Source: Paludibacter sp. (GTDB lineage Bacteria; Bacteroidota; Bacteroidia; Bacteroidales; Paludibacteraceae). Taken from it: a stretch of DNA of 57,416 nt. The position numbers and the translations under genes were made by a program. This document shows, piece by piece, positions 1-57,416 of the stretch. Every line of letters begins with the position of its first letter. Position 1 is the stretch's first letter. The stretch covers positions 1-57,416 of the forward strand of contig JAQUYE010000007.1 in the NCBI GenBank assembly GCA_028691965.1. The letters run 5' to 3'. Below the pieces are notes generated by a model that saw only the letters and a program-made list of their open reading frames with translations, had not been told where the DNA came from and did not search any database.

Positions 1-1
1 T

Positions 2-646
2 CCTGTAATTCTGCTAACCGATGGATTTATCGGAAATGGTTCTTCCTTGTGGAAACTACCAAAGCTGGAAGATATGCCTGCAATATATCCTAACTACGTA
101 AAAGCCGGAATGGAAGGTTGTAAGGTTACTGCCCGCGACCCCGAAACCAGGGTGCGTTACTGGAGCTTTCCGGGGATGGAAGGCTTTGAACACCGTAACG
201 GGGGACTGGAAAAGGATTATACTACCGGAGGAATTTCGTCACAACCCGACAACCACGAACTGATGGTTAAAACCCGTCAGGAAAAAGTAGATTACATTGC
301 CAATGTACTCCCCGACCTTACAATAGAAGGCAATCCTGATGCGGAAGTTCTGGTGATCGGTTGGGGATCGACCCGTGGTCACTTACTGAGCGCAGTGAAA
401 GAAATCAATAAGAAGGGAGGAAAAGTAGCCCTTGCTCACTTTAATTATATACAGCCACTTCCAAAGAACACGGCCGAATTACTTAATAAGTATCCCGTAA
501 AGCTTGTATGCGAACTCAATTCCGGACAGTTTGCCTCTTACCTGCGTACAAAAGTACCGGGCGAATACCTCCAGTATAACAAAGTACAGGCTCAACCCTT
601 TACTGTTCATGAATTGGAAGACCATATCAGTTCACTTTTAAACTAA
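2..646 (+). CDS. korA: 2-oxoacid:ferredoxin oxidoreductase alpha subunit, C-terminal part (partial)
   Basis: The 5' end lies outside the window; the frame is open from base 2, giving 214 visible residues. They match the C-terminal half of the alpha subunit of 2-oxoglutarate (2-oxoacid):ferredoxin oxidoreductase: an opening LLTDGFIGN segment, then a transketolase C-terminal-like domain with VLVIGWGSTRG and the late HFNYIQPLPKN segment. In this family the alpha subunit works with the TPP-binding beta subunit to decarboxylate 2-oxoglutarate (or synthesise it reductively), passing electrons to ferredoxin in the cytoplasm. The beta subunit follows after 6 bp, so the two are one transcription unit. 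The substrate (2-oxoglutarate rather than another 2-oxoacid) is inferred from family resemblance. Confidence 0.88.
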   Translation, partial: PVILLTDGFIGNGSSLWKLPKLEDMPAIYPNYVKAGMEGCKVTARDPETRVRYWSFPGMEGFEHRNGGLEKDYTTGGISSQPDNHELMVKTRQEKVDYIANVLPDLTIEGNPDAEVLVIGWGSTRGHLLSAVKEINKKGGKVALAHFNYIQPLPKNTAELLNKYPVKLVCELNSGQFASYLRTKVPGEYLQYNKVQAQPFTVHELEDHISSLLN

Positions 647-652
647 AACAGC

Positions 653-1672
653 ATGGAAACTCAAGAAGTAAAACAATATACAGCCAAGGATTTTAAAAGC
701 GATCAGTATGTACGCTGGTGCCCGGCCTGTGGCGACTATGCCATTCTAAATGTATTGCAGAAGGTGATGGCCGAACTCGCTGTTTCTCCAACCAATACCG
801 CTGTCATTTCAGGTATCGGTTGCTCCTCGCGACTACCGTATTATATTAGTGGATATGGCTTCCACACGATTCACGGTCGTGGAGCTGCTATAGCTACCGG
901 GGTAAAAGTGGCCAATCCCGATTTAACTGTATGGCAGATTACCGGCGACGGCGACTGTCTTGCAATCGGTGGGAATCACTTTATCCATAGCGTACGACGG
1001 AATGTTGATATCAATGTATTGCTGTTTAACAATCAGATTTACGGACTCACCAAGGGACAGTTCTCACCAACTTCAAAAAAAGGCTGGGTAACTAAGTCAT
1101 CGCCATATGGTACTGTCGAACAACCCTTCCGTCCGGGTGAGCTCACCATTGGTGCCCGGGGGAACTTCTTCGGCCGACTGCTGGATGTGGATTTAAAATC
1201 TTCTCAAATGACCATGTTGGCAGCAGCGCGTCACAAAGGTACTTCGGTAATTGAGTGCCTGGTTAACTGTATCATCTTCAACGATGGTGCTCATGGTTAC
1301 CTGGCAGAGAAGGCTTCGCGCGAAGACCGTATCATCGTGCTGGAACACGGTAAGAAAATGATCTTCGGGAAAGATAAAAATAAGGGATTAGTACTCGACG
1401 GATTGAAACTGAAAGTAGTTACTATTGGCGAAGAGGGTATTACTGAAGATGATATTCTTACGCATGATGCCGCTTGTGAAGACCCTACGCTCCACCTGAT
1501 GCTGGTACATATGGAAGCTCCTGATTTTCCTATTGCACTGGGTGTAATCCGTGATGTGCCTGCCGAAACATTCGACGAAGCGATCACCAATCAGATTAAG
1601 AACGAACAGAATAAATCAAGGATAAAATCGTTTGACGACCTGATTGACACGCTCGAACAGTGGGAGGTTTAA
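653..1672 (+). CDS. korB: 2-oxoacid:ferredoxin oxidoreductase beta subunit
   Basis: 339 residues, full length for the beta subunit. The N-terminal WCPACGDYA (about residues 22-30) carries the two family cysteines. The TPP motif is clear: GDGD at 98-101, followed about 25 residues later by NNQIYG (126-131). This subunit binds thiamine pyrophosphate and does the decarboxylation/CoA acylation chemistry with the alpha subunit just upstream (6-bp gap). The gene ends in a 4-bp convergent overlap with the SUI1 gene on the other strand, leaving no room for a separate terminator. Typical of anaerobic Bacteroidales, which use ferredoxin-linked 2-oxoacid metabolism. Confidence 0.92.
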   Translation: METQEVKQYTAKDFKSDQYVRWCPACGDYAILNVLQKVMAELAVSPTNTAVISGIGCSSRLPYYISGYGFHTIHGRGAAIATGVKVANPDLTVWQITGDGDCLAIGGNHFIHSVRRNVDINVLLFNNQIYGLTKGQFSPTSKKGWVTKSSPYGTVEQPFRPGELTIGARGNFFGRLLDVDLKSSQMTMLAAARHKGTSVIECLVNCIIFNDGAHGYLAEKASREDRIIVLEHGKKMIFGKDKNKGLVLDGLKLKVVTIGEEGITEDDILTHDAACEDPTLHLMLVHMEAPDFPIALGVIRDVPAETFDEAITNQIKNEQNKSRIKSFDDLIDTLEQWEV

Positions 1673-2001
1673 AAATTAATCCGCTTTACTTTATAGCCGA
1701 GGTCCAACAGGATTTCGGCTATTTTTTTACGGAAATCACCCTGAATAAGTATCTCCCCGTCGCGACTGGAGCCTCCGGAGCTGCATTTTACTTTTAAGAG
1801 TTTGGCTATTTCCTTCAGCTCGTCATCGCTTTCCTGAAATTCCGATAGTAAAGTAGCCGGCTTTCCTTTTCGTTTATCCAGTTCAATCCGTATCGGCTCT
1901 TTTTGCTTGCCCTTACTTTTATTCTCCTGCGACACAACCACCGGCTCTTCACCTTCGGGCAGGTCGGCTTTCATCGCCCCTAATTTATCTCTCCAATCCA
2001 T
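1669..2001 (-). CDS. SUI1/eIF1-family translation factor (YciH-like)
   Basis: 110 residues, usual size for bacterial SUI1-domain proteins. The first 55 residues are charged and low in hydrophobics; the C-terminal half holds the SUI1 fold with the signature CSSGGSSRDGEILIQGD (about 73-89) and a basic end. YciH-type proteins resemble eIF1 and are thought to affect start-codon fidelity on the 30S subunit; the role in Bacteroidota is not established. It is the last gene of a leftward run, and its start overlaps the SpoU methyltransferase by 17 bp, so the two are probably translationally coupled and both tied to translation/RNA. Confidence 0.85.
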   Translation of the reverse strand: MDWRDKLGAMKADLPEGEEPVVVSQENKSKGKQKEPIRIELDKRKGKPATLLSEFQESDDELKEIAKLLKVKCSSGGSSRDGEILIQGDFRKKIAEILLDLGYKVKRINF

Positions 2002-2533
2002 GATTCAGTAGTTTAAATAATTCCCAGATAACAATACCACCGGCTACACTCACATTCAGGGAATGCTTGGTGCCAAACTGAGGGATCTCAATGCATCCGT
2101 CACAACGATCGATAACGGCTTGTTGCACTCCTTTCACTTCATGACCCAGTACTACAGCTATCCTGTCAGCATCGCCACGACGCAGGTGATTCAACGGTAT
2201 ACTTCCTTCGGCTTGTTCAACCGCATAGACTATATAACCCTTTGATTTTAAGTCATCAACAGCTGTAATCGTATCTTCAAAACACCTCCACTCTACCGAA
2301 TCTTCTGCTCCCAACGCTGTCTTGTGAATTTCAGGATGAGGGGGCACAGATGTAATGCCGCAAAGGTAAACTGCTTCAGCTAAGAAGGCATCCGAACTAC
2401 GAAATACCGATCCGACATTGTGTAGACTCCGTACATTGTCGAGGACTATTACCAGGGGAGTTTTTACTGCTGATTGAAATTCCTGCTGCGATAAGCGTTC
2501 AAGTTCGGTAATATGAAGTTTTCTGTTTGTCAT
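1985..2533 (-). CDS. TrmH/SpoU family RNA 2'-O-methyltransferase
   Basis: 182 residues with all three SPOUT knot motifs: motif 1 NVRSLHNVGSVFR (33-45, with the SpoU Asn and Arg), motif 2 VVLGHEVKGV (127-136) and motif 3 IPQFGTKHSLNVSVA (150-164). The enzyme uses S-adenosylmethionine to methylate ribose 2'-OH in tRNA or rRNA. The target nucleotide cannot be read from sequence; the short length without an N-terminal extension fits a tRNA (TrmH/TrmL-like) enzyme better than RlmB. It overlaps the upstream S41 protease stop by 4 bp (ATGA) and the downstream SUI1 gene by 17 bp. Confidence 0.88.
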   Translation of the reverse strand: MTNRKLHITELERLSQQEFQSAVKTPLVIVLDNVRSLHNVGSVFRSSDAFLAEAVYLCGITSVPPHPEIHKTALGAEDSVEWRCFEDTITAVDDLKSKGYIVYAVEQAEGSIPLNHLRRGDADRIAVVLGHEVKGVQQAVIDRCDGCIEIPQFGTKHSLNVSVAGGIVIWELFKLLNHGLER

Positions 2534-3546
2534 AAGCTCATAATAATATTCACTGCCCTTTCAATAAGTGTGTCTTCACCATTGGCCACATCCCGCGCAT
2601 CGAGCATTACTTTCAGGTCGGGTTCAATGCCAAATTCAATGGGCTGCATCGCACCATCGTACATCGGACTGGACGAGAAACGTACCATCCAACCATTCGG
2701 AAGTTCATTAGAAGAAGGTAAACCGCCACCGCCACCACTCAGATCTCCCAGTATAAGTGAGTTGGGCGCATCCTTCATCCGGCAGATAAACATATTGGTA
2801 GCCGAATAGGAACCACGGTTTGCCAGAATAATAACGGGGCGTTGCCATTGAATATTTTTGCTGGCTTTGGTAGGCATGGCTACCGGTTTGGAGAAATCAC
2901 TGTGCCCCGGTCCTGTCTTGTGTTTCATATAGATACTCACCGTATCCTGCCTGAAAAAGTAGGATGCCAGTCGTTCCGACAAATCGGCCGAGCCTCCCCC
3001 GTTACTCCTGACATCGATAATTAATCCGCGGCATTCCTTAAAATAAGTCATCGCGTAGTACATATTTGTATCTGAAAATGAATCAGAAAAACTACCGTAA
3101 TAGATGTAGCCGATCGAATCGTTTGCTATACGTTCATAACGGAGACCTCCAGCCTGACGATAGTTGGAGCCCAGGTAACGGTTGCTGTAAATAAGTGATA
3201 CATCAAAGTTGGCAGGATAATCAGAAAACCACTTCCGGTAACGACTGCGGTCGAAAGATGAATAAAGATTAACATGCCCGTCTTTCAACTCTGTCAACAT
3301 TTCAGCCATGGCATCAAAAAATTTCAGTTCGGTGACAGTATCATTGCCCAGTCGCGCGTTATAGACCGTATACACCGAATCCCAGTCGATCTTCTTTTCA
3401 TCCAGAAAACAATATTGAGTATCGATTATCTTCCACAGGCTCTCAAAATTGTTTCTGTAGTTATTCACGGGTATGTCGGGTTCTTGCAGGCAACTGCTTA
3501 GCAGCGCCGTTAAGAGTAACCATTTTAAGTATTTTATTGCTTGCAT
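2530..3546 (-). CDS. S41-family peptidase, lipoprotein
   Basis: 338 residues. A lipoprotein signal (TALLSSC, lipid-accepting Cys19) predicts attachment to the periplasmic or outer membrane face. The C-terminal-processing-type S41 core follows: LIIDVRSNGGGS (175-186) and the nucleophile region NRGSYSATN (243-251), with Ser248 the likely nucleophile. No PDZ domain is evident between signal and core, unlike CtpA/Prc. The usual Glu two residues after the catalytic Ser-Ala is Asn here, so activity cannot be assumed. It lies 9 bp downstream of the barrel protein and overlaps the methyltransferase start by 4 bp. Substrate unknown. Confidence 0.85.
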   Translation of the reverse strand: MQAIKYLKWLLLTALLSSCLQEPDIPVNNYRNNFESLWKIIDTQYCFLDEKKIDWDSVYTVYNARLGNDTVTELKFFDAMAEMLTELKDGHVNLYSSFDRSRYRKWFSDYPANFDVSLIYSNRYLGSNYRQAGGLRYERIANDSIGYIYYGSFSDSFSDTNMYYAMTYFKECRGLIIDVRSNGGGSADLSERLASYFFRQDTVSIYMKHKTGPGHSDFSKPVAMPTKASKNIQWQRPVIILANRGSYSATNMFICRMKDAPNSLILGDLSGGGGGLPSSNELPNGWMVRFSSSPMYDGAMQPIEFGIEPDLKVMLDARDVANGEDTLIERAVNIIMSL

Positions 3547-3555
3547 ACATCTATT

Positions 3556-4437
3556 TTAATACATGGAACGAATAAAATGAGAAGGGAAGCGGGATGTCCG
3601 ACCCGAACTCCGGAAGATATCGTAAGTTATACCCAGCAAAACCGACTGCTCCTTCATACTGTATATCGGACCGCTACCCTGAAACTTTAACGAGTTATAG
3701 CGCCATCCGAGATGTATAGTGGACCTTCGCAAAGGGAAATCGAGCGATACCGATACCTTATGCCCCTGTCGGTTGTGCAAAGAACTAAAGAAGATTGCCT
3801 CTGAAAGCTGCCTCGAGCTGTATAGTTCATAATAACTCAATCCGGGATAAGGAACGAACATCATCCCTATAAAAGGAATCTCATACGAACCGGTAAACTG
3901 AAGGGTACGCTTACGTGTCTGAAGAAAATAACGGGCTCCGATCACGGCATTCAGTGTAAAGGCAATGTCCAGGTTGATGGGATTATTAACATTGCGCGAA
4001 TTCATTTTAAATCCGTAGTCGCCTTCCATTGCAGCTCCGGCCAATACGACCAGGTTGTCAATTTTCCGGTAATGATACTGCATTCCCCAGCTCAGATTAC
4101 CTCCCAGGTAATCAACCACTGCCGTTGAAGCAGGATTATAGGTCCGTGCAGTCATCCCGGTAAGACGAATAAAACGTGAGAACCGGTTGGAATCGGGATT
4201 CAGGAACCGCTGCTCCAGTAGTTCAACCCTCACCCCTATCCCTGAATAGTTTAACGACGACAAATAAGGATCAAAGAGATCTACAAAACTGATCCCTGCG
4301 CGGTGATTGGCAGTGGAAAGTCTGTAAACCGGCTGTTCGTCGGTTTGTGCCATCAGCCAGCCGGAAAAGAAAGCGATCAGGAAGAGCAGACTCAGTTTTC
4401 GATGCATCCCGGTAGTAATTGTTCTGTTTCCTTTCAT
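3556..4437 (-). CDS. Predicted outer-membrane barrel protein, DUF3316-like
   Basis: Start chosen at 4437 because this ATG overlaps the transporter stop (ATGA, 4 bp); an in-frame ATG at 4449 lies further inside the transporter gene and one at 4407 gives the tidiest signal peptide. The protein begins with a hydrophobic signal ending in LMAQ, then alternating aromatic/polar segments of about 10 residues, as in outer-membrane barrels. The stretch FDPYLSSLNYSG resembles the Bacteroidales DUF3316 family; this assignment is from memory of the family. No enzyme motifs. Its neighbours are an NSS transporter and a surface lipoprotein protease, consistent with an envelope role. Function unknown. Confidence 0.72.
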   Translation of the reverse strand: MKGNRTITTGMHRKLSLLFLIAFFSGWLMAQTDEQPVYRLSTANHRAGISFVDLFDPYLSSLNYSGIGVRVELLEQRFLNPDSNRFSRFIRLTGMTARTYNPASTAVVDYLGGNLSWGMQYHYRKIDNLVVLAGAAMEGDYGFKMNSRNVNNPINLDIAFTLNAVIGARYFLQTRKRTLQFTGSYEIPFIGMMFVPYPGLSYYELYSSRQLSEAIFFSSLHNRQGHKVSVSLDFPLRRSTIHLGWRYNSLKFQGSGPIYSMKEQSVLLGITYDIFRSSGRTSRFPSHFIRSMY

Positions 4438-5798
4438 ACTCCCAGCCATTTACCAAGACCCAACTGATTCAGTAGCACCAGCAGGATACCCAACGGTGCC
4501 ACATAGCGGATCAACATGAGATAGAAATTAAAAAACCTTAGTTTAAGTCGACCCTCATTACTGATCTCCCTCTTAAGCAACTTCGCAGGCATCACCCAAC
4601 CGGCAAACAGAGCAATAAACAATCCTCCCAGAGGCATCAACACCTTAGAAGTTACATTATCGAACAAATCGAAGAAGGTCATCCCGAAAACATGTACCTC
4701 ACGCCATACGCCAAAAGAAAGAGATGAAAGTGTACTGAATACCAACACTGCAAGTACAACACCGATAGTGGCAGGTACCCGTTTCAGTTTAAATTCTTCG
4801 GTAACATAAGCTACCACCACCTCCATCAGGGAGATAATCGAAGTAAGTGCCGCAACACTGAGCAGGATAAAGAACAAGATCGCCCAAAACTGACCACCGG
4901 GAAGGTTGGAGAACACATTGGGCAAAGTTATAAACACCAGTTCCGGTCCTTGCCCCGGGTTAATCCCCTGCGAAAAAGCAGCAGGGAAAATAGCAACAGC
5001 AGCAAGTACTGCAACAAGTGTATCCAGTAAAGTGACCTCAGCAACCGTGTGCCCCAGTTTGTTCTTTTTACTTATGTACGAACCATACGTAATCATGCAC
5101 CCCATCCCAAGGCTCAGGGAGAAGAATGCTTGTCCCATGGCACTCAGAATAACCGATGAATTAATCTTACTAAAATCAGGCTGAAAGAGAAAGCGTAGTC
5201 CGTCAATTCCGCCAGGCAGGGTTACCGAGCGAATCCCTAACGCAATTATAATAACCAACAGCAGAGGCATTAAAAATTTTGTACTTCGCTCAATTCCATC
5301 CTTTACTCCCAGTAGTATAATGCTGGCTGCAATGATCATAAAAATAACCGTCCACAAGAGAGGTCGTACTGTATCACTACTGAATTCGGTAAAATTGGAA
5401 GCAAGGGTTGTTGCGTCTTTGCCGGCAAACTGATTGGTGAATGCCTGATAGATATATTCAAAAGTCCATCCTGAAACCACAGAATAAAAACCCATGATAA
5501 GAAAAGCAGAAACCACTCCCATTACTCCGATTAACCACCATTTGCCACGGGGATCAATCTTACGGAACGATCCGGAAGCATCTGATTGTCCAAGGCGGCC
5601 TATTGCAAATTCGGAGAGCATAATCGGAGCACCGAGAAGTACTACAAACAGGACATACAATATCAGAAATGCAGCACCACCGTATTGACCCAACTCGTAG
5701 GGAAAGCGCCATATATTTCCAAGCCCCACGGCCGAACCGGCAGCCGCTGCAACTACAGCCATTTTACTGCTAAAGTTTATTCTGTTTTCTTTCGACAT
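4434..5798 (-). CDS. Sodium-dependent neurotransmitter:sodium symporter (NSS/SNF) family transporter
   Basis: 454 residues with about 11-12 hydrophobic helices. TM1 carries the NSS signature AAAGSAVGLGNIWRFPY (residues 15-31), the unwound region that binds Na+ and substrate in LeuT-type transporters. GAPIMLSEFAIGR follows at the end of TM2. The family couples inward Na+ flow to uptake of amino acids or related amines across the inner membrane; the substrate here is not deducible. First gene of the leftward unit. Directly upstream, 5841-5848 on the plus strand reads CAAAAATA, i.e. a TAnnTTTG -7 element facing this gene. Confidence 0.93.
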   Translation of the reverse strand: MSKENRINFSSKMAVVAAAAGSAVGLGNIWRFPYELGQYGGAAFLILYVLFVVLLGAPIMLSEFAIGRLGQSDASGSFRKIDPRGKWWLIGVMGVVSAFLIMGFYSVVSGWTFEYIYQAFTNQFAGKDATTLASNFTEFSSDTVRPLLWTVIFMIIAASIILLGVKDGIERSTKFLMPLLLVIIIALGIRSVTLPGGIDGLRFLFQPDFSKINSSVILSAMGQAFFSLSLGMGCMITYGSYISKKNKLGHTVAEVTLLDTLVAVLAAVAIFPAAFSQGINPGQGPELVFITLPNVFSNLPGGQFWAILFFILLSVAALTSIISLMEVVVAYVTEEFKLKRVPATIGVVLAVLVFSTLSSLSFGVWREVHVFGMTFFDLFDNVTSKVLMPLGGLFIALFAGWVMPAKLLKREISNEGRLKLRFFNFYLMLIRYVAPLGILLVLLNQLGLGKWLGV

Positions 5799-5924
5799 CC
5801 GTTTAGTATCAATTAGTAGAGAAATAAATAAAATAAATTACAAAAATACTATTTTTTTTGTACTATCGACATCAGCCACTCCCCTATGGCACCTTATTTC
5901 CCTATTTATCTGAATCATATTTAT

Positions 5925-5932
5925 TATCTTTG
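5925..5932 (+). promoter_or_regulatory. -7 promoter element of rdgB
   Basis: TATCTTTG matches the Bacteroidota -7 consensus TAnnTTTG and lies 23 bp before the rdgB ATG. No clear TTTG is present at the expected -33 distance. Confidence 0.6.
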
Positions 5933-5955
5933 CATCAGTTTGATACCCTATAAAA

Positions 5956-6534
5956 ATGAGAAAACTAGTATTTGCTACCAACAATAGTCATAAATTAGAA
6001 GAAGTTAGTGCTGTTCTTGGCGACCAGCTCGACATTCTTAGTCTTAAAGAAATCGGTTGTACCGAAGATATTCCCGAAACTGCTACAACACTCGAGGGCA
6101 ACGCCTTACTAAAGGCACAGCATGTATATAACCAATACGGATACGACTGTTTTGCCGATGATACCGGTCTTGAAGTAGAAGCCCTGGAAGGACGACCCGG
6201 GGTGTACTCTGCACGCTACGCCGGAGAAGATCAAAACGCAGAACGCAACATGGAAAAGCTTCTGCACGAACTGGAAGGAAGCACCAACCGACGTGCCCGT
6301 TTCCGTACCGTAGTGGCATTGATTGAAGGAGGGAATGTGCGTTACTTTGAAGGTCAGATTGCCGGTCAGATTATCGGGAATCGAAAAGGAAGTGCCGGCT
6401 TCGGTTACGATCCTGTATTTGTACCCGATGGATATTCACAAACATTTGCAGAACTTGGTAGTGAACTGAAAAATAAAATCAGTCACCGGGCGTTAGCTAT
6501 ACAAGCGTTAATTAAGTATCTAAAGCAACAATGA
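5956..6534 (+). CDS. rdgB: Non-canonical purine NTP diphosphatase (RdgB/HAM1)
   Basis: 192 residues, the family's normal length. The N-terminal [11 protein letters not shown] (7-17) is the phosphate-binding TxNxxK motif; [12 protein letters not shown] carries the catalytic Asp pair, and the C-terminal [10 protein letters not shown] and SHRALAI segments are diagnostic. It hydrolyses dITP, dXTP and XTP to monophosphates in the cytoplasm, keeping deaminated purines out of DNA. Its stop overlaps the porZ start by 4 bp (ATGA), so a housekeeping enzyme is coupled to a T9SS gene. Confidence 0.94.
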
Positions 6535-8870
6535 GAAAATCCATTCTGTATATTCTACTGCTGGGCATAGGATTATCAGCCTATAGTCAGGGTGTAATCG
6601 GAAAGTGGCGTACCCACCTGGCCTATAACAATGTAAATCAGATCGCTCAATCTAAATCGAAGATTTACGCGATAAGTGAGGGCTCGTTGTTTTCGGTAAG
6701 CAAACTCGACGGAGAAATAGAATTTTACAGTAAGATGAGCGGGTTGAACGATGGTAATATCCTTCAGATTGAATACGATGAAGCCAACGATCAACTTCTT
6801 ATCATCTATCAGAATGGGAATATTGACATTATGCAGGAGCAGGATGGAGTAGTTATCAATATACCGGACCTGTACCGGAAACAAATGAGCTCCAACAAAG
6901 CAATCAACGAGGTTAGCTTTGAAGGTAATTTCGCATACTTGTCATGCGACTTTGGAATTCTGCTGGTAAATATGCAGCGACAGGAAATTGTCGACACCTA
7001 TATTATCGGACAAGGAGGTGCTCAATCCAGGGTAATCTCTACCACTGTTCACGGAAATTCTATCTACTCCATTTCTGAAAACAAACTCCTTTCTGCTGAT
7101 GTCACGAAGCCTCATCTGTTGGTGAATTATGAATACTGGAATCAAGTGACTCAGGTTCCCGGATCAGGTGATTTTAAACAGGTGTTTACCTTTGCAGGAA
7201 AACTAATGCTGTTGCGGGGAGGAAAACTGTACCGTCAGGACGAAGACAGCTGGACGATGCTGGCTTCGGCACTGGATATCTACAAGGCAACTGTTTCGCA
7301 TGGATCCATCATCATTAACGACAAAACCAGTTATGTGTTTACGCTGAATGAACAGTTTGAGCTGGGGATTCAGCAAATTGTTGTTTCTGAAGATGTGGAA
7401 TACGATCAGGAAAACACTACCTTTTGGCTTGCGGGAGTGGAGATGGGGGTTGTATCTGCTAAAATAAGTGCAACAGCTCCTCCGGAACTCAACTATTATA
7501 AACCGAAAGGACCGGCAGTTAACACTCCCTATTCAATGACTTTTGCCGGTGAAAAGTTATTCGTGGTTCCCGGGGGGAGATGGGATGATTCCTACAATCG
7601 TCCCGGAGTTATCATGATTTACGAAAATGAACAATGGAAAAACATTCCGGCCATCACTTTTGAAGGTATTATTCAACAAGAGATCCCCTATCAACTTGCC
7701 CTCGACCTGGTTAATGTAGCTGTCAATCCAAACGACGATTCTCATTTCTTTGTTACCTCCTTTGGGTCCGGACTCTTTGAATTCAGAGACGATGCTTTCC
7801 ATAAATGGCATAACCATACCAATAGTACACTTACCAATGTAATTGCTTCAGTACCCTACCGCTATATCCGTCTGGATGGTGCCACCTTCGATACAGAAGG
7901 TAACTTGTGGCTCTGTAATATGTTCGACGCACATGCCATTAAGATTTTAAGTGCAGACGGAACCTGGAAGTCACTGCACTTTCCGGCTTCCAACAAGGCA
8001 ACTCTCGGTAATATCCTTATCAACAATCAGAATTCAAAACAGAAGTGGGTAAATTCGGTGCGTCACGAACCGGGACTGTTTATATGGGATGATAACGGTT
8101 CTATTGACGACCAGAGCGATGATAAAAGCATATTTCTTAATTCATTCCCCGACGTCGACAATGTTGGAAGCGATATACGACCGCAAAAAATCTTTACATT
8201 AAAACAGGATAAGAACGGAGTAATCTGGGCCGGAACCGACATCGGACCGCTTTTGTTCTACAACACTACCCGGGCTTTCGAAGCTGGTTATACCTGTTCA
8301 CGGGTAAAAATTCCCCGCAACGATGGTACTAACCAGGCCGACTACCTGCTCAAGAACGAAGAGGTGCAAGCTATTGCTATTGATGGTGCAAATCGCAAAT
8401 GGTTAGGTACAAGTACTTCGGGGGTATACCTGATGTCGGAGAACGGGCAGGAAACCATTCGTCATTTTACATCAGCCAATAGTCCGCTTTTATCAGATAA
8501 TATACTCTCTATCGCTATGAACCCGGTAAGCGGTGAAGTATTTTTCGGGACCAGTAATGGATTAATATCGTACCAGAGTGATGCTGCTGATGGTGCAGGT
8601 ACTTTTGAAAATGTATATGCCTATCCCAACCCTGTACGTGAAAATTACAACGGAATCATAACGATAACCGGATTAATGAATAACACGCAGGTGAAAATTA
8701 CCGATATCAACGGAAATCTGATCTATCAAACCATTTCGAATGGAAGTCTGGCTACCTGGGATGGAAAAGACAGTTCCGGACGTAAAGTGAATACCGGCAT
8801 TTACCTGGCAATATGTAACAGTGAAGACGGCTCTCAAAGTACGATTACAAAGATTATGGTAATAAACTGA
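6531..8870 (+). CDS. porZ: PorZ-like type IX secretion beta-propeller protein with C-terminal sorting domain
   Basis: 779 residues, close to Porphyromonas gingivalis PorZ. A signal peptide (about 1-20, ending AYSQ) is followed by two-component-regulator-type propeller repeats: short blades with repeated [16 protein letters not shown] and [12 protein letters not shown] motifs. Residues about 695-779 form a T9SS type A sorting domain ([10 protein letters not shown], then [12 protein letters not shown] and a GIYLAI strand). PorZ is a surface component of the attachment complex that delivers anionic LPS for anchoring of secreted cargo. Overlaps rdgB by 4 bp; a membrane protein follows after 6 bp. 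Confidence 0.85.
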
Positions 8871-8876
8871 TCCGGT

Positions 8877-10010
8877 ATGGAAAAGGGTCTGAGTCTGCTT
8901 ATCTACCTTCTGATTAACGGCCTGTTTCTGCTGAAATACCTTCCGGAAACAGCCCTGAATCCATTTACAGGCTTAGTAGTCTACAGTACTCTTATAGCAG
9001 GCGTATTCCTGTTGATGAAGTACCTCAGCCGACAACTTACTTCAATACGACAACAACAACTCCGGTGGCCCTACCTGTTATTGTCCTTACTGACTGTTTC
9101 CGGAATACTGGTTTTACATCAACTAATTGACCCCATGGAATTGCAGGTCGATCGCTGGTCGGCCATCGATCATTTTCTGGAACGCATGCTTTCGGGTGAA
9201 TATCCTTACCTGGCCACTACCCATCTCGGAGGATACGGATCGCCATTCCCATTCTGGAATATCTTCCACCTTCCCTTTTATCTGATGGGAGATGTGGCTA
9301 TTGGCATGACGGTGGTTGTATTGGTGCTTCTGATTAGTCTGAAAAAGCTATCCGGTTCCTACGAAAGAGCAATTACATACCTGCTCTTCCTAACGCTAAG
9401 TCCGGCATTCTGGTACGAAGTCGCCGTACGAAGCGACCTGCTTTATAACTTTCTACTTTGCTTTATTATCTGTGCATGGTGGTACCGAAGCGGCATCAAC
9501 ATCAGCCGATCGGGTTTTTTAACAGGTGTGGTAAGCGGACTACTGCTCTCTTCCCGCCTATCAATTGTAATACCGTTTTTTATCTTTCTTTTTCCGGGAT
9601 TTATAAACAGCAGCTGGAAGCAACGACTGTGTTTTACCGGAACAGCAGCCGGCGTATTTCTGCTTAGCTTTCTTCCATTTATAATCTGGGATGCTGAAAG
9701 CCTTATTTTCTTTGAATACAATCCATTTGTACTACAATCAAGGCAGGGGTCGATTCTTGAAGTCGTGGTATTACTTGCATTGCTCCTTCCTTTTTCGCTG
9801 GTATGGAAAGAGCGCTTCGATCGCTATACCCTGTATACTTCCCTCACTATCCTGATTTTTGTTGCAGTAACCTTTATGCACCGGATGGTAATTGATAATT
9901 TCGACTCCGGACTTTTCAGTTCACGGTACGACATTAGCTATTTTTCGATGGCCCTGCCATTTGTTATTTGGGGAATGACCTACAAAATGAAACAAAAAAA
10001 CGATTTATGA
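8877..10010 (+). CDS. Polytopic membrane protein, GT-C glycosyltransferase-like
   Basis: 377 residues with roughly ten hydrophobic helices spread over the whole length. The first large periplasmic loop contains a [20 protein letters not shown] segment (about residues 95-114), followed by [11 protein letters not shown]. This Asp-bearing loop after TM3 resembles the first loop of GT-C polyprenyl-phosphate-sugar mannosyltransferases (GT39/GT87-type), but I recognise no specific family. It sits 6 bp after porZ, so it is probably co-transcribed; a role in surface glycan assembly is inference from that. Its last 6 bp overlap the folE stop on the other strand. Confidence 0.7.
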
Positions 10011-10601
10011 ACGTTTAATCAGGTTCATAAATTCCTCACGGGTTTTTGCCTGCTGAAATACCCCCGTAAAATCAGAAGTAGTAGTAATCGAATTCTGTTT
10101 CTGAACACCACGCATTTGCATACACAGATGCTGAGCTTCCAGAATTACCATTACCCCTAAGGGATTAAGAGTTGACTGAATACACTCCTTTATTTGAGTA
10201 GTCATTCTTTCCTGCACCTGCATACGACGGGCAAACACTTCCACAATCCGGGCTATTTTACTTAAGCCGGTAATCTTATGATTGGGAATATATGCAATAT
10301 GTGCCTTCCCGAAAAAAGGAAGCATGTGGTGTTCACACATTGAATAAAAATCAATATCCTTAACGATCACCATCTGACGGTAATCTTCAGTAAACATGGC
10401 CGATTGCAGTATCTCCTGAGGATTCTGTTCGTAGCCGTTCATCAAAAACTGCATTGCCTTGGATACTCGTGACGGCGATTTTAATAAACCTTCGCGCTCC
10501 GGGTCTTCACCCAACAGGCGGATAATCTCGTGGTAATGATGGGCTATCTGTTCGGTCTTTTCCTGATCGAACGGAGCTAAAACAGAGGGGTTAAAATCCA
10601 T
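10005..10601 (-). CDS. folE: GTP cyclohydrolase I
   Basis: 198 residues, standard for FolE. Zinc ligands are visible as Cys89 and His92 in [18 protein letters not shown] and Cys160 in HLCMQMRGV; the [15 protein letters not shown] segment (112-126) is also diagnostic. It converts GTP to 7,8-dihydroneopterin triphosphate, the first step of folate synthesis. It follows the SPOR-domain gene with a 3-bp gap, so it is transcribed from that gene's promoter. Another folate enzyme, 5-formyl-THF cyclo-ligase, lies elsewhere in the window at 24.6 kb. Confidence 0.96.
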
Positions 10602-10604
10602 AAC

Positions 10605-11078
10605 TTATTTTCCGGTATGAATAACACGGTCACGAACCGTATAGGTGGTACTTTTTAAACGCGGGAACAAGGCCAATACTTCTTCTGTAAATGCCTTTGC
10701 TTCTTCAGTAGTAAGAAAATTTCCAATTCTTACCTTCCAGAAAGGAGAACTATAGCTAACATAGATACCGACATCAGGAAAAGCTTCACGAAGACGGCGT
10801 TCAATAGAAAAAGCTTCCTCTTTACCCGAACGTTGTGCATTACTCGAAAACACCTGAACACGGTAACCGTGGGTATAGGCTGCCGTACCGGTAGTATTTT
10901 CGTTAACAATCCGTTCAATACGTATGTCCTGATGAATCTTTACACTCCCGCCACTTATACTGTCGCGCGCTGCGATAATCTCAAAGGCGTTTTTTTTCGG
11001 TTTATTTTCAGTCGATTCCTGTGCATTCGATAGAAAAGTGAATGCAAACAACAACAAAACCGGTGTTAAATACTTCAT
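10605..11078 (-). CDS. SPOR-domain envelope protein
   Basis: 157 residues: a signal peptide (1-19, ending SNAQ), a short linker, and a SPOR domain from about residue 70 to the end (GYRVQVFSSN, then FPDVGIYVSYSSPFWKVRIGNF). SPOR domains bind denuded peptidoglycan glycan strands, so the protein is predicted to sit in the periplasm at sites of wall remodelling. It lacks the transmembrane anchor of FtsN. Divergent from ispD; its own -7 element is at 11100-11107. folE follows after 3 bp. Confidence 0.88.
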   Translation of the reverse strand: MKYLTPVLLLFAFTFLSNAQESTENKPKKNAFEIIAARDSISGGSVKIHQDIRIERIVNENTTGTAAYTHGYRVQVFSSNAQRSGKEEAFSIERRLREAFPDVGIYVSYSSPFWKVRIGNFLTTEEAKAFTEEVLALFPRLKSTTYTVRDRVIHTGK

Positions 11079-11099
11079 AATTGTGTTATTAATGCGCTA

Positions 11100-11107
11100 C
11101 AAAGTTA
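11100..11107 (-). promoter_or_regulatory. -7 promoter element of the SPOR-folE unit
   Basis: Read on the minus strand this is TAACTTTG, matching TAnnTTTG, 21 bp upstream of the SPOR start codon. No clear -33 TTTG. Confidence 0.6.
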
Positions 11108-11143
11108 CAAAATGTTGTGATTAAAACTACGGTTTATTTTTAT

Positions 11144-11151
11144 TATCTTTG
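11144..11151 (+). promoter_or_regulatory. -7 promoter element of ispD-recG
   Basis: TATCTTTG, matching TAnnTTTG, 20 bp before the ispD ATG. A convincing -33 TTTG at 19-20 bp is missing. Confidence 0.6.
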
Positions 11152-11171
11152 TTTTTCAAAGTTAAACCGGC

Positions 11172-11852
11172 ATGATGAGTAGCAAATCCCGTACCGTAAT
11201 AATTGTAGCAGGAGGCAAGGGTGAACGAATGAACAGCGATGTACCCAAGCAATTTTTGTTGGTTCATAACCAGCCTATTCTTATGCATACCATTCGCTTA
11301 TTTCACCGATTCGACTCTGGTTGCGGGATTATAGTGGTTTTACCTGAATCACAACAGTTGTATTGGCAGCAATTGTGTGCCGACCATCATTTCGACATTC
11401 CTCATGCTGTTGTAGCAGGAGGGGCAAGTCGCTTCTTCTCGGTTAAAAACGGACTAAAACCAGCTCCTGATGAGGGCTTGATAGCTATCCATGATGGCGT
11501 TCGTCCATTGGCATCCATAACGACACTCGAACGCTGTTTTCAATCTGCAGCAATTAGCAATGCAGCTATCCCTGTAACTGATGCAGTTGAAAGTATACGC
11601 ACTCTTACCCCATCAGGCAGTATGGCTGTTGACCGGTCTCTGTTTAAACTTGTTCAAACGCCACAGGTGTTTGAAGCCTCCTTACTCAAAAAAGCATACG
11701 AGCAGGAATACTCCATCCTATTCACTGACGATGCATCGGTTGTGGAAGCCTATGGACATCCGGTTGAACTGGTCGAAGGAAATCCGGAGAACATAAAGGT
11801 AACAACTCCCGGCGATCTGAAAATAGCAGAAGCCCTCATACAACAAATCTAA
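11172..11852 (+). CDS. ispD: 2-C-methyl-D-erythritol 4-phosphate cytidylyltransferase
   Basis: 226 residues, the usual IspD length. The nucleotide-binding VAGGKGERM (12-20) and PKQFLLV (25-31) motifs, the central IHDGVRPL, and the later TDDASVVEAYGHPVELVEGNPENIKVTTPGDL block are all diagnostic. It transfers CMP from CTP to MEP in the non-mevalonate isoprenoid pathway in the cytoplasm. One base separates it from recG, so they are co-transcribed. A consumer of the pathway, a polyprenyl synthetase, is at 25.9 kb. Confidence 0.95.
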   Translation: MMSSKSRTVIIVAGGKGERMNSDVPKQFLLVHNQPILMHTIRLFHRFDSGCGIIVVLPESQQLYWQQLCADHHFDIPHAVVAGGASRFFSVKNGLKPAPDEGLIAIHDGVRPLASITTLERCFQSAAISNAAIPVTDAVESIRTLTPSGSMAVDRSLFKLVQTPQVFEASLLKKAYEQEYSILFTDDASVVEAYGHPVELVEGNPENIKVTTPGDLKIAEALIQQI

Positions 11853-11853
11853 T

Positions 11854-13953
11854 ATGGGAGTACTGGCAGCTGTCGACATAAAATTCCTGCCGGGAGTCGG
11901 TCCCAAAAAGGCCGCTCTCTTTGCCAAAGAGTTAAATATCCAAACGGCAGAAGAACTCGTACGTCATTATCCCTACAAATACATCGATAGAAGTCGCTTT
12001 TATTATATTCACGAAATAAGTGAGAACATGCCTTTTATCCAACTTAAAGGGCAGATACTAAGATTCGATAAAGTAGGTGAAGGAAGAAATCAGCGACTTA
12101 CGGCCATCTTTACAGATGGTAAAAGTACGCTTGAATTGGTGTGGTTTCAGGGCATTAAGTACGTTACCGAACGTTACAAAACCAATATAAGCTATGTAGT
12201 TTTCGGGAAGCCCTCCTTTTTCAATGGCAGGTTTAACCTCCTGCATCCCGAAATCGACCTGCCCTCCCAACTTCCGCCACCGGAAACCATGGGACTTCAA
12301 CCTTATTACAATACAAGCGAAAAGATGAAAGCCGGCTTTCTGAACTCAAAGGCTGTTCAGAAGATTATGCATTCGGTACTTCCTCACCTTCAATCGGGAG
12401 TTCCTGAAACGCTACCCGCCTGGTTGCTGAAAAAATACGCGCTGATGAACCTAACTGATGCGCTTATCAACATTCATTTCCCTAAAAATGCCAATGCACT
12501 TACCAAATCCCGACAGCGACTTAAATTTGAAGAATTGCTGTATGTGCAGCTGAATATCCTCCAGCAAACCAAGTGGAGGGAAATGAATATTCAGGGATTT
12601 GTAATGAAAAAGGTAGGACATTACTTTCACACCTTCTATTCAGATTACCTGCCTTTTGAACTTACAAATGCTCAGAAACGGGTTATAAAGGAAATTCACA
12701 CCGACATGTCGGGAGGAAAGCAAATGAACAGGCTACTTCAGGGAGATGTGGGAAGCGGTAAAACACTTGTCGCACTGATGTCGATGCTGATCGCCATCGA
12801 CAACGGATATCAGGCTTGTATCATGGCCCCTACTGAAATTCTGGCATCCCAGCATTATGATACCATCTGTTCGCTGGTTGGTGATTCAGGTGTCAGGGTA
12901 GCACTACTGACCGGTTCCACGCGACCGAAAGCCCGGGAGGAACTTCATGGCACGCTGCGCTCGGGAGAGCTTCATATTTTAATTGGAACACATGCCCTGA
13001 TTGAGGACCCTGTACAATTCCACAACCTGGGTCTTGTAGTGATCGATGAGCAACATCGCTTCGGAGTAGAGCAACGCTCTAAGCTATGGAATAAGAACGT
13101 GCAACCTCCGCATATTCTGGTAATGACTGCCACCCCAATTCCACGAACCCTGGCCATGACGCTGTACGGCGATCTGAGTGTTTCGGTTATCGACGAATTG
13201 CCCCCGGGCAGAAAACCCATTCAAACCTACCACTACTACGAAAACAAGCGACAGGCACTCAATAGCTTTGTGTACAAACAAATTCAGGCCGGTCGACAAG
13301 TCTATGTGGTGTATCCGCTTATCGAAGAATCGGAGAAGATGGACTTACAGAATGTAACAGAAGGATATGCCTACTTTCAGGAAACCTTCCCCGATGTAAA
13401 AATAAGCATGGTACACGGCAGGCTGAAGCCGGCCGAGAAAGAATATCAGATGCAGCAATTCGTATCAGGTAACACCCGGATCATGGTGGCCACAACGGTT
13501 ATTGAAGTAGGGGTTAACGTTCCCAATGCTAGTCTTATGATCATTGAAAACGCCGAGCGCTTCGGACTGTCACAACTACACCAGTTGCGCGGAAGAGTTG
13601 GTAGAGGCGCCGACCAATCCTATTGTATCTTATTAACCGGCTTCAAACTGGCTACCGATACCCGAAAACGAATGGAAATAATGACCCGTACTAACGATGG
13701 ATTTGAGATTTCAGAAGCAGACCTTCAGTTACGGGGCCCGGGAGATTTAGAAGGAACTCAACAAAGCGGGTTACCGTTCGACCTTAAAATAGCTGACCTG
13801 GTACGCGACAGCAGGATGCTCGAAATTGTACGAAACATTGCCATGGAAATACTAAACGACGACCCACGACTGGAGAAGCAGGAGAATACAATTTTGTCCC
13901 GTCAATTAAAGACTTTAAAACAGACGAGCGTTAACTGGGGTAATATAAGTTAA
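11854..13953 (+). CDS. recG: ATP-dependent DNA helicase RecG
   Basis: 699 residues, full length. An N-terminal HhH-like segment (VDIKFLPGVGPKKAALFAKEL) and OB-fold wedge domain precede the helicase core. Walker A is GDVGSGKT (297-304), the Walker B box is DEQH (398-401), and TATPIPRTLAMTLYGDLS and QLRGRVGRG mark motifs III and VI. RecG remodels stalled replication forks and branch-migrates Holliday junctions. Transcribed with ispD (1-bp gap). A TTATCAACA at 12464-12472 inside the gene is treated as chance. Confidence 0.97.
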   Translation: MGVLAAVDIKFLPGVGPKKAALFAKELNIQTAEELVRHYPYKYIDRSRFYYIHEISENMPFIQLKGQILRFDKVGEGRNQRLTAIFTDGKSTLELVWFQGIKYVTERYKTNISYVVFGKPSFFNGRFNLLHPEIDLPSQLPPPETMGLQPYYNTSEKMKAGFLNSKAVQKIMHSVLPHLQSGVPETLPAWLLKKYALMNLTDALINIHFPKNANALTKSRQRLKFEELLYVQLNILQQTKWREMNIQGFVMKKVGHYFHTFYSDYLPFELTNAQKRVIKEIHTDMSGGKQMNRLLQGDVGSGKTLVALMSMLIAIDNGYQACIMAPTEILASQHYDTICSLVGDSGVRVALLTGSTRPKAREELHGTLRSGELHILIGTHALIEDPVQFHNLGLVVIDEQHRFGVEQRSKLWNKNVQPPHILVMTATPIPRTLAMTLYGDLSVSVIDELPPGRKPIQTYHYYENKRQALNSFVYKQIQAGRQVYVVYPLIEESEKMDLQNVTEGYAYFQETFPDVKISMVHGRLKPAEKEYQMQQFVSGNTRIMVATTVIEVGVNVPNASLMIIENAERFGLSQLHQLRGRVGRGADQSYCILLTGFKLATDTRKRMEIMTRTNDGFEISEADLQLRGPGDLEGTQQSGLPFDLKIADLVRDSRMLEIVRNIAMEILNDDPRLEKQENTILSRQLKTLKQTSVNWGNIS

Positions 13954-13991
13954 AATTGGGTTTGTTCTTTTCTTTTTAAAATCTTTTTTTT

Positions 13992-13999
13992 TACTTTTG
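13992..13999 (+). promoter_or_regulatory. -7 promoter element of ndk
   Basis: TACTTTTG, matching TAnnTTTG, 36 bp before the chosen ndk start. It lies just upstream of a longer in-frame ATG at 13997, so transcripts from it could not use that start, which supports 14036. Confidence 0.6.
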
Positions 14000-14035
14000 G
14001 GCTGCGAAATTTTTCTTCACTTATTTCTGATCATC

Positions 14036-14497
14036 ATGGAAAAAACACTGGTCATTTTAAAACCCTGTTGTCTGCAACGCGGATTGATCGGAGAAGTAAT
14101 CCACCGTTTCGAACGGAAAGGCTTACAACTTTGTGGGATAAAGATGACCTGGTTAACGGATGAACTACTGGCAGAACACTATGCTCATCTTGCAGCAAAA
14201 CCTTTTTTTAAGCGTATTAAAGACTCGATGATGGTTACACCCGTTATTGTTTGCTGTTGGAAAGGACTGGATGCAGTTGAAGTTGTACGTTCTATGGCCG
14301 GACCTACAAACGGGCGTCAGGCTCCTCCAGGTACCATAAGAGGTGATTATAGTATGAGTGTTCAGGAGAATATCGTTCACACGTCCGATTCGGTTGAAAC
14401 GGCAGCTATTGAATTAGCGCGTTTCTTTTCTGATGACGAGATTTTTGAATTTGATCAACATAAGTTTGATTTTTTATACGCGAACGACGAACTATAA
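14036..14497 (+). CDS. ndk: Nucleoside-diphosphate kinase
   Basis: 153 residues from the ATG at 14036 (MEKTLVILKP), the family's normal N-terminus; the upstream in-frame ATG at 13997 overlaps the promoter element. The phospho-accepting His is His115 in NIVHTSDS, preceded by the AGPTNGRQAPPGTIRGDY block (88-105). The enzyme exchanges gamma-phosphates between NTPs and NDPs through a phosphohistidine intermediate in the cytoplasm. It carries a slightly longer C-terminus than the 140-residue enterobacterial type, as in other Bacteroidota. Probably monocistronic; the M23 gene starts 27 bp later. Confidence 0.95.
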   Translation: MEKTLVILKPCCLQRGLIGEVIHRFERKGLQLCGIKMTWLTDELLAEHYAHLAAKPFFKRIKDSMMVTPVIVCCWKGLDAVEVVRSMAGPTNGRQAPPGTIRGDYSMSVQENIVHTSDSVETAAIELARFFSDDEIFEFDQHKFDFLYANDEL

Positions 14498-14524
14498 GCA
14501 TCCATATTATTAAAGCCGGCTCAC

Positions 14525-15394
14525 ATGACCTTTTGTTATAAACATCTTCTAGCAGTAGTTACATTCAGTATTCTTTCCACCTCACTGTCCGCCAACGATA
14601 AAGATAAAAAAATTCCGGCTCTTCCTGTTATCGACTCTACCACAGTTTATCAGGAATTTTTGATTGACGAGTCGGACGATCTGATGGAAAACCATCCTGC
14701 AGGAGATATTTACAATAACATCTGGACCAGCACCAAGCTGAACCCCTACAAGATGCCAATCGATAGTTTGCCCGACTCAATCCGCATTGATCTTTCACAA
14801 TTCAAAGTACCTGTAAAAGGGCATATCACCTCTAAATTCGGTCCCCGTCGCTACCGATATCATTATGGTACCGATATAAAACTCTTTACAGGCGATTCTG
14901 TTGTATCCTCTTTCTCCGGAAAAGTACGTATTACCGATTACGACCGTCGCGGATACGGTAATTATGTTGTTATTCGGCATGACAACGGACTGGAAACTGT
15001 GTATGCCCACCTCTCCAAAGTACTTGTTGAACTGGATCAACGGGTAGAGGCCGGTGAAACAATCGGGTTAGGAGGCAATACAGGTCGTTCAACAGGTTCT
15101 CACCTGCATTACGAAATCCGATTCCTGGGCAATGCCATGAATCCGGAAAAGATAATCGACTTTGAACAGGGTTCACCATTTATGCATGAATACCTGATCA
15201 CCAAGAACGAGTCGTTTTACTATCAAAAGGCTGTTAAAGCAATGGCAGCTGCCAAGTACTACAAAATCAAAAGCGGTGATAATCTGGGCCGTATCGCAGC
15301 GCGTAACGGAACCAGTGTCAGAGCTCTTTGCCGCCTGAACGGCATTTCTCCCAAAAAAACACTCCGGATCGGTCAGCGAATCCGCGTTCGGTAA
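14525..15394 (+). CDS. M23-family (LytM-type) endopeptidase with C-terminal LysM
   Basis: 289 residues. A signal peptide (about 1-23, ending SLSA) is followed by a linker, an M23 peptidase domain (about 95-215) and a LysM repeat (245-289). The zinc/catalytic residues are present: His113 and Asp117 in HYGTD, and His193/His195 in GSHLHYE, so it should be an active peptidoglycan endopeptidase. LysM (YKIKSGDNLGRIAARNGTS) binds glycan N-acetylglucosamine. The domain order, peptidase before LysM, is the reverse of NlpD-type proteins. Predicted periplasmic, acting in cell-wall cleavage or division. Confidence 0.92.
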   Translation: MTFCYKHLLAVVTFSILSTSLSANDKDKKIPALPVIDSTTVYQEFLIDESDDLMENHPAGDIYNNIWTSTKLNPYKMPIDSLPDSIRIDLSQFKVPVKGHITSKFGPRRYRYHYGTDIKLFTGDSVVSSFSGKVRITDYDRRGYGNYVVIRHDNGLETVYAHLSKVLVELDQRVEAGETIGLGGNTGRSTGSHLHYEIRFLGNAMNPEKIIDFEQGSPFMHEYLITKNESFYYQKAVKAMAAAKYYKIKSGDNLGRIAARNGTSVRALCRLNGISPKKTLRIGQRIRVR

Positions 15395-15470
15395 AAAACA
15401 TTTCCTGTACTTTGCTTGTTTCTTTGGTCAGTACAAGTAAACCCGAACGTTTTAAAAAAAGTCAATCCTA

Positions 15471-16976
15471 ATGTTTTCAAAAAAGAAAATTGAAGACCAA
15501 CTACTCGTTATCTTCGGATCAAACGGGGATTTGGCTCGTCGTAAACTTTTGCCGGCCATTTATCAACTGTATACCGGTAATTTCCTGCCTGCCAATTTTG
15601 TAGTTGTGGGTGCCGGAAGTCAGGAAAAAGATGAAGATGCCTACCGAAATGATGTAGAAGCTGCCCTAACTGAATTCCTTCCACGCGAAATTGCCGCTCA
15701 GTCGGATAAGCTCCGGGAATTCCTGAAACGGGTTTACTATAAAAAAGTACACAATCAGACTACTAACGATTTTGAAGGTCTTCGCGATTATCTGTATGAC
15801 TTATCCGACAAACTGGAGATTCGGCGCAATATTATTTATTACTTTTCTATCCCTCCTTTCCTGTATGAAACTGTGGCCTTTAACCTGGTTCAGTATGGTC
15901 TGAATAATGAGGAAGAAGGTTGGAAACGAATTATTGTTGAGAAACCTTTCGGATATAGCTACGACACGGCCATCGAACTGGATAAAAAGCTCCACAACGG
16001 ATTCAATGAAGACCAGATTTACCGCATCGACCACTACCTGGGTAAGGAAACGGTTCAGAATATAATGGTTACCCGCTTTTATAACGGATTCTTCGAACCT
16101 ATCTGGAACCGTAAGTACATCGATCGCGTCGAGATTACTGCTGCCGAGAAAATTGGCGTCAGTGGACGGGGAGGCTATTACGACGACTCAGGTGCTTTAC
16201 GTGATATGATACAGAATCATCTGCTTCAGGTGCTGGCAGTAGTGGCTATGGAACCTCCGGCTATATTCGACTCTGACTCCATCCGTAACGAAACGGTAAA
16301 AGTTCTACAGGCATTGCGCCCCATAAAAGGCAGTGAAGTTGCACAGCAGGTTGTTCGCGGACAATACATTGCCACTCAGGTTAACGATACACTCCACCAG
16401 GGTTATCGTCAGGAACAGGGAGTAGCTCCTAACTCAAAGACTGAAACATTTGTGGCAATAAAAGCCTTTATCGACAACTGGAGATGGGGTGATGTTCCTT
16501 TTTACATCCGTACCGGCAAGCACCTGCCTGCCCGCGTTACAGAAGTAGTCATTCATTTGAAGCATGCTCCTCACCAGTTATTTAAGCAGCTTTGTCTGAC
16601 CCAGCCTAATAATATGATTATTCTTCGTATCCACCCGGATGCCGGAATAGCAATTGACTTCGGAATGAAAATTCCCGGTGCGGGATACAAGGTTCATAAT
16701 GTGGAAATGGCTTTTAAGTATGCCGATCTGGCCGAAACAAAGATACCGGAGGCCTACGAGCGACTCTTACTTGATTGTATGGTGGGTGATTCGACACTCT
16801 ATGCACGTGCGGATGCTGTAAAAGCTTCCTGGAAATTTGTAGATCCCATCATTCAGGCATGGCAGGTAAACACCAACATTCCCTTGTATTTTTACGAATG
16901 CAATACCTGGGGGCCACTCGAAGCTAACACCCTATTCGGGGATAGTTATATGAAGTGGAGAGAACCGAAAGAATAA
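15471..16976 (+). CDS. zwf: Glucose-6-phosphate 1-dehydrogenase
   Basis: 501 residues. The NADP-binding loop is FGSNGDLARRKLLPA (15-29) and the active-site block is RIDHYLGKE (185-193), with catalytic His and Lys in place. It oxidises glucose 6-phosphate to 6-phosphogluconolactone, making NADPH. The next enzyme, pgl, follows with its true start 11 bp after this stop. The usual third member of the oxidative pentose-phosphate cluster, gnd, is not adjacent: the upstream neighbour is an M23 peptidase. Confidence 0.96.
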   Translation: MFSKKKIEDQLLVIFGSNGDLARRKLLPAIYQLYTGNFLPANFVVVGAGSQEKDEDAYRNDVEAALTEFLPREIAAQSDKLREFLKRVYYKKVHNQTTNDFEGLRDYLYDLSDKLEIRRNIIYYFSIPPFLYETVAFNLVQYGLNNEEEGWKRIIVEKPFGYSYDTAIELDKKLHNGFNEDQIYRIDHYLGKETVQNIMVTRFYNGFFEPIWNRKYIDRVEITAAEKIGVSGRGGYYDDSGALRDMIQNHLLQVLAVVAMEPPAIFDSDSIRNETVKVLQALRPIKGSEVAQQVVRGQYIATQVNDTLHQGYRQEQGVAPNSKTETFVAIKAFIDNWRWGDVPFYIRTGKHLPARVTEVVIHLKHAPHQLFKQLCLTQPNNMIILRIHPDAGIAIDFGMKIPGAGYKVHNVEMAFKYADLAETKIPEAYERLLLDCMVGDSTLYARADAVKASWKFVDPIIQAWQVNTNIPLYFYECNTWGPLEANTLFGDSYMKWREPKE

Positions 16977-16987
16977 AACAACCAACA

Positions 16988-17740
16988 ATGAACTATATAA
17001 CCACTGTAGTCGACGATAGCACGGCAGTTGCTGATGCTATCGCTCAACTGATACGCGATAAAACGTTAAGTAAATCCCGGCAGGATCTTCCTTTCAACCT
17101 GGCCGTTTCGGGAGGATCAACTCCTAAAACCCTGTTTCAGGTATTGGCACAGGATGAATACCGCAACACGATACCCTGGCAGTCAGTCCGGTTGTTTTGG
17201 GTTGACGAGCGCTGTGTTCCTCCTACCGATGCTGAAAGCAATTTCGGTATGACCTACGATGCCCTACTTCAGTATGCATTTATCCCTTCTTCCTCTATCT
17301 TCAGGATGAAAGGAGAAGATGTGCCGGAGGACGAAGCCCGACGATATGCAGATCAATTACACAAACTTCTACCGGTAAAGGATGGAGTACCTGTATTTGA
17401 TCTTATTCTGCTGGGAATGGGCGATGATGGACATACAGCCTCAATATTCCCCGACCAGATGCACTTACTCCACACCGGAAAGGATGTTGCCATTGCAACA
17501 CATCCTGTCAGTGGACAAAAGCGTATTACATTAACCGGAAAGGTAATCAACGCCACCGAACAACTTATATTTATGATTACCGGAAAAGGGAAAGCTGAAA
17601 TCGTTGCTACCATCGTAGGACAACAGGAAGGAGCAAAAAAATTTCCGGCCTCGTACGTACACGACAAGACCGGAAATACTGAATTTTACCTGGATAAAGA
17701 GGCTGCTGCTTATCTGCCGGCAATCTCCATTGTATCATAA
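16988..17740 (+). CDS. pgl: 6-phosphogluconolactonase
   Basis: 250 residues from the ATG at 16988; a longer start at 16955 would run into the end of zwf and adds an atypical basic leader. The family motifs are LAVSGGSTPKTLFQVL (near residue 40), FWVDERCVPPTDAESNFGM and LLGMGDDGHTASIFP. It hydrolyses 6-phosphogluconolactone to 6-phosphogluconate in the oxidative pentose-phosphate pathway, coupled to zwf upstream. The 3' end overlaps the ackA 3' end on the opposite strand by 31 bp. Confidence 0.94.
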   Translation: MNYITTVVDDSTAVADAIAQLIRDKTLSKSRQDLPFNLAVSGGSTPKTLFQVLAQDEYRNTIPWQSVRLFWVDERCVPPTDAESNFGMTYDALLQYAFIPSSSIFRMKGEDVPEDEARRYADQLHKLLPVKDGVPVFDLILLGMGDDGHTASIFPDQMHLLHTGKDVAIATHPVSGQKRITLTGKVINATEQLIFMITGKGKAEIVATIVGQQEGAKKFPASYVHDKTGNTEFYLDKEAAAYLPAISIVS

Positions 17741-18909
17741 GCTATCATATATTCCTCATCAGTTGGAATAACAACAACCTTCACAGTGGAATCGGGAGTG
17801 CTAATCAGCATTTCCTTTCCACGTGTCTTAGCATTTATCTCTGTGTCGATTTTTACACCCATATATCCTAAATTGGCACATACTTTCTCACGGGTACCGG
17901 TCTGGTTCTCTCCCACTCCCCCTGTAAATACAAGTACATCAACACCGTTCAGTGCTGCCACATACGAACCTACATATTTAATAATACGGTATTCGTAGAT
18001 ATCCAGTGCCAGTTTAGCACGTGTATTTCCTTCAGCAATGGCATTTTCAATATCACGCATATCCGAAGATAAACCGGAAACTCCCAATACACCACTGTGC
18101 TTATTAAACAAAGTAGAAACAGCTGCAGCATTGATCATTTCCTTCTCCATCAGAAAAGTTACCACACCCAAATCAACATCTCCTGAACGTGTGCCCATCA
18201 TCAGTCCTTCGATAGGAGTGAAACCCATCGACGTATCCACCGATTTCCCATTCTGAATGGCTGTAACCGATGCGCCATTACCAATATGAGCCGTGATTAC
18301 CTTACTGTTGCCGGCATCTATACCAAGAAACTCACATGCACGTTTCGAAACATAGCGGTGACTGGTACCATGAAAACCATAACGACGGATACCATATTTC
18401 TTGTAAAGAGAATAAGGAATACCGTACATATAGGCTTTTTCAGGCATTGTTTGATGGAAGGCTGTGTCGAATACTGCCACCTGAGGTACATCGGGTAACA
18501 GTTCGTTGATAGCACGTATACCTGCTAAATTAGGTGGATTATGAAGCGGAGCAATGTCGATACATTCTTCTATCTTCTTAATCACCTCATCGCTGATAAG
18601 CACGCTGCTATTAAATTTCTCTCCGCCGTGAACCACGCGGTGACCTACGGCATTAATCTCCTCGAGAGAGGCAACTCCGCCGTGTTTTTCGCTGGTGAGA
18701 ACCCCGAGTATGTATTCAACCGCTACCTGGTGTTCCAGAATTTCACCTTCAAGGATTACTTTCTGGCCATCTTTACGGGTATGTTTGAGGAAAGATCCTT
18801 TCATCCCAATCTTTTCAACACCACCCGAACCCAGTTCTTCGTGTGTTTGCATGTCAAGTAACTTGTATTTTACCGACGAACTTCCACAGTTTAATACTAA
18901 TATTTTCAT
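17710..18909 (-). CDS. ackA: Acetate kinase
   Basis: 399 residues, full length. The N-terminal NCGSSSVKYKL (7-17) is the ASKHA phosphate-1 motif; GHRVVHGGEKF, FDTAFHQTMPE, RRYGFHGTSHRYVS and FTGGVGENQ are all present. It converts acetyl phosphate plus ADP to acetate plus ATP, the substrate-level phosphorylation step of acetate fermentation. Last gene of the pta / dehydrogenase / ackA operon, 13 bp after the dehydrogenase. Its 3' end overlaps pgl by 31 bp. Confidence 0.97.
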   Translation of the reverse strand: MKILVLNCGSSSVKYKLLDMQTHEELGSGGVEKIGMKGSFLKHTRKDGQKVILEGEILEHQVAVEYILGVLTSEKHGGVASLEEINAVGHRVVHGGEKFNSSVLISDEVIKKIEECIDIAPLHNPPNLAGIRAINELLPDVPQVAVFDTAFHQTMPEKAYMYGIPYSLYKKYGIRRYGFHGTSHRYVSKRACEFLGIDAGNSKVITAHIGNGASVTAIQNGKSVDTSMGFTPIEGLMMGTRSGDVDLGVVTFLMEKEMINAAAVSTLFNKHSGVLGVSGLSSDMRDIENAIAEGNTRAKLALDIYEYRIIKYVGSYVAALNGVDVLVFTGGVGENQTGTREKVCANLGYMGVKIDTEINAKTRGKEMLISTPDSTVKVVVIPTDEEYMIAYDTMEIAGR

Positions 18910-18922
18910 CTTTGCTTCCTCC

Positions 18923-19879
18923 TTATTTTACTACATTACCCTGTTCGTCGTACACATAGAAACCGCGACCTGTACTAACACCATAATTTCTGGCTCTGTA
19001 CATCCGTAATAATACCGGCGAAGGTTTATATTTTATATTTCCGTATTCGTCGTACAGATTGTTAAGTTGCTTAACGATCTTTTCAATTCCCATATTGTCG
19101 GCTGTACGGAAAACACCAAGGTTGTGACCAAAACCAACTGTAAGTACTTTATCAATGTCTTCTACACTGGCAATACCTTCCATGTAAATCTGACAAGCTT
19201 CGTTCAACTGTGTTAGGAATAAGCGAACACTTACTAATCCGGACGACTCCATCACTGAAACGTATTCATGATTAATCAGTCGCGCAAACTGACTTACCTT
19301 ATTAACGGTTTCCTGAGAAGTGTGCAGACCGTTAACGATTTCCATAATTTGCGAACCGGGGGTATTAATCATAAAATGAACACCAATGCAACGTTCCTGA
19401 TAGGAAAGTTCGGAAGCCAATTCAGTAACCACCACCGTTGAAACATTCGAAGCAATAATTGCATCGGTATCCAGGATCTGTTCAAGGTTCTGGAATACTT
19501 TTTTACGTTGAGCCACCTGACGTTCGCCAGTTTGATTGTCGTAGCGGATTGCTTCAATCACAAAATCACATCCCTGAAAATCATCGTAAACAGTTGTTCC
19601 CTTTACGCGTGCCATAATGGCCTTCTTTTCATTCTGGGTAAGTCCCCAGTTGGCAATGCGCTTATCCAGCTTTTCTTCAATACGTGAATAAGCATTGGCT
19701 ATCTTATCCTCATTAGGCTCAAGGAACACCACTTCCATACCGTTGGATGCAGCAGTAGTGGCAATCTCACTCCCTTCAATACCGCATCCTACCACACCTA
19801 TACGCGAAAACAAGGTCCGTTTCCGGTTCCGCTTGCTTAGTCCGTATCGTTCAATCGGTTCAATAATTGGTTCTGACAT
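18923..19879 (-). CDS. Divergent 3-hydroxyacyl-CoA dehydrogenase family protein
   Basis: 318 residues with the two-domain HAD layout: an N-terminal Rossmann domain with GCGIEG (31-36) and a C-terminal dimerisation domain (from about 205). Ser144-Asn145 (ASNVS), His168 and Glu180 match the catalytic Ser/Asn and His-Glu dyad. Differences from the classic enzyme: a 25-residue basic N-terminal leader, GCGIEG instead of GxGxMG, and ESSGLVSVRLF (211-221) where the family has a PGFxVNR segment. The annotation as 3-hydroxybutyryl-CoA dehydrogenase is therefore plausible but not secure. It sits between pta and ackA, with gaps of 22 and 13 bp. Confidence 0.8.
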   Translation of the reverse strand: MSEPIIEPIERYGLSKRNRKRTLFSRIGVVGCGIEGSEIATTAASNGMEVVFLEPNEDKIANAYSRIEEKLDKRIANWGLTQNEKKAIMARVKGTTVYDDFQGCDFVIEAIRYDNQTGERQVAQRKKVFQNLEQILDTDAIIASNVSTVVVTELASELSYQERCIGVHFMINTPGSQIMEIVNGLHTSQETVNKVSQFARLINHEYVSVMESSGLVSVRLFLTQLNEACQIYMEGIASVEDIDKVLTVGFGHNLGVFRTADNMGIEKIVKQLNNLYDEYGNIKYKPSPVLLRMYRARNYGVSTGRGFYVYDEQGNVVK

Positions 19880-19901
19880 ATACTAATCTGTTTCGTTGTT
19901 G

Positions 19902-20897
19902 TTAAATTGCCTGATTGGCCGTAATGGTAATCATGTTAACGATATCATCCACCGAACATCCGCGGGATAAATCGTTGATAGGAGCAGCCATTCCCTGTAA
20001 TACAGGACCCACTGCCTGTGTGCCCGAAAAGCGTTCCACCATTTTATAGCCGATATTACCTGCCTGCAGATCAGGAAATACCAACACATTAGCCTTGCCT
20101 GCTACCGGACTTCCGGGAGCCTTACTCTGACCTACTTCCGGGACCAATGCAGCATCAGCCTGCAATTCACCATCAATCATCAGAGAAGGATTCATCTCCT
20201 TTGCAATTCGTGTAGCTTCGGTTACCTTATCTACCAATTCATGTTTTGCACTTCCTTTTGATGAAAAACTAAGCATAGCCACCCGGGGTTCAAATCCTGC
20301 CAGTGCCCGGGCAGTTTCAGCACTGGAAAGTGCAATTTCAGCTAATTCTTTGGCGGAGGGACTTGGATTTACTGCACAATCAGCAAATATCAACAAGCCA
20401 TTCTCACCGTACTGAGGTGTAGGAGTAAACATCAGGAAAGCACCTGATACTACTGATATACCCGGTTTGGTTTTTACAATCTGAAAAGCCGGGCGCAACA
20501 CATCTCCCGTTGTATTCTGAGCCCCTGCCAACTCCCCGTCGGCATCTCCGTTCTTAATCATTAAACAGGCCAGATACAAGGGATTGCGCGCCATAACAGC
20601 TGCATCTTCGGGAGTCATCCCTTTCATCTTGCGCAGTTCGTACAGTATTGATGTGTATTGCTCCATGCGTGGATCCGTATCCGGATCTACTATGGTAGCA
20701 TCTTCAATATACTTTAAACCGTTTTCTGCAGCCAATTGTTGGATTTTTTCCCGATTCCCTATAAGAATCAGGTTGGCTGTTTTTTCTTTCAACACTATGT
20801 CTGCGGCTTTGAGGGTGCGTATCTCAGTCCCTTCAGGAAGTACAATCCGTTGAGGATTAGCACTTGCCCTTTCTTTCATCTGATCAAGTAAACTCAT
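19902..20897 (-). CDS. pta: Phosphate acetyltransferase
   Basis: 331 residues from the ATG at 20897 (MSLLDQMKERA); an upstream ATG at 20927 gives an unlikely hydrophobic leader. This is the short Pta form without the DRTGG/CobQ-like N-terminal domains. Key blocks include VLPEGTEIRTLKAADI, LAGAQNTTGDVLRPAFQI, SFSSKGSAKH and the C-terminal GMAAPINDLSRGCSVDDIV. It interconverts acetyl-CoA plus Pi with acetyl phosphate plus CoA. First gene of a leftward operon with a HAD-like protein and ackA, so acetyl phosphate is made and used by products of one transcript. Confidence 0.96.
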   Translation of the reverse strand: MSLLDQMKERASANPQRIVLPEGTEIRTLKAADIVLKEKTANLILIGNREKIQQLAAENGLKYIEDATIVDPDTDPRMEQYTSILYELRKMKGMTPEDAAVMARNPLYLACLMIKNGDADGELAGAQNTTGDVLRPAFQIVKTKPGISVVSGAFLMFTPTPQYGENGLLIFADCAVNPSPSAKELAEIALSSAETARALAGFEPRVAMLSFSSKGSAKHELVDKVTEATRIAKEMNPSLMIDGELQADAALVPEVGQSKAPGSPVAGKANVLVFPDLQAGNIGYKMVERFSGTQAVGPVLQGMAAPINDLSRGCSVDDIVNMITITANQAI

Positions 20898-20984
20898 GGG
20901 TGGAAGTATGAAAAAGTTATATTGCATGCAAAATTACTTCTTTTTCCCGAGTTTTGCAATGTAGAGATTACAAAATAGCAAAAA

Positions 20985-23021
20985 TCACAGCTTCCTACAT
21001 CTGAAACGTAGTAAAAAGTGGATTTCCGTGCGTTTTGTTCCGCTTATTTCTTCGTAGCCACTGCCAATAGTTGTTCTTCCATCAGCATACCTAAGCTGTG
21101 CCAGCTTACACCAAAGCGATAACCATTCGCTGAACTTGTACTGTACCAACAGGTAATAACGACTTCCCTTTCCGGAGAAGGAAGGGGTATAAAATGCATG
21201 TAACACATCCTTTTCGTATATATACATCCGGTTATCGAAGGTGGGGATAGAAAACATACAATAGCGCAGACTTATCTTCAGGGGTAGTTGTGGCAGTTGA
21301 GTTGACAGGTCCTGCCACGCTCCGAGTCCTACAGAACTACTACCTGCATGTTCATATCGGTTTAGTTCTAATGAGCTGCGAAACTGAACAGCTGCAGCTG
21401 AGTAATCACACTGTAGTCGTGCTGAACTTTTTAGTTCCCTATCTGCTACTAACACGGGTAATTGCCCGTTGCGTAAGGATGTATACTGTTGTCGGTGGCG
21501 GGCTTTCAGACTAAGCTGAAGATCCCGATCAGGGGTATAAAGCAGGTAGAGCAGAAAATCATATCCGGTCGATGGTGCATCAATTCCAAACTTCATCCAG
21601 CTAAAGCGATAGCTATCTGCATAAACGGCTAACTTCAAGCGGGCAGCCGGATACACTTCCATACCGAAATAGATCCCCTTTTCATCATTTACTCCCTGGC
21701 GGGCCGAAAAAGAGGAGGCAAACAAGGGTTGAAAGCTTCGGTGGTAGTAGCGCTGAACAAGCGACAGACTTATCCGTGATGCCGGTGAGTAACTAAAGCC
21801 GTTTACGGTACCAACAGCAGGCCATGCAGTGAAAGCTGTTTCGCCGAAAAACCGAATCCCATGAACACTAAATCTATAATGCGTACCTGTTGTTAGCTGG
21901 TTGTAGCCACTGAAGTAAAAATATTTATAGGGCTCCATAAGTGGTTCAATCGATCGACTGAAACGGGTATATACGGCACTTACACCCCATTCGAGCTGAG
22001 GACCTGCATAACAGAGATTGATACCGGCTGTATGCTGTGTTAACTGATTTTGCTTTTGTAGTTCCGTTTCTGTACGGTGGAGGCCGGTTTGATACAGACT
22101 TCTGATTATACCATCCCCGACGGTGGCATCGGGACGACGGTGTGAGTAAAACGAATGTATTCTAAACTTTCGCAGCTGAAAGGTGGCTGCAATTCCCCTG
22201 AAATACTGGTATTCATTAGTAGAAGCAGCCCGTTTAAATCCGTTATCCAGTGTAACAACGTTGGTAGTCTGCAGTGATTTACTACGGTAGAAACCCTGTC
22301 TGATTACCAATCCTTGTCCGAAGCCTGCTGTAAAGTCCCCGATTATCAGATTCTTTATCCATCCCGGCGACCGGTATTGAAAGGAAGCCGACATAAAATC
22401 GAATCCCTTATTCCACCAACGCTCTCCGGGATCCTTCTCGGCAGTGATAGCCAGGCGTATGCGATCGCGGTAGTCAAACCGGTACTTCATACTACTATGC
22501 AATGGATCACCTGCGTAAACAGGGTAAGATGCAGTGCCGGACTGATACCCCCGCCTGGTTTCCGGAATCAGATCAGTCCGAAGATAAAGATCGTGGCGTC
22601 CGTACTTTTTAACTTCCCACCATCGTAAAGGTGTTGATTCCACTTTCGGGGTGCCAAGACTGACAAACGGCAGCATACGTCGGATATCGGTCATATCCAG
22701 TCCCTCGACGAGCTGTAATTCGTACAGACTGGTAAACGCGCCGAAGGTATAGCGATGATAGAGTATATTTTCAACTTGCAAATCGGTAAGAAAAGGTAAA
22801 CGGATAAGCTGTTCTCTGTCGGCCGAATTCAATTCAAGTGGTTGCGCAGCCAATGCCATTAGTTCTTCGAAAAAGCTTTCTGCATCGGGCACTTCCTCCT
22901 GCTCAGCGGCATACTGCTCCAGTAGGGTGGCAATAAACTGTTCGATAGCTCCCATCTCCGCCTCCTGGCCGGTACAAACAAGGCAGTACCCAAGAAAAAG
23001 AATTAACAAGAAAAGTTTCAT
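20985..23021 (-). CDS. Helix-hairpin-helix protein with predicted outer-membrane barrel C-terminus
   Basis: 678 residues from the ATG at 23021, chosen because it begins directly with a signal peptide (MKLFLLILFLGYCLVCTGQ); a longer start at 23054 overlaps the upstream gene's end region. An acidic stretch (about 20-60) is followed by a ComEA-type HhH domain: ELNSADREQLIRLPFLTDLQ, then a second hairpin ending in RRMLPFVS. The remaining 530 or so residues are Tyr/Arg-rich with alternating short strands (RHDLYLRTDL, FRIHSFYSHRR, YYLLVQYKFSEWLSLWCKLA), as in surface barrels. I do not know a function. A PorV-like barrel gene lies immediately upstream. Confidence 0.8.
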   Translation of the reverse strand: MKLFLLILFLGYCLVCTGQEAEMGAIEQFIATLLEQYAAEQEEVPDAESFFEELMALAAQPLELNSADREQLIRLPFLTDLQVENILYHRYTFGAFTSLYELQLVEGLDMTDIRRMLPFVSLGTPKVESTPLRWWEVKKYGRHDLYLRTDLIPETRRGYQSGTASYPVYAGDPLHSSMKYRFDYRDRIRLAITAEKDPGERWWNKGFDFMSASFQYRSPGWIKNLIIGDFTAGFGQGLVIRQGFYRSKSLQTTNVVTLDNGFKRAASTNEYQYFRGIAATFQLRKFRIHSFYSHRRPDATVGDGIIRSLYQTGLHRTETELQKQNQLTQHTAGINLCYAGPQLEWGVSAVYTRFSRSIEPLMEPYKYFYFSGYNQLTTGTHYRFSVHGIRFFGETAFTAWPAVGTVNGFSYSPASRISLSLVQRYYHRSFQPLFASSFSARQGVNDEKGIYFGMEVYPAARLKLAVYADSYRFSWMKFGIDAPSTGYDFLLYLLYTPDRDLQLSLKARHRQQYTSLRNGQLPVLVADRELKSSARLQCDYSAAAVQFRSSLELNRYEHAGSSSVGLGAWQDLSTQLPQLPLKISLRYCMFSIPTFDNRMYIYEKDVLHAFYTPSFSGKGSRYYLLVQYKFSEWLSLWCKLAQLRYADGRTTIGSGYEEISGTKRTEIHFLLRFRCRKL

Positions 23022-23069
23022 AGTGTTTTTTTCATCAACAAGACCAACAGGCAATGCCCGGCTTTCGGA

Positions 23070-23885
23070 TTAATTTATCTGATAACTTACTCCCCCGGCA
23101 ATCGTCAACCCGAGTAAGGGATGCAGACCGGTAGTCAGATCAAACTGCATCTTCCTGTAACGAAAGCCGGCACCCAGGCCCGGCACAAAAAATCCGGAGT
23201 ACTGAACCCCTACCTGTATCAAGATGGAACTGAACCAGGAACAGTCGATAGCTGTCCCCCACCGCAGCTTGTTACTAATCTCCTGATCGGCCTGCAACCG
23301 CCAGTCAACCGCATCGGAAATCCGGAGTTTAAGTCCCATGCTGTACACAGAAGGCAGACTACGGACATCTGTTTCGTACTTTATTTGCACCAGGTAAGGA
23401 TTGATAACCGTCACAGCCAGTAAGAGATTCGGGGTTAGAGGTACACACAGACCGATCTGGGGATAAAAGGACGAATAATAGGCATCCGATTCAACGGCAT
23501 AGCGGGTATCAAAAATAAACTGAAGTCCAAGACTGAACTTCCCTCCAAAATCACGTGCAAAGCCCAGTCCCGTAAGGATCTCATGATACGCACTGAAGCC
23601 CGAATAACGCAGATCTATTGAACTGGTAAAATGACTGAAAGGATACGAAAAACGTAAACCTTTTGAAGCTAATTCTGTTATATCATAGCGACGTTCATAT
23701 TCTGCATACAGGAGCGGATTTTCAAATCCTGCCGCTAAGGCCGGATTCTGAAAAAGTCCTTGCCGACGGTTATCGGTAGCAGAAGTGCCCGCAAGAGACA
23801 GGGGGTGTGTCAACGAAAACCAGCTTTGAGCTGACAAGGGGGCAACTGATCCCAGCAGGATCATAATCAGATACAATGTTCTCAT
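23070..23885 (-). CDS. PorV/PorQ-like outer-membrane barrel protein
   Basis: 271 residues with a signal peptide (1-19, ending LSAQ). The mature N-terminus SLAGTSATDNRRQGLFQNPALAAG resembles the start of PorV/PorQ and UPF0164 (FadL-like) barrels, with the NPA motif typical of them. The rest is alternating beta segments ending in GVSYQIN, an aromatic-poor but strand-like C-terminus. PorV/PorQ-type proteins shuttle T9SS cargo from the translocon to the attachment complex; whether this one does so is inference. It is 48 bp upstream of the HhH-barrel gene and probably forms an operon with it. Confidence 0.72.
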   Translation of the reverse strand: MRTLYLIMILLGSVAPLSAQSWFSLTHPLSLAGTSATDNRRQGLFQNPALAAGFENPLLYAEYERRYDITELASKGLRFSYPFSHFTSSIDLRYSGFSAYHEILTGLGFARDFGGKFSLGLQFIFDTRYAVESDAYYSSFYPQIGLCVPLTPNLLLAVTVINPYLVQIKYETDVRSLPSVYSMGLKLRISDAVDWRLQADQEISNKLRWGTAIDCSWFSSILIQVGVQYSGFFVPGLGAGFRYRKMQFDLTTGLHPLLGLTIAGGVSYQIN

Positions 23886-23971
23886 ACTAATCAGGTAAGG
23901 TTTAGCGTTATTGCACCAGAAACAGTACGGATTAAACTAAAGTTCAGAGAAAAGAGATTCAATACTTCAAT

Positions 23972-24003
23972 TTTGGTGAATTGATACAAAATATATACTT
24001 TTG
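23972..24003 (+). promoter_or_regulatory. Bacteroidota promoter of the DUF4294 gene
   Basis: TTTG at 23972-23975, a 20-bp spacer, and TACTTTTG at 23996-24003: a full match to TTTG-N19-21-TAnnTTTG. The chosen ATG at 24011 starts only 7 bp after the -7 box, implying a very short or absent 5' leader. Confidence 0.8.
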
Positions 24004-24010
24004 CACGACA

Positions 24011-24622
24011 ATGAAAGCTGTTAGGTACATACTTATCACACTGATACTGATAGCAGGAATCCATCCTGACCTGTCGGCATCTGCTCTGCCGGCCAACGAC
24101 GAAGGAAAGGGTGGTAAAGTGGCGATGTTGGTCGACGGCACCGACACTACCTACTATGTCTTTTTACGGGATATCTATATCTATCCAAAACTTGTTTTTA
24201 AAAACAAAAAGCAGGAAAAGTTCTACTGGCGTACTGTGAGGGATGTGAAAAAAGCATTGCCTTATGCTAAGATAGTAAGTAGTGAATTGGTAAAGGTTAA
24301 TACCTTGCTTACTACTTTTGAAAAAGAAAAAGACCGTAAACAGTACCTGGCGAAATATGAAAAGGAGATTTTCAAGCGTTACGAAAAAGATCTGCGTAAG
24401 TTGTCGATCAATCAGGGAAGATTACTCCTCAAACTGATTGACAGAGAAACAAATGCTACCTCCTATGATTTAATCAAAAATTACAGGGGTAATGTATCTG
24501 CCTTTTTCTGGCAGGGAATGGCCCAATTGTTTGGTTCCAACCTGAAATCGGAATACGATGCTCAGGGAAATGACCGAATTGTGGAACGGGTTATATTACT
24601 TGTAGAGGCCGGACAACTTTAA
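24011..24622 (+). CDS. DUF4294 family secreted protein
   Basis: 203 residues from the ATG at 24011; the upstream in-frame ATG at 23981 lies between the -33 and -7 boxes and cannot be on the transcript. A signal peptide ends near LSASA. The body carries the DUF4294 pattern seen across Bacteroidota: YIYPKLVFKNKKQEKFYWR, VKKALPYAKI, KDLRKLSINQGRLLLKLIDRE and the AFFWQGMAQLFG block. Mostly helical and highly charged; no catalytic motif recognised. Followed after 9 bp by the 5-FTHF cyclo-ligase, likely co-transcribed. Confidence 0.85.
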   Translation: MKAVRYILITLILIAGIHPDLSASALPANDEGKGGKVAMLVDGTDTTYYVFLRDIYIYPKLVFKNKKQEKFYWRTVRDVKKALPYAKIVSSELVKVNTLLTTFEKEKDRKQYLAKYEKEIFKRYEKDLRKLSINQGRLLLKLIDRETNATSYDLIKNYRGNVSAFFWQGMAQLFGSNLKSEYDAQGNDRIVERVILLVEAGQL

Positions 24623-24631
24623 TCCCTTTCT

Positions 24632-25195
24632 ATGTTCCACTACCACCCTACAGCAACTGAAAAAGCACGTATAAGGGCACTCATAAAAGAACGGAAGAAA
24701 AGCATCTCACAGGAAGAAAAAACCCGGCAGGCTGAACGCGTGTTTAAGGCTATTGAAGCTATGCCCGTATTCAAAACAGCTAACAGTATTTTCCTGTACT
24801 GGTCGTTGCCCGACGAACTACCCACTCACGACTTTATAATACGCTGGAGCAGTACAAAAACGATTTTGCTTCCGGTGGTTGACGGCGACAAGCTGTTACT
24901 GAGAGTGTTTAACGGAAAAGATCAGCTGAGCCCGGGAACATTGAACATCATGGAGCCAACTTCCACACAGCCTCCCATAATTTCACCCGATCTTATACTG
25001 GCACCCGGTATTGCTTTTGATAAATCACGAAGGCGTATTGGTCGCGGAGGAGGCTATTACGACCGCTACCTGCAACACAACAGCATTCCCGTTTGGGGGG
25101 TCGGTTTCGACTTTCAACTGTTCGACGAAATCCCCGCTGAAGCCTTTGATATACGTATGGATAAAGTAATTACCCCCGATCTGATTGTGGAGTAA
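24632..25195 (+). CDS. 5-formyltetrahydrofolate cyclo-ligase
   Basis: 187 residues, typical length. An N-terminal basic helix (KARIRALIKERKKSI) and the diagnostic loop GRGGGYYDRYL (137-147) are present, together with LILAPGIAFDKSRRR. The enzyme uses ATP to convert 5-formyl-THF to 5,10-methenyl-THF, returning the stored folate to one-carbon metabolism. It follows the DUF4294 gene. Its last 26 bp overlap the end of the unknown gene on the opposite strand. Confidence 0.93.
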   Translation: MFHYHPTATEKARIRALIKERKKSISQEEKTRQAERVFKAIEAMPVFKTANSIFLYWSLPDELPTHDFIIRWSSTKTILLPVVDGDKLLLRVFNGKDQLSPGTLNIMEPTSTQPPIISPDLILAPGIAFDKSRRRIGRGGGYYDRYLQHNSIPVWGVGFDFQLFDEIPAEAFDIRMDKVITPDLIVE

Positions 25196-25886
25196 GCAGC
25201 TTTTCACCTTTCCGGTAATAATAGATCACACCGTATTCCTTACACCGTACCAGTCGCTCGTAAGGAGCCAGCTCCCTGAAATGTTCTTCAATTTCGTTCC
25301 ACAGCTGTACGATTATTTCGTCGCCCTGTTTGCGTAAAATAACCATCTCCTCCCAGTTTCGGTTAGTAGTCTGCTGGTAGATCTTTTGGGTCGACTTATA
25401 CTCCCGGAACACATCGTAGTGAACTTTCACCTTGGCAATAGTGGGATTATAAATCGGCATGCCCCCGTTACGAACCCGTTCTTCTTCTCCTTCAATAACA
25501 TTTTTCCCCCACTCGAGAACTGCCTGTTCGGTGCTTAAATCGGGAACAGTATTTGAGTCGACATCCAGGTGATACAATCGTTTATGTTCCTTTTTAATTT
25601 CCCCGCGGATAACCGACATGTTGAATACCTGAAGGAAATGTGAGATATACATCCTTACCTTGTAGATCATCTGCTGGTAATGTTTATTGGCCTTTACCTG
25701 ATTTTCGAGCGATTGAAGGTACATCCGTTGATGCTGTTCAAACACAGTCAGGTAATTTTTGGCTTCCAGCACAGTTTTAAAAGAGATGATGTGTCGACTA
25801 TATCCCTGTCGTTCTTCCATGGTAATGGCAGTACGTAATGCCCTTAATCGGGCCTGATCGGTATTAGGTAACCTTCGGTATGGCAT
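25170..25886 (-). CDS. Conserved-looking hypothetical protein, mostly helical
   Basis: 238 residues; not recognised. No signal peptide or transmembrane helix, so predicted cytoplasmic. The first 110 residues read as long amphipathic helices (AKNYLTVFEQHQRMYLQSLENQVKANKHYQQ has heptad-like spacing). A middle region is acidic (VLEWGKNVIEGEEER), and the C-terminus is rich in charged and aromatic residues. Codon use resembles its neighbours. It overlaps the cyclo-ligase 3' end by 26 bp and lies 4 bp after the prenyl synthetase stop, so it is probably the last gene of the ddl / prenyl synthetase transcription unit. Confidence 0.75.
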   Translation of the reverse strand: MPYRRLPNTDQARLRALRTAITMEERQGYSRHIISFKTVLEAKNYLTVFEQHQRMYLQSLENQVKANKHYQQMIYKVRMYISHFLQVFNMSVIRGEIKKEHKRLYHLDVDSNTVPDLSTEQAVLEWGKNVIEGEEERVRNGGMPIYNPTIAKVKVHYDVFREYKSTQKIYQQTTNRNWEEMVILRKQGDEIIVQLWNEIEEHFRELAPYERLVRCKEYGVIYYYRKGEKLLTPQSDRG

Positions 25887-25890
25887 GGCA

Positions 25891-26871
25891 TTAATCTTTT
25901 CGGTTCATAAGATTTCTTGCAAGTTGATTCAGTACTTCTTTACGACTATTCTCCACCTTAACGAGGTCCAGGTGACTGAGGGCCCGCTTATAATAAACAT
26001 CCATCGCGTCTTCGGCTATTTTACGTACACCGAGCTTATCATAGATGGCCGTAACCTGACGGATTTTATCCTGCGAACCGGAAACAGATCCGTTCAATAG
26101 ATCAGCAAGCTGCCGGGCAGTTGCTCCTTCCGCCAGCCGGATAGCCTGAAGCAGCAGATAGGTCTTCTTATTAGAAAGGATATCTCCCCCAATTTTTTTC
26201 CCGAAGGTTTTTTCATCTCCATACACATCCAGAATGTCGTCCATCAGCTGAAAAGCAATTCCGATCTGCTCACCAAACGCATATAAATTGTCGGCATCCT
26301 CCTGATCAGCCCCACCAGTTAAAGCACCCGTCTTAAGCGCACAGCCTAATAAAACTGCTGTTTTAAGCCTTATCATTTCAAGGTATTCGTCGGTACTCAC
26401 ATCATCCCGTAGCTCAAACTCCATATCGTATTGTTGTCCCTCGCAAATCTCAACAGCTGTACGTGAAAACAGGTTCAGGACTGGTTTTAAAACCGGTGCT
26501 GGGGCTTCCGATATCAGAATGTAAGCCGCTATTTGCATTACATCGCCCGATAAAATAGCCGTATTGTCGTTCCATTTAAGGTGAACTGTAGGCTTACCCC
26601 TACGAAGGGTGGCCTTGTCCATTATATCATCGTGAAGCAGGGTAAAGTTATGAAACACCTCTATGGCCAGCGCCGGACGAATGGCTTTATCAAGTTCATC
26701 CGTATATAAATTACAGGCCATAAGCGTAAGAGCCGGACGCACACGTTTTCCACCTAAACTGAGGGTATAAGCTATCGGAGCATACAATCCCTGTGGTTCT
26801 TTTTCCCAGTTGAGCTGTTCGAGGGATGAATTTACGAGAAGATGGATGTCTTCAACTGTTTTCATAATCAA
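25891..26871 (-). CDS. Polyprenyl synthetase (trans-isoprenyl diphosphate synthase)
   Basis: 326 residues. Both Asp-rich motifs are present: FARM DDIMD (81-85, followed by KATLRRGKPTVH) and SARM DDILD (211-215, in QLMDDILDVYGDE). GGKRVRP (40-46) binds diphosphate. It condenses IPP with an allylic diphosphate using Mg2+. Chain length is uncertain: the residues four and five before FARM are Phe76-Thr77, a pattern often seen in short- to medium-chain enzymes, but I would not fix the product from this. It lies 1 bp after ddl in the same operon. In-frame ATGs at 26871 and 26865 are both possible starts. Confidence 0.92.
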   Translation of the reverse strand: MIMKTVEDIHLLVNSSLEQLNWEKEPQGLYAPIAYTLSLGGKRVRPALTLMACNLYTDELDKAIRPALAIEVFHNFTLLHDDIMDKATLRRGKPTVHLKWNDNTAILSGDVMQIAAYILISEAPAPVLKPVLNLFSRTAVEICEGQQYDMEFELRDDVSTDEYLEMIRLKTAVLLGCALKTGALTGGADQEDADNLYAFGEQIGIAFQLMDDILDVYGDEKTFGKKIGGDILSNKKTYLLLQAIRLAEGATARQLADLLNGSVSGSQDKIRQVTAIYDKLGVRKIAEDAMDVYYKRALSHLDLVKVENSRKEVLNQLARNLMNRKD

Positions 26872-26872
26872 T

Positions 26873-27856
26873 TTATTTACGGTTTAACTCCTGTTCGATT
26901 ATTTCTGTTAACACCTCACTGATTGAAAGACCTGCAGCAGCAATTTGCTGTGGAATAAAACTGGTTTCAGTCATCCCCGGAGTGGTATTAACTTCCAGCA
27001 AATGAATTACCTCCCCTTCAGAAACAATATAATCGACACGTACAATTCCCTTGCAGGCTAAAATATCGTAGATGGCAGCTGTAAGCTGTTGAACACGCTT
27101 TGTAAGCTCATCACTGATACGGGCCGGAGTAATTTCCTCCACCTGGCCCTTGTACTTCGCATCAAAATCAAAGAACTCGTTGTGAGGAACTACTTCCGTC
27201 ACCGGAAAGACAACTGTCTTTTCGGTAGTTTTATACATGCCACACGTTAACTCTGTACCCTGCATAAACGCTTCTATCATCACTTCCTCACCTTCAGCAA
27301 AGGCATTATCGATGGCAGTAGCAAGTGCTTCAGGAGCTTTGACCTTCGTAACACCAAAACTGCTTCCTCCTACATTTGGCTTAACAAAACAAGGATATCC
27401 AACTGCTGATGCCACTTCCTCCGGACTGATCGTTTGTCCCCTGCGGAGCAACACCGATTCGGAAACCTTCACGCCAAAACCTTTCAGGTATTGATTGCAG
27501 GTAAACTTATTAAAGGTGAGGGCCGAGCTAAGTACATCGCAGGAAGAGTATGGAATTCCGAGTAACTCGAAATAGCCCTGAAGGATACCGTTCTCACCCG
27601 GAGTTCCATGGATGGTTATATAGGCAAAGTCAAACCGGATTTTTTCGCCCTTCAACAGGATACTAAAATCATTTTTATCCACAGGCACCGCTTCGTGGTC
27701 GGGCATTTCCAACTGCCAGCGCTTGCCCCGGATAGTTAGTATATACAACTCATAACGGTTCTTGTCAATAAAAGAATACAGTCCGGCTGCACTCTTAAGT
27801 GATACTATTACTTCCGACGAATCTCCACCGGCTACGATAGCCACATTCTTCTTCAT
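26873..27856 (-). CDS. ddl: D-alanine--D-alanine ligase
   Basis: 327 residues, an ATP-grasp enzyme of normal Ddl length. VAGGDSSEVIVSLKSA at the N-terminus, HGTPGENGILQGYFELLGIPYSS, CFVKPNVGGSSFGVTKV and the C-terminal LEVNTTPGMTETSFIPQQ are diagnostic. It makes the D-Ala-D-Ala dipeptide for peptidoglycan precursors in the cytoplasm. It follows rluD by 7 bp and precedes the prenyl synthetase by 1 bp, grouping wall-precursor and lipid-carrier functions in one leftward operon. Confidence 0.96.
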   Translation of the reverse strand: MKKNVAIVAGGDSSEVIVSLKSAAGLYSFIDKNRYELYILTIRGKRWQLEMPDHEAVPVDKNDFSILLKGEKIRFDFAYITIHGTPGENGILQGYFELLGIPYSSCDVLSSALTFNKFTCNQYLKGFGVKVSESVLLRRGQTISPEEVASAVGYPCFVKPNVGGSSFGVTKVKAPEALATAIDNAFAEGEEVMIEAFMQGTELTCGMYKTTEKTVVFPVTEVVPHNEFFDFDAKYKGQVEEITPARISDELTKRVQQLTAAIYDILACKGIVRVDYIVSEGEVIHLLEVNTTPGMTETSFIPQQIAAAGLSISEVLTEIIEQELNRK

Positions 27857-27863
27857 TCTCGTG

Positions 27864-28964
27864 CTATAAATTTAAATTAGTCTGTGCATATTCCCGCCAC
27901 ATAGTAATCAATTTTTGTAAATCATCCGGCAATTCACTGTCGAAGTGCATGTATTCGTTGGTTACCGGATGCACAAATCCTAAGGTCTTTGCATGAAGAG
28001 CCTGACGTGGACAGGTATAAAAACAATTACGGATAAATAATTTGTAATAGGCCGAAGTACTTCCCTTCAGGATCACATTTCCTCCATAACGTTCATCATT
28101 AAATAAGGTATGACCGATATGTTTCATATGAACCCGTATCTGGTGGGTACGACCGGTTTCCAGCCGGCATTCAACAAGTGTTACAAAGCCAAAACGCTCT
28201 ACCACCTTGTAGTGGGTAACAGCATGCTTGGCCAGCGGATTCTCACCATCGGGATATACCTTAAAACACATCCGGTCGGCAGTATCGCGGGCCAGGGCAC
28301 CGGTAACAGTTCCTTCTTCCTCTTTTACATTTCCCCAAACAAGTGCTAAGTAACGACGGTGAGTGGTTTTATCAAAAAACTGCTTACCAAGATGTGCTTT
28401 TGCATGAGGAGTCTTGGCAATTAACAGCAATCCCGACGTATCCTTATCAATACGATGTACCAGTCCTACCCGTGTATCGTTCGGATCGAAATCAAGATTA
28501 TCCTTCATGTGAAAAGCGATAGCATTTAACAGGGTGCCGTCGTAATTACCGAAACCCGGGTGTACTACTAATCCGGGTTGTTTATTAACCAGCATCAGCT
28601 GATCATCTTCGTATACTATATCAATGGGAATATCTTGTGGTACAATTACAAATTCGGAGGGCGGATAAGCAAGTACGATGGTAATAACATCACCTGGTTT
28701 AACCCGGTAACTGGGCTTTACGGGTTGGTCGTTTATGCGAATATTTCCGGCACCGGCAGCATCCTGAATACGATTGCGGGAGATACTGGCCATTATATTC
28801 ACCAGGTATTTGTCAATCCTTAGCAGCGACTGACCTTTATCTACCACAAAGCGATAGTGCTCGAAGAGTTCCTGTTCCTCCGGAAGTTCATTGTCAAGTT
28901 CCTCCTGGTACAAGTTCCCGTCGTTATCGTTGTATTCTTTTTCTTCAAAACCCTCTTCCTGCAC
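27864..28964 (-). CDS. RluA/RluD-family 23S rRNA pseudouridine synthase
   Basis: 366 residues. An acidic 40-residue N-terminal extension precedes an S4 RNA-binding domain (about 47-105, LLRIDKYLVNIMASISRNRIQDAAGAG split over it) and the RluA catalytic domain. The active-site block is GLVHRIDKDTSGLLLIAK, with Asp173 the catalytic aspartate. S4 plus RluA domains indicate the RluC/RluD class that modifies 23S rRNA; RluD (helix 69) is most likely but not provable here. It sits between the PASTA gene (14-bp gap) and ddl (7-bp gap). Confidence 0.9.
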   Translation of the reverse strand: MQEEGFEEKEYNDNDGNLYQEELDNELPEEQELFEHYRFVVDKGQSLLRIDKYLVNIMASISRNRIQDAAGAGNIRINDQPVKPSYRVKPGDVITIVLAYPPSEFVIVPQDIPIDIVYEDDQLMLVNKQPGLVVHPGFGNYDGTLLNAIAFHMKDNLDFDPNDTRVGLVHRIDKDTSGLLLIAKTPHAKAHLGKQFFDKTTHRRYLALVWGNVKEEEGTVTGALARDTADRMCFKVYPDGENPLAKHAVTHYKVVERFGFVTLVECRLETGRTHQIRVHMKHIGHTLFNDERYGGNVILKGSTSAYYKLFIRNCFYTCPRQALHAKTLGFVHPVTNEYMHFDSELPDDLQKLITMWREYAQTNLNL

Positions 28965-28978
28965 CTTGATTCCTCCTT

Positions 28979-29818
28979 TTAAAAAAATTCTTCTTCCTCT
29001 TCGTCTTCCAAACCGGTCGATCCGCGCCTCATCGCTTCATCAATCAATCCCGGATCTTTGGTTAGCCAGATATTTATCCGGGTTCCTTCCGTCACTTTCT
29101 CGCCCGGCGTAGGTACCTGACGATACACCCTGTACAGATTCTCATCGCTCATGGGAGGATCGTCGTAATTGATACTACCTACTATAAATGAACTGGCTAA
29201 AGCATCGGCACGGGCATTGTCGAGTGTCGCACCCAGTAAAAACGGAATTGAATTCATGCTATTCCCTACCCCGCTTCCTACTACCAGTACCAGTGCGCTA
29301 CCTTCAACCAATCGTGTACCGGATTCAATGTGCTGACCGTTGTAGCGCACATCAATAACCAGGTCCTTAAATTCGGAAGGTCTGTATTCAACATGTGCCA
29401 CCCGTAAACCAAGTGAGCGCAACAGAGCGTCGGCCTGCCGGAAGGAAATATCATTTACTTCGGGCATCGGTACGGTTTTCATCTGACGTTTGTTCAGAAT
29501 AAGGAAAATGGAACGGTTCTTCTTAACCGAAGAGCCCGGCGAAGGTATTTGTTCTATAATAGTACCAAGAGCCCTGTTCCTGTCGTATACCGAATCAATA
29601 ACCTGTACATATAAATCCATTGAACGAAGCGTACTCATTGCTTCCTCTTCGTACAAACCCCTTAAATCAGGTACGGGTACAGCTTCACCCAACCGGGTGT
29701 ATTGATCGATTAACAATAAGGTAATCCAGGTTATTCCTACTACCAGTGCAAAAGCAAGTAATATCCGTTTCAGGATAAAACCTATAAAACTATCTTTCCA
29801 GAACGACTTAAAATCCAT
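28979..29818 (-). CDS. PASTA-domain membrane protein
   Basis: 279 residues: a short cytoplasmic N-terminus, one transmembrane helix (about 14-38), then three PASTA-like repeats (about 48-110, 115-183 and 190-262), each starting with a VPDLRG, MPEVNDIS or IPFLLGAT type strand. There is no kinase or transpeptidase domain, unlike PknB or PBP2x. The tail is strongly acidic (DEEEEEF). PASTA repeats bind peptidoglycan fragments, so a periplasmic wall-associated role is likely. First gene of the rluD-ddl operon, consistent with that. Confidence 0.88.
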   Translation of the reverse strand: MDFKSFWKDSFIGFILKRILLAFALVVGITWITLLLIDQYTRLGEAVPVPDLRGLYEEEAMSTLRSMDLYVQVIDSVYDRNRALGTIIEQIPSPGSSVKKNRSIFLILNKRQMKTVPMPEVNDISFRQADALLRSLGLRVAHVEYRPSEFKDLVIDVRYNGQHIESGTRLVEGSALVLVVGSGVGNSMNSIPFLLGATLDNARADALASSFIVGSINYDDPPMSDENLYRVYRQVPTPGEKVTEGTRINIWLTKDPGLIDEAMRRGSTGLEDEEEEEFF

Positions 29819-29909
29819 GAACTATAGTTTGAAGTGTAAACAGTTTTCAACTGCCAAAAATAATCAAAAAATATGGATTAACTAATACCAACCATTTTAC
29901 CGCAAACAA

Positions 29910-29944
29910 AAAAAGTAAAAACCACATAGCGGTTTTTACTTTTT
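29910..29944 (-). terminator. Rho-independent terminator downstream of rpmH
   Basis: A 14-bp A/T-rich stem (aaaagtaaaaacc pairing with ggtttttactttt) around a 7-base loop (29924-29930), flanked by A and T runs on both sides so it could work on either strand. It lies 26 bp after the rpmH stop. Confidence 0.8.
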
Positions 29945-29969
29945 TAATAAGGTTGAGAAAAGCAGAAAA

Positions 29970-30128
29970 TTACATCTTGTGACGACCTTCATCGGCTACA
30001 GTTAATTTACTTCTGCCTTTAGCGCGACGAGCGGCCAATACACGACGACCGTTTGCTGTTGCCATTCTTTCACGAAATCCGTGTTTGTTTCTTCTTTTTC
30101 TGTTAGAAGGTTGAAATGTCCTTTTCAT
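29970..30128 (-). CDS. rpmH: 50S ribosomal protein L34
   Basis: A 52-residue protein, very basic. It starts [20 protein letters not shown], the invariant L34 N-terminus, and ends in VADEGRHKM, a Bacteroidota-style tail. L34 is a small structural protein of the large subunit. In many bacteria rpmH sits next to dnaA and rnpA near the origin; here neither is adjacent, but the candidate origin signals at 33.5 kb are close. It has its own promoter (30170-30200) and terminator. Confidence 0.97.
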
Positions 30129-30169
30129 TGCTCTTATGTATTACGTTATTATTCTGGATTTTGGGACTG

Positions 30170-30200
30170 CAAAAATAGACTTTTTTTTTTAATTGGCAAA
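30170..30200 (-). promoter_or_regulatory. Bacteroidota promoter of rpmH
   Basis: On the minus strand: TTTG (30200-30197), a 19-bp spacer, and TATTTTTG (30177-30170). Full consensus match; 41 bp of leader to the -7 box from the rpmH ATG. Confidence 0.8.
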
Positions 30201-30223
30201 ATGTTAGGTATTATTTCTTTAAT

Positions 30224-30254
30224 TTTGTGCTTTCGTCAAAAAAAATTACTTTTG
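30224..30254 (+). promoter_or_regulatory. Bacteroidota promoter of the DUF4954 gene
   Basis: TTTG at 30224-30227, a 19-bp spacer, and TACTTTTG at 30247-30254; full consensus match, divergent from the rpmH promoter with their -33 boxes 23 bp apart. The ATG at 30302 follows 47 bp later. Confidence 0.8.
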
Positions 30255-30301
30255 GTGATTCTTAACTATATTAACAAATTTTCCCTGAAATAAGTAATCT
30301 T

Positions 30302-32497
30302 ATGGACAGAGTACGTATACTTGAACCGGAAAAAATCGGTCGACATTTTATACCTGCTGAATTCCTTCCCACCGGGAAAGATGAATTTTACCAGCGTAAT
30401 AAACAGGTAGTACCACCAAAATCAGGCTGGAGAAATCTGAAATCGGGTGAAATTGAACTGCTTGTTAAAAACGATAATACCTGCGAAAACTGGGATGATT
30501 TAATGGTAACCGACGAGTTTGATCCCACCCTGATTAAGAATACAAGCTTTTTCGGGTTGGTTCGTATAGGCCGGCTCAGGGATCTTGTGGTTGAGCATCA
30601 CGACCTGCGATTGCCTGCAGGGATTACAAATAGCCTGGTTATTTCCTGTGATATTGGCGACGATGTAGCCATTCATAATGTGAATTACATGGCTCACTAT
30701 ATTATTGGTGATCGCTGTATTTTATTTAATATCCAGGAACTTCATGCTACTGATCACGCAAAGTTTGGTAACGGAACTATAAAGGACGGTGAACCTGAAA
30801 GTGTGCGCAACTGGATGGATGTTATGAATGAGACCGGGTGCCGGCAAATACTTCCCTTCGACGGAATGATATCTGCCGATGCTTACCTGTGGGCAAAATA
30901 CGTAGATGATAAAGCTCTTCAGGATAATCTGAAAAAAATTACCCAGGAGAGCGTTGATAGCCGCAGAGGCTATTACGGTACCATCGGAAATTATAGCGTT
31001 GTAAAAAACTCTTCGATTTTAAAGGATGTAAAAATCGGATCCAATTGTTATATTAAAGGAGCTAATAAACTTAAAAACCTTACCATTAACTCTACAAAGG
31101 AAGAACCCACCCAAATAGGCGAAGGTGTGGAACTGGTAAATGGTATAATTGGTTATGGATGCCATATATTTTACGGTTGTAAAGCGGTTAAATTCGTGCT
31201 CGGCAACAATTCTAACCTGAAATACGGTGCGCGACTTATCCATTCTTACCTGGGTGATAATTCTACTATCTCTTGTTGTGAAGTGCTTAATAATCTTATT
31301 TTCCCGGCTCACGAACAACACCATAACAATTCATTCCTTATAGCATCCGTTATAATGGGTCAGAGCAATATTGCCGCAGCTGCTACTATAGGCTCCAATC
31401 ATAACAGTCGTGCGAATGATAACGAAATTCAGGCCGGTAGAGGTTTCTGGCCGGGATTATGTACGAGTGTAAAACATTCGAGTCGCTTTGCCTCGTTTAT
31501 CCTGCTGTCAAAGGCTGATTATTCATACGAACTGGATATCGCCTTCCCTTTTGCTCTGGTAAACAATAATATGTCGAAAGACCAGCTCGAAATTATGCCT
31601 GCTTATTGGTGGATGTTTAATATGTATGCACTCGCTCGTAATTCGTGGAAGTTTACAAATCGCGATAAACGTATCCATAAGAATCAGAATATTGAATTTG
31701 ATGCCTATGCTCCTGATAGTATGGAAGAAACCATCCATGCAATGAGCTTACTGGAGTTGTGGACTGCAAAAGCATTCTACCGTTCAAAAGGTGAGTTAAT
31801 CGATTTTTACAGCGATGACGAATTGTATAAAAAGGGAAAAGAGCTGTTAACCGGCGATGCTGCTGTGGTTGATTCGCTGGATATAATAGGTGAAGCTGTC
31901 GAAAATTCGCACCGTAAGGTAAGTATTTTAAAAGCGCATAAGGCCTATTTTGCTTATCGCGACATACTCCATTATTATGGTATTAAAAACCTGATGGAAT
32001 ACGCTCAGACACATTCATTTGATTCGATGAAAACCGAACTCAGGGCTCCCCGTATTACCGAATGGGCTAACCTGGGTGGTCAGTTGATGATGACTACGGA
32101 TGTAGATAAACTCCGGAACGACATCGGGAATAATAAATTGAAGAACTGGGATGAAATACACCAGCGATACAATGAATTATGGGCTAAGTATAAGCTTGAC
32201 AAGCAAAAACATGCATATGCCTGCATGTGTCTGCTGTACGATACCGATACTTTATCGCGCGAAAACTGGTTACAGGCTCTTGATAAGGGTATTGAACTTC
32301 AGGAATTTGTAAACGAGCAGGTGTATATAACCCGTAAAAAAGACTACGAAAATAAATTCAGGCAGATTACCTTCCGTAACAAGGAAGAAATGATCGCCGC
32401 TCTTGGTAGTATCGACCAGAATAGTTTTATTGTGGAAGTAGGCCGGGAAACAAAGGAGTTTAACCAGAAACTTAAGGAGCTAAAATCAAAAAACTAA
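30302..32497 (+). CDS. DUF4954 family protein with left-handed beta-helix repeats
   Basis: 731 residues. The middle third (about 85-410) reads as hexapeptide repeats of a left-handed beta-helix (IGDDVAIHNVNYMAHYIIGDR, VKIGSNCYIKGAN, VVGYGCHIFYG-like units), a fold found in acyl- and nucleotidyl-transferase partners. The last 300 residues are helical and charged. The whole matches the Bacteroidota DUF4954 family as I remember it. No signal peptide, so probably cytoplasmic. HNSRAND and the GRGFWPGLC segment are likely conserved active or binding sites, but no reaction is known to me. It has its own promoter and ends in a shared inverted repeat with the SDR gene. Confidence 0.82.
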   Translation: MDRVRILEPEKIGRHFIPAEFLPTGKDEFYQRNKQVVPPKSGWRNLKSGEIELLVKNDNTCENWDDLMVTDEFDPTLIKNTSFFGLVRIGRLRDLVVEHHDLRLPAGITNSLVISCDIGDDVAIHNVNYMAHYIIGDRCILFNIQELHATDHAKFGNGTIKDGEPESVRNWMDVMNETGCRQILPFDGMISADAYLWAKYVDDKALQDNLKKITQESVDSRRGYYGTIGNYSVVKNSSILKDVKIGSNCYIKGANKLKNLTINSTKEEPTQIGEGVELVNGIIGYGCHIFYGCKAVKFVLGNNSNLKYGARLIHSYLGDNSTISCCEVLNNLIFPAHEQHHNNSFLIASVIMGQSNIAAAATIGSNHNSRANDNEIQAGRGFWPGLCTSVKHSSRFASFILLSKADYSYELDIAFPFALVNNNMSKDQLEIMPAYWWMFNMYALARNSWKFTNRDKRIHKNQNIEFDAYAPDSMEETIHAMSLLELWTAKAFYRSKGELIDFYSDDELYKKGKELLTGDAAVVDSLDIIGEAVENSHRKVSILKAHKAYFAYRDILHYYGIKNLMEYAQTHSFDSMKTELRAPRITEWANLGGQLMMTTDVDKLRNDIGNNKLKNWDEIHQRYNELWAKYKLDKQKHAYACMCLLYDTDTLSRENWLQALDKGIELQEFVNEQVYITRKKDYENKFRQITFRNKEEMIAALGSIDQNSFIVEVGRETKEFNQKLKELKSKN

Positions 32498-32520
32498 CCT
32501 GGTGATTTAGTGCATATTAT

Positions 32521-32563
32521 TTCAGGCTGATCGGGTGGTTTATAGCTTCCCGTTCAGCCTGAA
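32521..32563. terminator. Inverted repeat between convergent genes, likely bidirectional terminator
   Basis: 15-bp arms at 32521-32535 and 32549-32563 (ttcaggctga.cggg) with a single mismatch and a 13-base loop. It lies 23 bp after the DUF4954 stop and overlaps the last codons of the SDR gene (stop at 32540). No long T-run follows on either strand, so termination is inferred from position and stem strength. Confidence 0.6.
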
Positions 32564-33517
32564 CCATTCCAGTGCATCAGCAATTGCTGTATCTACCGGT
32601 GCATCGCTTAGCTCCAGGACTGTATCGGCTTTTGTAGATGAATAATACTCCCGGATAAGGAGTTGCCTCACATTGCGCGTACTCAGATCCACCGGAATAC
32701 CCATCCACCGGATAAAATCTCCTGCTCTGCCTGCCAACAGGATAAGCCAATCCGGTAGTTGTAGTAGTTTCTGAGGATAGGCTCCTACCCTTTTCAAACG
32801 CTTATAGAAGTCCTGAAACGACAGGTTCTCTCCTCCTACCAGGTAATGTTCTCCCGACTCTCCTTTGTAGAGTGCATTGCAGCAGGCAAGAGCTACTTTT
32901 TGCACGGATACAAAATTCTTACCTCCTTTTGGCACAAACATCAGTCTTTTTCTATACCCCATCACGATTAACCTGCCTGAGCTTGGTTTACTGTCGTGCG
33001 AGCCAATCATAAAAGCCGGATGTATAATAATTACTTCTATTCCCCTGTTGGCTGACTCTTTTTCAAGCAGAAGCTCCGTTTGTTTTTTACTTAGTGCATA
33101 CCACGAATCGCTAAATGGTTTGCTGATGGGAGTCGTTTCATCAGCCGGCAAATCTTCAGAGCCGTATCCAAGTGTATTTACAGTGCTAACATAAATAAGT
33201 CGTTTTACCTTTGCCTGCTTGCATGCCTTCAATAATGTGGAAACAGCTGCTGTATTTACCCTGAAATACTCATCCGGTTTTAGTAAATTTGTAGCTGTTA
33301 CTGCTGCACTGTGTATTACGGCATCGCATCCATCAACAGCATCCTGTAATGTCGATGCACTTGTAAAATCACCTTTTACTATTTCAAGTGATTCTGTGTC
33401 GACAGTCAGCTTAGAAGTTGAACGAACAATAATGCGAACTTGCTCGTTACTTTTCTGTAAGTGAGTAACTATGTGATGACCTAACAGTCCGGTAGCACCG
33501 GTTACAAGTACTTTCAT
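32540..33517 (-). CDS. NAD(P)-dependent epimerase/dehydratase-like SDR
   Basis: 325 residues from the ATG at 33517 (MKVLVTGATGLLGHHIV); the longer start at 33610 would extend through the DnaA-box-like cluster. An extended short-chain dehydrogenase: nucleotide loop GATGLLG (7-13), an HSAAV strand, an STVNTLGYG catalytic Ser/Thr region, and YALSK as the YxxxK catalytic pair. The C-terminal part is like dihydroflavonol-4-reductase/ hopanoid-associated epimerases, with substrate not predictable. Divergent from nadA across the origin-like intergenic region. Confidence 0.87.
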   Translation of the reverse strand: MKVLVTGATGLLGHHIVTHLQKSNEQVRIIVRSTSKLTVDTESLEIVKGDFTSASTLQDAVDGCDAVIHSAAVTATNLLKPDEYFRVNTAAVSTLLKACKQAKVKRLIYVSTVNTLGYGSEDLPADETTPISKPFSDSWYALSKKQTELLLEKESANRGIEVIIIHPAFMIGSHDSKPSSGRLIVMGYRKRLMFVPKGGKNFVSVQKVALACCNALYKGESGEHYLVGGENLSFQDFYKRLKRVGAYPQKLLQLPDWLILLAGRAGDFIRWMGIPVDLSTRNVRQLLIREYYSSTKADTVLELSDAPVDTAIADALEWFRLNGKL

Positions 33518-33966
33518 TGCTAACGTGTAATGATTGATAGTACAAAGTTGATAAAAACATCTTAATAAATGGTTGATAACTGTTGATAAAAAGTGAATAG
33601 ATTTTGACAAGTATCGCTTTGCTATTTCAACCCTAAATTCTCTTAATCAATTTTATTTCTTTGGCAAATTTTTAATTGTTTTTTTACATACTAAGTTTTA
33701 AACTTCAATTTTAGCTTTATCAACAAGGGTTTCGCGAAAACTTACTAACTTTGCAACTATCAACAGTCTGTTAATAACATTCACAGGAAACTGATAATAA
33801 AGCGATAAGTAATGTTAGTACTTGTTGATTACATTTGATTTTATATTGATAACTAATAGTACAACCAAAAGTGATAATTTTATCAACTTCGTTAACACCC
33901 TATTAGTATTATCATATAGTTTTTTTAAAAGTAAAAAATATAATATTAATATATAGTGTTGTTGAA
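33518..33966. other. Candidate chromosomal replication origin: DnaA-box-like cluster and A/T-rich stretch
   Basis: 449 bp without a gene. TTATCAAC (one change from the DnaA box TTATCCAC) occurs on either strand at 33546-33554, 33571-33579, 33581-33589, 33717-33725 and 33880-33888. Single-mismatch versions lie at 33757-33765, 33823-33831 and 33844-33852. A perfect palindrome TTTCGCGAAA is at 33730-33739. Immediately after the last box, 33901-33960 has 54 A/T of 60 bases and could be an unwinding element. A TAACTTTG -7-like box at 33746-33753 may serve nadA. The layout resembles an oriC, but binding by DnaA is inferred. Confidence 0.5.
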
Positions 33967-34899
33967 ATGATGGAAAAAGATAAACTTGTTTCCGAAATTC
34001 TTCGGTTGAAGAAGGAAAAAAACGCTGTTATAATGGCTCACTATTATCAGACAGCTGATATACAGGATATTGCTGATATTATTGGGGATAGTCTGGCACT
34101 TGCTCAATGGGCAGCTAAGACCGAAGCAGATGTTATCGTACTGTGCGGAGTTCACTTCATGGGAGAAACTGCCAAGATTCTTTCTCCTGATAAGAAGGTA
34201 TTGATACCCGATTTTGCTGCCGGTTGTTCGCTGGCAGATAGTTGTCCTGCCGATGAGTTTGAGAAATTCGTAAAAGCTCATCCCGACCATACTGTAATAT
34301 CGTATGTAAATACAACTGCTGCTGTAAAGGCACTGACAGATGTGGTTGTTACTTCTACCAATGCCAAGAAGATAGTTGATCAGTTTCCTGCCGATGCAAA
34401 GTTAATTTTCGGTCCTGATAAGAACCTTGGTAATTACATTAATAGTGTTACCGGCCGTGAAATGCTTTTATGGGATGGTGCCTGTCATGTACATGAACAA
34501 TTTTCGCTCGAAAAACTGCTCCAACTAAAGGAAGAACATCCCGATGCTGCTATCATTGCTCACCCCGAATGTAAACGTCCTCTTTTATTAACGGCCGATT
34601 TCATAGGCTCTACCCAGGCATTACTTAATTACACCATACAATCCGACAAAACGAAGTTTTTGGTAGCTACCGAAGCAGGAATTCTTCACGAAATGCAGAA
34701 GAAAAGTCCGGATAAGGTATTTATACCCGTACCACCAAACGACAGTACCTGTGGCTGCAATGATTGCAATTTCATGAAACTGAATACGCTTGAGAAGTTA
34801 TACCTCTGTCTGAAAAACGAAAACCCTGAAATTCTCGTTGATGAGGAAATCAGGGTTAAAGCGGTAAAGCCGATTATTCGTATGCTCGAAATGTCTTAA
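33967..34899 (+). CDS. nadA: Quinolinate synthase
   Basis: 310 residues, the short NadA form. Three cysteines fitting the 4Fe-4S cluster ligands are visible: Cys87 (AGCSLADSC region), Cys173 ([10 protein letters not shown]) and a C-terminal one in [12 protein letters not shown] (Cys264 or Cys267). [20 protein letters not shown] is the N-terminal substrate region. It condenses iminoaspartate with dihydroxyacetone phosphate to quinolinate in NAD synthesis. nadB and nadC are not in the window. Either ATG at 33967 or 33970 may be used. The stop overlaps the U32 stop on the other strand. Confidence 0.96.
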
Positions 34900-36140
34900 T
34901 TGGAAGGTATTATCTTATATACTTTATCGTTACGACGAACTACATCCTTTGTTTTAATTGAAAAGTACGTTCCTTTCTGAGCTTTTTCAACTACTTGTAG
35001 TTCCACTCGCATTTCCTGAATGAAATCCTCATAAGCACCGGTAGTTTCGCCTGTGATGAGGATTTCGTCGTTAATGCTGATATGCTGTGCCTCAACTAAA
35101 ATTTCTGCAACCCCTATTTTAGAAAAATAGTTGGTTACTTTTCCTATATACATTTTCTTATGTGTAGCTTCCGAACCGTAGTTGGCACTCCATTCACCCA
35201 GTCGTTGTCCCATGTAATACCCATCCCAGAACCCTCTGTTGAAAACCTTACTTAAACGAAGATTCCAGCCCTCAATTTTCTCATCGGTAAATGTACCCTC
35301 CAGACAGGCTTCAACGGCTTCACGGTAGCACGAAACCACTGTCTTGACGTATTCAGGTCCGCGTGCTCTTCCCTCAATTTTAAATACCCTTACTCCCGAA
35401 TCAAGCATCTTATTCAAAAAACCAATGGTTTTAAGATCTTTCGGCGACATAATGTATTCATTGTCAATTTCAAGTTCAATCTCCGAATCTTTGTCTTTTA
35501 CTACATAGCCACGTCGACAAATCTGATTGCATTCGCCCCTGTTGGCAGATAGGTTTTTTTCGTGCAGACTAAGGTAACATTTACCCGATACGGCCATGCA
35601 AAGGGCTCCGTGACAAAACATTTCAATACGGATCAGCTGGCCACTTTTACCACGGATATCTTCTTCTATAATACGTCTGTGTATTTCGGCAACCTGATCC
35701 ATAGTAAGTTCGCGTGCAAGTACTACAACATCGGCAATTTGTGCGTAAAACTTCAACGATTCAACGTTCGTTATATTTAATTGTGTAGATAAATGTACTT
35801 CTACTCCAATCGAATTGGCATACATCAATGCAGCCACATCCGAAGCTATAATCGCTGAAACCTGCGCTTCTTTTGCAATATCAATGATTTCGCGCATCAG
35901 GTTTATATCATTGTCGTACAGTATAGTATTAACTGTCAGGTATGATTTTATATTATTTTCCCTGCATGTGGTAACTATTTTACGTAAGTCGTCGTTCGAG
36001 AAATTACTGCTCGATTTGCTTCGCATGTTCAATTTTCCTATACCGAAATAAACTGAATCGGCTCCTGCCTGTATTGCTGCTGCCAGACTTTCCCACGAGC
36101 CTGCAGGTGCCATTATTTCGATTTCTTCTCTTCTAATCAT
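34896..36140 (-). CDS. Peptidase U32 family protein (TrhP/collagenase-like)
   Basis: 414 residues. The family start [24 protein letters not shown] and the U32 signature around [19 protein letters not shown] (about 170-190, with two conserved Cys) are clear; further Cys in [12 protein letters not shown] match the Fe-S-associated cluster of tRNA hydroxylation proteins. Members include TrhP, which helps form 5-hydroxyuridine in tRNA from prephenate, and proteins labelled collagenases. The U32 name is historical; a tRNA role is more likely. Its ATG overlaps the upstream barrel gene's stop by 4 bp. Confidence 0.9.
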
Positions 36141-37012
36141 TCTTTATACTCTGGTGTTAATTTTTTACTTTCAAACCGGATTCCTACTCTTACCTGATGG
36201 TAAGGAAAATCACGCATTCCGTACTGATACTGTATATAATAGTTTATTTTTTCTGATTTAAATCCTAAACGGGTAAAGCAAACTACGGGCCTGTCGCCGT
36301 AATCAGCTCCATAGTTAGGATGACTGCTCATCCATCCTGAGTAACCACGGATACCACCTTCCCACTCTACTTTATTTTTTTTAATAGCCAGCTTTGTTCC
36401 ATACATGGGTGCATCATTCTGTGTGTAATTATCCGTCTCCCAGCACAGAAATCCTAAATTGGCAACAATACGGAGTTCATCTATCAGTGTTGTGCTAACC
36501 CGAAATGACTTACCTGCTTCTACATCAAAGTAATATCCTGATGTGTTGTAGTAGCGTTTAGCAAAGTTTTCGGTACCCGATGAGGTTTTAAGTGTCGAGT
36601 TAAGAATAAGCGATGGAAAGCGATCCGTCTCCCTGTGCAGTCGTATCCGTGTCTGTATGTATATATCACTGTTTGCCTTTCCTTTTACCTTATCAGGCTG
36701 TATATTTCGAAGTTCTGCTGTTTCAGGATTCACTTCATAGTGTTCTAAAAATGCCGACCAAAGTTTGAAGGATACTTTTTCACTGTATAAGGGTATTTCA
36801 ACACCGAAATAACCATTTTTAGTTTTATCTCCAAAACCAAAATAGTAATCTGCTGTTATATCAAAAGTAGTTGTGGCAGGTAACACTGCATTTGATAGTT
36901 CCGGTACCGGGAAGGCATTAGGTCCAAACCAGGCAGTAGAGTAGCGGTCGATCTGAGCAAACAGGATCGAACTACTGACTATCAACAGACTACACAGTAT
37001 ACTTTTTTTCAT
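36137..37012 (-). CDS. Predicted outer-membrane protein of unknown family
   Basis: 291 residues from the ATG at 37012 (MKKSILCSLLIVSSSILFAQ signal peptide). An in-frame ATG at 37033 lies upstream of the -7 box at 37021-37028, so it should not be on the transcript. The mature part alternates short strands with polar turns (FGFGDKTKNGYFGVEIPLY, YYIQYQYGMRDFPYHQVRVGIRFESK), like an outer-membrane barrel of about 12 strands. I recognise no family. Its stop overlaps the U32 start by 4 bp, an unexpected coupling of an envelope protein with an RNA-modification-type gene. Confidence 0.78.
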   Translation of the reverse strand: MKKSILCSLLIVSSSILFAQIDRYSTAWFGPNAFPVPELSNAVLPATTTFDITADYYFGFGDKTKNGYFGVEIPLYSEKVSFKLWSAFLEHYEVNPETAELRNIQPDKVKGKANSDIYIQTRIRLHRETDRFPSLILNSTLKTSSGTENFAKRYYNTSGYYFDVEAGKSFRVSTTLIDELRIVANLGFLCWETDNYTQNDAPMYGTKLAIKKNKVEWEGGIRGYSGWMSSHPNYGADYGDRPVVCFTRLGFKSEKINYYIQYQYGMRDFPYHQVRVGIRFESKKLTPEYKE

Positions 37013-37020
37013 ATGCGCTG

Positions 37021-37028
37021 CAAAAGTA
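37021..37028 (-). promoter_or_regulatory. -7 promoter element of the barrel-U32 unit
   Basis: TACTTTTG on the minus strand, ending 8 bp before the chosen ATG at 37012; near-leaderless transcription would follow. No clear -33 TTTG. Confidence 0.6.
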
Positions 37029-37058
37029 CTCATAAAAGCTCAATTTCTAAAGTTTTAG

Positions 37059-37066
37059 TACCTTTG
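37059..37066 (+). promoter_or_regulatory. -7 promoter element of dusB
   Basis: TACCTTTG, matching TAnnTTTG, 21 bp before the dusB ATG. Confidence 0.55.
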
Positions 37067-37087
37067 CGCCCTTTATACGATTATTGA

Positions 37088-38110
37088 ATGAAAATTGGAA
37101 CTATAGAGTTTAAGGATAGACCTTTGTTTTTAGCACCGATGGAAGACGTTACCGATCCGTCATTTCGCCTTATCTGTAAACGTTTTGGTGCGGATATGTT
37201 ATATACTGAGTTTGTTTCGGCAGATGCCCTGATTCGAAATGTGGAACGTACGGAGCAAAAGCTGACCATTCACGAAGAAGAGCGACCCATTGCTATTCAG
37301 ATTTATGGACGCGATATTGCACCAATGACCGAAGCAGCTAAAATTGCCGAAGCAGCAAAGGCTGATATAGTCGACATCAATTTTGGTTGTCCCGTAAAGA
37401 AGGTGGCCGGCAAAGGGGCAGGGGCCGGTTTATTAAACGATATTCCAAAAATGTTGGGTATTACCAGTTCCATTGTGAAGGCAGTGAATGTACCTGTTAC
37501 AGTTAAAACCCGCCTTGGATGGGATGATTCATCAAAGGTAATTGTCGATCTTGCGCTGCGCTTGCAGGATTGCGGTATAGCTGCTTTAACCATTCATGGT
37601 CGTACACGTGCTCAAATGTACAAGGGCGATGCCGACTGGTCGTTGATTCGTGATGTAAAGAATCATCCGGGTATTCATATTCCGATTATTGGTAATGGCG
37701 ATGTTACGACTCCCGAGCGGGCGAAGTATAATTTCGATACCTACGGGGTAGATGCTGTAATGATTGGCCGGGGATCCATTGGTCGACCCTGGATCTTTAA
37801 GGAGATAAAACATTATTTCGAAACAGGGGAGATCATCGATTTGTTAAGTTTCGACGAGAAGAAAGAAGTATTAAAAGAACATGTGATAGCATCCGTTTAC
37901 TGGCTCGATATTGATAAGTCGGTTTCTATTGATGAAGTTGCCAACCAGCGTCTCAAAGGAATCATACATAGTCGTCGCCACCTGGCAGCAACTCCGGTCT
38001 TTAAAGGTATTCCGAATTTTAAAGAAACACGTATCCAATTATTACGTGCCGATACAATCAATGATTTGTTTGGAATTATCGATTCAATCAATGAACCGGT
38101 TATTGAATAA
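37088..38110 (+). CDS. dusB: tRNA-dihydrouridine synthase
   Basis: 340 residues. The FMN-binding start FLAPMEDVTDPSFR (14-27), the catalytic GCPVKKVAGKGAGAGLL (Cys101) and the IPIIGNGDVTTPERAK and IGRGSIGRPWIF blocks are all present. It reduces uridines in the tRNA D-loop with NAD(P)H. The DusB assignment rather than DusA/DusC is by overall similarity. The 3' end overlaps the tsaE 3' end by 11 bp on the opposite strand. Confidence 0.94.
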   Translation: MKIGTIEFKDRPLFLAPMEDVTDPSFRLICKRFGADMLYTEFVSADALIRNVERTEQKLTIHEEERPIAIQIYGRDIAPMTEAAKIAEAAKADIVDINFGCPVKKVAGKGAGAGLLNDIPKMLGITSSIVKAVNVPVTVKTRLGWDDSSKVIVDLALRLQDCGIAALTIHGRTRAQMYKGDADWSLIRDVKNHPGIHIPIIGNGDVTTPERAKYNFDTYGVDAVMIGRGSIGRPWIFKEIKHYFETGEIIDLLSFDEKKEVLKEHVIASVYWLDIDKSVSIDEVANQRLKGIIHSRRHLAATPVFKGIPNFKETRIQLLRADTINDLFGIIDSINEPVIE

Positions 38111-38525
38111 ATTCCACCTTAATTTTACGGCTGTTGTTCTCTTGCAGCCGGATTGATATTTTAATATACTGGTCGGGTAGGAGAGGAGCAATATTTTCTG
38201 CCCATTCAATAAAACAATAATCTCCCGAGTCGAGGTATTCGGGTATTCCAATATCAAAGGCTTCGCGAAGTGAATTAATGCGGTAACAATCGAAATGATA
38301 AATCGGGTAACCGTCCGACGATTCATATTCGTTTACGATCGAGAAGGTAGGAGAGTTGACAACCTGGGTAACTCCCAGCTGTTTTCCTAGTTCTTTAATC
38401 AGGGTGGTTTTTCCGGCACCCATCTCGCCGTCGACTACAATTACTTTATTCTTTCCGAATTGCTGAACGATTAACTCAGTATTTTCGGAAAGCTGTTCGG
38501 GTGATTGAATTGTTAAATCTATCAT
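38100..38525 (-). CDS. tsaE: tRNA t6A biosynthesis ATPase TsaE
   Basis: 141 residues, the usual size. The P-loop is GEMGAGKT (33-40), followed by SPTFSIVNEYES and HFDCYRI with the conserved His-Asp pair. FIEWAENI matches the late Walker-B-like region. TsaE is the ATPase that works with TsaB and TsaD in making N6-threonylcarbamoyladenosine at tRNA position 37. It lies 77 bp after the uvrC stop on the same strand. Confidence 0.95.
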   Translation of the reverse strand: MIDLTIQSPEQLSENTELIVQQFGKNKVIVVDGEMGAGKTTLIKELGKQLGVTQVVNSPTFSIVNEYESSDGYPIYHFDCYRINSLREAFDIGIPEYLDSGDYCFIEWAENIAPLLPDQYIKISIRLQENNSRKIKVEFIQ

Positions 38526-38602
38526 GTTCGTTTTTTTACCTGATCAACTATAATTTTGATGCTTTATCCTTATCGTATTTACGGCCAGTTTCCCGATTCG
38601 AT

Positions 38603-40432
38603 TTAAATTTTCGATTCTGAACCTGCCAAATCTCCGTGAAAATGAGTATAAACAATTGATGCTCTGTTAGTTCCTAGTATATCTTCTAATTCGTTTAGTT
38701 TAGCATTCTGTATTCTTTTTACGCTTTTAAACTCCTTAATTAAGCTATTTTTAGATTTTTCACCTATTCCTTTAATACTATCCAGTTCGGAAGCAATTTG
38801 TTGTTTGCTTCTTTTCTCTCTGTGAAATGTTATTGCAAACCGGTGAACTTCATCCTGCACGGTTGCCATAAATTTAAATACCGGATCAGTGGGCTTTAAT
38901 CCAATTTCCATCGGGGGAAATCCGTACAACAACTGACTGGTACGGTGTTTTTTATCCTTTGCCAATCCTGCAATTGGAATGCTTAGTCCCAATTCTTCTT
39001 CAGTTACTCTTCTAACTATCTCCATTTGACCGATACCACCATCTGTAATTATAAGATCAGGCAGCGGTGTTTCTTCAGCGATCATTCGCGAATACCTGCG
39101 GAACACCACTTCACGCATGGAGGCATAATCGTCGGGTCCATCGACTGTTTTTATGATATATTTACGGTATTCTTTCTTTGCAGGCTTTCCTTTTTTGAAA
39201 ACCACACAGGCCGCAACTGCATTTGTACCCGATATATTTGAATTATCGAAACACTCAATTGTTGTCGGTAACTTCGGAAGTTTTAATTTATCCTGTATCG
39301 ACTTTAAAATATAGGTTTGTTTTTGTTCGGGATTTAATTTCTCTTTTTGCTTCAGTTTATCCAGCTTAAACTGTTTTACATTTTGAATAGATAAATCCAA
39401 CAGTTTTCGTTTATCTCCCTTTTGAGGTACTGTCATCACTACACCTTTCATTTCGTATTCGAGCGGGTAGGGGAGTATTATTTCTTTCGACTGGCTGTTA
39501 AAGCGGGTTCTTAGTTCGATTATTGCCATGGAAAGCAAATCTTCCCTGGTTTCATCGAGACGCTTCTTGTATTCGATGGTGTAACCCTGAAAAATTGATC
39601 CCTTAGCAACCCGAAGAATGTTTACATAGCAGGCATTCTCATCTTCATCATAACTGAATACATCCGTTTCATCGAGAACTGTATTCGAAATTACAGATTT
39701 TGCCTTATAGTTTTCCAGTAAATCGTACTTAATTTTTAATTGATGTGCTTCTTCGTACCGGAACCGGGCTGATAATTCCTTCATCTGTTCCAGTAACATC
39801 TTACTGATTAGATTTGCATCACCCTTAATAATTGTTTTTACAGCTTCGATGTACTGTGCGTATTGTTCTTCGGTTTCGAGCCCCTGACAGCCCCCATTGC
39901 ATTTTTTAATGTGGTATTGCAAACACACCTTGAATTTCTGAGCCTTAATGTTCTCTTTTGATAAAAACAGCCTACAGGTACGAAGTGGGTATAATTCGTG
40001 AATAAAATCAAGTAAAGTGTTTATTGCATAGCCTGAACTATACGGACCGAAATAGGTGGATCCGTTTTTTATAATATTTCTGGTCTTAAATATGCGCGGA
40101 AAAGGCTCGTTGGTTATACAAATACTTGGATAGGTTTTACCATCTTTCAACAATACATTGTAGCGTGGTTGGTATTGTTTTATCAGGTTATTTTCCAGTA
40201 AAAGGGCATCCTCTTCCGTTTCAACAACAATGTATTTTAGCGAGGCAATATTCTTTACCAGTACATTTGTCTTGCCGTATTCATGTACTTTGTTAAAGTA
40301 GGACGACACTCTTTTCTTCAGATTTTTTGCTTTACCAACATAGATAATCTCATCCTGATTATTGAAATACTGGTATACCCCCGGTTCGTCGGGGAGGGCG
40401 GCTATCTGTATTTTAAGAGCGTCCTTGTTCAT
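38603..40432 (-). CDS. uvrC: UvrABC excinuclease subunit C
   Basis: 609 residues. The N-terminal GIY-YIG nuclease domain is VYQYFNNQDEIIYVGKAKNLKKRV (19-42); a UVR domain at about 205-240 binds UvrB; the RNase H-like 5'-incision domain carries CFDNSNISGT; the C-terminus has a helix-hairpin-helix (SIKGIGEKSKNSLIKEF). It makes both incisions in nucleotide excision repair. The 69 bp upstream, between it and mnmG, contain two parS palindromes, so ParB binding could influence its expression. Confidence 0.97.
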   Translation of the reverse strand: MNKDALKIQIAALPDEPGVYQYFNNQDEIIYVGKAKNLKKRVSSYFNKVHEYGKTNVLVKNIASLKYIVVETEEDALLLENNLIKQYQPRYNVLLKDGKTYPSICITNEPFPRIFKTRNIIKNGSTYFGPYSSGYAINTLLDFIHELYPLRTCRLFLSKENIKAQKFKVCLQYHIKKCNGGCQGLETEEQYAQYIEAVKTIIKGDANLISKMLLEQMKELSARFRYEEAHQLKIKYDLLENYKAKSVISNTVLDETDVFSYDEDENACYVNILRVAKGSIFQGYTIEYKKRLDETREDLLSMAIIELRTRFNSQSKEIILPYPLEYEMKGVVMTVPQKGDKRKLLDLSIQNVKQFKLDKLKQKEKLNPEQKQTYILKSIQDKLKLPKLPTTIECFDNSNISGTNAVAACVVFKKGKPAKKEYRKYIIKTVDGPDDYASMREVVFRRYSRMIAEETPLPDLIITDGGIGQMEIVRRVTEEELGLSIPIAGLAKDKKHRTSQLLYGFPPMEIGLKPTDPVFKFMATVQDEVHRFAITFHREKRSKQQIASELDSIKGIGEKSKNSLIKEFKSVKRIQNAKLNELEDILGTNRASIVYTHFHGDLAGSESKI

Positions 40433-40454
40433 CTATATTAGCTGCTTTTCTTTC

Positions 40455-40472
40455 ACGTTCCACGTGGAACGT
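40455..40472. promoter_or_regulatory. parS site 1 (ParB-binding centromere)
   Basis: An 18-bp perfect palindrome ACGTTCCACGTGGAACGT. The 14-bp core GTTCCACGTGGAAC equals the core of the Pseudomonas-type parS TGTTCCACGTGGAACA and one arm-substitution from the B. subtilis form. It lies between the uvrC start and the mnmG stop. Confidence 0.85.
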
Positions 40473-40480
40473 TTTATTTA

Positions 40481-40496
40481 TGTTCCACGTGGAACT
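40481..40496. promoter_or_regulatory. parS site 2 (ParB-binding centromere)
   Basis: TGTTCCACGTGGAACT: the same 14-bp palindromic core (40482-40495), 15 of 16 positions of the classic parS. Its centre is 25 bp from that of site 1, so the two form a tandem pair. Confidence 0.87.
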
Positions 40497-40501
40497 ATGT
40501 T

Positions 40502-42376
40502 TTACCTACCCAATAAAACAAGTAAAACATTCACATCGCTTGGCGAAATACCGGGTATTCTACTCGCTTGTCCTATTGTTTCGGGGTTAATTTTAATTAG
40601 TTTTTGTCGTGCTTCTGTTGAGAGCGACTGTATGCTGGCATAATCCACTCTGCCCGTCAGGGGAATGTTTTCAAGCCGAAGTAATTTTTGGGCAATCAAT
40701 CGTTCACGTTCAATATAGCCTTCGTATTTAATAATAACTTCAGCAGCTTCAATAATTTCTTCACGGCGTGAAGGTAGTTCGTCAATCTTTTTCTGTAGTC
40801 CCGGTACAGCTCCTGCCAGTTCAGTAATTCCGAATTGAGGGCGTAGTATTAGATCGTACAGCTTACATCCATGTCTTAACTCTGCAGAGTTCTTATCCTG
40901 CAGAAAGTCTTTCACCTGTTGTGGCTTTACGGAGTAGTTTTTGACAAACTCAATCAGCTTTTCTATATCCTGTTTTTTAGTAGTAAACTGATCGTACCGA
41001 TCTTGTTTTACAAGTCCGATTGAATATCCTTTGGGAGTGAGTCGCACATCAGCATCATCTTGTCGAAGCAACAAGCGATATTCGGCACGGGAGGTAAACA
41101 TCCGATAAGGTTCGTCAACGCCTTTTGTTACCAGGTCGTCGATAAGAACTCCAATATAGGCTTCATCGCGTCCCAAAATGAATGGAGTGCCACCCGTACA
41201 GTTTTGATGAGCATTAATGCCGGCTATGATTCCCTGGCCGGCAGCTTCCTCGTAGCCAGTAGTACCGTTTATTTGTCCCGCGAAAAACAGATTCTTAATC
41301 AGCTTTGTCTCGAGTGTATGGTTTAGTTGAGTAGGATCAAAGAAATCGTATTCGATAGCATACCCCGGGCGGTAGAGTTGTGCATTTTCAAGTCCGGGAA
41401 CGGTTTGTATGGCCCGTATCTGAACATCGAGTGGGAGAGAGGAGGAGAACCCGTTTACGTAATATTCCTGCGAATCCACACCTTCCGGTTCGAGGAATAG
41501 CTGGTGAGCAGTTTTGTCGGCAAAGGTGATAATTTTAGTTTCGATACTCGGACAATATCGCGGTCCGATGCTCTGGATTTGGCCGTTGTATAAGGGCGAA
41601 AAAGCAAGACCTTCGCGAAGTATTTCATGCGTCTTTTCGTTCGTATAGGTAATCCAGCAGCTCATCTGTTTTAGATTCCTGCCTACACCTTCCAGAAATG
41701 AAAATTTATGAAAATCATTTTCTCCCTGTTGTTCACTCATTTTCGAGAAGTCGATGGTTCGTCCGTCAATGCGACAGGGAGTACCTGTTTTCATTCGATC
41801 GGTTCGGAATCCTATCGACTTTAATTGTTCTGTGAGACCGTAGGAGGCCGGCTCGGAGATACGACCACCTGCCTGCTGCTTCTTACCAATGTGAAGTAAG
41901 CCTGTAAGGAAGGTGCCAGCCGTAAGGATAACAGCTTTTGTCCTGATGGTAACACCAAGGGCTGTGGTAACTCCGGTTACCTGCCCGTTCTCAAATTCGA
42001 GTCCGGTGACAGTGTCCTGCCAAAGGTATAAATTGGGAGTATTGGTGATTATTTTAATCCATTCCTGAATAAATTGATGACGATCACTCTGCGAGCGGGG
42101 GCTCCACATGGCTGGTCCCTTTGATCGGTTCAGCATGCGAAACTGGATAGCACTGCGGTCGGTAACAATTCCCATCTGACCGCCAAGCGCATCTACTTCC
42201 CTGACAATCTGACCCTTAGCTATTCCGCCTACGGCCGGATTACAACTCATCTGACCAATCTTATTCATATCCATAGTGATCAGAAGAGTCTTCGAACCCA
42301 GGTTTGCCGAGGCACAAGCAGCTTCATTTCCGGCATGTCCTGCACCAATTACTACAACATCGTATGTAAAATCCAT
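40502..42376 (-). CDS. mnmG: tRNA uridine-5-carboxymethylaminomethyl modification enzyme MnmG (GidA)
   Basis: 624 residues, full length. The FAD-binding loop is GAGHAGNEAACA (11-22); CNPAVGGIAKGQIVREVDALGG, KTGTPCRIDGRTIDF and RAEYRLLLRQDNAD-like RAEYRLLLRQDDADVRL are the standard MnmG blocks. With MnmE it builds the cmnm5 group at the wobble U34 of tRNAs. mnmG is often origin-proximal in other bacteria, matching the parS sites at its 3' end. A TACTTTTG -7 box facing this gene lies at 42405-42398. Confidence 0.97.
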   Translation of the reverse strand: MDFTYDVVVIGAGHAGNEAACASANLGSKTLLITMDMNKIGQMSCNPAVGGIAKGQIVREVDALGGQMGIVTDRSAIQFRMLNRSKGPAMWSPRSQSDRHQFIQEWIKIITNTPNLYLWQDTVTGLEFENGQVTGVTTALGVTIRTKAVILTAGTFLTGLLHIGKKQQAGGRISEPASYGLTEQLKSIGFRTDRMKTGTPCRIDGRTIDFSKMSEQQGENDFHKFSFLEGVGRNLKQMSCWITYTNEKTHEILREGLAFSPLYNGQIQSIGPRYCPSIETKIITFADKTAHQLFLEPEGVDSQEYYVNGFSSSLPLDVQIRAIQTVPGLENAQLYRPGYAIEYDFFDPTQLNHTLETKLIKNLFFAGQINGTTGYEEAAGQGIIAGINAHQNCTGGTPFILGRDEAYIGVLIDDLVTKGVDEPYRMFTSRAEYRLLLRQDDADVRLTPKGYSIGLVKQDRYDQFTTKKQDIEKLIEFVKNYSVKPQQVKDFLQDKNSAELRHGCKLYDLILRPQFGITELAGAVPGLQKKIDELPSRREEIIEAAEVIIKYEGYIERERLIAQKLLRLENIPLTGRVDYASIQSLSTEARQKLIKINPETIGQASRIPGISPSDVNVLLVLLGR

Positions 42377-42508
42377 TTCTTATTTAAATATAACCTGCAA
42401 AAGTATTAAAATAGTAGCTATAATGTTGACAAATACTGTGTAGATTAGTGTTTTTAAAAGAATATTTGCTTAAAAGGTTGAGACTGTCAGCTTAGGAGCG
42501 GGTTAAAA

Positions 42509-42548
42509 TGTCAATTTGACAGGAAAGCAATAATGGCACTTATTTTGA
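42509..42548 (+). promoter_or_regulatory. htpG upstream region: inverted repeat and sigma-54-like promoter
   Basis: TGTCAA-T-TTGACA (42509-42521) is an inverted repeat with perfect 6-bp arms. Twelve bases later TGGCAC (42534-42539), five bases, then TTGA (42545-42548) gives GG and G at the sigma-54 -24/-12 spacing, with A in place of the final consensus C. ATG at 42602. Sigma-54 use is inferred. Confidence 0.45.
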
Positions 42549-42601
42549 TAAATACGAAGCCATTATAATTGTCAATCAACAAATTAACTAAAAAGTATAA
42601 T

Positions 42602-44656
42602 ATGTCAAAAGGAAACATCGGGGTTACCAGTGATAATATCTTCCCCGTAATCAAGAAATTTTTGTATAGTGATCACGAAATCTTTCTGCGCGAACTGGTT
42701 TCGAATGCGGTGGATGCTTCTCAGAAGCTGAAAACACTTGCTGCTGTAGGAGAATTTAAAGGTGATCTGGGCGAATTAAAGGTTTATGTATCAGTCGATA
42801 AGAAAAAAGGAACACTTACTATTTCGGATAGAGGTGTAGGGATGACGGCTGAAGAAATTGATCGTTATATCAACCAGATAGCGTTTTCGGGAGCGGAAGA
42901 GTTTCTTGAAAAATATAAAAACGACGCTCAGGCAATTATTGGTCACTTCGGACTTGGATTCTATTCTTCGTTTATGGTATCCAAAAAAGTGGAGATTTTT
43001 ACGCAATCCTACAAAGACGATTCGGTAGCACAGCATTGGTCGTGCAAGGGTGATCCTGAATATACACTTGAAGAAACCATCAAGTCGGAACGTGGTACTG
43101 ATATTGTTCTTCATATCGACGACGAAAATAAAGAGTTTCTTGAAGAATCAAGAATTAAGGAACTGCTTACCAAGTACTGTAAATTCCTTCCCGTAGAGAT
43201 TGTTTTCGGAAAGGTGAAAGAGTGGAAAGAGGGTAAAGAAGTAGAAACGGATAAGGATAATATTATTAATAATACGACTCCTGCATGGACAAAGAAACCC
43301 ATCGATTTAAAGGAAGAAGATTATACGTCCTTTTACCGCGAATTGTATCCGATGAGCGAGGATCCTTTGTTCCATATTCATTTGAATGTCGATTTTCCGT
43401 TTAATCTTACCGGTATTCTCTATTTCCCCAAAATTAAAAACAACATTGAATTACAGCGTAACAAGATCCAGTTGTACAGCAATCAGGTATATGTTACCGA
43501 TCATGTTGAAAATATAGTTCCCGATTACCTTACTTTGCTTCACGGTGTAATCGACTCACCCGATATCCCCCTGAACGTATCCCGAAGTTACCTTCAGAGC
43601 GATGCTAATGTAAAGAAGATATCCGGACACATCACTAAAAAAGTAGCTGATCGTCTGACCGAAATCTTCAAAAACGACCGCACTCAATTTGAAAACAAAT
43701 GGGACGATCTGAAGATTTTCATCCAGTACGGTATGCTCAGCGAAGAAAAATTCTACGAAAAAGCCGAAAAGTTTGCCTTGCTGAAGAATGTTGACGGCAA
43801 ATATTTTACCTTCGAGGAATACAAGGAGCTGGTTAAGGAAGAGCAAAAAGACAAGAACGGTGACCTGATTTACCTCTACACCACTCAACGTGATGAGCAA
43901 TTCAGTTACATTCAGCATGCTAAAGACAAAGGCTATGATGTACTGCTCATGGACGGTCAGTTAGACGTACACCTGGTAAGTCAGCTCGAACAAAAATTCG
44001 AAAAAACACGCTTTGTAAGGGTGGATAGCGATACTGTTGAGAAATTAATTCAGAAAGAGGATCTGAATGAAGTTGAATTATCAGACAATCAAAAAGATGA
44101 ATTAACAACGGTATTCAAATCGCAGCTTCCGTCGATCGACAAGACCGAATTCACTATCGCATTTGAAAAGCTGTCGCCAACCGCCAATCCTGTATTCGTT
44201 ACTCAGAATGAATTCATGCGCCGTATGAAGGAAATGTCGGCACTCCAGGGTGGAATGATGAGCTTTTATGGTGAAATGCCCGATAGCTATAACCTGGTTG
44301 TTAATACCGCACATCCCCTGGTTGAACGTTTGATCAGTGAGGAAGAAAAAGCCCTGGGAAATGACTTACAACCGATACTTTCGGAAGTTTCGGAATTGGA
44401 AACTAAACGCAAAGAATTGAAAGACAGTCATAAGGACAAAAAAGAAGAGGAAATTCCACAGGAAGAAAGTGCTCAACTGGATGAACTGCAGACTCAACTC
44501 GACGAACTTAAATCCAGGAAAGAATCACTGCTTAAAACCTATGCTTCGGGCAACAAGCAGGTTCGTCAGCTCATCGACCTTGCCCTTTTGGCCAACAATA
44601 TGTTGAAAGGTGAAGCCCTGGCTAATTTTGTAAAGCGAAGTGTGGAGCTTATGTAA
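42602..44656 (+). CDS. htpG: Molecular chaperone HtpG (Hsp90)
   Basis: 684 residues from the ATG at 42602 (MSKGNIGVTSDNIFPVIKKF); a longer start at 42569 adds an unusual basic leader. The GHKL ATPase pocket shows ELVSNAVDASQKL, DRGVGM and GHFGLGFYSSFMV. The charged linker between N and middle domains is short, and a Glu/Lys-rich coil (about 600-655) precedes the C-terminal dimerisation end, a Bacteroidales feature. A cytoplasmic stress chaperone. A hairpin terminator follows at 44770-44806, and unusual promoter elements precede it. Confidence 0.96.
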   Translation: MSKGNIGVTSDNIFPVIKKFLYSDHEIFLRELVSNAVDASQKLKTLAAVGEFKGDLGELKVYVSVDKKKGTLTISDRGVGMTAEEIDRYINQIAFSGAEEFLEKYKNDAQAIIGHFGLGFYSSFMVSKKVEIFTQSYKDDSVAQHWSCKGDPEYTLEETIKSERGTDIVLHIDDENKEFLEESRIKELLTKYCKFLPVEIVFGKVKEWKEGKEVETDKDNIINNTTPAWTKKPIDLKEEDYTSFYRELYPMSEDPLFHIHLNVDFPFNLTGILYFPKIKNNIELQRNKIQLYSNQVYVTDHVENIVPDYLTLLHGVIDSPDIPLNVSRSYLQSDANVKKISGHITKKVADRLTEIFKNDRTQFENKWDDLKIFIQYGMLSEEKFYEKAEKFALLKNVDGKYFTFEEYKELVKEEQKDKNGDLIYLYTTQRDEQFSYIQHAKDKGYDVLLMDGQLDVHLVSQLEQKFEKTRFVRVDSDTVEKLIQKEDLNEVELSDNQKDELTTVFKSQLPSIDKTEFTIAFEKLSPTANPVFVTQNEFMRRMKEMSALQGGMMSFYGEMPDSYNLVVNTAHPLVERLISEEEKALGNDLQPILSEVSELETKRKELKDSHKDKKEEEIPQEESAQLDELQTQLDELKSRKESLLKTYASGNKQVRQLIDLALLANNMLKGEALANFVKRSVELM

Positions 44657-44769
44657 TTGTTAATTGTTAGTTGTAAGTTGTTAATGAGGGTTGTGCGCTG
44701 TAGATTGCTTTACCTGAAATCTACGATTTGACTACTCTAATCTCAGCAATTTACAGGTTGATAGATCGT

Positions 44770-44806
44770 AAAAGGAGGAGAAGCGCATAGCTTTTTCTCC
44801 TTTTTT
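44770..44806 (+). terminator. Rho-independent terminator of htpG
   Basis: Stem aaaaggaggagaagc (44770-44784) against gctttttctcctttt (44790-44804), with two G.T/mismatch positions, a 5-base loop and a T-run continuing to 44806. Confidence 0.78.
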
Positions 44807-44883
44807 AATACTTTTTGGTCCATAATTTAACATATAACACTTAACACATAACACTTAAAAATTCAACCCTGTGTGAGTAACCG

Positions 44884-45037
44884 GCATATGTCATATGATA
44901 AATCCGCATATGTCATATAACAGATTCCCATATGTCATGTAACAGACCCGCATATGTCATATGACAAACCCGCATATGACATATGGCAGTTGCGCACATG
45001 ACATATAACGAACCCGCACATGACATATGCGGGTTTG
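44884..45037. repeat. Tandem array of seven 22-bp units with CATATG palindromes
   Basis: Seven consecutive units of exactly 22 bp. Units 1-4 (44884-44971) carry CATATGTCATATG or close variants with T at the centre; units 5-7 (44972-45037) carry CATATGACATATG-like cores, the reverse complement, with A at the centre. Tails are CA/T-rich (gacaaaccc, aacgaaccc types). Unit 7 ends in gcgggtttg, complementary to the acccgc joints, so hairpins such as 45011-45018 with 45028-45035 can form. Confidence 0.9.
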
Positions 45038-45145
45038 TTATAAGAGGTGTGATAAGCTATACGCCCGGGTATTCTGATTGTATACCGGTAAGCATTTTGT
45101 GAATCAGCTTAAGCCTTTTTAGCGCTTATAAAGGAGGGGAGTGAG

Positions 45146-45394
45146 ATGAATCAGCGAGAGGATAGTGATAAAACATCGAAGGCAGATGTGCAGTTTGTAA
45201 ACCGGAATCCGCACCGCAAGTATTTAATAAAAGTTAAATCCGGTATCGACACGTTAAACGTAGCAGGGTGGATCGGCTTACAATCGGATAAGTTAAGAAC
45301 ACCAACTGTGGTTGGAGTGGTAACACTCAGGAAAATCAGGATGGAAGGCACAGCTGTTAACTTGCAAAAAGCAGTTGGCAGGATAAGGGGATAA
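45146..45394 (+). CDS. Doubtful small ORF with a strong Shine-Dalgarno sequence
   Basis: 82 codons, basic, no recognised domain, no signal peptide. The only support is an aaggagg-type ribosome-binding site (about 45131-45137) eight or so bases before the ATG, unusual because Bacteroidota genes mostly lack one. A 137-codon frame on the opposite strand covers the same bases, which argues for low-information sequence rather than two genes. It could be a remnant of a mobile gene or no gene at all. Confidence 0.2.
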   Translation: MNQREDSDKTSKADVQFVNRNPHRKYLIKVKSGIDTLNVAGWIGLQSDKLRTPTVVGVVTLRKIRMEGTAVNLQKAVGRIRG

Positions 45395-45514
45395 GGTAAG
45401 GATTGGACATAACTTCGGGGAGTCACACCAGCGAACTGAAGGACTGCTACAAGGAATATATACAGGAAGAGGACGACTATCATGGGGGACAAAGATAGCG
45501 TAGCTGAACACATA

Positions 45515-45572
45515 AAAATTGCACATATGTGGCGGAAAATTGCACAAATGTGATTAATTTTCACCTCAGGTG
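45515..45572. repeat. Nested palindromic direct repeats, possible insertion-sequence end
   Basis: AAAATTGCACATATGTG (45515-45531) and AAAATTGCACAAATGTG (45536-45552) agree at 16 of 17 positions; a third related element with CACCTCAGGTG is at 45562-45572. Palindrome starts are 21 and 19 bp apart. Multiple 20-bp-spaced terminal repeats occur at ends of IS21-family elements; no transposase is present here. Confidence 0.6.
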
Positions 45573-45588
45573 TAGTAGGCCGGCCATT

Positions 45589-47046
45589 TTATCGTCCTCT
45601 TTCCAATCGCGAGGCATCCAGTCGCAACAACACGAACAGGAGCAGTGTGAAGCCCCAAAGGGAAGAGCCGCCATAGCTGAAAAACGGAAGCGGAATACCG
45701 ATTACGGGCATAATACCCAGCACCATACCCACATTAATCATCAGGTGGAAAAAAAGGATACTTACTACCGAGTAGGCATATACCCGATGAAAGACCTCCT
45801 TCTGACGTTCGGCTATGGTTAGTAATCGCATTAATAATAACCAATAGATGATCAATACGAGGGTCGAACCTATAAATCCATGTTCTTCTCCCACCGTGCA
45901 GAATATAAAGTCGGTATCCTGTTCGGGTACGTATTTTAGCTTTGTTTGTGTGCCGTTCAAAAATCCTTTCCCTGTAAATCCTCCCGAACCGATAGCAATT
46001 TTCGATTGATTTACATTGTAACCGGCTCCGGTAAGGTCGTCTTCCATATTCAACAAGACCTTTATTCGGATCTGGTGGTGGGGCTCCAGCACCTTGTTAA
46101 AAATGATGTCGGAGGCAAATATAAATACCACAGAAACGAGCGCTACAGCTGCTACCCCCGACAGAGAGGGATAACGCCTCAACAGGCCGGTTATGCCCCA
46201 GAATAAGGCGGTGAGGACTACCACGGCTCCTGCAATATAGTTGTAGTTAACCGGAATCCAGTTGTTGACTACTACGGCTATGATACCTGCCGCAATTGTG
46301 CTTCCGGCAATGATAAGACTCTCTTTTTTGTGAGTCTGCGATTTAAAGGAAACCAGAAATTGAATCAACTGAATAAGACCAAGTGCAGCGATTATACCCC
46401 ATGAGCCCTGATTATCGCCTATAATTTCGATACTGAATCGAATAACCACTATAAAAAGAACAATGGCAAGGGAGCCCAGCAGCAATACGATCCCATTCAT
46501 CCCTTCCCGGTAAAACATGAACAGGAATGCAAGAAATACAAGGGCCGATCCGGTTTCTTTCTGTAGGAGAATAAACGCGAAGGGAATAAAAACGATGATA
46601 GCAAGCGGCACCATATCTTTCCAACCCTTAATAACAAAATTATGACGGCTCATGAATTTAGCCAGGGCAAGTGCCGTAGCCATTTTTGCCAGTTCGGCAG
46701 GTTGAAAGCTGACAGGTCCGATTACCAGCCAGGAGCGCGAACCTTTAATTTCGGGCGCCACAAAAATGGTGACTATCAGTAAGAGGAGTACAAAGCCGTA
46801 AATGATGTAAGCAAAATAGTTAAATATCCGGTAATCAAGTAATAAGATAACCCCGCCCAGCACAAGAGCAGAGATTATCCACACAAACTGTTTACCGGTT
46901 CGTTGATCAAAGGATAAAATACTTCCCTCGTAATCAATTTCATAACTGGCACCATAGATACTAACCCAGCCCATTACCACCAGTATGAGGTAGTAAATAA
47001 CGGTAGTCCAGTCGATCGTATGCTGTATATTATCGTTTTTTGACAT
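45589..47046 (-). CDS. rodA: Rod shape-determining protein RodA (SEDS glycosyltransferase)
   Basis: 485 residues from the ATG at 47046 (MSKNDNIQ), which overlaps the mrdA end by 17 bp; a start at 47097 would lie deeper in mrdA. About ten transmembrane helices. SEDS signatures are WLVIGPVSFQPAELAKMATALALAKFM and the C-terminal GIPLPFFSYGGSSLWGF. A 100-residue insertion of extra helices between about 200 and 310, longer than E. coli RodA, is usual in Bacteroidota. It polymerises glycan strands with the PBP2 encoded just upstream. Last gene of the mre operon. Confidence 0.95.
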   Translation of the reverse strand: MSKNDNIQHTIDWTTVIYYLILVVMGWVSIYGASYEIDYEGSILSFDQRTGKQFVWIISALVLGGVILLLDYRIFNYFAYIIYGFVLLLLIVTIFVAPEIKGSRSWLVIGPVSFQPAELAKMATALALAKFMSRHNFVIKGWKDMVPLAIIVFIPFAFILLQKETGSALVFLAFLFMFYREGMNGIVLLLGSLAIVLFIVVIRFSIEIIGDNQGSWGIIAALGLIQLIQFLVSFKSQTHKKESLIIAGSTIAAGIIAVVVNNWIPVNYNYIAGAVVVLTALFWGITGLLRRYPSLSGVAAVALVSVVFIFASDIIFNKVLEPHHQIRIKVLLNMEDDLTGAGYNVNQSKIAIGSGGFTGKGFLNGTQTKLKYVPEQDTDFIFCTVGEEHGFIGSTLVLIIYWLLLMRLLTIAERQKEVFHRVYAYSVVSILFFHLMINVGMVLGIMPVIGIPLPFFSYGGSSLWGFTLLLFVLLRLDASRLERGR

Positions 47047-48865
47047 CCGGATTAGTGGTTGAAGTGGATATTCGTTCAAACAACTCAGTGCGCTCAAGCG
47101 CTCCTTTCAGGTATTTTTCCATCATCAGACTTGCAATCGGGGCTGCCCATGTAGCACCGAAACCTGCATTCTCAACAACTACTGCCACTGCAATAGTAGG
47201 ATTTTCGCGCGGTGCAAATCCTACAAACAGCGAATGGTCTTTCCCCCGGCTATTCTCAACGGTTCCGGTTTTCCCGCACATACTTATATCCGGTATTTTG
47301 TAATGCCGGCCTGTACCGTATTCAAACACCCTCCACATTCCTTCAATAACAACAGGGAAGTAGCTTGAATCTACCACCGTCTGGTGCCGACGAACCTGCA
47401 TGGTGTCGTTGGCATTCAGGTGAGGGGTAATGTAATAGCCTTTATTGGCGATGGCAGCCATACTATTGGCCAGTTGTAAGGGAGTAACCAATACTTCCCC
47501 CTGTCCGATCGAAAGCGAACGAATCGTCATCGCTCTCCAGCCGGTTTCTCCATAATACCGGTTGTAGAATTTCTGAGAAGGGATGTTACCACTTGTCTGT
47601 TCAAAAATATCGCTATCGGCAAACTTTTGTCCCAGTCCGAAACTCTTCATAGCATCTATCCATTCCTGGTAATGCTTTTTGAACAGCAGGTTTTTCTCTC
47701 CATACCCTTCTTTCTCGATGGCAGCTCTGAATCCATACCAGAAATAAGGGTTACAGCTTTGCTCGATAGCGTTCAGTAAGCCTACGGGTGAGCCATGGTG
47801 GTGACTACATTTAATCGGAGATGATCCGGGGCCGTTACAGGGGAACAGACTCCGTTCGGTAATACCGCCCATCTGTTGCAATACAAGTGCCTGGATGGGC
47901 TTAAAAGTGGATCCTGGTGAATATTGAGCCTGGGTAGCTCTGTTCATAAGGGGTTTGGTGGGATCTTTTACAAGCGATGCATAATTAACAGATCGTTGTC
48001 GCCCCACAAGCAGGGAGGGATCAAAAGCAGGATTGCTGACCATAGCTAAAATTTCACCGCTGGAAGGATCGATGGCCACAGCACTTCCCACCTTCCCGTT
48101 CATTAGCTGTTCTCCAAGTTGTTGAAGCTCGATATCAATGGTAAGGTAGAGGTCGGTACCCGCCTTCGGTGCTTCATCCATTTCGCCGTTGCGGTAGTTG
48201 CCCTGGATTCGGCCTTTCGAATCCCTGAGTAGAATCTCAACTCCTTTAACCCCACGAAGCGACGACTCATAGGTATATTCAATACCGTCGCGCCCCGCAT
48301 AATCGCCTTGCCGGTAATAGGAATCTGCTTCTATGTTGCGACGGGATACTTCTCCAATACTACCCAGGATATGTGCACCATGGGGATAGGTATATTCACG
48401 TAAGGTACGGTTTTGGATGTAGAACCCCCTGAATTTATACAGATTCTCCTGAAAGTTGGCGATATCTTCAATACTTAACTGCGACATAAACACCTGCGGG
48501 GTATACGAAGAGTAGCCAAGGTTTTTACGGCGATCTTTAATTTCGGCGATTCGTTCGATGAAGTATTCTTTCGACAGGTTGAGGGCTCTGCAAAAGGCAA
48601 GCGTGTCAAGATCATGAATTTCGCGCATAATAAGCGCCACATCATAAGCCGGTTTGTTATACACCAGGAGCTTATTATTTCTGTCGTACACCAATCCTCG
48701 GGGAGGGTAAATCGTTTTACGTAAAAAGGCATTACTTTCGGCTCCTTGTTTGTAGCGTGTTTCAATGATTTGCAGGCTGAACAGGCGGGCAATATAAATC
48801 AATACGACCACGGTAATTATCCCTGCAATTATCCATCTACGGTTTTGGAGTCGGTCGTTTATCAT
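47030..48865 (-). CDS. mrdA: Penicillin-binding protein 2 (elongation transpeptidase)
   Basis: 611 residues. One N-terminal transmembrane helix (about 10-30), a pedestal/dimerisation domain (about 45-220) and a transpeptidase domain with all three motifs: SxxK at Ser319-Lys322 (SPGSTFKP), SxN at Ser370-Asn372 (SCN) and KTG at 531-533. It cross-links peptidoglycan in lateral wall growth and pairs with RodA. It overlaps mreD by 4 bp and rodA by 17 bp, so the operon is translationally coupled. Confidence 0.96.
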   Translation of the reverse strand: MINDRLQNRRWIIAGIITVVVLIYIARLFSLQIIETRYKQGAESNAFLRKTIYPPRGLVYDRNNKLLVYNKPAYDVALIMREIHDLDTLAFCRALNLSKEYFIERIAEIKDRRKNLGYSSYTPQVFMSQLSIEDIANFQENLYKFRGFYIQNRTLREYTYPHGAHILGSIGEVSRRNIEADSYYRQGDYAGRDGIEYTYESSLRGVKGVEILLRDSKGRIQGNYRNGEMDEAPKAGTDLYLTIDIELQQLGEQLMNGKVGSAVAIDPSSGEILAMVSNPAFDPSLLVGRQRSVNYASLVKDPTKPLMNRATQAQYSPGSTFKPIQALVLQQMGGITERSLFPCNGPGSSPIKCSHHHGSPVGLLNAIEQSCNPYFWYGFRAAIEKEGYGEKNLLFKKHYQEWIDAMKSFGLGQKFADSDIFEQTSGNIPSQKFYNRYYGETGWRAMTIRSLSIGQGEVLVTPLQLANSMAAIANKGYYITPHLNANDTMQVRRHQTVVDSSYFPVVIEGMWRVFEYGTGRHYKIPDISMCGKTGTVENSRGKDHSLFVGFAPRENPTIAVAVVVENAGFGATWAAPIASLMMEKYLKGALERTELFERISTSTTNPDVKKR

Positions 48866-49365
48866 GTCTTACCCGATTTAAGCGATTGTAAGCCAATGAT
48901 TAGCGTAATAGTAACAAAACTGTTCATCAGAATTCTTAGCACAGTCTGACCGGCATTCATAAAACTAAACACTTCCAGGAAGAAGAATGCTGTGTGATGA
49001 AGTAGTACCAGCGTGACTACATATTTAATGAACGGTCCCACTCCGAATCCATAGAAACCCGGAACAGGATTCACACCTTCTTCGATGGAGGTAAAGGCTT
49101 TTATCACCGGATTCCGCAGATAAGCCAACAATACGGTAGCAAAGGCATGAATACCCGGTGTATTCGTGAAAGAGTCGATAATCAGTCCGGTAATAAATCC
49201 CAGTATCAGACTTAACGAGCGCGGGAATCGGGTGGGGAGCAGCAGGATAAAAAGAATGTAGATATAGGGATTGATGAACCCGGAGAAGCGGATGTTATTT
49301 AAAACAAACACCTGTACCAGTAGTACCAGTATAAAACGCGCTATGTTCTGTAAGAAAAGAATCAT
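48862..49365 (-). CDS. mreD: Rod shape-determining protein MreD
   Basis: 167 residues with five or six hydrophobic helices over its whole length. Sequence identity in this family is low; the assignment rests on size, topology (FINPYIYILFILLLPTRFPR, FITGLIIDSF) and position between mreC and mrdA, with 4-bp overlaps on both sides. An inner-membrane member of the elongasome. Confidence 0.9.
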   Translation of the reverse strand: MILFLQNIARFILVLLVQVFVLNNIRFSGFINPYIYILFILLLPTRFPRSLSLILGFITGLIIDSFTNTPGIHAFATVLLAYLRNPVIKAFTSIEEGVNPVPGFYGFGVGPFIKYVVTLVLLHHTAFFFLEVFSFMNAGQTVLRILMNSFVTITLIIGLQSLKSGKT

Positions 49366-50213
49366 GGTTGTTGTGTGACTGATTTTTCAAGCTGGCGTTG
49401 CTCTTCGTAATTTAAATAGTTAATCACCTGTACGTGCGACAAAGTTCTGAAATTGACAGCTAACCTGATTTTTATATCATAATAGGCATCACTTTCGTTG
49501 ATAACGAAATCATCCACCGTCCCGATCAGGATCCCTTCCGGAAATGAGTAGGTATATCCACTGGTGATCAGGGTATCGCCCAGGGCGAATTTAACGTGAC
49601 GTGCTATATCGTTTAGTTTGGTGAATCGATAGTCTTTTCCCTCCCATACGATAGGACCGGAATAGTTATTGCTCTTGAACTTGCTGTTAATTTGAAGCTT
49701 GGGGTTGATTACCGGAATTACTACCGAGAACTTTTCAGTAACTTTAGCTACAATCCCCACTACACCATCTTCGTTTACAACCCCCATATCTACCCGTATG
49801 CCATCACGTTCACCTTTGTTCAGGGTGATGTAGTTTTGCATTTTGTTGGTAGAGTTATGAATTACTTTAGCGTAAATGTACGATATTTCATTCTGAGGAT
49901 CAACCTGAAGTTGGTTTTGGTTTACAGAATCAGCAGGAGCTATCACCTGAAGTTGGTTTTTAAGCTCTACAAGCTGATTTTTCAACTGTGTATTCTCAAG
50001 TGCCAGTCCGTTGTTGGCCTGCCGAAGATAGAAGTATTCCACCACCGAGTTACTCACTTCGTACAAGGAAGCCAGTACGGTATTCCCTGAGGAAAAAAAA
50101 ACGCTTTTCTGGTAGCCGTTATTATTAACGATTAATCCAAACGATAACAATTCGAGCAGTATAAACAGAATTACTACGCTGTATTTTATTAGAAAAGCGA
50201 TGAGTTTCCTCAT
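49362..50213 (-). CDS. mreC: Rod shape-determining protein MreC
   Basis: 283 residues. One transmembrane helix (about 9-30), a coiled-coil stretch (about 60-92, NGLALENTQLKNQLVELKNQL-like heptads) and the MreC beta domains, with YITLNKGERDGIRVDMGVVNEDGVVGIVAKV being the core signature. MreC is periplasmic, dimeric, and links MreB filaments to the PBP2-RodA synthase. It lies 31 bp after mreB and overlaps mreD by 4 bp. Confidence 0.95.
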   Translation of the reverse strand: MRKLIAFLIKYSVVILFILLELLSFGLIVNNNGYQKSVFFSSGNTVLASLYEVSNSVVEYFYLRQANNGLALENTQLKNQLVELKNQLQVIAPADSVNQNQLQVDPQNEISYIYAKVIHNSTNKMQNYITLNKGERDGIRVDMGVVNEDGVVGIVAKVTEKFSVVIPVINPKLQINSKFKSNNYSGPIVWEGKDYRFTKLNDIARHVKFALGDTLITSGYTYSFPEGILIGTVDDFVINESDAYYDIKIRLAVNFRTLSHVQVINYLNYEEQRQLEKSVTQQP

Positions 50214-50244
50214 TATTTCATTACTTCCTCTTTAGTATGATTGA

Positions 50245-51264
50245 TTAACGAATCAGGAATCCGAATTTATCTGCATTTTTAAGTGCAATACCGGTACCTC
50301 TGGCTACAGCTCTCAGGGGGTCTTCTGCGATATGAAACTTTATATTCAACTTATCGGAAAGGCGTTTGTCCAGTCCTCTGAGTAAAGCACCGCCTCCGGC
50401 AAGGTAAATACCCTTTTCCACAATATCAGCATACAATTCGGGAGGTGTTTGTTCCAGGGCGCTAAGAATAGCTGCTTCCATTTTAGAGATCGACTTTTCA
50501 AGGCAATGTGCGATTTCCTGATAGGATACAGGCACTTCCATGGGCAAGGCTGTCATACGGTTCGGACCTCTCACAATATAATCTTCAGGAGCGTCTTCCA
50601 GGTCGGTAAGCGCAGCTCCCACATTAATTTTAATCATTTCGGCAGTACGTTCGCCGATTTTTATATTGTGCATTCTTCCCATATACTCCACAATGTCAGC
50701 GGTAAGGTCATCACCGGCTATACGGATTGATTTGTTGGAAACAATACCACCCAGCGAAATGACAGCAATTTCGGTTGTACCCCCGCCAATATCAACAATC
50801 ATACAGCCAGTAGGGGCTTCCACGTCGATGCCAATACCGATTGCGGCAGCCATGGGTTCATAAATCATATACACTTCGCGTCCACCGGCATGTTCGGATG
50901 AGTCGCGTACAGCACGTATTTCAACTTCCGTACTTCCTGAAGGAATACACACTACCATCTTCAGGGAAGGAGTAAACAGGTAATTTTTAGTCGGAATCAT
51001 TTTAATCATGCCACGAATCATTAACTCAGCGGCATAGAAATCGGCAATTACTCCGTCGCGCAGCGGGCGTACGGTACGAATTCCTTCGTTTTCCTTTCCC
51101 TGCATCTGTCGCGCTTTTTCGCCGATTGCAATAAGTTTATCCGAACGTTTGTCGAGCGCAACCACCGAAGGCTCGTCGACTACTATTTTATCGTTATAAA
51201 TAATGATGGTATTGGCTGTTCCTAAGTCAATAGCTATTTCTTGTGTAAATGAAAAAAGTCCCAT
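50245..51264 (-). CDS. mreB: Rod shape-determining protein MreB (actin homologue)
   Basis: 339 residues from the ATG at 51264 (MGLFSFTQEIAIDLGTANT); a longer start at 51330 runs into purH and gives a foreign leader. Actin-fold nucleotide motifs are present: DLGTANTIIIYND (phosphate 1), IVDIGGGTTEIAVISLGG (phosphate 2) and GIYLAGGGALLRGLD (adenosine). The N-terminal GLFSF could be the membrane-associating helix. It forms filaments guiding wall synthesis. 19 bp downstream of purH, heading mreBCD-mrdA-rodA. Confidence 0.97.
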   Translation of the reverse strand: MGLFSFTQEIAIDLGTANTIIIYNDKIVVDEPSVVALDKRSDKLIAIGEKARQMQGKENEGIRTVRPLRDGVIADFYAAELMIRGMIKMIPTKNYLFTPSLKMVVCIPSGSTEVEIRAVRDSSEHAGGREVYMIYEPMAAAIGIGIDVEAPTGCMIVDIGGGTTEIAVISLGGIVSNKSIRIAGDDLTADIVEYMGRMHNIKIGERTAEMIKINVGAALTDLEDAPEDYIVRGPNRMTALPMEVPVSYQEIAHCLEKSISKMEAAILSALEQTPPELYADIVEKGIYLAGGGALLRGLDKRLSDKLNIKFHIAEDPLRAVARGTGIALKNADKFGFLIR

Positions 51265-51283
51265 GTTGTAGTTTTCTGGAGAA

Positions 51284-52804
51284 TTAATGTTTGAAATGTC
51301 TGAAACCAGTAGTAACCATTGCCAACCCATCGTTGTTACACGAATCGATTGAATCCTGGTCTTTAATTGATCCTCCCGGTTGAATTACGGCTGTTACACC
51401 TGCCTTAGCTGCAATTCCTACACAGTCGGGGAATGGGAAGAAAGCATCCGAAGCCATCACCGATCCGTTAAGATCGAATCCGAACTGGGCAGCTTTTGCA
51501 ATAGCATGTTCCAGCGCATCTACCCGCGAAGTTTGACCCACTCCACTGGCTAACAATTGTTTGTCTTTTGCTAGTACAATTGCATTCGACTTGGTATGCT
51601 TAACTATTTTATTGGCAAATAGCAGGTCCTCAACTTCCTGATCGGTAGGAGCCTTTACGGTTACCAGGTTAAGATTTTCTTCTGTTTCAATCTTAAGGTC
51701 CTTATCCTGCATGAGTACTCCGTTGAGTAAGGAGCGGAATTGACGCTTACGCATCCTGCTGTCTTTCAGGATAAGGATAATCCTGTTTTTCTTTTGTGTA
51801 AGTACTTCCAGTGCATCCAGATCGTAGTCGGGAGCAATGATTACCTCAAAGAACAATTTGTTAATTTCGTCGGCAGTGGCTTTATCAATTACTGCATTCG
51901 TTACCAGTACTCCTCCGAAAGCAGATATCGGATCGCCGGCGAGTGCATCTTTCCAGGCATCGGTTAACACCGGACGGGAAGCAATGCCACAAGCGTTGTT
52001 ATGCTTCAGGATGGCAAAGGTGATATCTTCAAAATCGTTAATCAGATTAACAGCAGCATCTATATCGAGCAAGTTGTTATAGGATATTTCCTTTCCTTGT
52101 AACTGCTCAAACATATCATCAAATTTTCCGAAGAATATACCCTTCTGGTGAGGGTTTTCACCATAGCGAAGTATTTTTGATTCGTTCTCGGCATACCGGA
52201 ACGATGATTCGTCTTCTTTATCGAAGTAGTTGAAAATAGCAGCGTCGTAGGCCGATGAAACTCCAAAAGCCTGAGTAGCAAACCAGCGTCGTTCGTCAAG
52301 GGTGGTTTCAGCTCCGCTTTCGCTCAACACATTCAGAAGGGGTTCGTACTGGTGTTGTGAGGCAATGATAACTACATCCTTGTAATTTTTAGCGGCAGCA
52401 CGTATTAGTGAAATACCACCGATATCAATCTTTTCAATGATGTCGGCTTCTTCGGCACCCGCAGCAACAGTAGCTTCAAAGGGGTACAAGTCGACAATTA
52501 CGAGGTCGATTTCAGGAATTTCGAACGAAGCCATATGCTCCTGGTCGCTTTCAAAATCACGTCGTGATAGAATACCTCCGAAAATCTTAGGGTGTAAAGT
52601 CTTTACACGACCTCCCAGAATTGACGGATATCCGGTTAAATCTTCAACAGCCTGACAAGGTATCTGCAGAGATTCAATGAAGGATTGAGTACCACCTGTT
52701 GAAATAAATTCTACACCCTCTTCGTAGAGTTTCTTAATAATAATGTCTAACTTATCTTTGTGATATACAGAGACTAGTGCTTTTTTGATTTGTCTTTTAT
52801 TCAT
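51284..52804 (-). CDS. purH: Bifunctional AICAR transformylase / IMP cyclohydrolase
   Basis: 506 residues. The N-terminal IMP cyclohydrolase (MGS-like) domain starts KKALVSVYHKDKLDIIIKKL and has STGGTQSFIESL and GGRVKTLHPKIFGGIL; the C-terminal transformylase domain has KHNNACGIA, SAFGGVLVTN and the DAFFPFPDCV and IQPGGSIKDQDSI blocks. It carries out the last two steps of purine synthesis with 10-formyl-THF. Directly upstream of mreB, the usual Bacteroidota arrangement, so purine supply and cell shape share a transcript. Confidence 0.97.
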   Translation of the reverse strand: MNKRQIKKALVSVYHKDKLDIIIKKLYEEGVEFISTGGTQSFIESLQIPCQAVEDLTGYPSILGGRVKTLHPKIFGGILSRRDFESDQEHMASFEIPEIDLVIVDLYPFEATVAAGAEEADIIEKIDIGGISLIRAAAKNYKDVVIIASQHQYEPLLNVLSESGAETTLDERRWFATQAFGVSSAYDAAIFNYFDKEDESSFRYAENESKILRYGENPHQKGIFFGKFDDMFEQLQGKEISYNNLLDIDAAVNLINDFEDITFAILKHNNACGIASRPVLTDAWKDALAGDPISAFGGVLVTNAVIDKATADEINKLFFEVIIAPDYDLDALEVLTQKKNRIILILKDSRMRKRQFRSLLNGVLMQDKDLKIETEENLNLVTVKAPTDQEVEDLLFANKIVKHTKSNAIVLAKDKQLLASGVGQTSRVDALEHAIAKAAQFGFDLNGSVMASDAFFPFPDCVGIAAKAGVTAVIQPGGSIKDQDSIDSCNNDGLAMVTTGFRHFKH

Positions 52805-52965
52805 GCTGGGGGAAAGCTGCTTTTTAAGTGCACAAAGCTACAAAAAAATGTTTATAACTACAAAAGTATTCTCATCGCCGGAGTACTGTTATAAGAACTT
52901 AACTGTTGGATGAAAAATAATTGTTTATTTTGTAGCTTGGTTCATGCTAATTTTAAACGAAAGAT

Positions 52966-54273
52966 ATGATAAACAAGCGACTAATCTCTATCTCTGCATT
53001 GCTTATTTGTTTTTTTTCACTTGTGGAAGCTCAGGGTTTCAGCAATTTCTTTACGGATCAGTCGTGCCGGGTCGACTTAACCTTCGCCGGTAATCACAGT
53101 TCTACTGAGGTTTTCCTGGATAAGGTTCACAGAGAAAGCTTCTGGGGCGGACCGAAACGCTTGTTGACTGAAGACTTTGTGGCAGGGGATTTTCGCTTTC
53201 AGGTGATCGACAGTGCCAGCAATAAACTGATCTACAGGGATGGTTTTAATACGCTGTTTCGGGAGTGGCAGACTACCAGCGAAGCTACCCGAATAAACAG
53301 GAGTTTTGAAAATACTGTGCTGTTTCCGTTTCCCCTGGCTACTGTTGAGCTGCGTATCGACAAGCGTACGGGATACGACAAGTGGGAGCAATTGATGAGT
53401 GTTTTTATTAATCCCGGTGATCTGCTGATCCGACAGCGACCTGCACCGCGTGTTCCCGTAAAGGTTATTCGGATGTCGGCCGAGCCTCATTTGGCGGTGG
53501 ATGTAGCCATTATTGCCGAAGGATATACCAAAAAAGAGATGAAGTTGTTTTACCGTGAAGCTGCCCGCCTTGCTTCCTACCTTTGCAGTCACGAGCCCTT
53601 TATGAGCTATGCGAATAAATTTAATTTTTATGCTATAGCTGCTCCTTCGGACGACCCGGATGTGTCGAGGCCCGAAGAACACAGATGGAAAAATACGGCT
53701 CTGGGTTCTCATTATTATACGTTCTATTCTCCGCGTTACCTTACGAGCCCCGAACACTACAGGATACGGGATATTGCTTCGGCAGTTCCGTATGATGCAA
53801 TTTATATTCTTGCTAATACCGATGAGTATGGCGGAGGGGGAATCTATAATTTTTACGCTTTGACATCAGCTCGTGGACGAACTGCGAGGGAGGTTACGGT
53901 GCATGAGTTCGGGCATTCATTTGCCGGACTTGCCGATGAGTATTTTTACGAACAGGGAGATGTGCTGGATGGTACCTACTCTACCTCAGAAGAACCCTGG
54001 GAGCCTAATATAACTACTATGGTACGGTTTGATACGAAATGGCTGGCGGCCTTGCCGGATGGTACGGAAATACCCACAGCTCTTCCGGAGGACGAAGAGG
54101 GGCTTAAAAGCACTTCAAAATTAGGAGTGTACGAAGGTGCCGGGTATAAGTCAAAAGGTATTTACCGGCCCACACCCGACTGCAGGATGAAAACAAATGC
54201 TGCGGATTCTTTTTGCCCGGTATGCAGTGAGGCCGTAAAACAACGCATTTTAATGCTTACCCAATCAGAATAA
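52966..54273 (+). CDS. M64-family (IgA-peptidase-type) metallopeptidase
   Basis: 435 residues with a signal peptide (1-23, ending VEAQG). An N-terminal beta-rich domain of about 130 residues (M64_N-like) precedes the metalloprotease domain. The zinc site is HEFGH at 313-317, followed by FAGLADEYFYEQ, which supplies the third ligand region of M64 enzymes. Two cysteines near the end (FCPVC) may be structural. No T9SS sorting domain, so it is predicted periplasmic or surface-retained by another route. Peptidases of this family include an IgA1-cleaving enzyme; the substrate here is unknown. The next gene is convergent, 2 bp away. Confidence 0.9.
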   Translation: MINKRLISISALLICFFSLVEAQGFSNFFTDQSCRVDLTFAGNHSSTEVFLDKVHRESFWGGPKRLLTEDFVAGDFRFQVIDSASNKLIYRDGFNTLFREWQTTSEATRINRSFENTVLFPFPLATVELRIDKRTGYDKWEQLMSVFINPGDLLIRQRPAPRVPVKVIRMSAEPHLAVDVAIIAEGYTKKEMKLFYREAARLASYLCSHEPFMSYANKFNFYAIAAPSDDPDVSRPEEHRWKNTALGSHYYTFYSPRYLTSPEHYRIRDIASAVPYDAIYILANTDEYGGGGIYNFYALTSARGRTAREVTVHEFGHSFAGLADEYFYEQGDVLDGTYSTSEEPWEPNITTMVRFDTKWLAALPDGTEIPTALPEDEEGLKSTSKLGVYEGAGYKSKGIYRPTPDCRMKTNAADSFCPVCSEAVKQRILMLTQSE

Positions 54274-54275
54274 GT

Positions 54276-55037
54276 TCAGCCCTTTTCAGTCAGGTATTTC
54301 CAGTAACGCTTTGGCAGGTGCTGCCGGTGTAGTTTCGGATTGATTCGTTCTTTGATGGTAATGGCTTTGAAGTACTTTTTCCAGAGCTGCTGGTAAAGTT
54401 GTTCGTTATCAGCCAGAAGCTCTTCGTTAATTTTCCCATCGGGGAAAAGAGATGTATCGGTGAAACTTACTTCGGTCAATTTCCGGGTATTGAAATGCAT
54501 ACCATAGTTGCGCCCCGTATCGTAAATGATCCATTCCTGATCGGCATAGCGGTTTTTAAAGTGTGTAACTATCAGGGGGATTACATTATAATCGGGATGG
54601 ATGGGGGCAAAGTAGGTGTCGTCGGCTGTCTTCTGAAACCGTATAAATTCGATCATCCGATGTTTTTCCTTACTTACCTTCTGTGCTAGCTGTCGGAGTT
54701 GGAGCACGTCTTTGTCGGCAAAATTGGTTTCGATTGAATAGGGGCTGTCGAATGTTTTACAAATATACCGGTAGATTAACTCGTCGGCACCGGGTAGTTC
54801 CGACAACCACGCGTAGCTGATCATGTTAAGGGTATTCTTTTCGACTTTTTTTTCGAGCGACTTCCATACCCGTTCCGTTTTTTCAGATTCAGTATAAACG
54901 GTATGACTAGTTACGGTAAAAAGCGGTTCGGGTTCGTTAAAGGCTAAAAGTTGCTCCGGGAAGCTTCGCCGCAGGTAAGCGTCGAAAACAACCGAGAGCA
55001 AACCCTCAAAGCTTTTATCGTAGTGGAAAATAATCAT
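54276..55037 (-). CDS. Putative DNA metabolism protein, TIGR03915/DUF4130 type
   Basis: 253 residues, starting MIIFHYDKSFEGLLSVVFDAYLRR, characteristic of this family. The C-terminal domain (about 150-253) has FAPIHPDYNVIPLIVTHFKNRYADQEWIIYDTGRNYGMHFNT, the DUF4130 core. In other genomes this protein is nearly always beside the radical-SAM protein found here 12 bp upstream; a joint role in DNA repair or base modification is proposed from that linkage, not from biochemistry known to me. Confidence 0.85.
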   Translation of the reverse strand: MIIFHYDKSFEGLLSVVFDAYLRRSFPEQLLAFNEPEPLFTVTSHTVYTESEKTERVWKSLEKKVEKNTLNMISYAWLSELPGADELIYRYICKTFDSPYSIETNFADKDVLQLRQLAQKVSKEKHRMIEFIRFQKTADDTYFAPIHPDYNVIPLIVTHFKNRYADQEWIIYDTGRNYGMHFNTRKLTEVSFTDTSLFPDGKINEELLADNEQLYQQLWKKYFKAITIKERINPKLHRQHLPKRYWKYLTEKG

Positions 55038-55049
55038 TCAGCGTGTTCT

Positions 55050-56315
55050 TTATTCGGGGAAAACCAGGGTTAACTGCGACGGATCGACTGCTTTTTTAGT
55101 TGCTTTCTTCTCTGTTAATACCTTACGTACGTATTCGGGTGAGGTTTCGTGAACCGTTCGTATGGGTAGTTCAAGGCAAGTGATGAAGTACTGTGCTTTT
55201 TTCATTACTATGCCTATCTTTTTCAGGTCGTAGGTGCGAAGTTTAGTAAACCGGCGGGCCATCACTATCGTTTTGGCTGATTTTACCCCAATACCCGGTA
55301 CGCGTAGTAACATCGAATAATCAGCAGTGTTGACATCAACCGGAAATTGCCCGGGATGCCTTAATGCCCAGGATAGCTTTGGGTCAATTTCAAGATCGAG
55401 GTTCGGAAAGCGGTCGTCGACAATCTCGTTTACATTAAAGCCATAAAAGCGCATCAGCCAATCAGCCTGGTACAAACGGTTTTCCCTTACTAAAGGGGGC
55501 TGCTTTAAGGCAGGTAAGCGCTGGTCGTAGGTGTTAACCGGAACATAACCCGAGTAGTATACGCGTTTCATACCCGGCTTGTTGTAAAGCATGTCGGAAG
55601 TCAGCAGGATGGCTTTATCATTCTCGTCGGTGGCACCGATAATCAGTTGGGTGCTCTGACCGGCAGGTGCAAACTTCCGCAGTTTTGGGGCATTCTTTCG
55701 CAACTCGGCATTTTCGATCATTCCCTGCTGAATGAACTGCATGGGTTTAAATACACTCTCGTGGTCTTTCTCCGGTGCTAGCAGCTTGAGGTTCTTTTCG
55801 GTAGCAATTTCAATATTAACGCTCAGTCGGTCGGCGTACAAACCGGCCTCGTGCACCAGTTCCTCGCTTGCTCCGGGAATGCTTTTAAGGTGGATGTACC
55901 CGTTAAACCGATGGGTGACCCGTAGTTCTTTGGCTACTCTTACCAATCGTTCCATCGTGTAATCAGGGGTATTGATAACTCCCGAACTTAGGAAGAGGCC
56001 TTCGATATAGTTCCTCCTGTAGAAACCAATCGTCAGCTCTACCAATTCGTCGACTGAAAAGGTTGCTCGCTTCAGGTCGTTACTGCGTCGGTTGATACAA
56101 TAGGCGCAATCGTAAATACAGTAATTGGTGAGCATTATTTTAAGGAGAGACACACAGCGGCCATCTTCGGTAAAACTGTGACAGATTCCCCAACCGGCAG
56201 TATTGCCAATACCTCCGGCAGTTTTGTTGCGGGTAACCCCGCTGGAAGCACACGAAACATCGTACTTTGCTGATTCAGCAAGTATTTCCAGTTTACTTAG
56301 TACTTCAGGTTTCAT
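55050..56315 (-). CDS. Putative DNA modification/repair radical SAM protein (TIGR03916 type)
   Basis: 421 residues. The radical-SAM cluster is Cys66-x3-Cys70-x2-Cys73 (CIYDCAYC). The N-terminus has a CASSGVTRN and GICHSF pattern typical of this family, and a helix-hairpin-helix (LLRVPGIGVKSAKTIVMARRF, about 330-350) near the end supports DNA binding. It should cleave S-adenosylmethionine to a 5'-deoxyadenosyl radical; the DNA lesion or base acted on is unknown. First gene of a two-gene unit with the DUF4130 protein. A TATTTTTG -7 box facing it lies at 56384-56377. Confidence 0.88.
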   Translation of the reverse strand: MKPEVLSKLEILAESAKYDVSCASSGVTRNKTAGGIGNTAGWGICHSFTEDGRCVSLLKIMLTNYCIYDCAYCINRRSNDLKRATFSVDELVELTIGFYRRNYIEGLFLSSGVINTPDYTMERLVRVAKELRVTHRFNGYIHLKSIPGASEELVHEAGLYADRLSVNIEIATEKNLKLLAPEKDHESVFKPMQFIQQGMIENAELRKNAPKLRKFAPAGQSTQLIIGATDENDKAILLTSDMLYNKPGMKRVYYSGYVPVNTYDQRLPALKQPPLVRENRLYQADWLMRFYGFNVNEIVDDRFPNLDLEIDPKLSWALRHPGQFPVDVNTADYSMLLRVPGIGVKSAKTIVMARRFTKLRTYDLKKIGIVMKKAQYFITCLELPIRTVHETSPEYVRKVLTEKKATKKAVDPSQLTLVFPE

Positions 56316-56604
56316 AAGCGTTGCAGGGCGGTTTTTTGAAGGTGAAATGCCGGTTATACTTCTGCCCGTCCGACTACAAAAATAGCGAAATCCTTGTAAA
56401 CGGAGTGATGGCTTTTTGACTTGTTGACAACTTTTTTATTTTAAGAGATGGTAAAAAAGAAATAACTTTATAAAACTCGCTCTGATTCTGAACTTCAGTA
56501 TAAAAACTTTACGTATTTTAGCAGGCTGATTAAGTTTTGATAATAAAGGTGAAATTGAATCCGGTTTTCTACAACTCTCAGATTAGCTACGTAAATAAAA
56601 CAGT

Positions 56605-57416
56605 ATGAATAAGGTATCGAAGATAATTGTGTTTTCAACACTTGGGTTATTACTCGCCGGGATTATTTTTTATCCCCGTATCAGTAAGCTGTTTTCGAAG
56701 GAAGACGCAAGTGAGAAAACGAGTCAGAACGGACCGGCCGGTGGCGGGCAGTCGGGCAAGCAAAAACTGAGTGTACATGCTCAGGTACTGAAATACGAAT
56801 CCATGCAGGATGTATTTCGCACCAAAGGGCAGTTAATACCCGACGAGGAAGTGGATCTTTCGTTTGAAAGCTCGGGAAAGATAACCTCCATCCATTTTCA
56901 GGAAGGCACTTTCGTTACCAGGGGAACCCTGCTGGCAAAAGTAAACGACCAGCCGCTGCAGGCCGAACTTAAAAAACTGGAGGCGCAGGTACCGCTGGCA
57001 CGCGAGCGGGTAAGTCGCCAACGCACTCTTCTCGAAAAAGATGCTGTAAGTCAGGAAGCCTACCAATCAGTTACCACCGACCTGGATAAACTGATGGCTG
57101 ATATTGAACTTGTAAAATCGCGCTTACGGCAGACGGAATTAAGAGCTCCTTTTGACGGGCTTATCGGTCTGCGAATGGTAAGTGAGGGCGCATTCGCATC
57201 AACAGGTACAGTGGTGGCACACCTTACAAAGGTATCTCCTATCAAAATTGAATTCTCGGTGAACGAAAAGCAGGCGAATGATGTGAAGCCCGGAACGATG
57301 ATTCAGTTTACCGTTGAAAATGATTCGAACCGTTATCGTGCCCGGGTATATGCCATCGAAACCAAACTCGACGAGAAAACTCTTTCGTTAAAGGCCCGTG
57401 CACTGTACGATAATCC
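56605..57416 (+). CDS. RND efflux periplasmic adaptor (membrane fusion protein), 3' truncated by window
   Basis: 270 residues visible, open to the window edge. A signal-anchor (about 6-25, IIVFSTLGLLLAGIIF) is followed by a Gly/Gln-rich linker, a lipoyl-like half (SFESSGKITSIHFQEGTFVTRG, then KVNDQPL), an alpha-hairpin (LKKLEAQVPLARERVSRQR to VKSRLRQTEL) and the second lipoyl half LRAPFDGLIGLRMVSEGAFA. It matches the HlyD/AcrA-type adaptor that joins an inner-membrane RND pump to an outer-membrane channel; the pump gene should follow beyond the window. Substrate unknown. Confidence 0.92.
   Translation, partial: MNKVSKIIVFSTLGLLLAGIIFYPRISKLFSKEDASEKTSQNGPAGGGQSGKQKLSVHAQVLKYESMQDVFRTKGQLIPDEEVDLSFESSGKITSIHFQEGTFVTRGTLLAKVNDQPLQAELKKLEAQVPLARERVSRQRTLLEKDAVSQEAYQSVTTDLDKLMADIELVKSRLRQTELRAPFDGLIGLRMVSEGAFASTGTVVAHLTKVSPIKIEFSVNEKQANDVKPGTMIQFTVENDSNRYRARVYAIETKLDEKTLSLKARALYDN

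Follow-up and report, generated by a model that had tools for sequence, protein, structure and literature searches.

A predicted chromosomal replication origin upstream of nadA in Paludibacter, with a variant DnaA-box cluster and a conserved internal layout

In the oriC of Escherichia coli, a strong DnaA box stands at the edge of the unwinding region, and both transcription and gidA are found near the origin. An oriC lying far from dnaA has been reported as common in Bacteroidetes (PMC4755523), so that part of the arrangement described here is not new. For Porphyromonas gingivalis and related genomes, one figure legend sets oriC at the initial nucleotide of dnaA (PMC5771137). The BUS rule calls for a box with at most 2 mismatches, a tandem box with at most 4, and at least 3 NAN trios within 16 bp (PMC8287927). 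The nonamer TTATCAACA has earlier been named a DnaA box in other phyla (PMC3322544, PMC4674748), and in this literature the authors of the phytoplasma paper doubt that the motif covers the real box (PMC3322544/PMC4674748). The -7 consensus of sigma-ABfr is given as TAnnTTTG, and its -33 TTTG motif could not be identified in Flavobacterium johnsoniae (PMC7366714). Among the titles and abstract openings of the literature searched, DoriC entries aside, neither linkage of an origin to nadA nor the fixed layout reported below was found.

The window, the whole 57,416-nucleotide stretch of Paludibacter sp. DNA analyzed here, has a 449-bp gap (33518-33966) between an SDR-type gene and nadA. With high confidence, this region upstream of nadA is the chromosomal replication origin oriC, at which initiation is predicted. 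A preliminary description had proposed the same reading of the gap, and it is supported by the GC skew of relatives and by the conservation of the boxes and their layout. The element belongs to a known class, of which it is a conserved case, and is not a new kind of system. Its features are collected in Table 1.

Table 1. Features of the predicted origin and its surroundings (window coordinates)
Feature	Position	Strand	Basis
Predicted oriC, intergenic, DnaA-box cluster and unwinding region	33518..33966	.	shuffles, stability, conservation in relatives
Predicted DnaA box TTATCAACT	33546..33554	-	sequence
Predicted DnaA box TTATCAACC	33571..33579	-	in upstream box-like cluster of alignment A1
Predicted DnaA box TTATCAACA	33581..33589	-	sequence, alignment A1
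Predicted DnaA box TTATCAACA	33717..33725	+	sequence
TAACTTTG, TAnnTTTG, sigma-ABfr -7-like, directed toward nadA	33746..33753	+	alignment A4, relatives
Predicted DnaA box CTATCAACA, plus-strand half of inverted pair	33757..33765	+	alignment A4
Predicted DnaA box TTATTAACA, minus-strand half of inverted pair	33769..33777	-	alignment A4
Weak box TAATCAACA, in less conserved middle	33823..33831	-	sequence, alignment
Predicted BUS upstream DnaA box TTATCAACT	33880..33888	+	sequence, relatives
BUS second box TCGTTAACA, weak, tandem	33889..33897	+	sequence, relatives
DnaA-trio-like run CTA TTA GTA TTA TCA (bottom 3'-GAT AAT CAT AAT AGT-5')	33900..33914	+	rule of PMC8287927
Predicted AT-rich unwinding region	33901..33960	.	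least stable 60-mer of the window
nadA, quinolinate synthase, linked to oriC in genus and part of order	33967..34899	+	
NAD-dependent epimerase-like (SDR) gene, other flank; ATG at 33517 assumed	32540..33517	-	
parS-like palindrome CGTTCCACGTGGAACG	40456..40471	.	
parS-like palindrome TGTTCCACGTGGAACT	40481..40496	.	
Presumed rpmH (ribosomal protein L34), origin-proximal gene	29970..30128	-	translation
mnmG (gidA), origin-proximal gene	40502..42376	-	

Five exact TTATCAAC cores are found in the gap, at 33547, 33572 and 33582 on the minus strand and at 33717 and 33880 on the plus strand. Four further copies carry one mismatch: 33757(+), 33770(-), 33824(-) and 33845(-). The preliminary description was right about the five cores but counted only three one-mismatch copies. 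The low background it described, with single copies at 8017 and 12464, also holds, but two more copies outside the gap, at 15560 and 49497, had gone unlisted. The TTATCAAC total of the window is thus nine, against 2.99 expected, a count reached in 0 of 100 shuffles. TTATNCACA is absent from the 449-bp region. The GC content of the region is 24.7%, versus 43.3% for the window. Easily melted AT-rich DNA adjoins the boxes: 33901-33960 is the least stable 60-mer of the entire window, and the 400 bp starting at 33556 are its least stable 400-mer. In 8-mer clustering, only tandem repeats at 44.9 kb score as high as the gap. About seven 22-bp repeats of AACCCGCATATGTCATATGACA type (77% matches) stand in an array at 44879-45029, downstream of htpG.

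Boxes and layout alike are retained within the genus and in some of the other families, as the preliminary description had asked of relatives. Upstream regions of nadA from 24 congeners form alignment A1, and 29 aligned upstream regions were available altogether, 26 of the genus and 3 from other families. Alignment A4 has 27 rows; L032 (from genome G058), in which the usual spacing yielded no promoter element, was dropped, as was L031 (G046), whose spacing is 155 versus the usual 142-144. A sequence-only profile (R1) was built from 27 regions, those of the window, 25 congeners and G037, and applied to 35 genomes. In a set of 35 congeners NadA was found in 27, and every one of these has the element upstream of nadA: the 24 of A1 plus L029, G029 (through L005) and G012. 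Twenty-five of these congeners trained the profile, and their membership rests on the alignment. Only one of the eight congeners in which NadA was not found, G030, has a strong element, at a contig end; the profile gave nothing convincing in the other seven, three of which are at least 97% complete (G009, G024 and G025).

In 10 of 24 genomes from other families the element is directly upstream of nadA (G037, G040, G042, G045, G046, G051, G055, G056, G058 and G059), the matches of G045 (E 0.006) and G056 (E 0.001) being weak and G058 having a second, partial match (E 1.9e-4) 0.7 kb from the first. In two others the element and nadA are on different contigs, the element lying at C133:138571-138781 in G054 (L069, E 6e-12) and at C115:22754-22942 in G057 (L074, E 8e-7), which suggests that the origin or nadA was relocated in these families. 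The neighbor of the element is an sppA-like gene in G054 and an rpiB-like gene in G057 (names assigned by eye). The profile found no convincing element in the remaining 12 of the 24, including G049, whose partial match (E 4.5e-4) overlaps coding frames and was counted as none. Among named genomes, 27 of the best 80 of 589 NadA loci have an upstream match at E <=0.01, with L119, L142 and L154 weak, and 53 of the 80 have none at E 0.01; L127 offers just 219 bp of upstream sequence. Within the same best 80 of 589, Bacteroidales-titled loci, counted by title and with Candidatus Minthosoma not included, were matched in 24 of 43 cases and unmatched in 19. In 776,584 bases from 42 sources the profile matched only five loci, all at inferred origins, three of them training sequences and two (L005 and L206) independent. 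In G000 (second match at E 0.085) and in G016 the element is single in copy, with one strong match each.

The genome of the window is a 3.04-Mb draft in 167 contigs with 89% completeness, and its own skew therefore could not be followed. Within the window the skew is blunt; its best single change point is at 36.5 kb and its cumulative minimum at 41.3 kb. The GC skew, which the preliminary description had named as a check, turns near the element in the congeners G016 and G033. The single-contig congener G016 (3,685,504 bp) was sampled in 27 stretches rather than whole. Skew in its 20-kb samples is above zero between 2.78 Mb and, past the start of the record, 0.57 Mb, apart from a value close to zero at 3.33 Mb; samples between 0.74 and 2.04 Mb are negative, and those at 2.22, 2.41 and 2.59 Mb are close to zero. 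Because of these near-zero values and a slightly negative skew again at 2.57-2.61 Mb, the samples alone do not pin the global minimum. In an unbroken 160 kb (2.435-2.595 Mb), the local cumulative minimum falls at about 2.524 Mb (sums made by hand); the element occupies 2,525,339-2,525,556, no more than about 2 kb away. The opposite sign change lies between the samples at 575 and 740 kb, and the antipode of the element is at 683 kb. In G033, the closest relative by NadA, most windows before 445.3 kb have a negative skew, and the four 10-kb windows beyond that point are all positive; the element is at about 441.1 kb, some 4 kb from the flip. In G054 the skew turns at 138.3 kb, next to the element at 138.57-138.78 kb, in a noisy curve with only 10 kb on the far side.

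The skew of the window, with its change point and minimum both on the nadA side, could be read as a sign that the box cluster is merely near the start point and that the true origin is kilobases off, perhaps at 36-41 kb in the neighborhood of parS and mnmG. This we consider very unlikely. The flip in G033 is displaced to the opposite side, away from nadA, so the offset is not consistent, and in G016 the minimum is no farther than about 2 kb from the element. The element itself has a BUS-like unit and the lowest stability, and its 8-mer clustering is equaled in the window by nothing but the 44.9-kb repeats.

The surroundings of the gap are also as first described. The genes said to stand on either side of it, mnmG and a gene whose translation we take to be rpmH (ribosomal protein L34), are at the positions given in Table 1, and the parS reported 6.5 kb away consists of two parS-like palindromes, set 25 bp apart and located between uvrC and mnmG. 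G016 has one exact parS core, 10.8 kb from nadA; none was found in 100 kb of G033 or in 60 kb of G054. The placement away from dnaA stands as well. In the genome of the window, dnaA is on another contig. The record of G016 has dnaA at its first bases, 1.16 Mb from the element, so its chromosome coordinates do not start at the inferred origin. An origin at dnaA was considered and rejected: the dnaA locus L002 has no TTATCAAC, and no profile match was obtained in L002 or L053-L056. Elsewhere in G016, at about 1.299 Mb (L040, 3754-4043), three TTATCAAC copies in one direction lie within 290 bp. This cluster has no profile match and is near neither the oriC nor the terminus of G016; it is possibly another kind of DnaA-binding cluster, or chance.

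By its alignment, the region is a mosaic of conserved and less conserved parts. Mean major-base frequency over 27 sequences is 0.97 in the -7-like element, 0.86 in the inverted box pair and 0.88 in the BUS, and falls to 0.67 in the DNA between the box pair and the BUS. The spacing is nearly constant. The sigma-ABfr-like TAnnTTTG precedes the BUS by 133-135 bp in 27 of the 29 aligned regions, the distance from TAACTTTGC to the BUS box being 134 bp in 20 of the 27, 135 in six and 133 in one; of the two regions outside this count, both from other families, one has a longer spacing and in the other the first element was not found. From region to region, however, the BUS stands at distances from the nadA start that differ by more than 150 bp. 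Six congeners (L007, L015, L017, L020, L025 and L026) have a longer BUS-nadA spacer than the others; thus the nadA start codon does not fix the position of the element.

The window has an octamer agreeing with the sigma-ABfr -7 consensus, and so does every one of the 27 rows of A4, where it takes the form TAATTTTG in L030. It recurs in 20 of the 27 named relatives (from the best 80 of 589 loci) with AC, AA or AT at the nn positions, a variability expected of a promoter. By eye, A1 shows no clear copy of TTTG at the distance expected for -33. Probably, this promoter element inside the origin starts the nadA transcript.

The variant box is real, as the preliminary description had suspected: the 29 aligned regions contain 49 copies of TTATCAACA, distributed over 25 regions, against 0.44 expected, and not one TTATCCACA. 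TTATNCACA occurs there three times, in two regions, with 1.29 expected. The minus-strand box of the inverted pair is TTATCAACA in 21 of the 26 congener rows of A4, the window included among the rows although its own box is TTATTAACA. The classical TTATCCACA appears at homologous positions in some Prevotella- and Bacteroidaceae-type relatives: the same pair box is TTATCCACA in the Prevotella-titled L123, L129 and L137 and the Prevotellaceae-titled L139, and so is the BUS box in L098, L099 and L142. This correspondence, the strongest sequence evidence of identity, identifies the boxes by homology as predicted DnaA boxes.

A preference of the lineage's DnaA for the variant box, also raised at the outset, finds no support in the recognition helix. 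The helix reads DHATV in the genome of the window versus DHTTV in five solved DnaA chains, the sole change being Ala for Thr. Of 22 DnaAs of the order (that of the window's genome and those of 21 of the 22 genomes searched, leaving aside a fragment in G046 and secondary, shorter matches of G042, G001 and G054), 20 have Ala (18 DHATV and 2 NHATV), one Thr and one Ser. A helix change as the cause of the variant box was rejected, this alanine being common to 20 of the 22. That homologous boxes are TTATCAACA within one genus but TTATCCACA among some of its relatives offers a natural experiment on DnaA specificity.

The placement of the block immediately before nadA, seen within the genus and in 10 of the 24 other-family genomes, and its TAnnTTTG element directed toward nadA would also suit a regulatory leader of that gene, a repressor operator or a structured RNA, with the link to replication incidental. 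Such a leader is very unlikely, and a nadA leader or riboswitch was rejected. In G054 and G057 the homologous elements are away from nadA, on other contigs; the distance to the nadA start is loose while the inner spacing of 27 of the 29 regions varies by only 1-2 bp; canonical TTATCCACA occupies homologous sites of relatives; and the GC skew turns nearby. Rfam, at its gathering thresholds, has no family matching the window, the consensus RNA structure has 0 pairs, and the fold z of -1.67 is weak. Chance matches in AT-rich DNA, for which only the 24.7% GC of the region speaks, are refuted by the conservation of the boxes among aligned regions and by composition-matched dinucleotide shuffles of the 449 bp, in which exact TTATCAAC averages 0.04 copies and 0 of 5000 reach the observed five, and copies with up to one mismatch average 1.03 and 0 of 1000 reach the observed nine. 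The region is best taken as a well-supported oriC with a conserved layout that deserves tests.

The nadA side of the region resembles a BUS. By eye, the tandem boxes TTATCAACT and TCGTTAACA have 2 and 4 mismatches to TTATCCACA, within the limits of the BUS rule; the first trio comes after an 11-bp spacer counted from the better box, and the bottom strand there reads GAT AAT CAT AAT, in agreement with the NAN rule, which is a loose one. A similar trio run is seen in relatives. We infer DnaA binding, melting and initiation at the 449-bp region in the following way. DnaA would bind the cluster of variant boxes, of the TTATCAACA type, spread over the region. On the nadA side, a stronger and a weaker tandem box would point to the trios and the AT-rich stretch, and an ATP-DnaA filament anchored on them would extend onto the single-stranded trios. 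The filament would melt 33901-33960, the helicase would load, and forks would leave bidirectionally.

A nadA transcript from the internal promoter would cross the unwinding region. We tentatively propose, as a doubtful idea, that the Bacteroidales origin is a module of fixed geometry in which promoter, inverted box pair and BUS are held at constant distances, with a nadA transcript that begins within oriC and passes through the unwinding region. NAD is a substrate of bacterial DNA ligase. If the proposal is true, occupancy by DnaA and transcription of nadA would influence one another and link NAD supply with initiation, and this link would account for the retention of nadA beside the origin across so many families of the order. 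The near-constant spacing of promoter element, box pair and BUS is directly testable. More generally, a sequence signature and a neighbor gene, nadA, can be used to locate the origin in an order with many gut bacteria, and a reliable origin aids coverage-based growth-rate estimates, skew analyses and genome numbering.

Comparison with known systems shows where the locus is familiar and where it departs. Like the predicted Bacteroidetes oriCs of DoriC and Ori-Finder, for example that of Prevotella intermedia OMA14 (PMC4755523), it is a box cluster at a GC-skew transition far from dnaA; the available text on OMA14 names no conserved neighbor gene, whereas the neighbor here is nadA. Its nonamer TTATCAACA is the same as that named DnaA box in the mollicutes TT(T/A)TCAACA box and in the linear chromosome of Cyanothece (PMC3322544, PMC4674748), lineages unrelated to this one. 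The BUS of Bacillus subtilis (PMC8287927) is matched in the tandem boxes with the better one upstream, in the trios starting 3'-GAT-5' and in the AT-rich DNA that follows, and the 11-bp spacer falls within the reported peak of about 10-13 (Pelliciari et al. 2021, PMC8287927). Unlike B. subtilis, the window has TTATCAAC-type boxes instead of TTATCCACA, adds an inverted box pair and TAnnTTTG at near-constant distance, and does not have its origin beside dnaA. The locus shares with E. coli oriC the strong box bordering the unwinding region in the same orientation, transcription nearby and gidA in the vicinity; it differs in its boxes and in its neighbors, mnmG (gidA) being 6.5 kb off and nadA adjacent instead.
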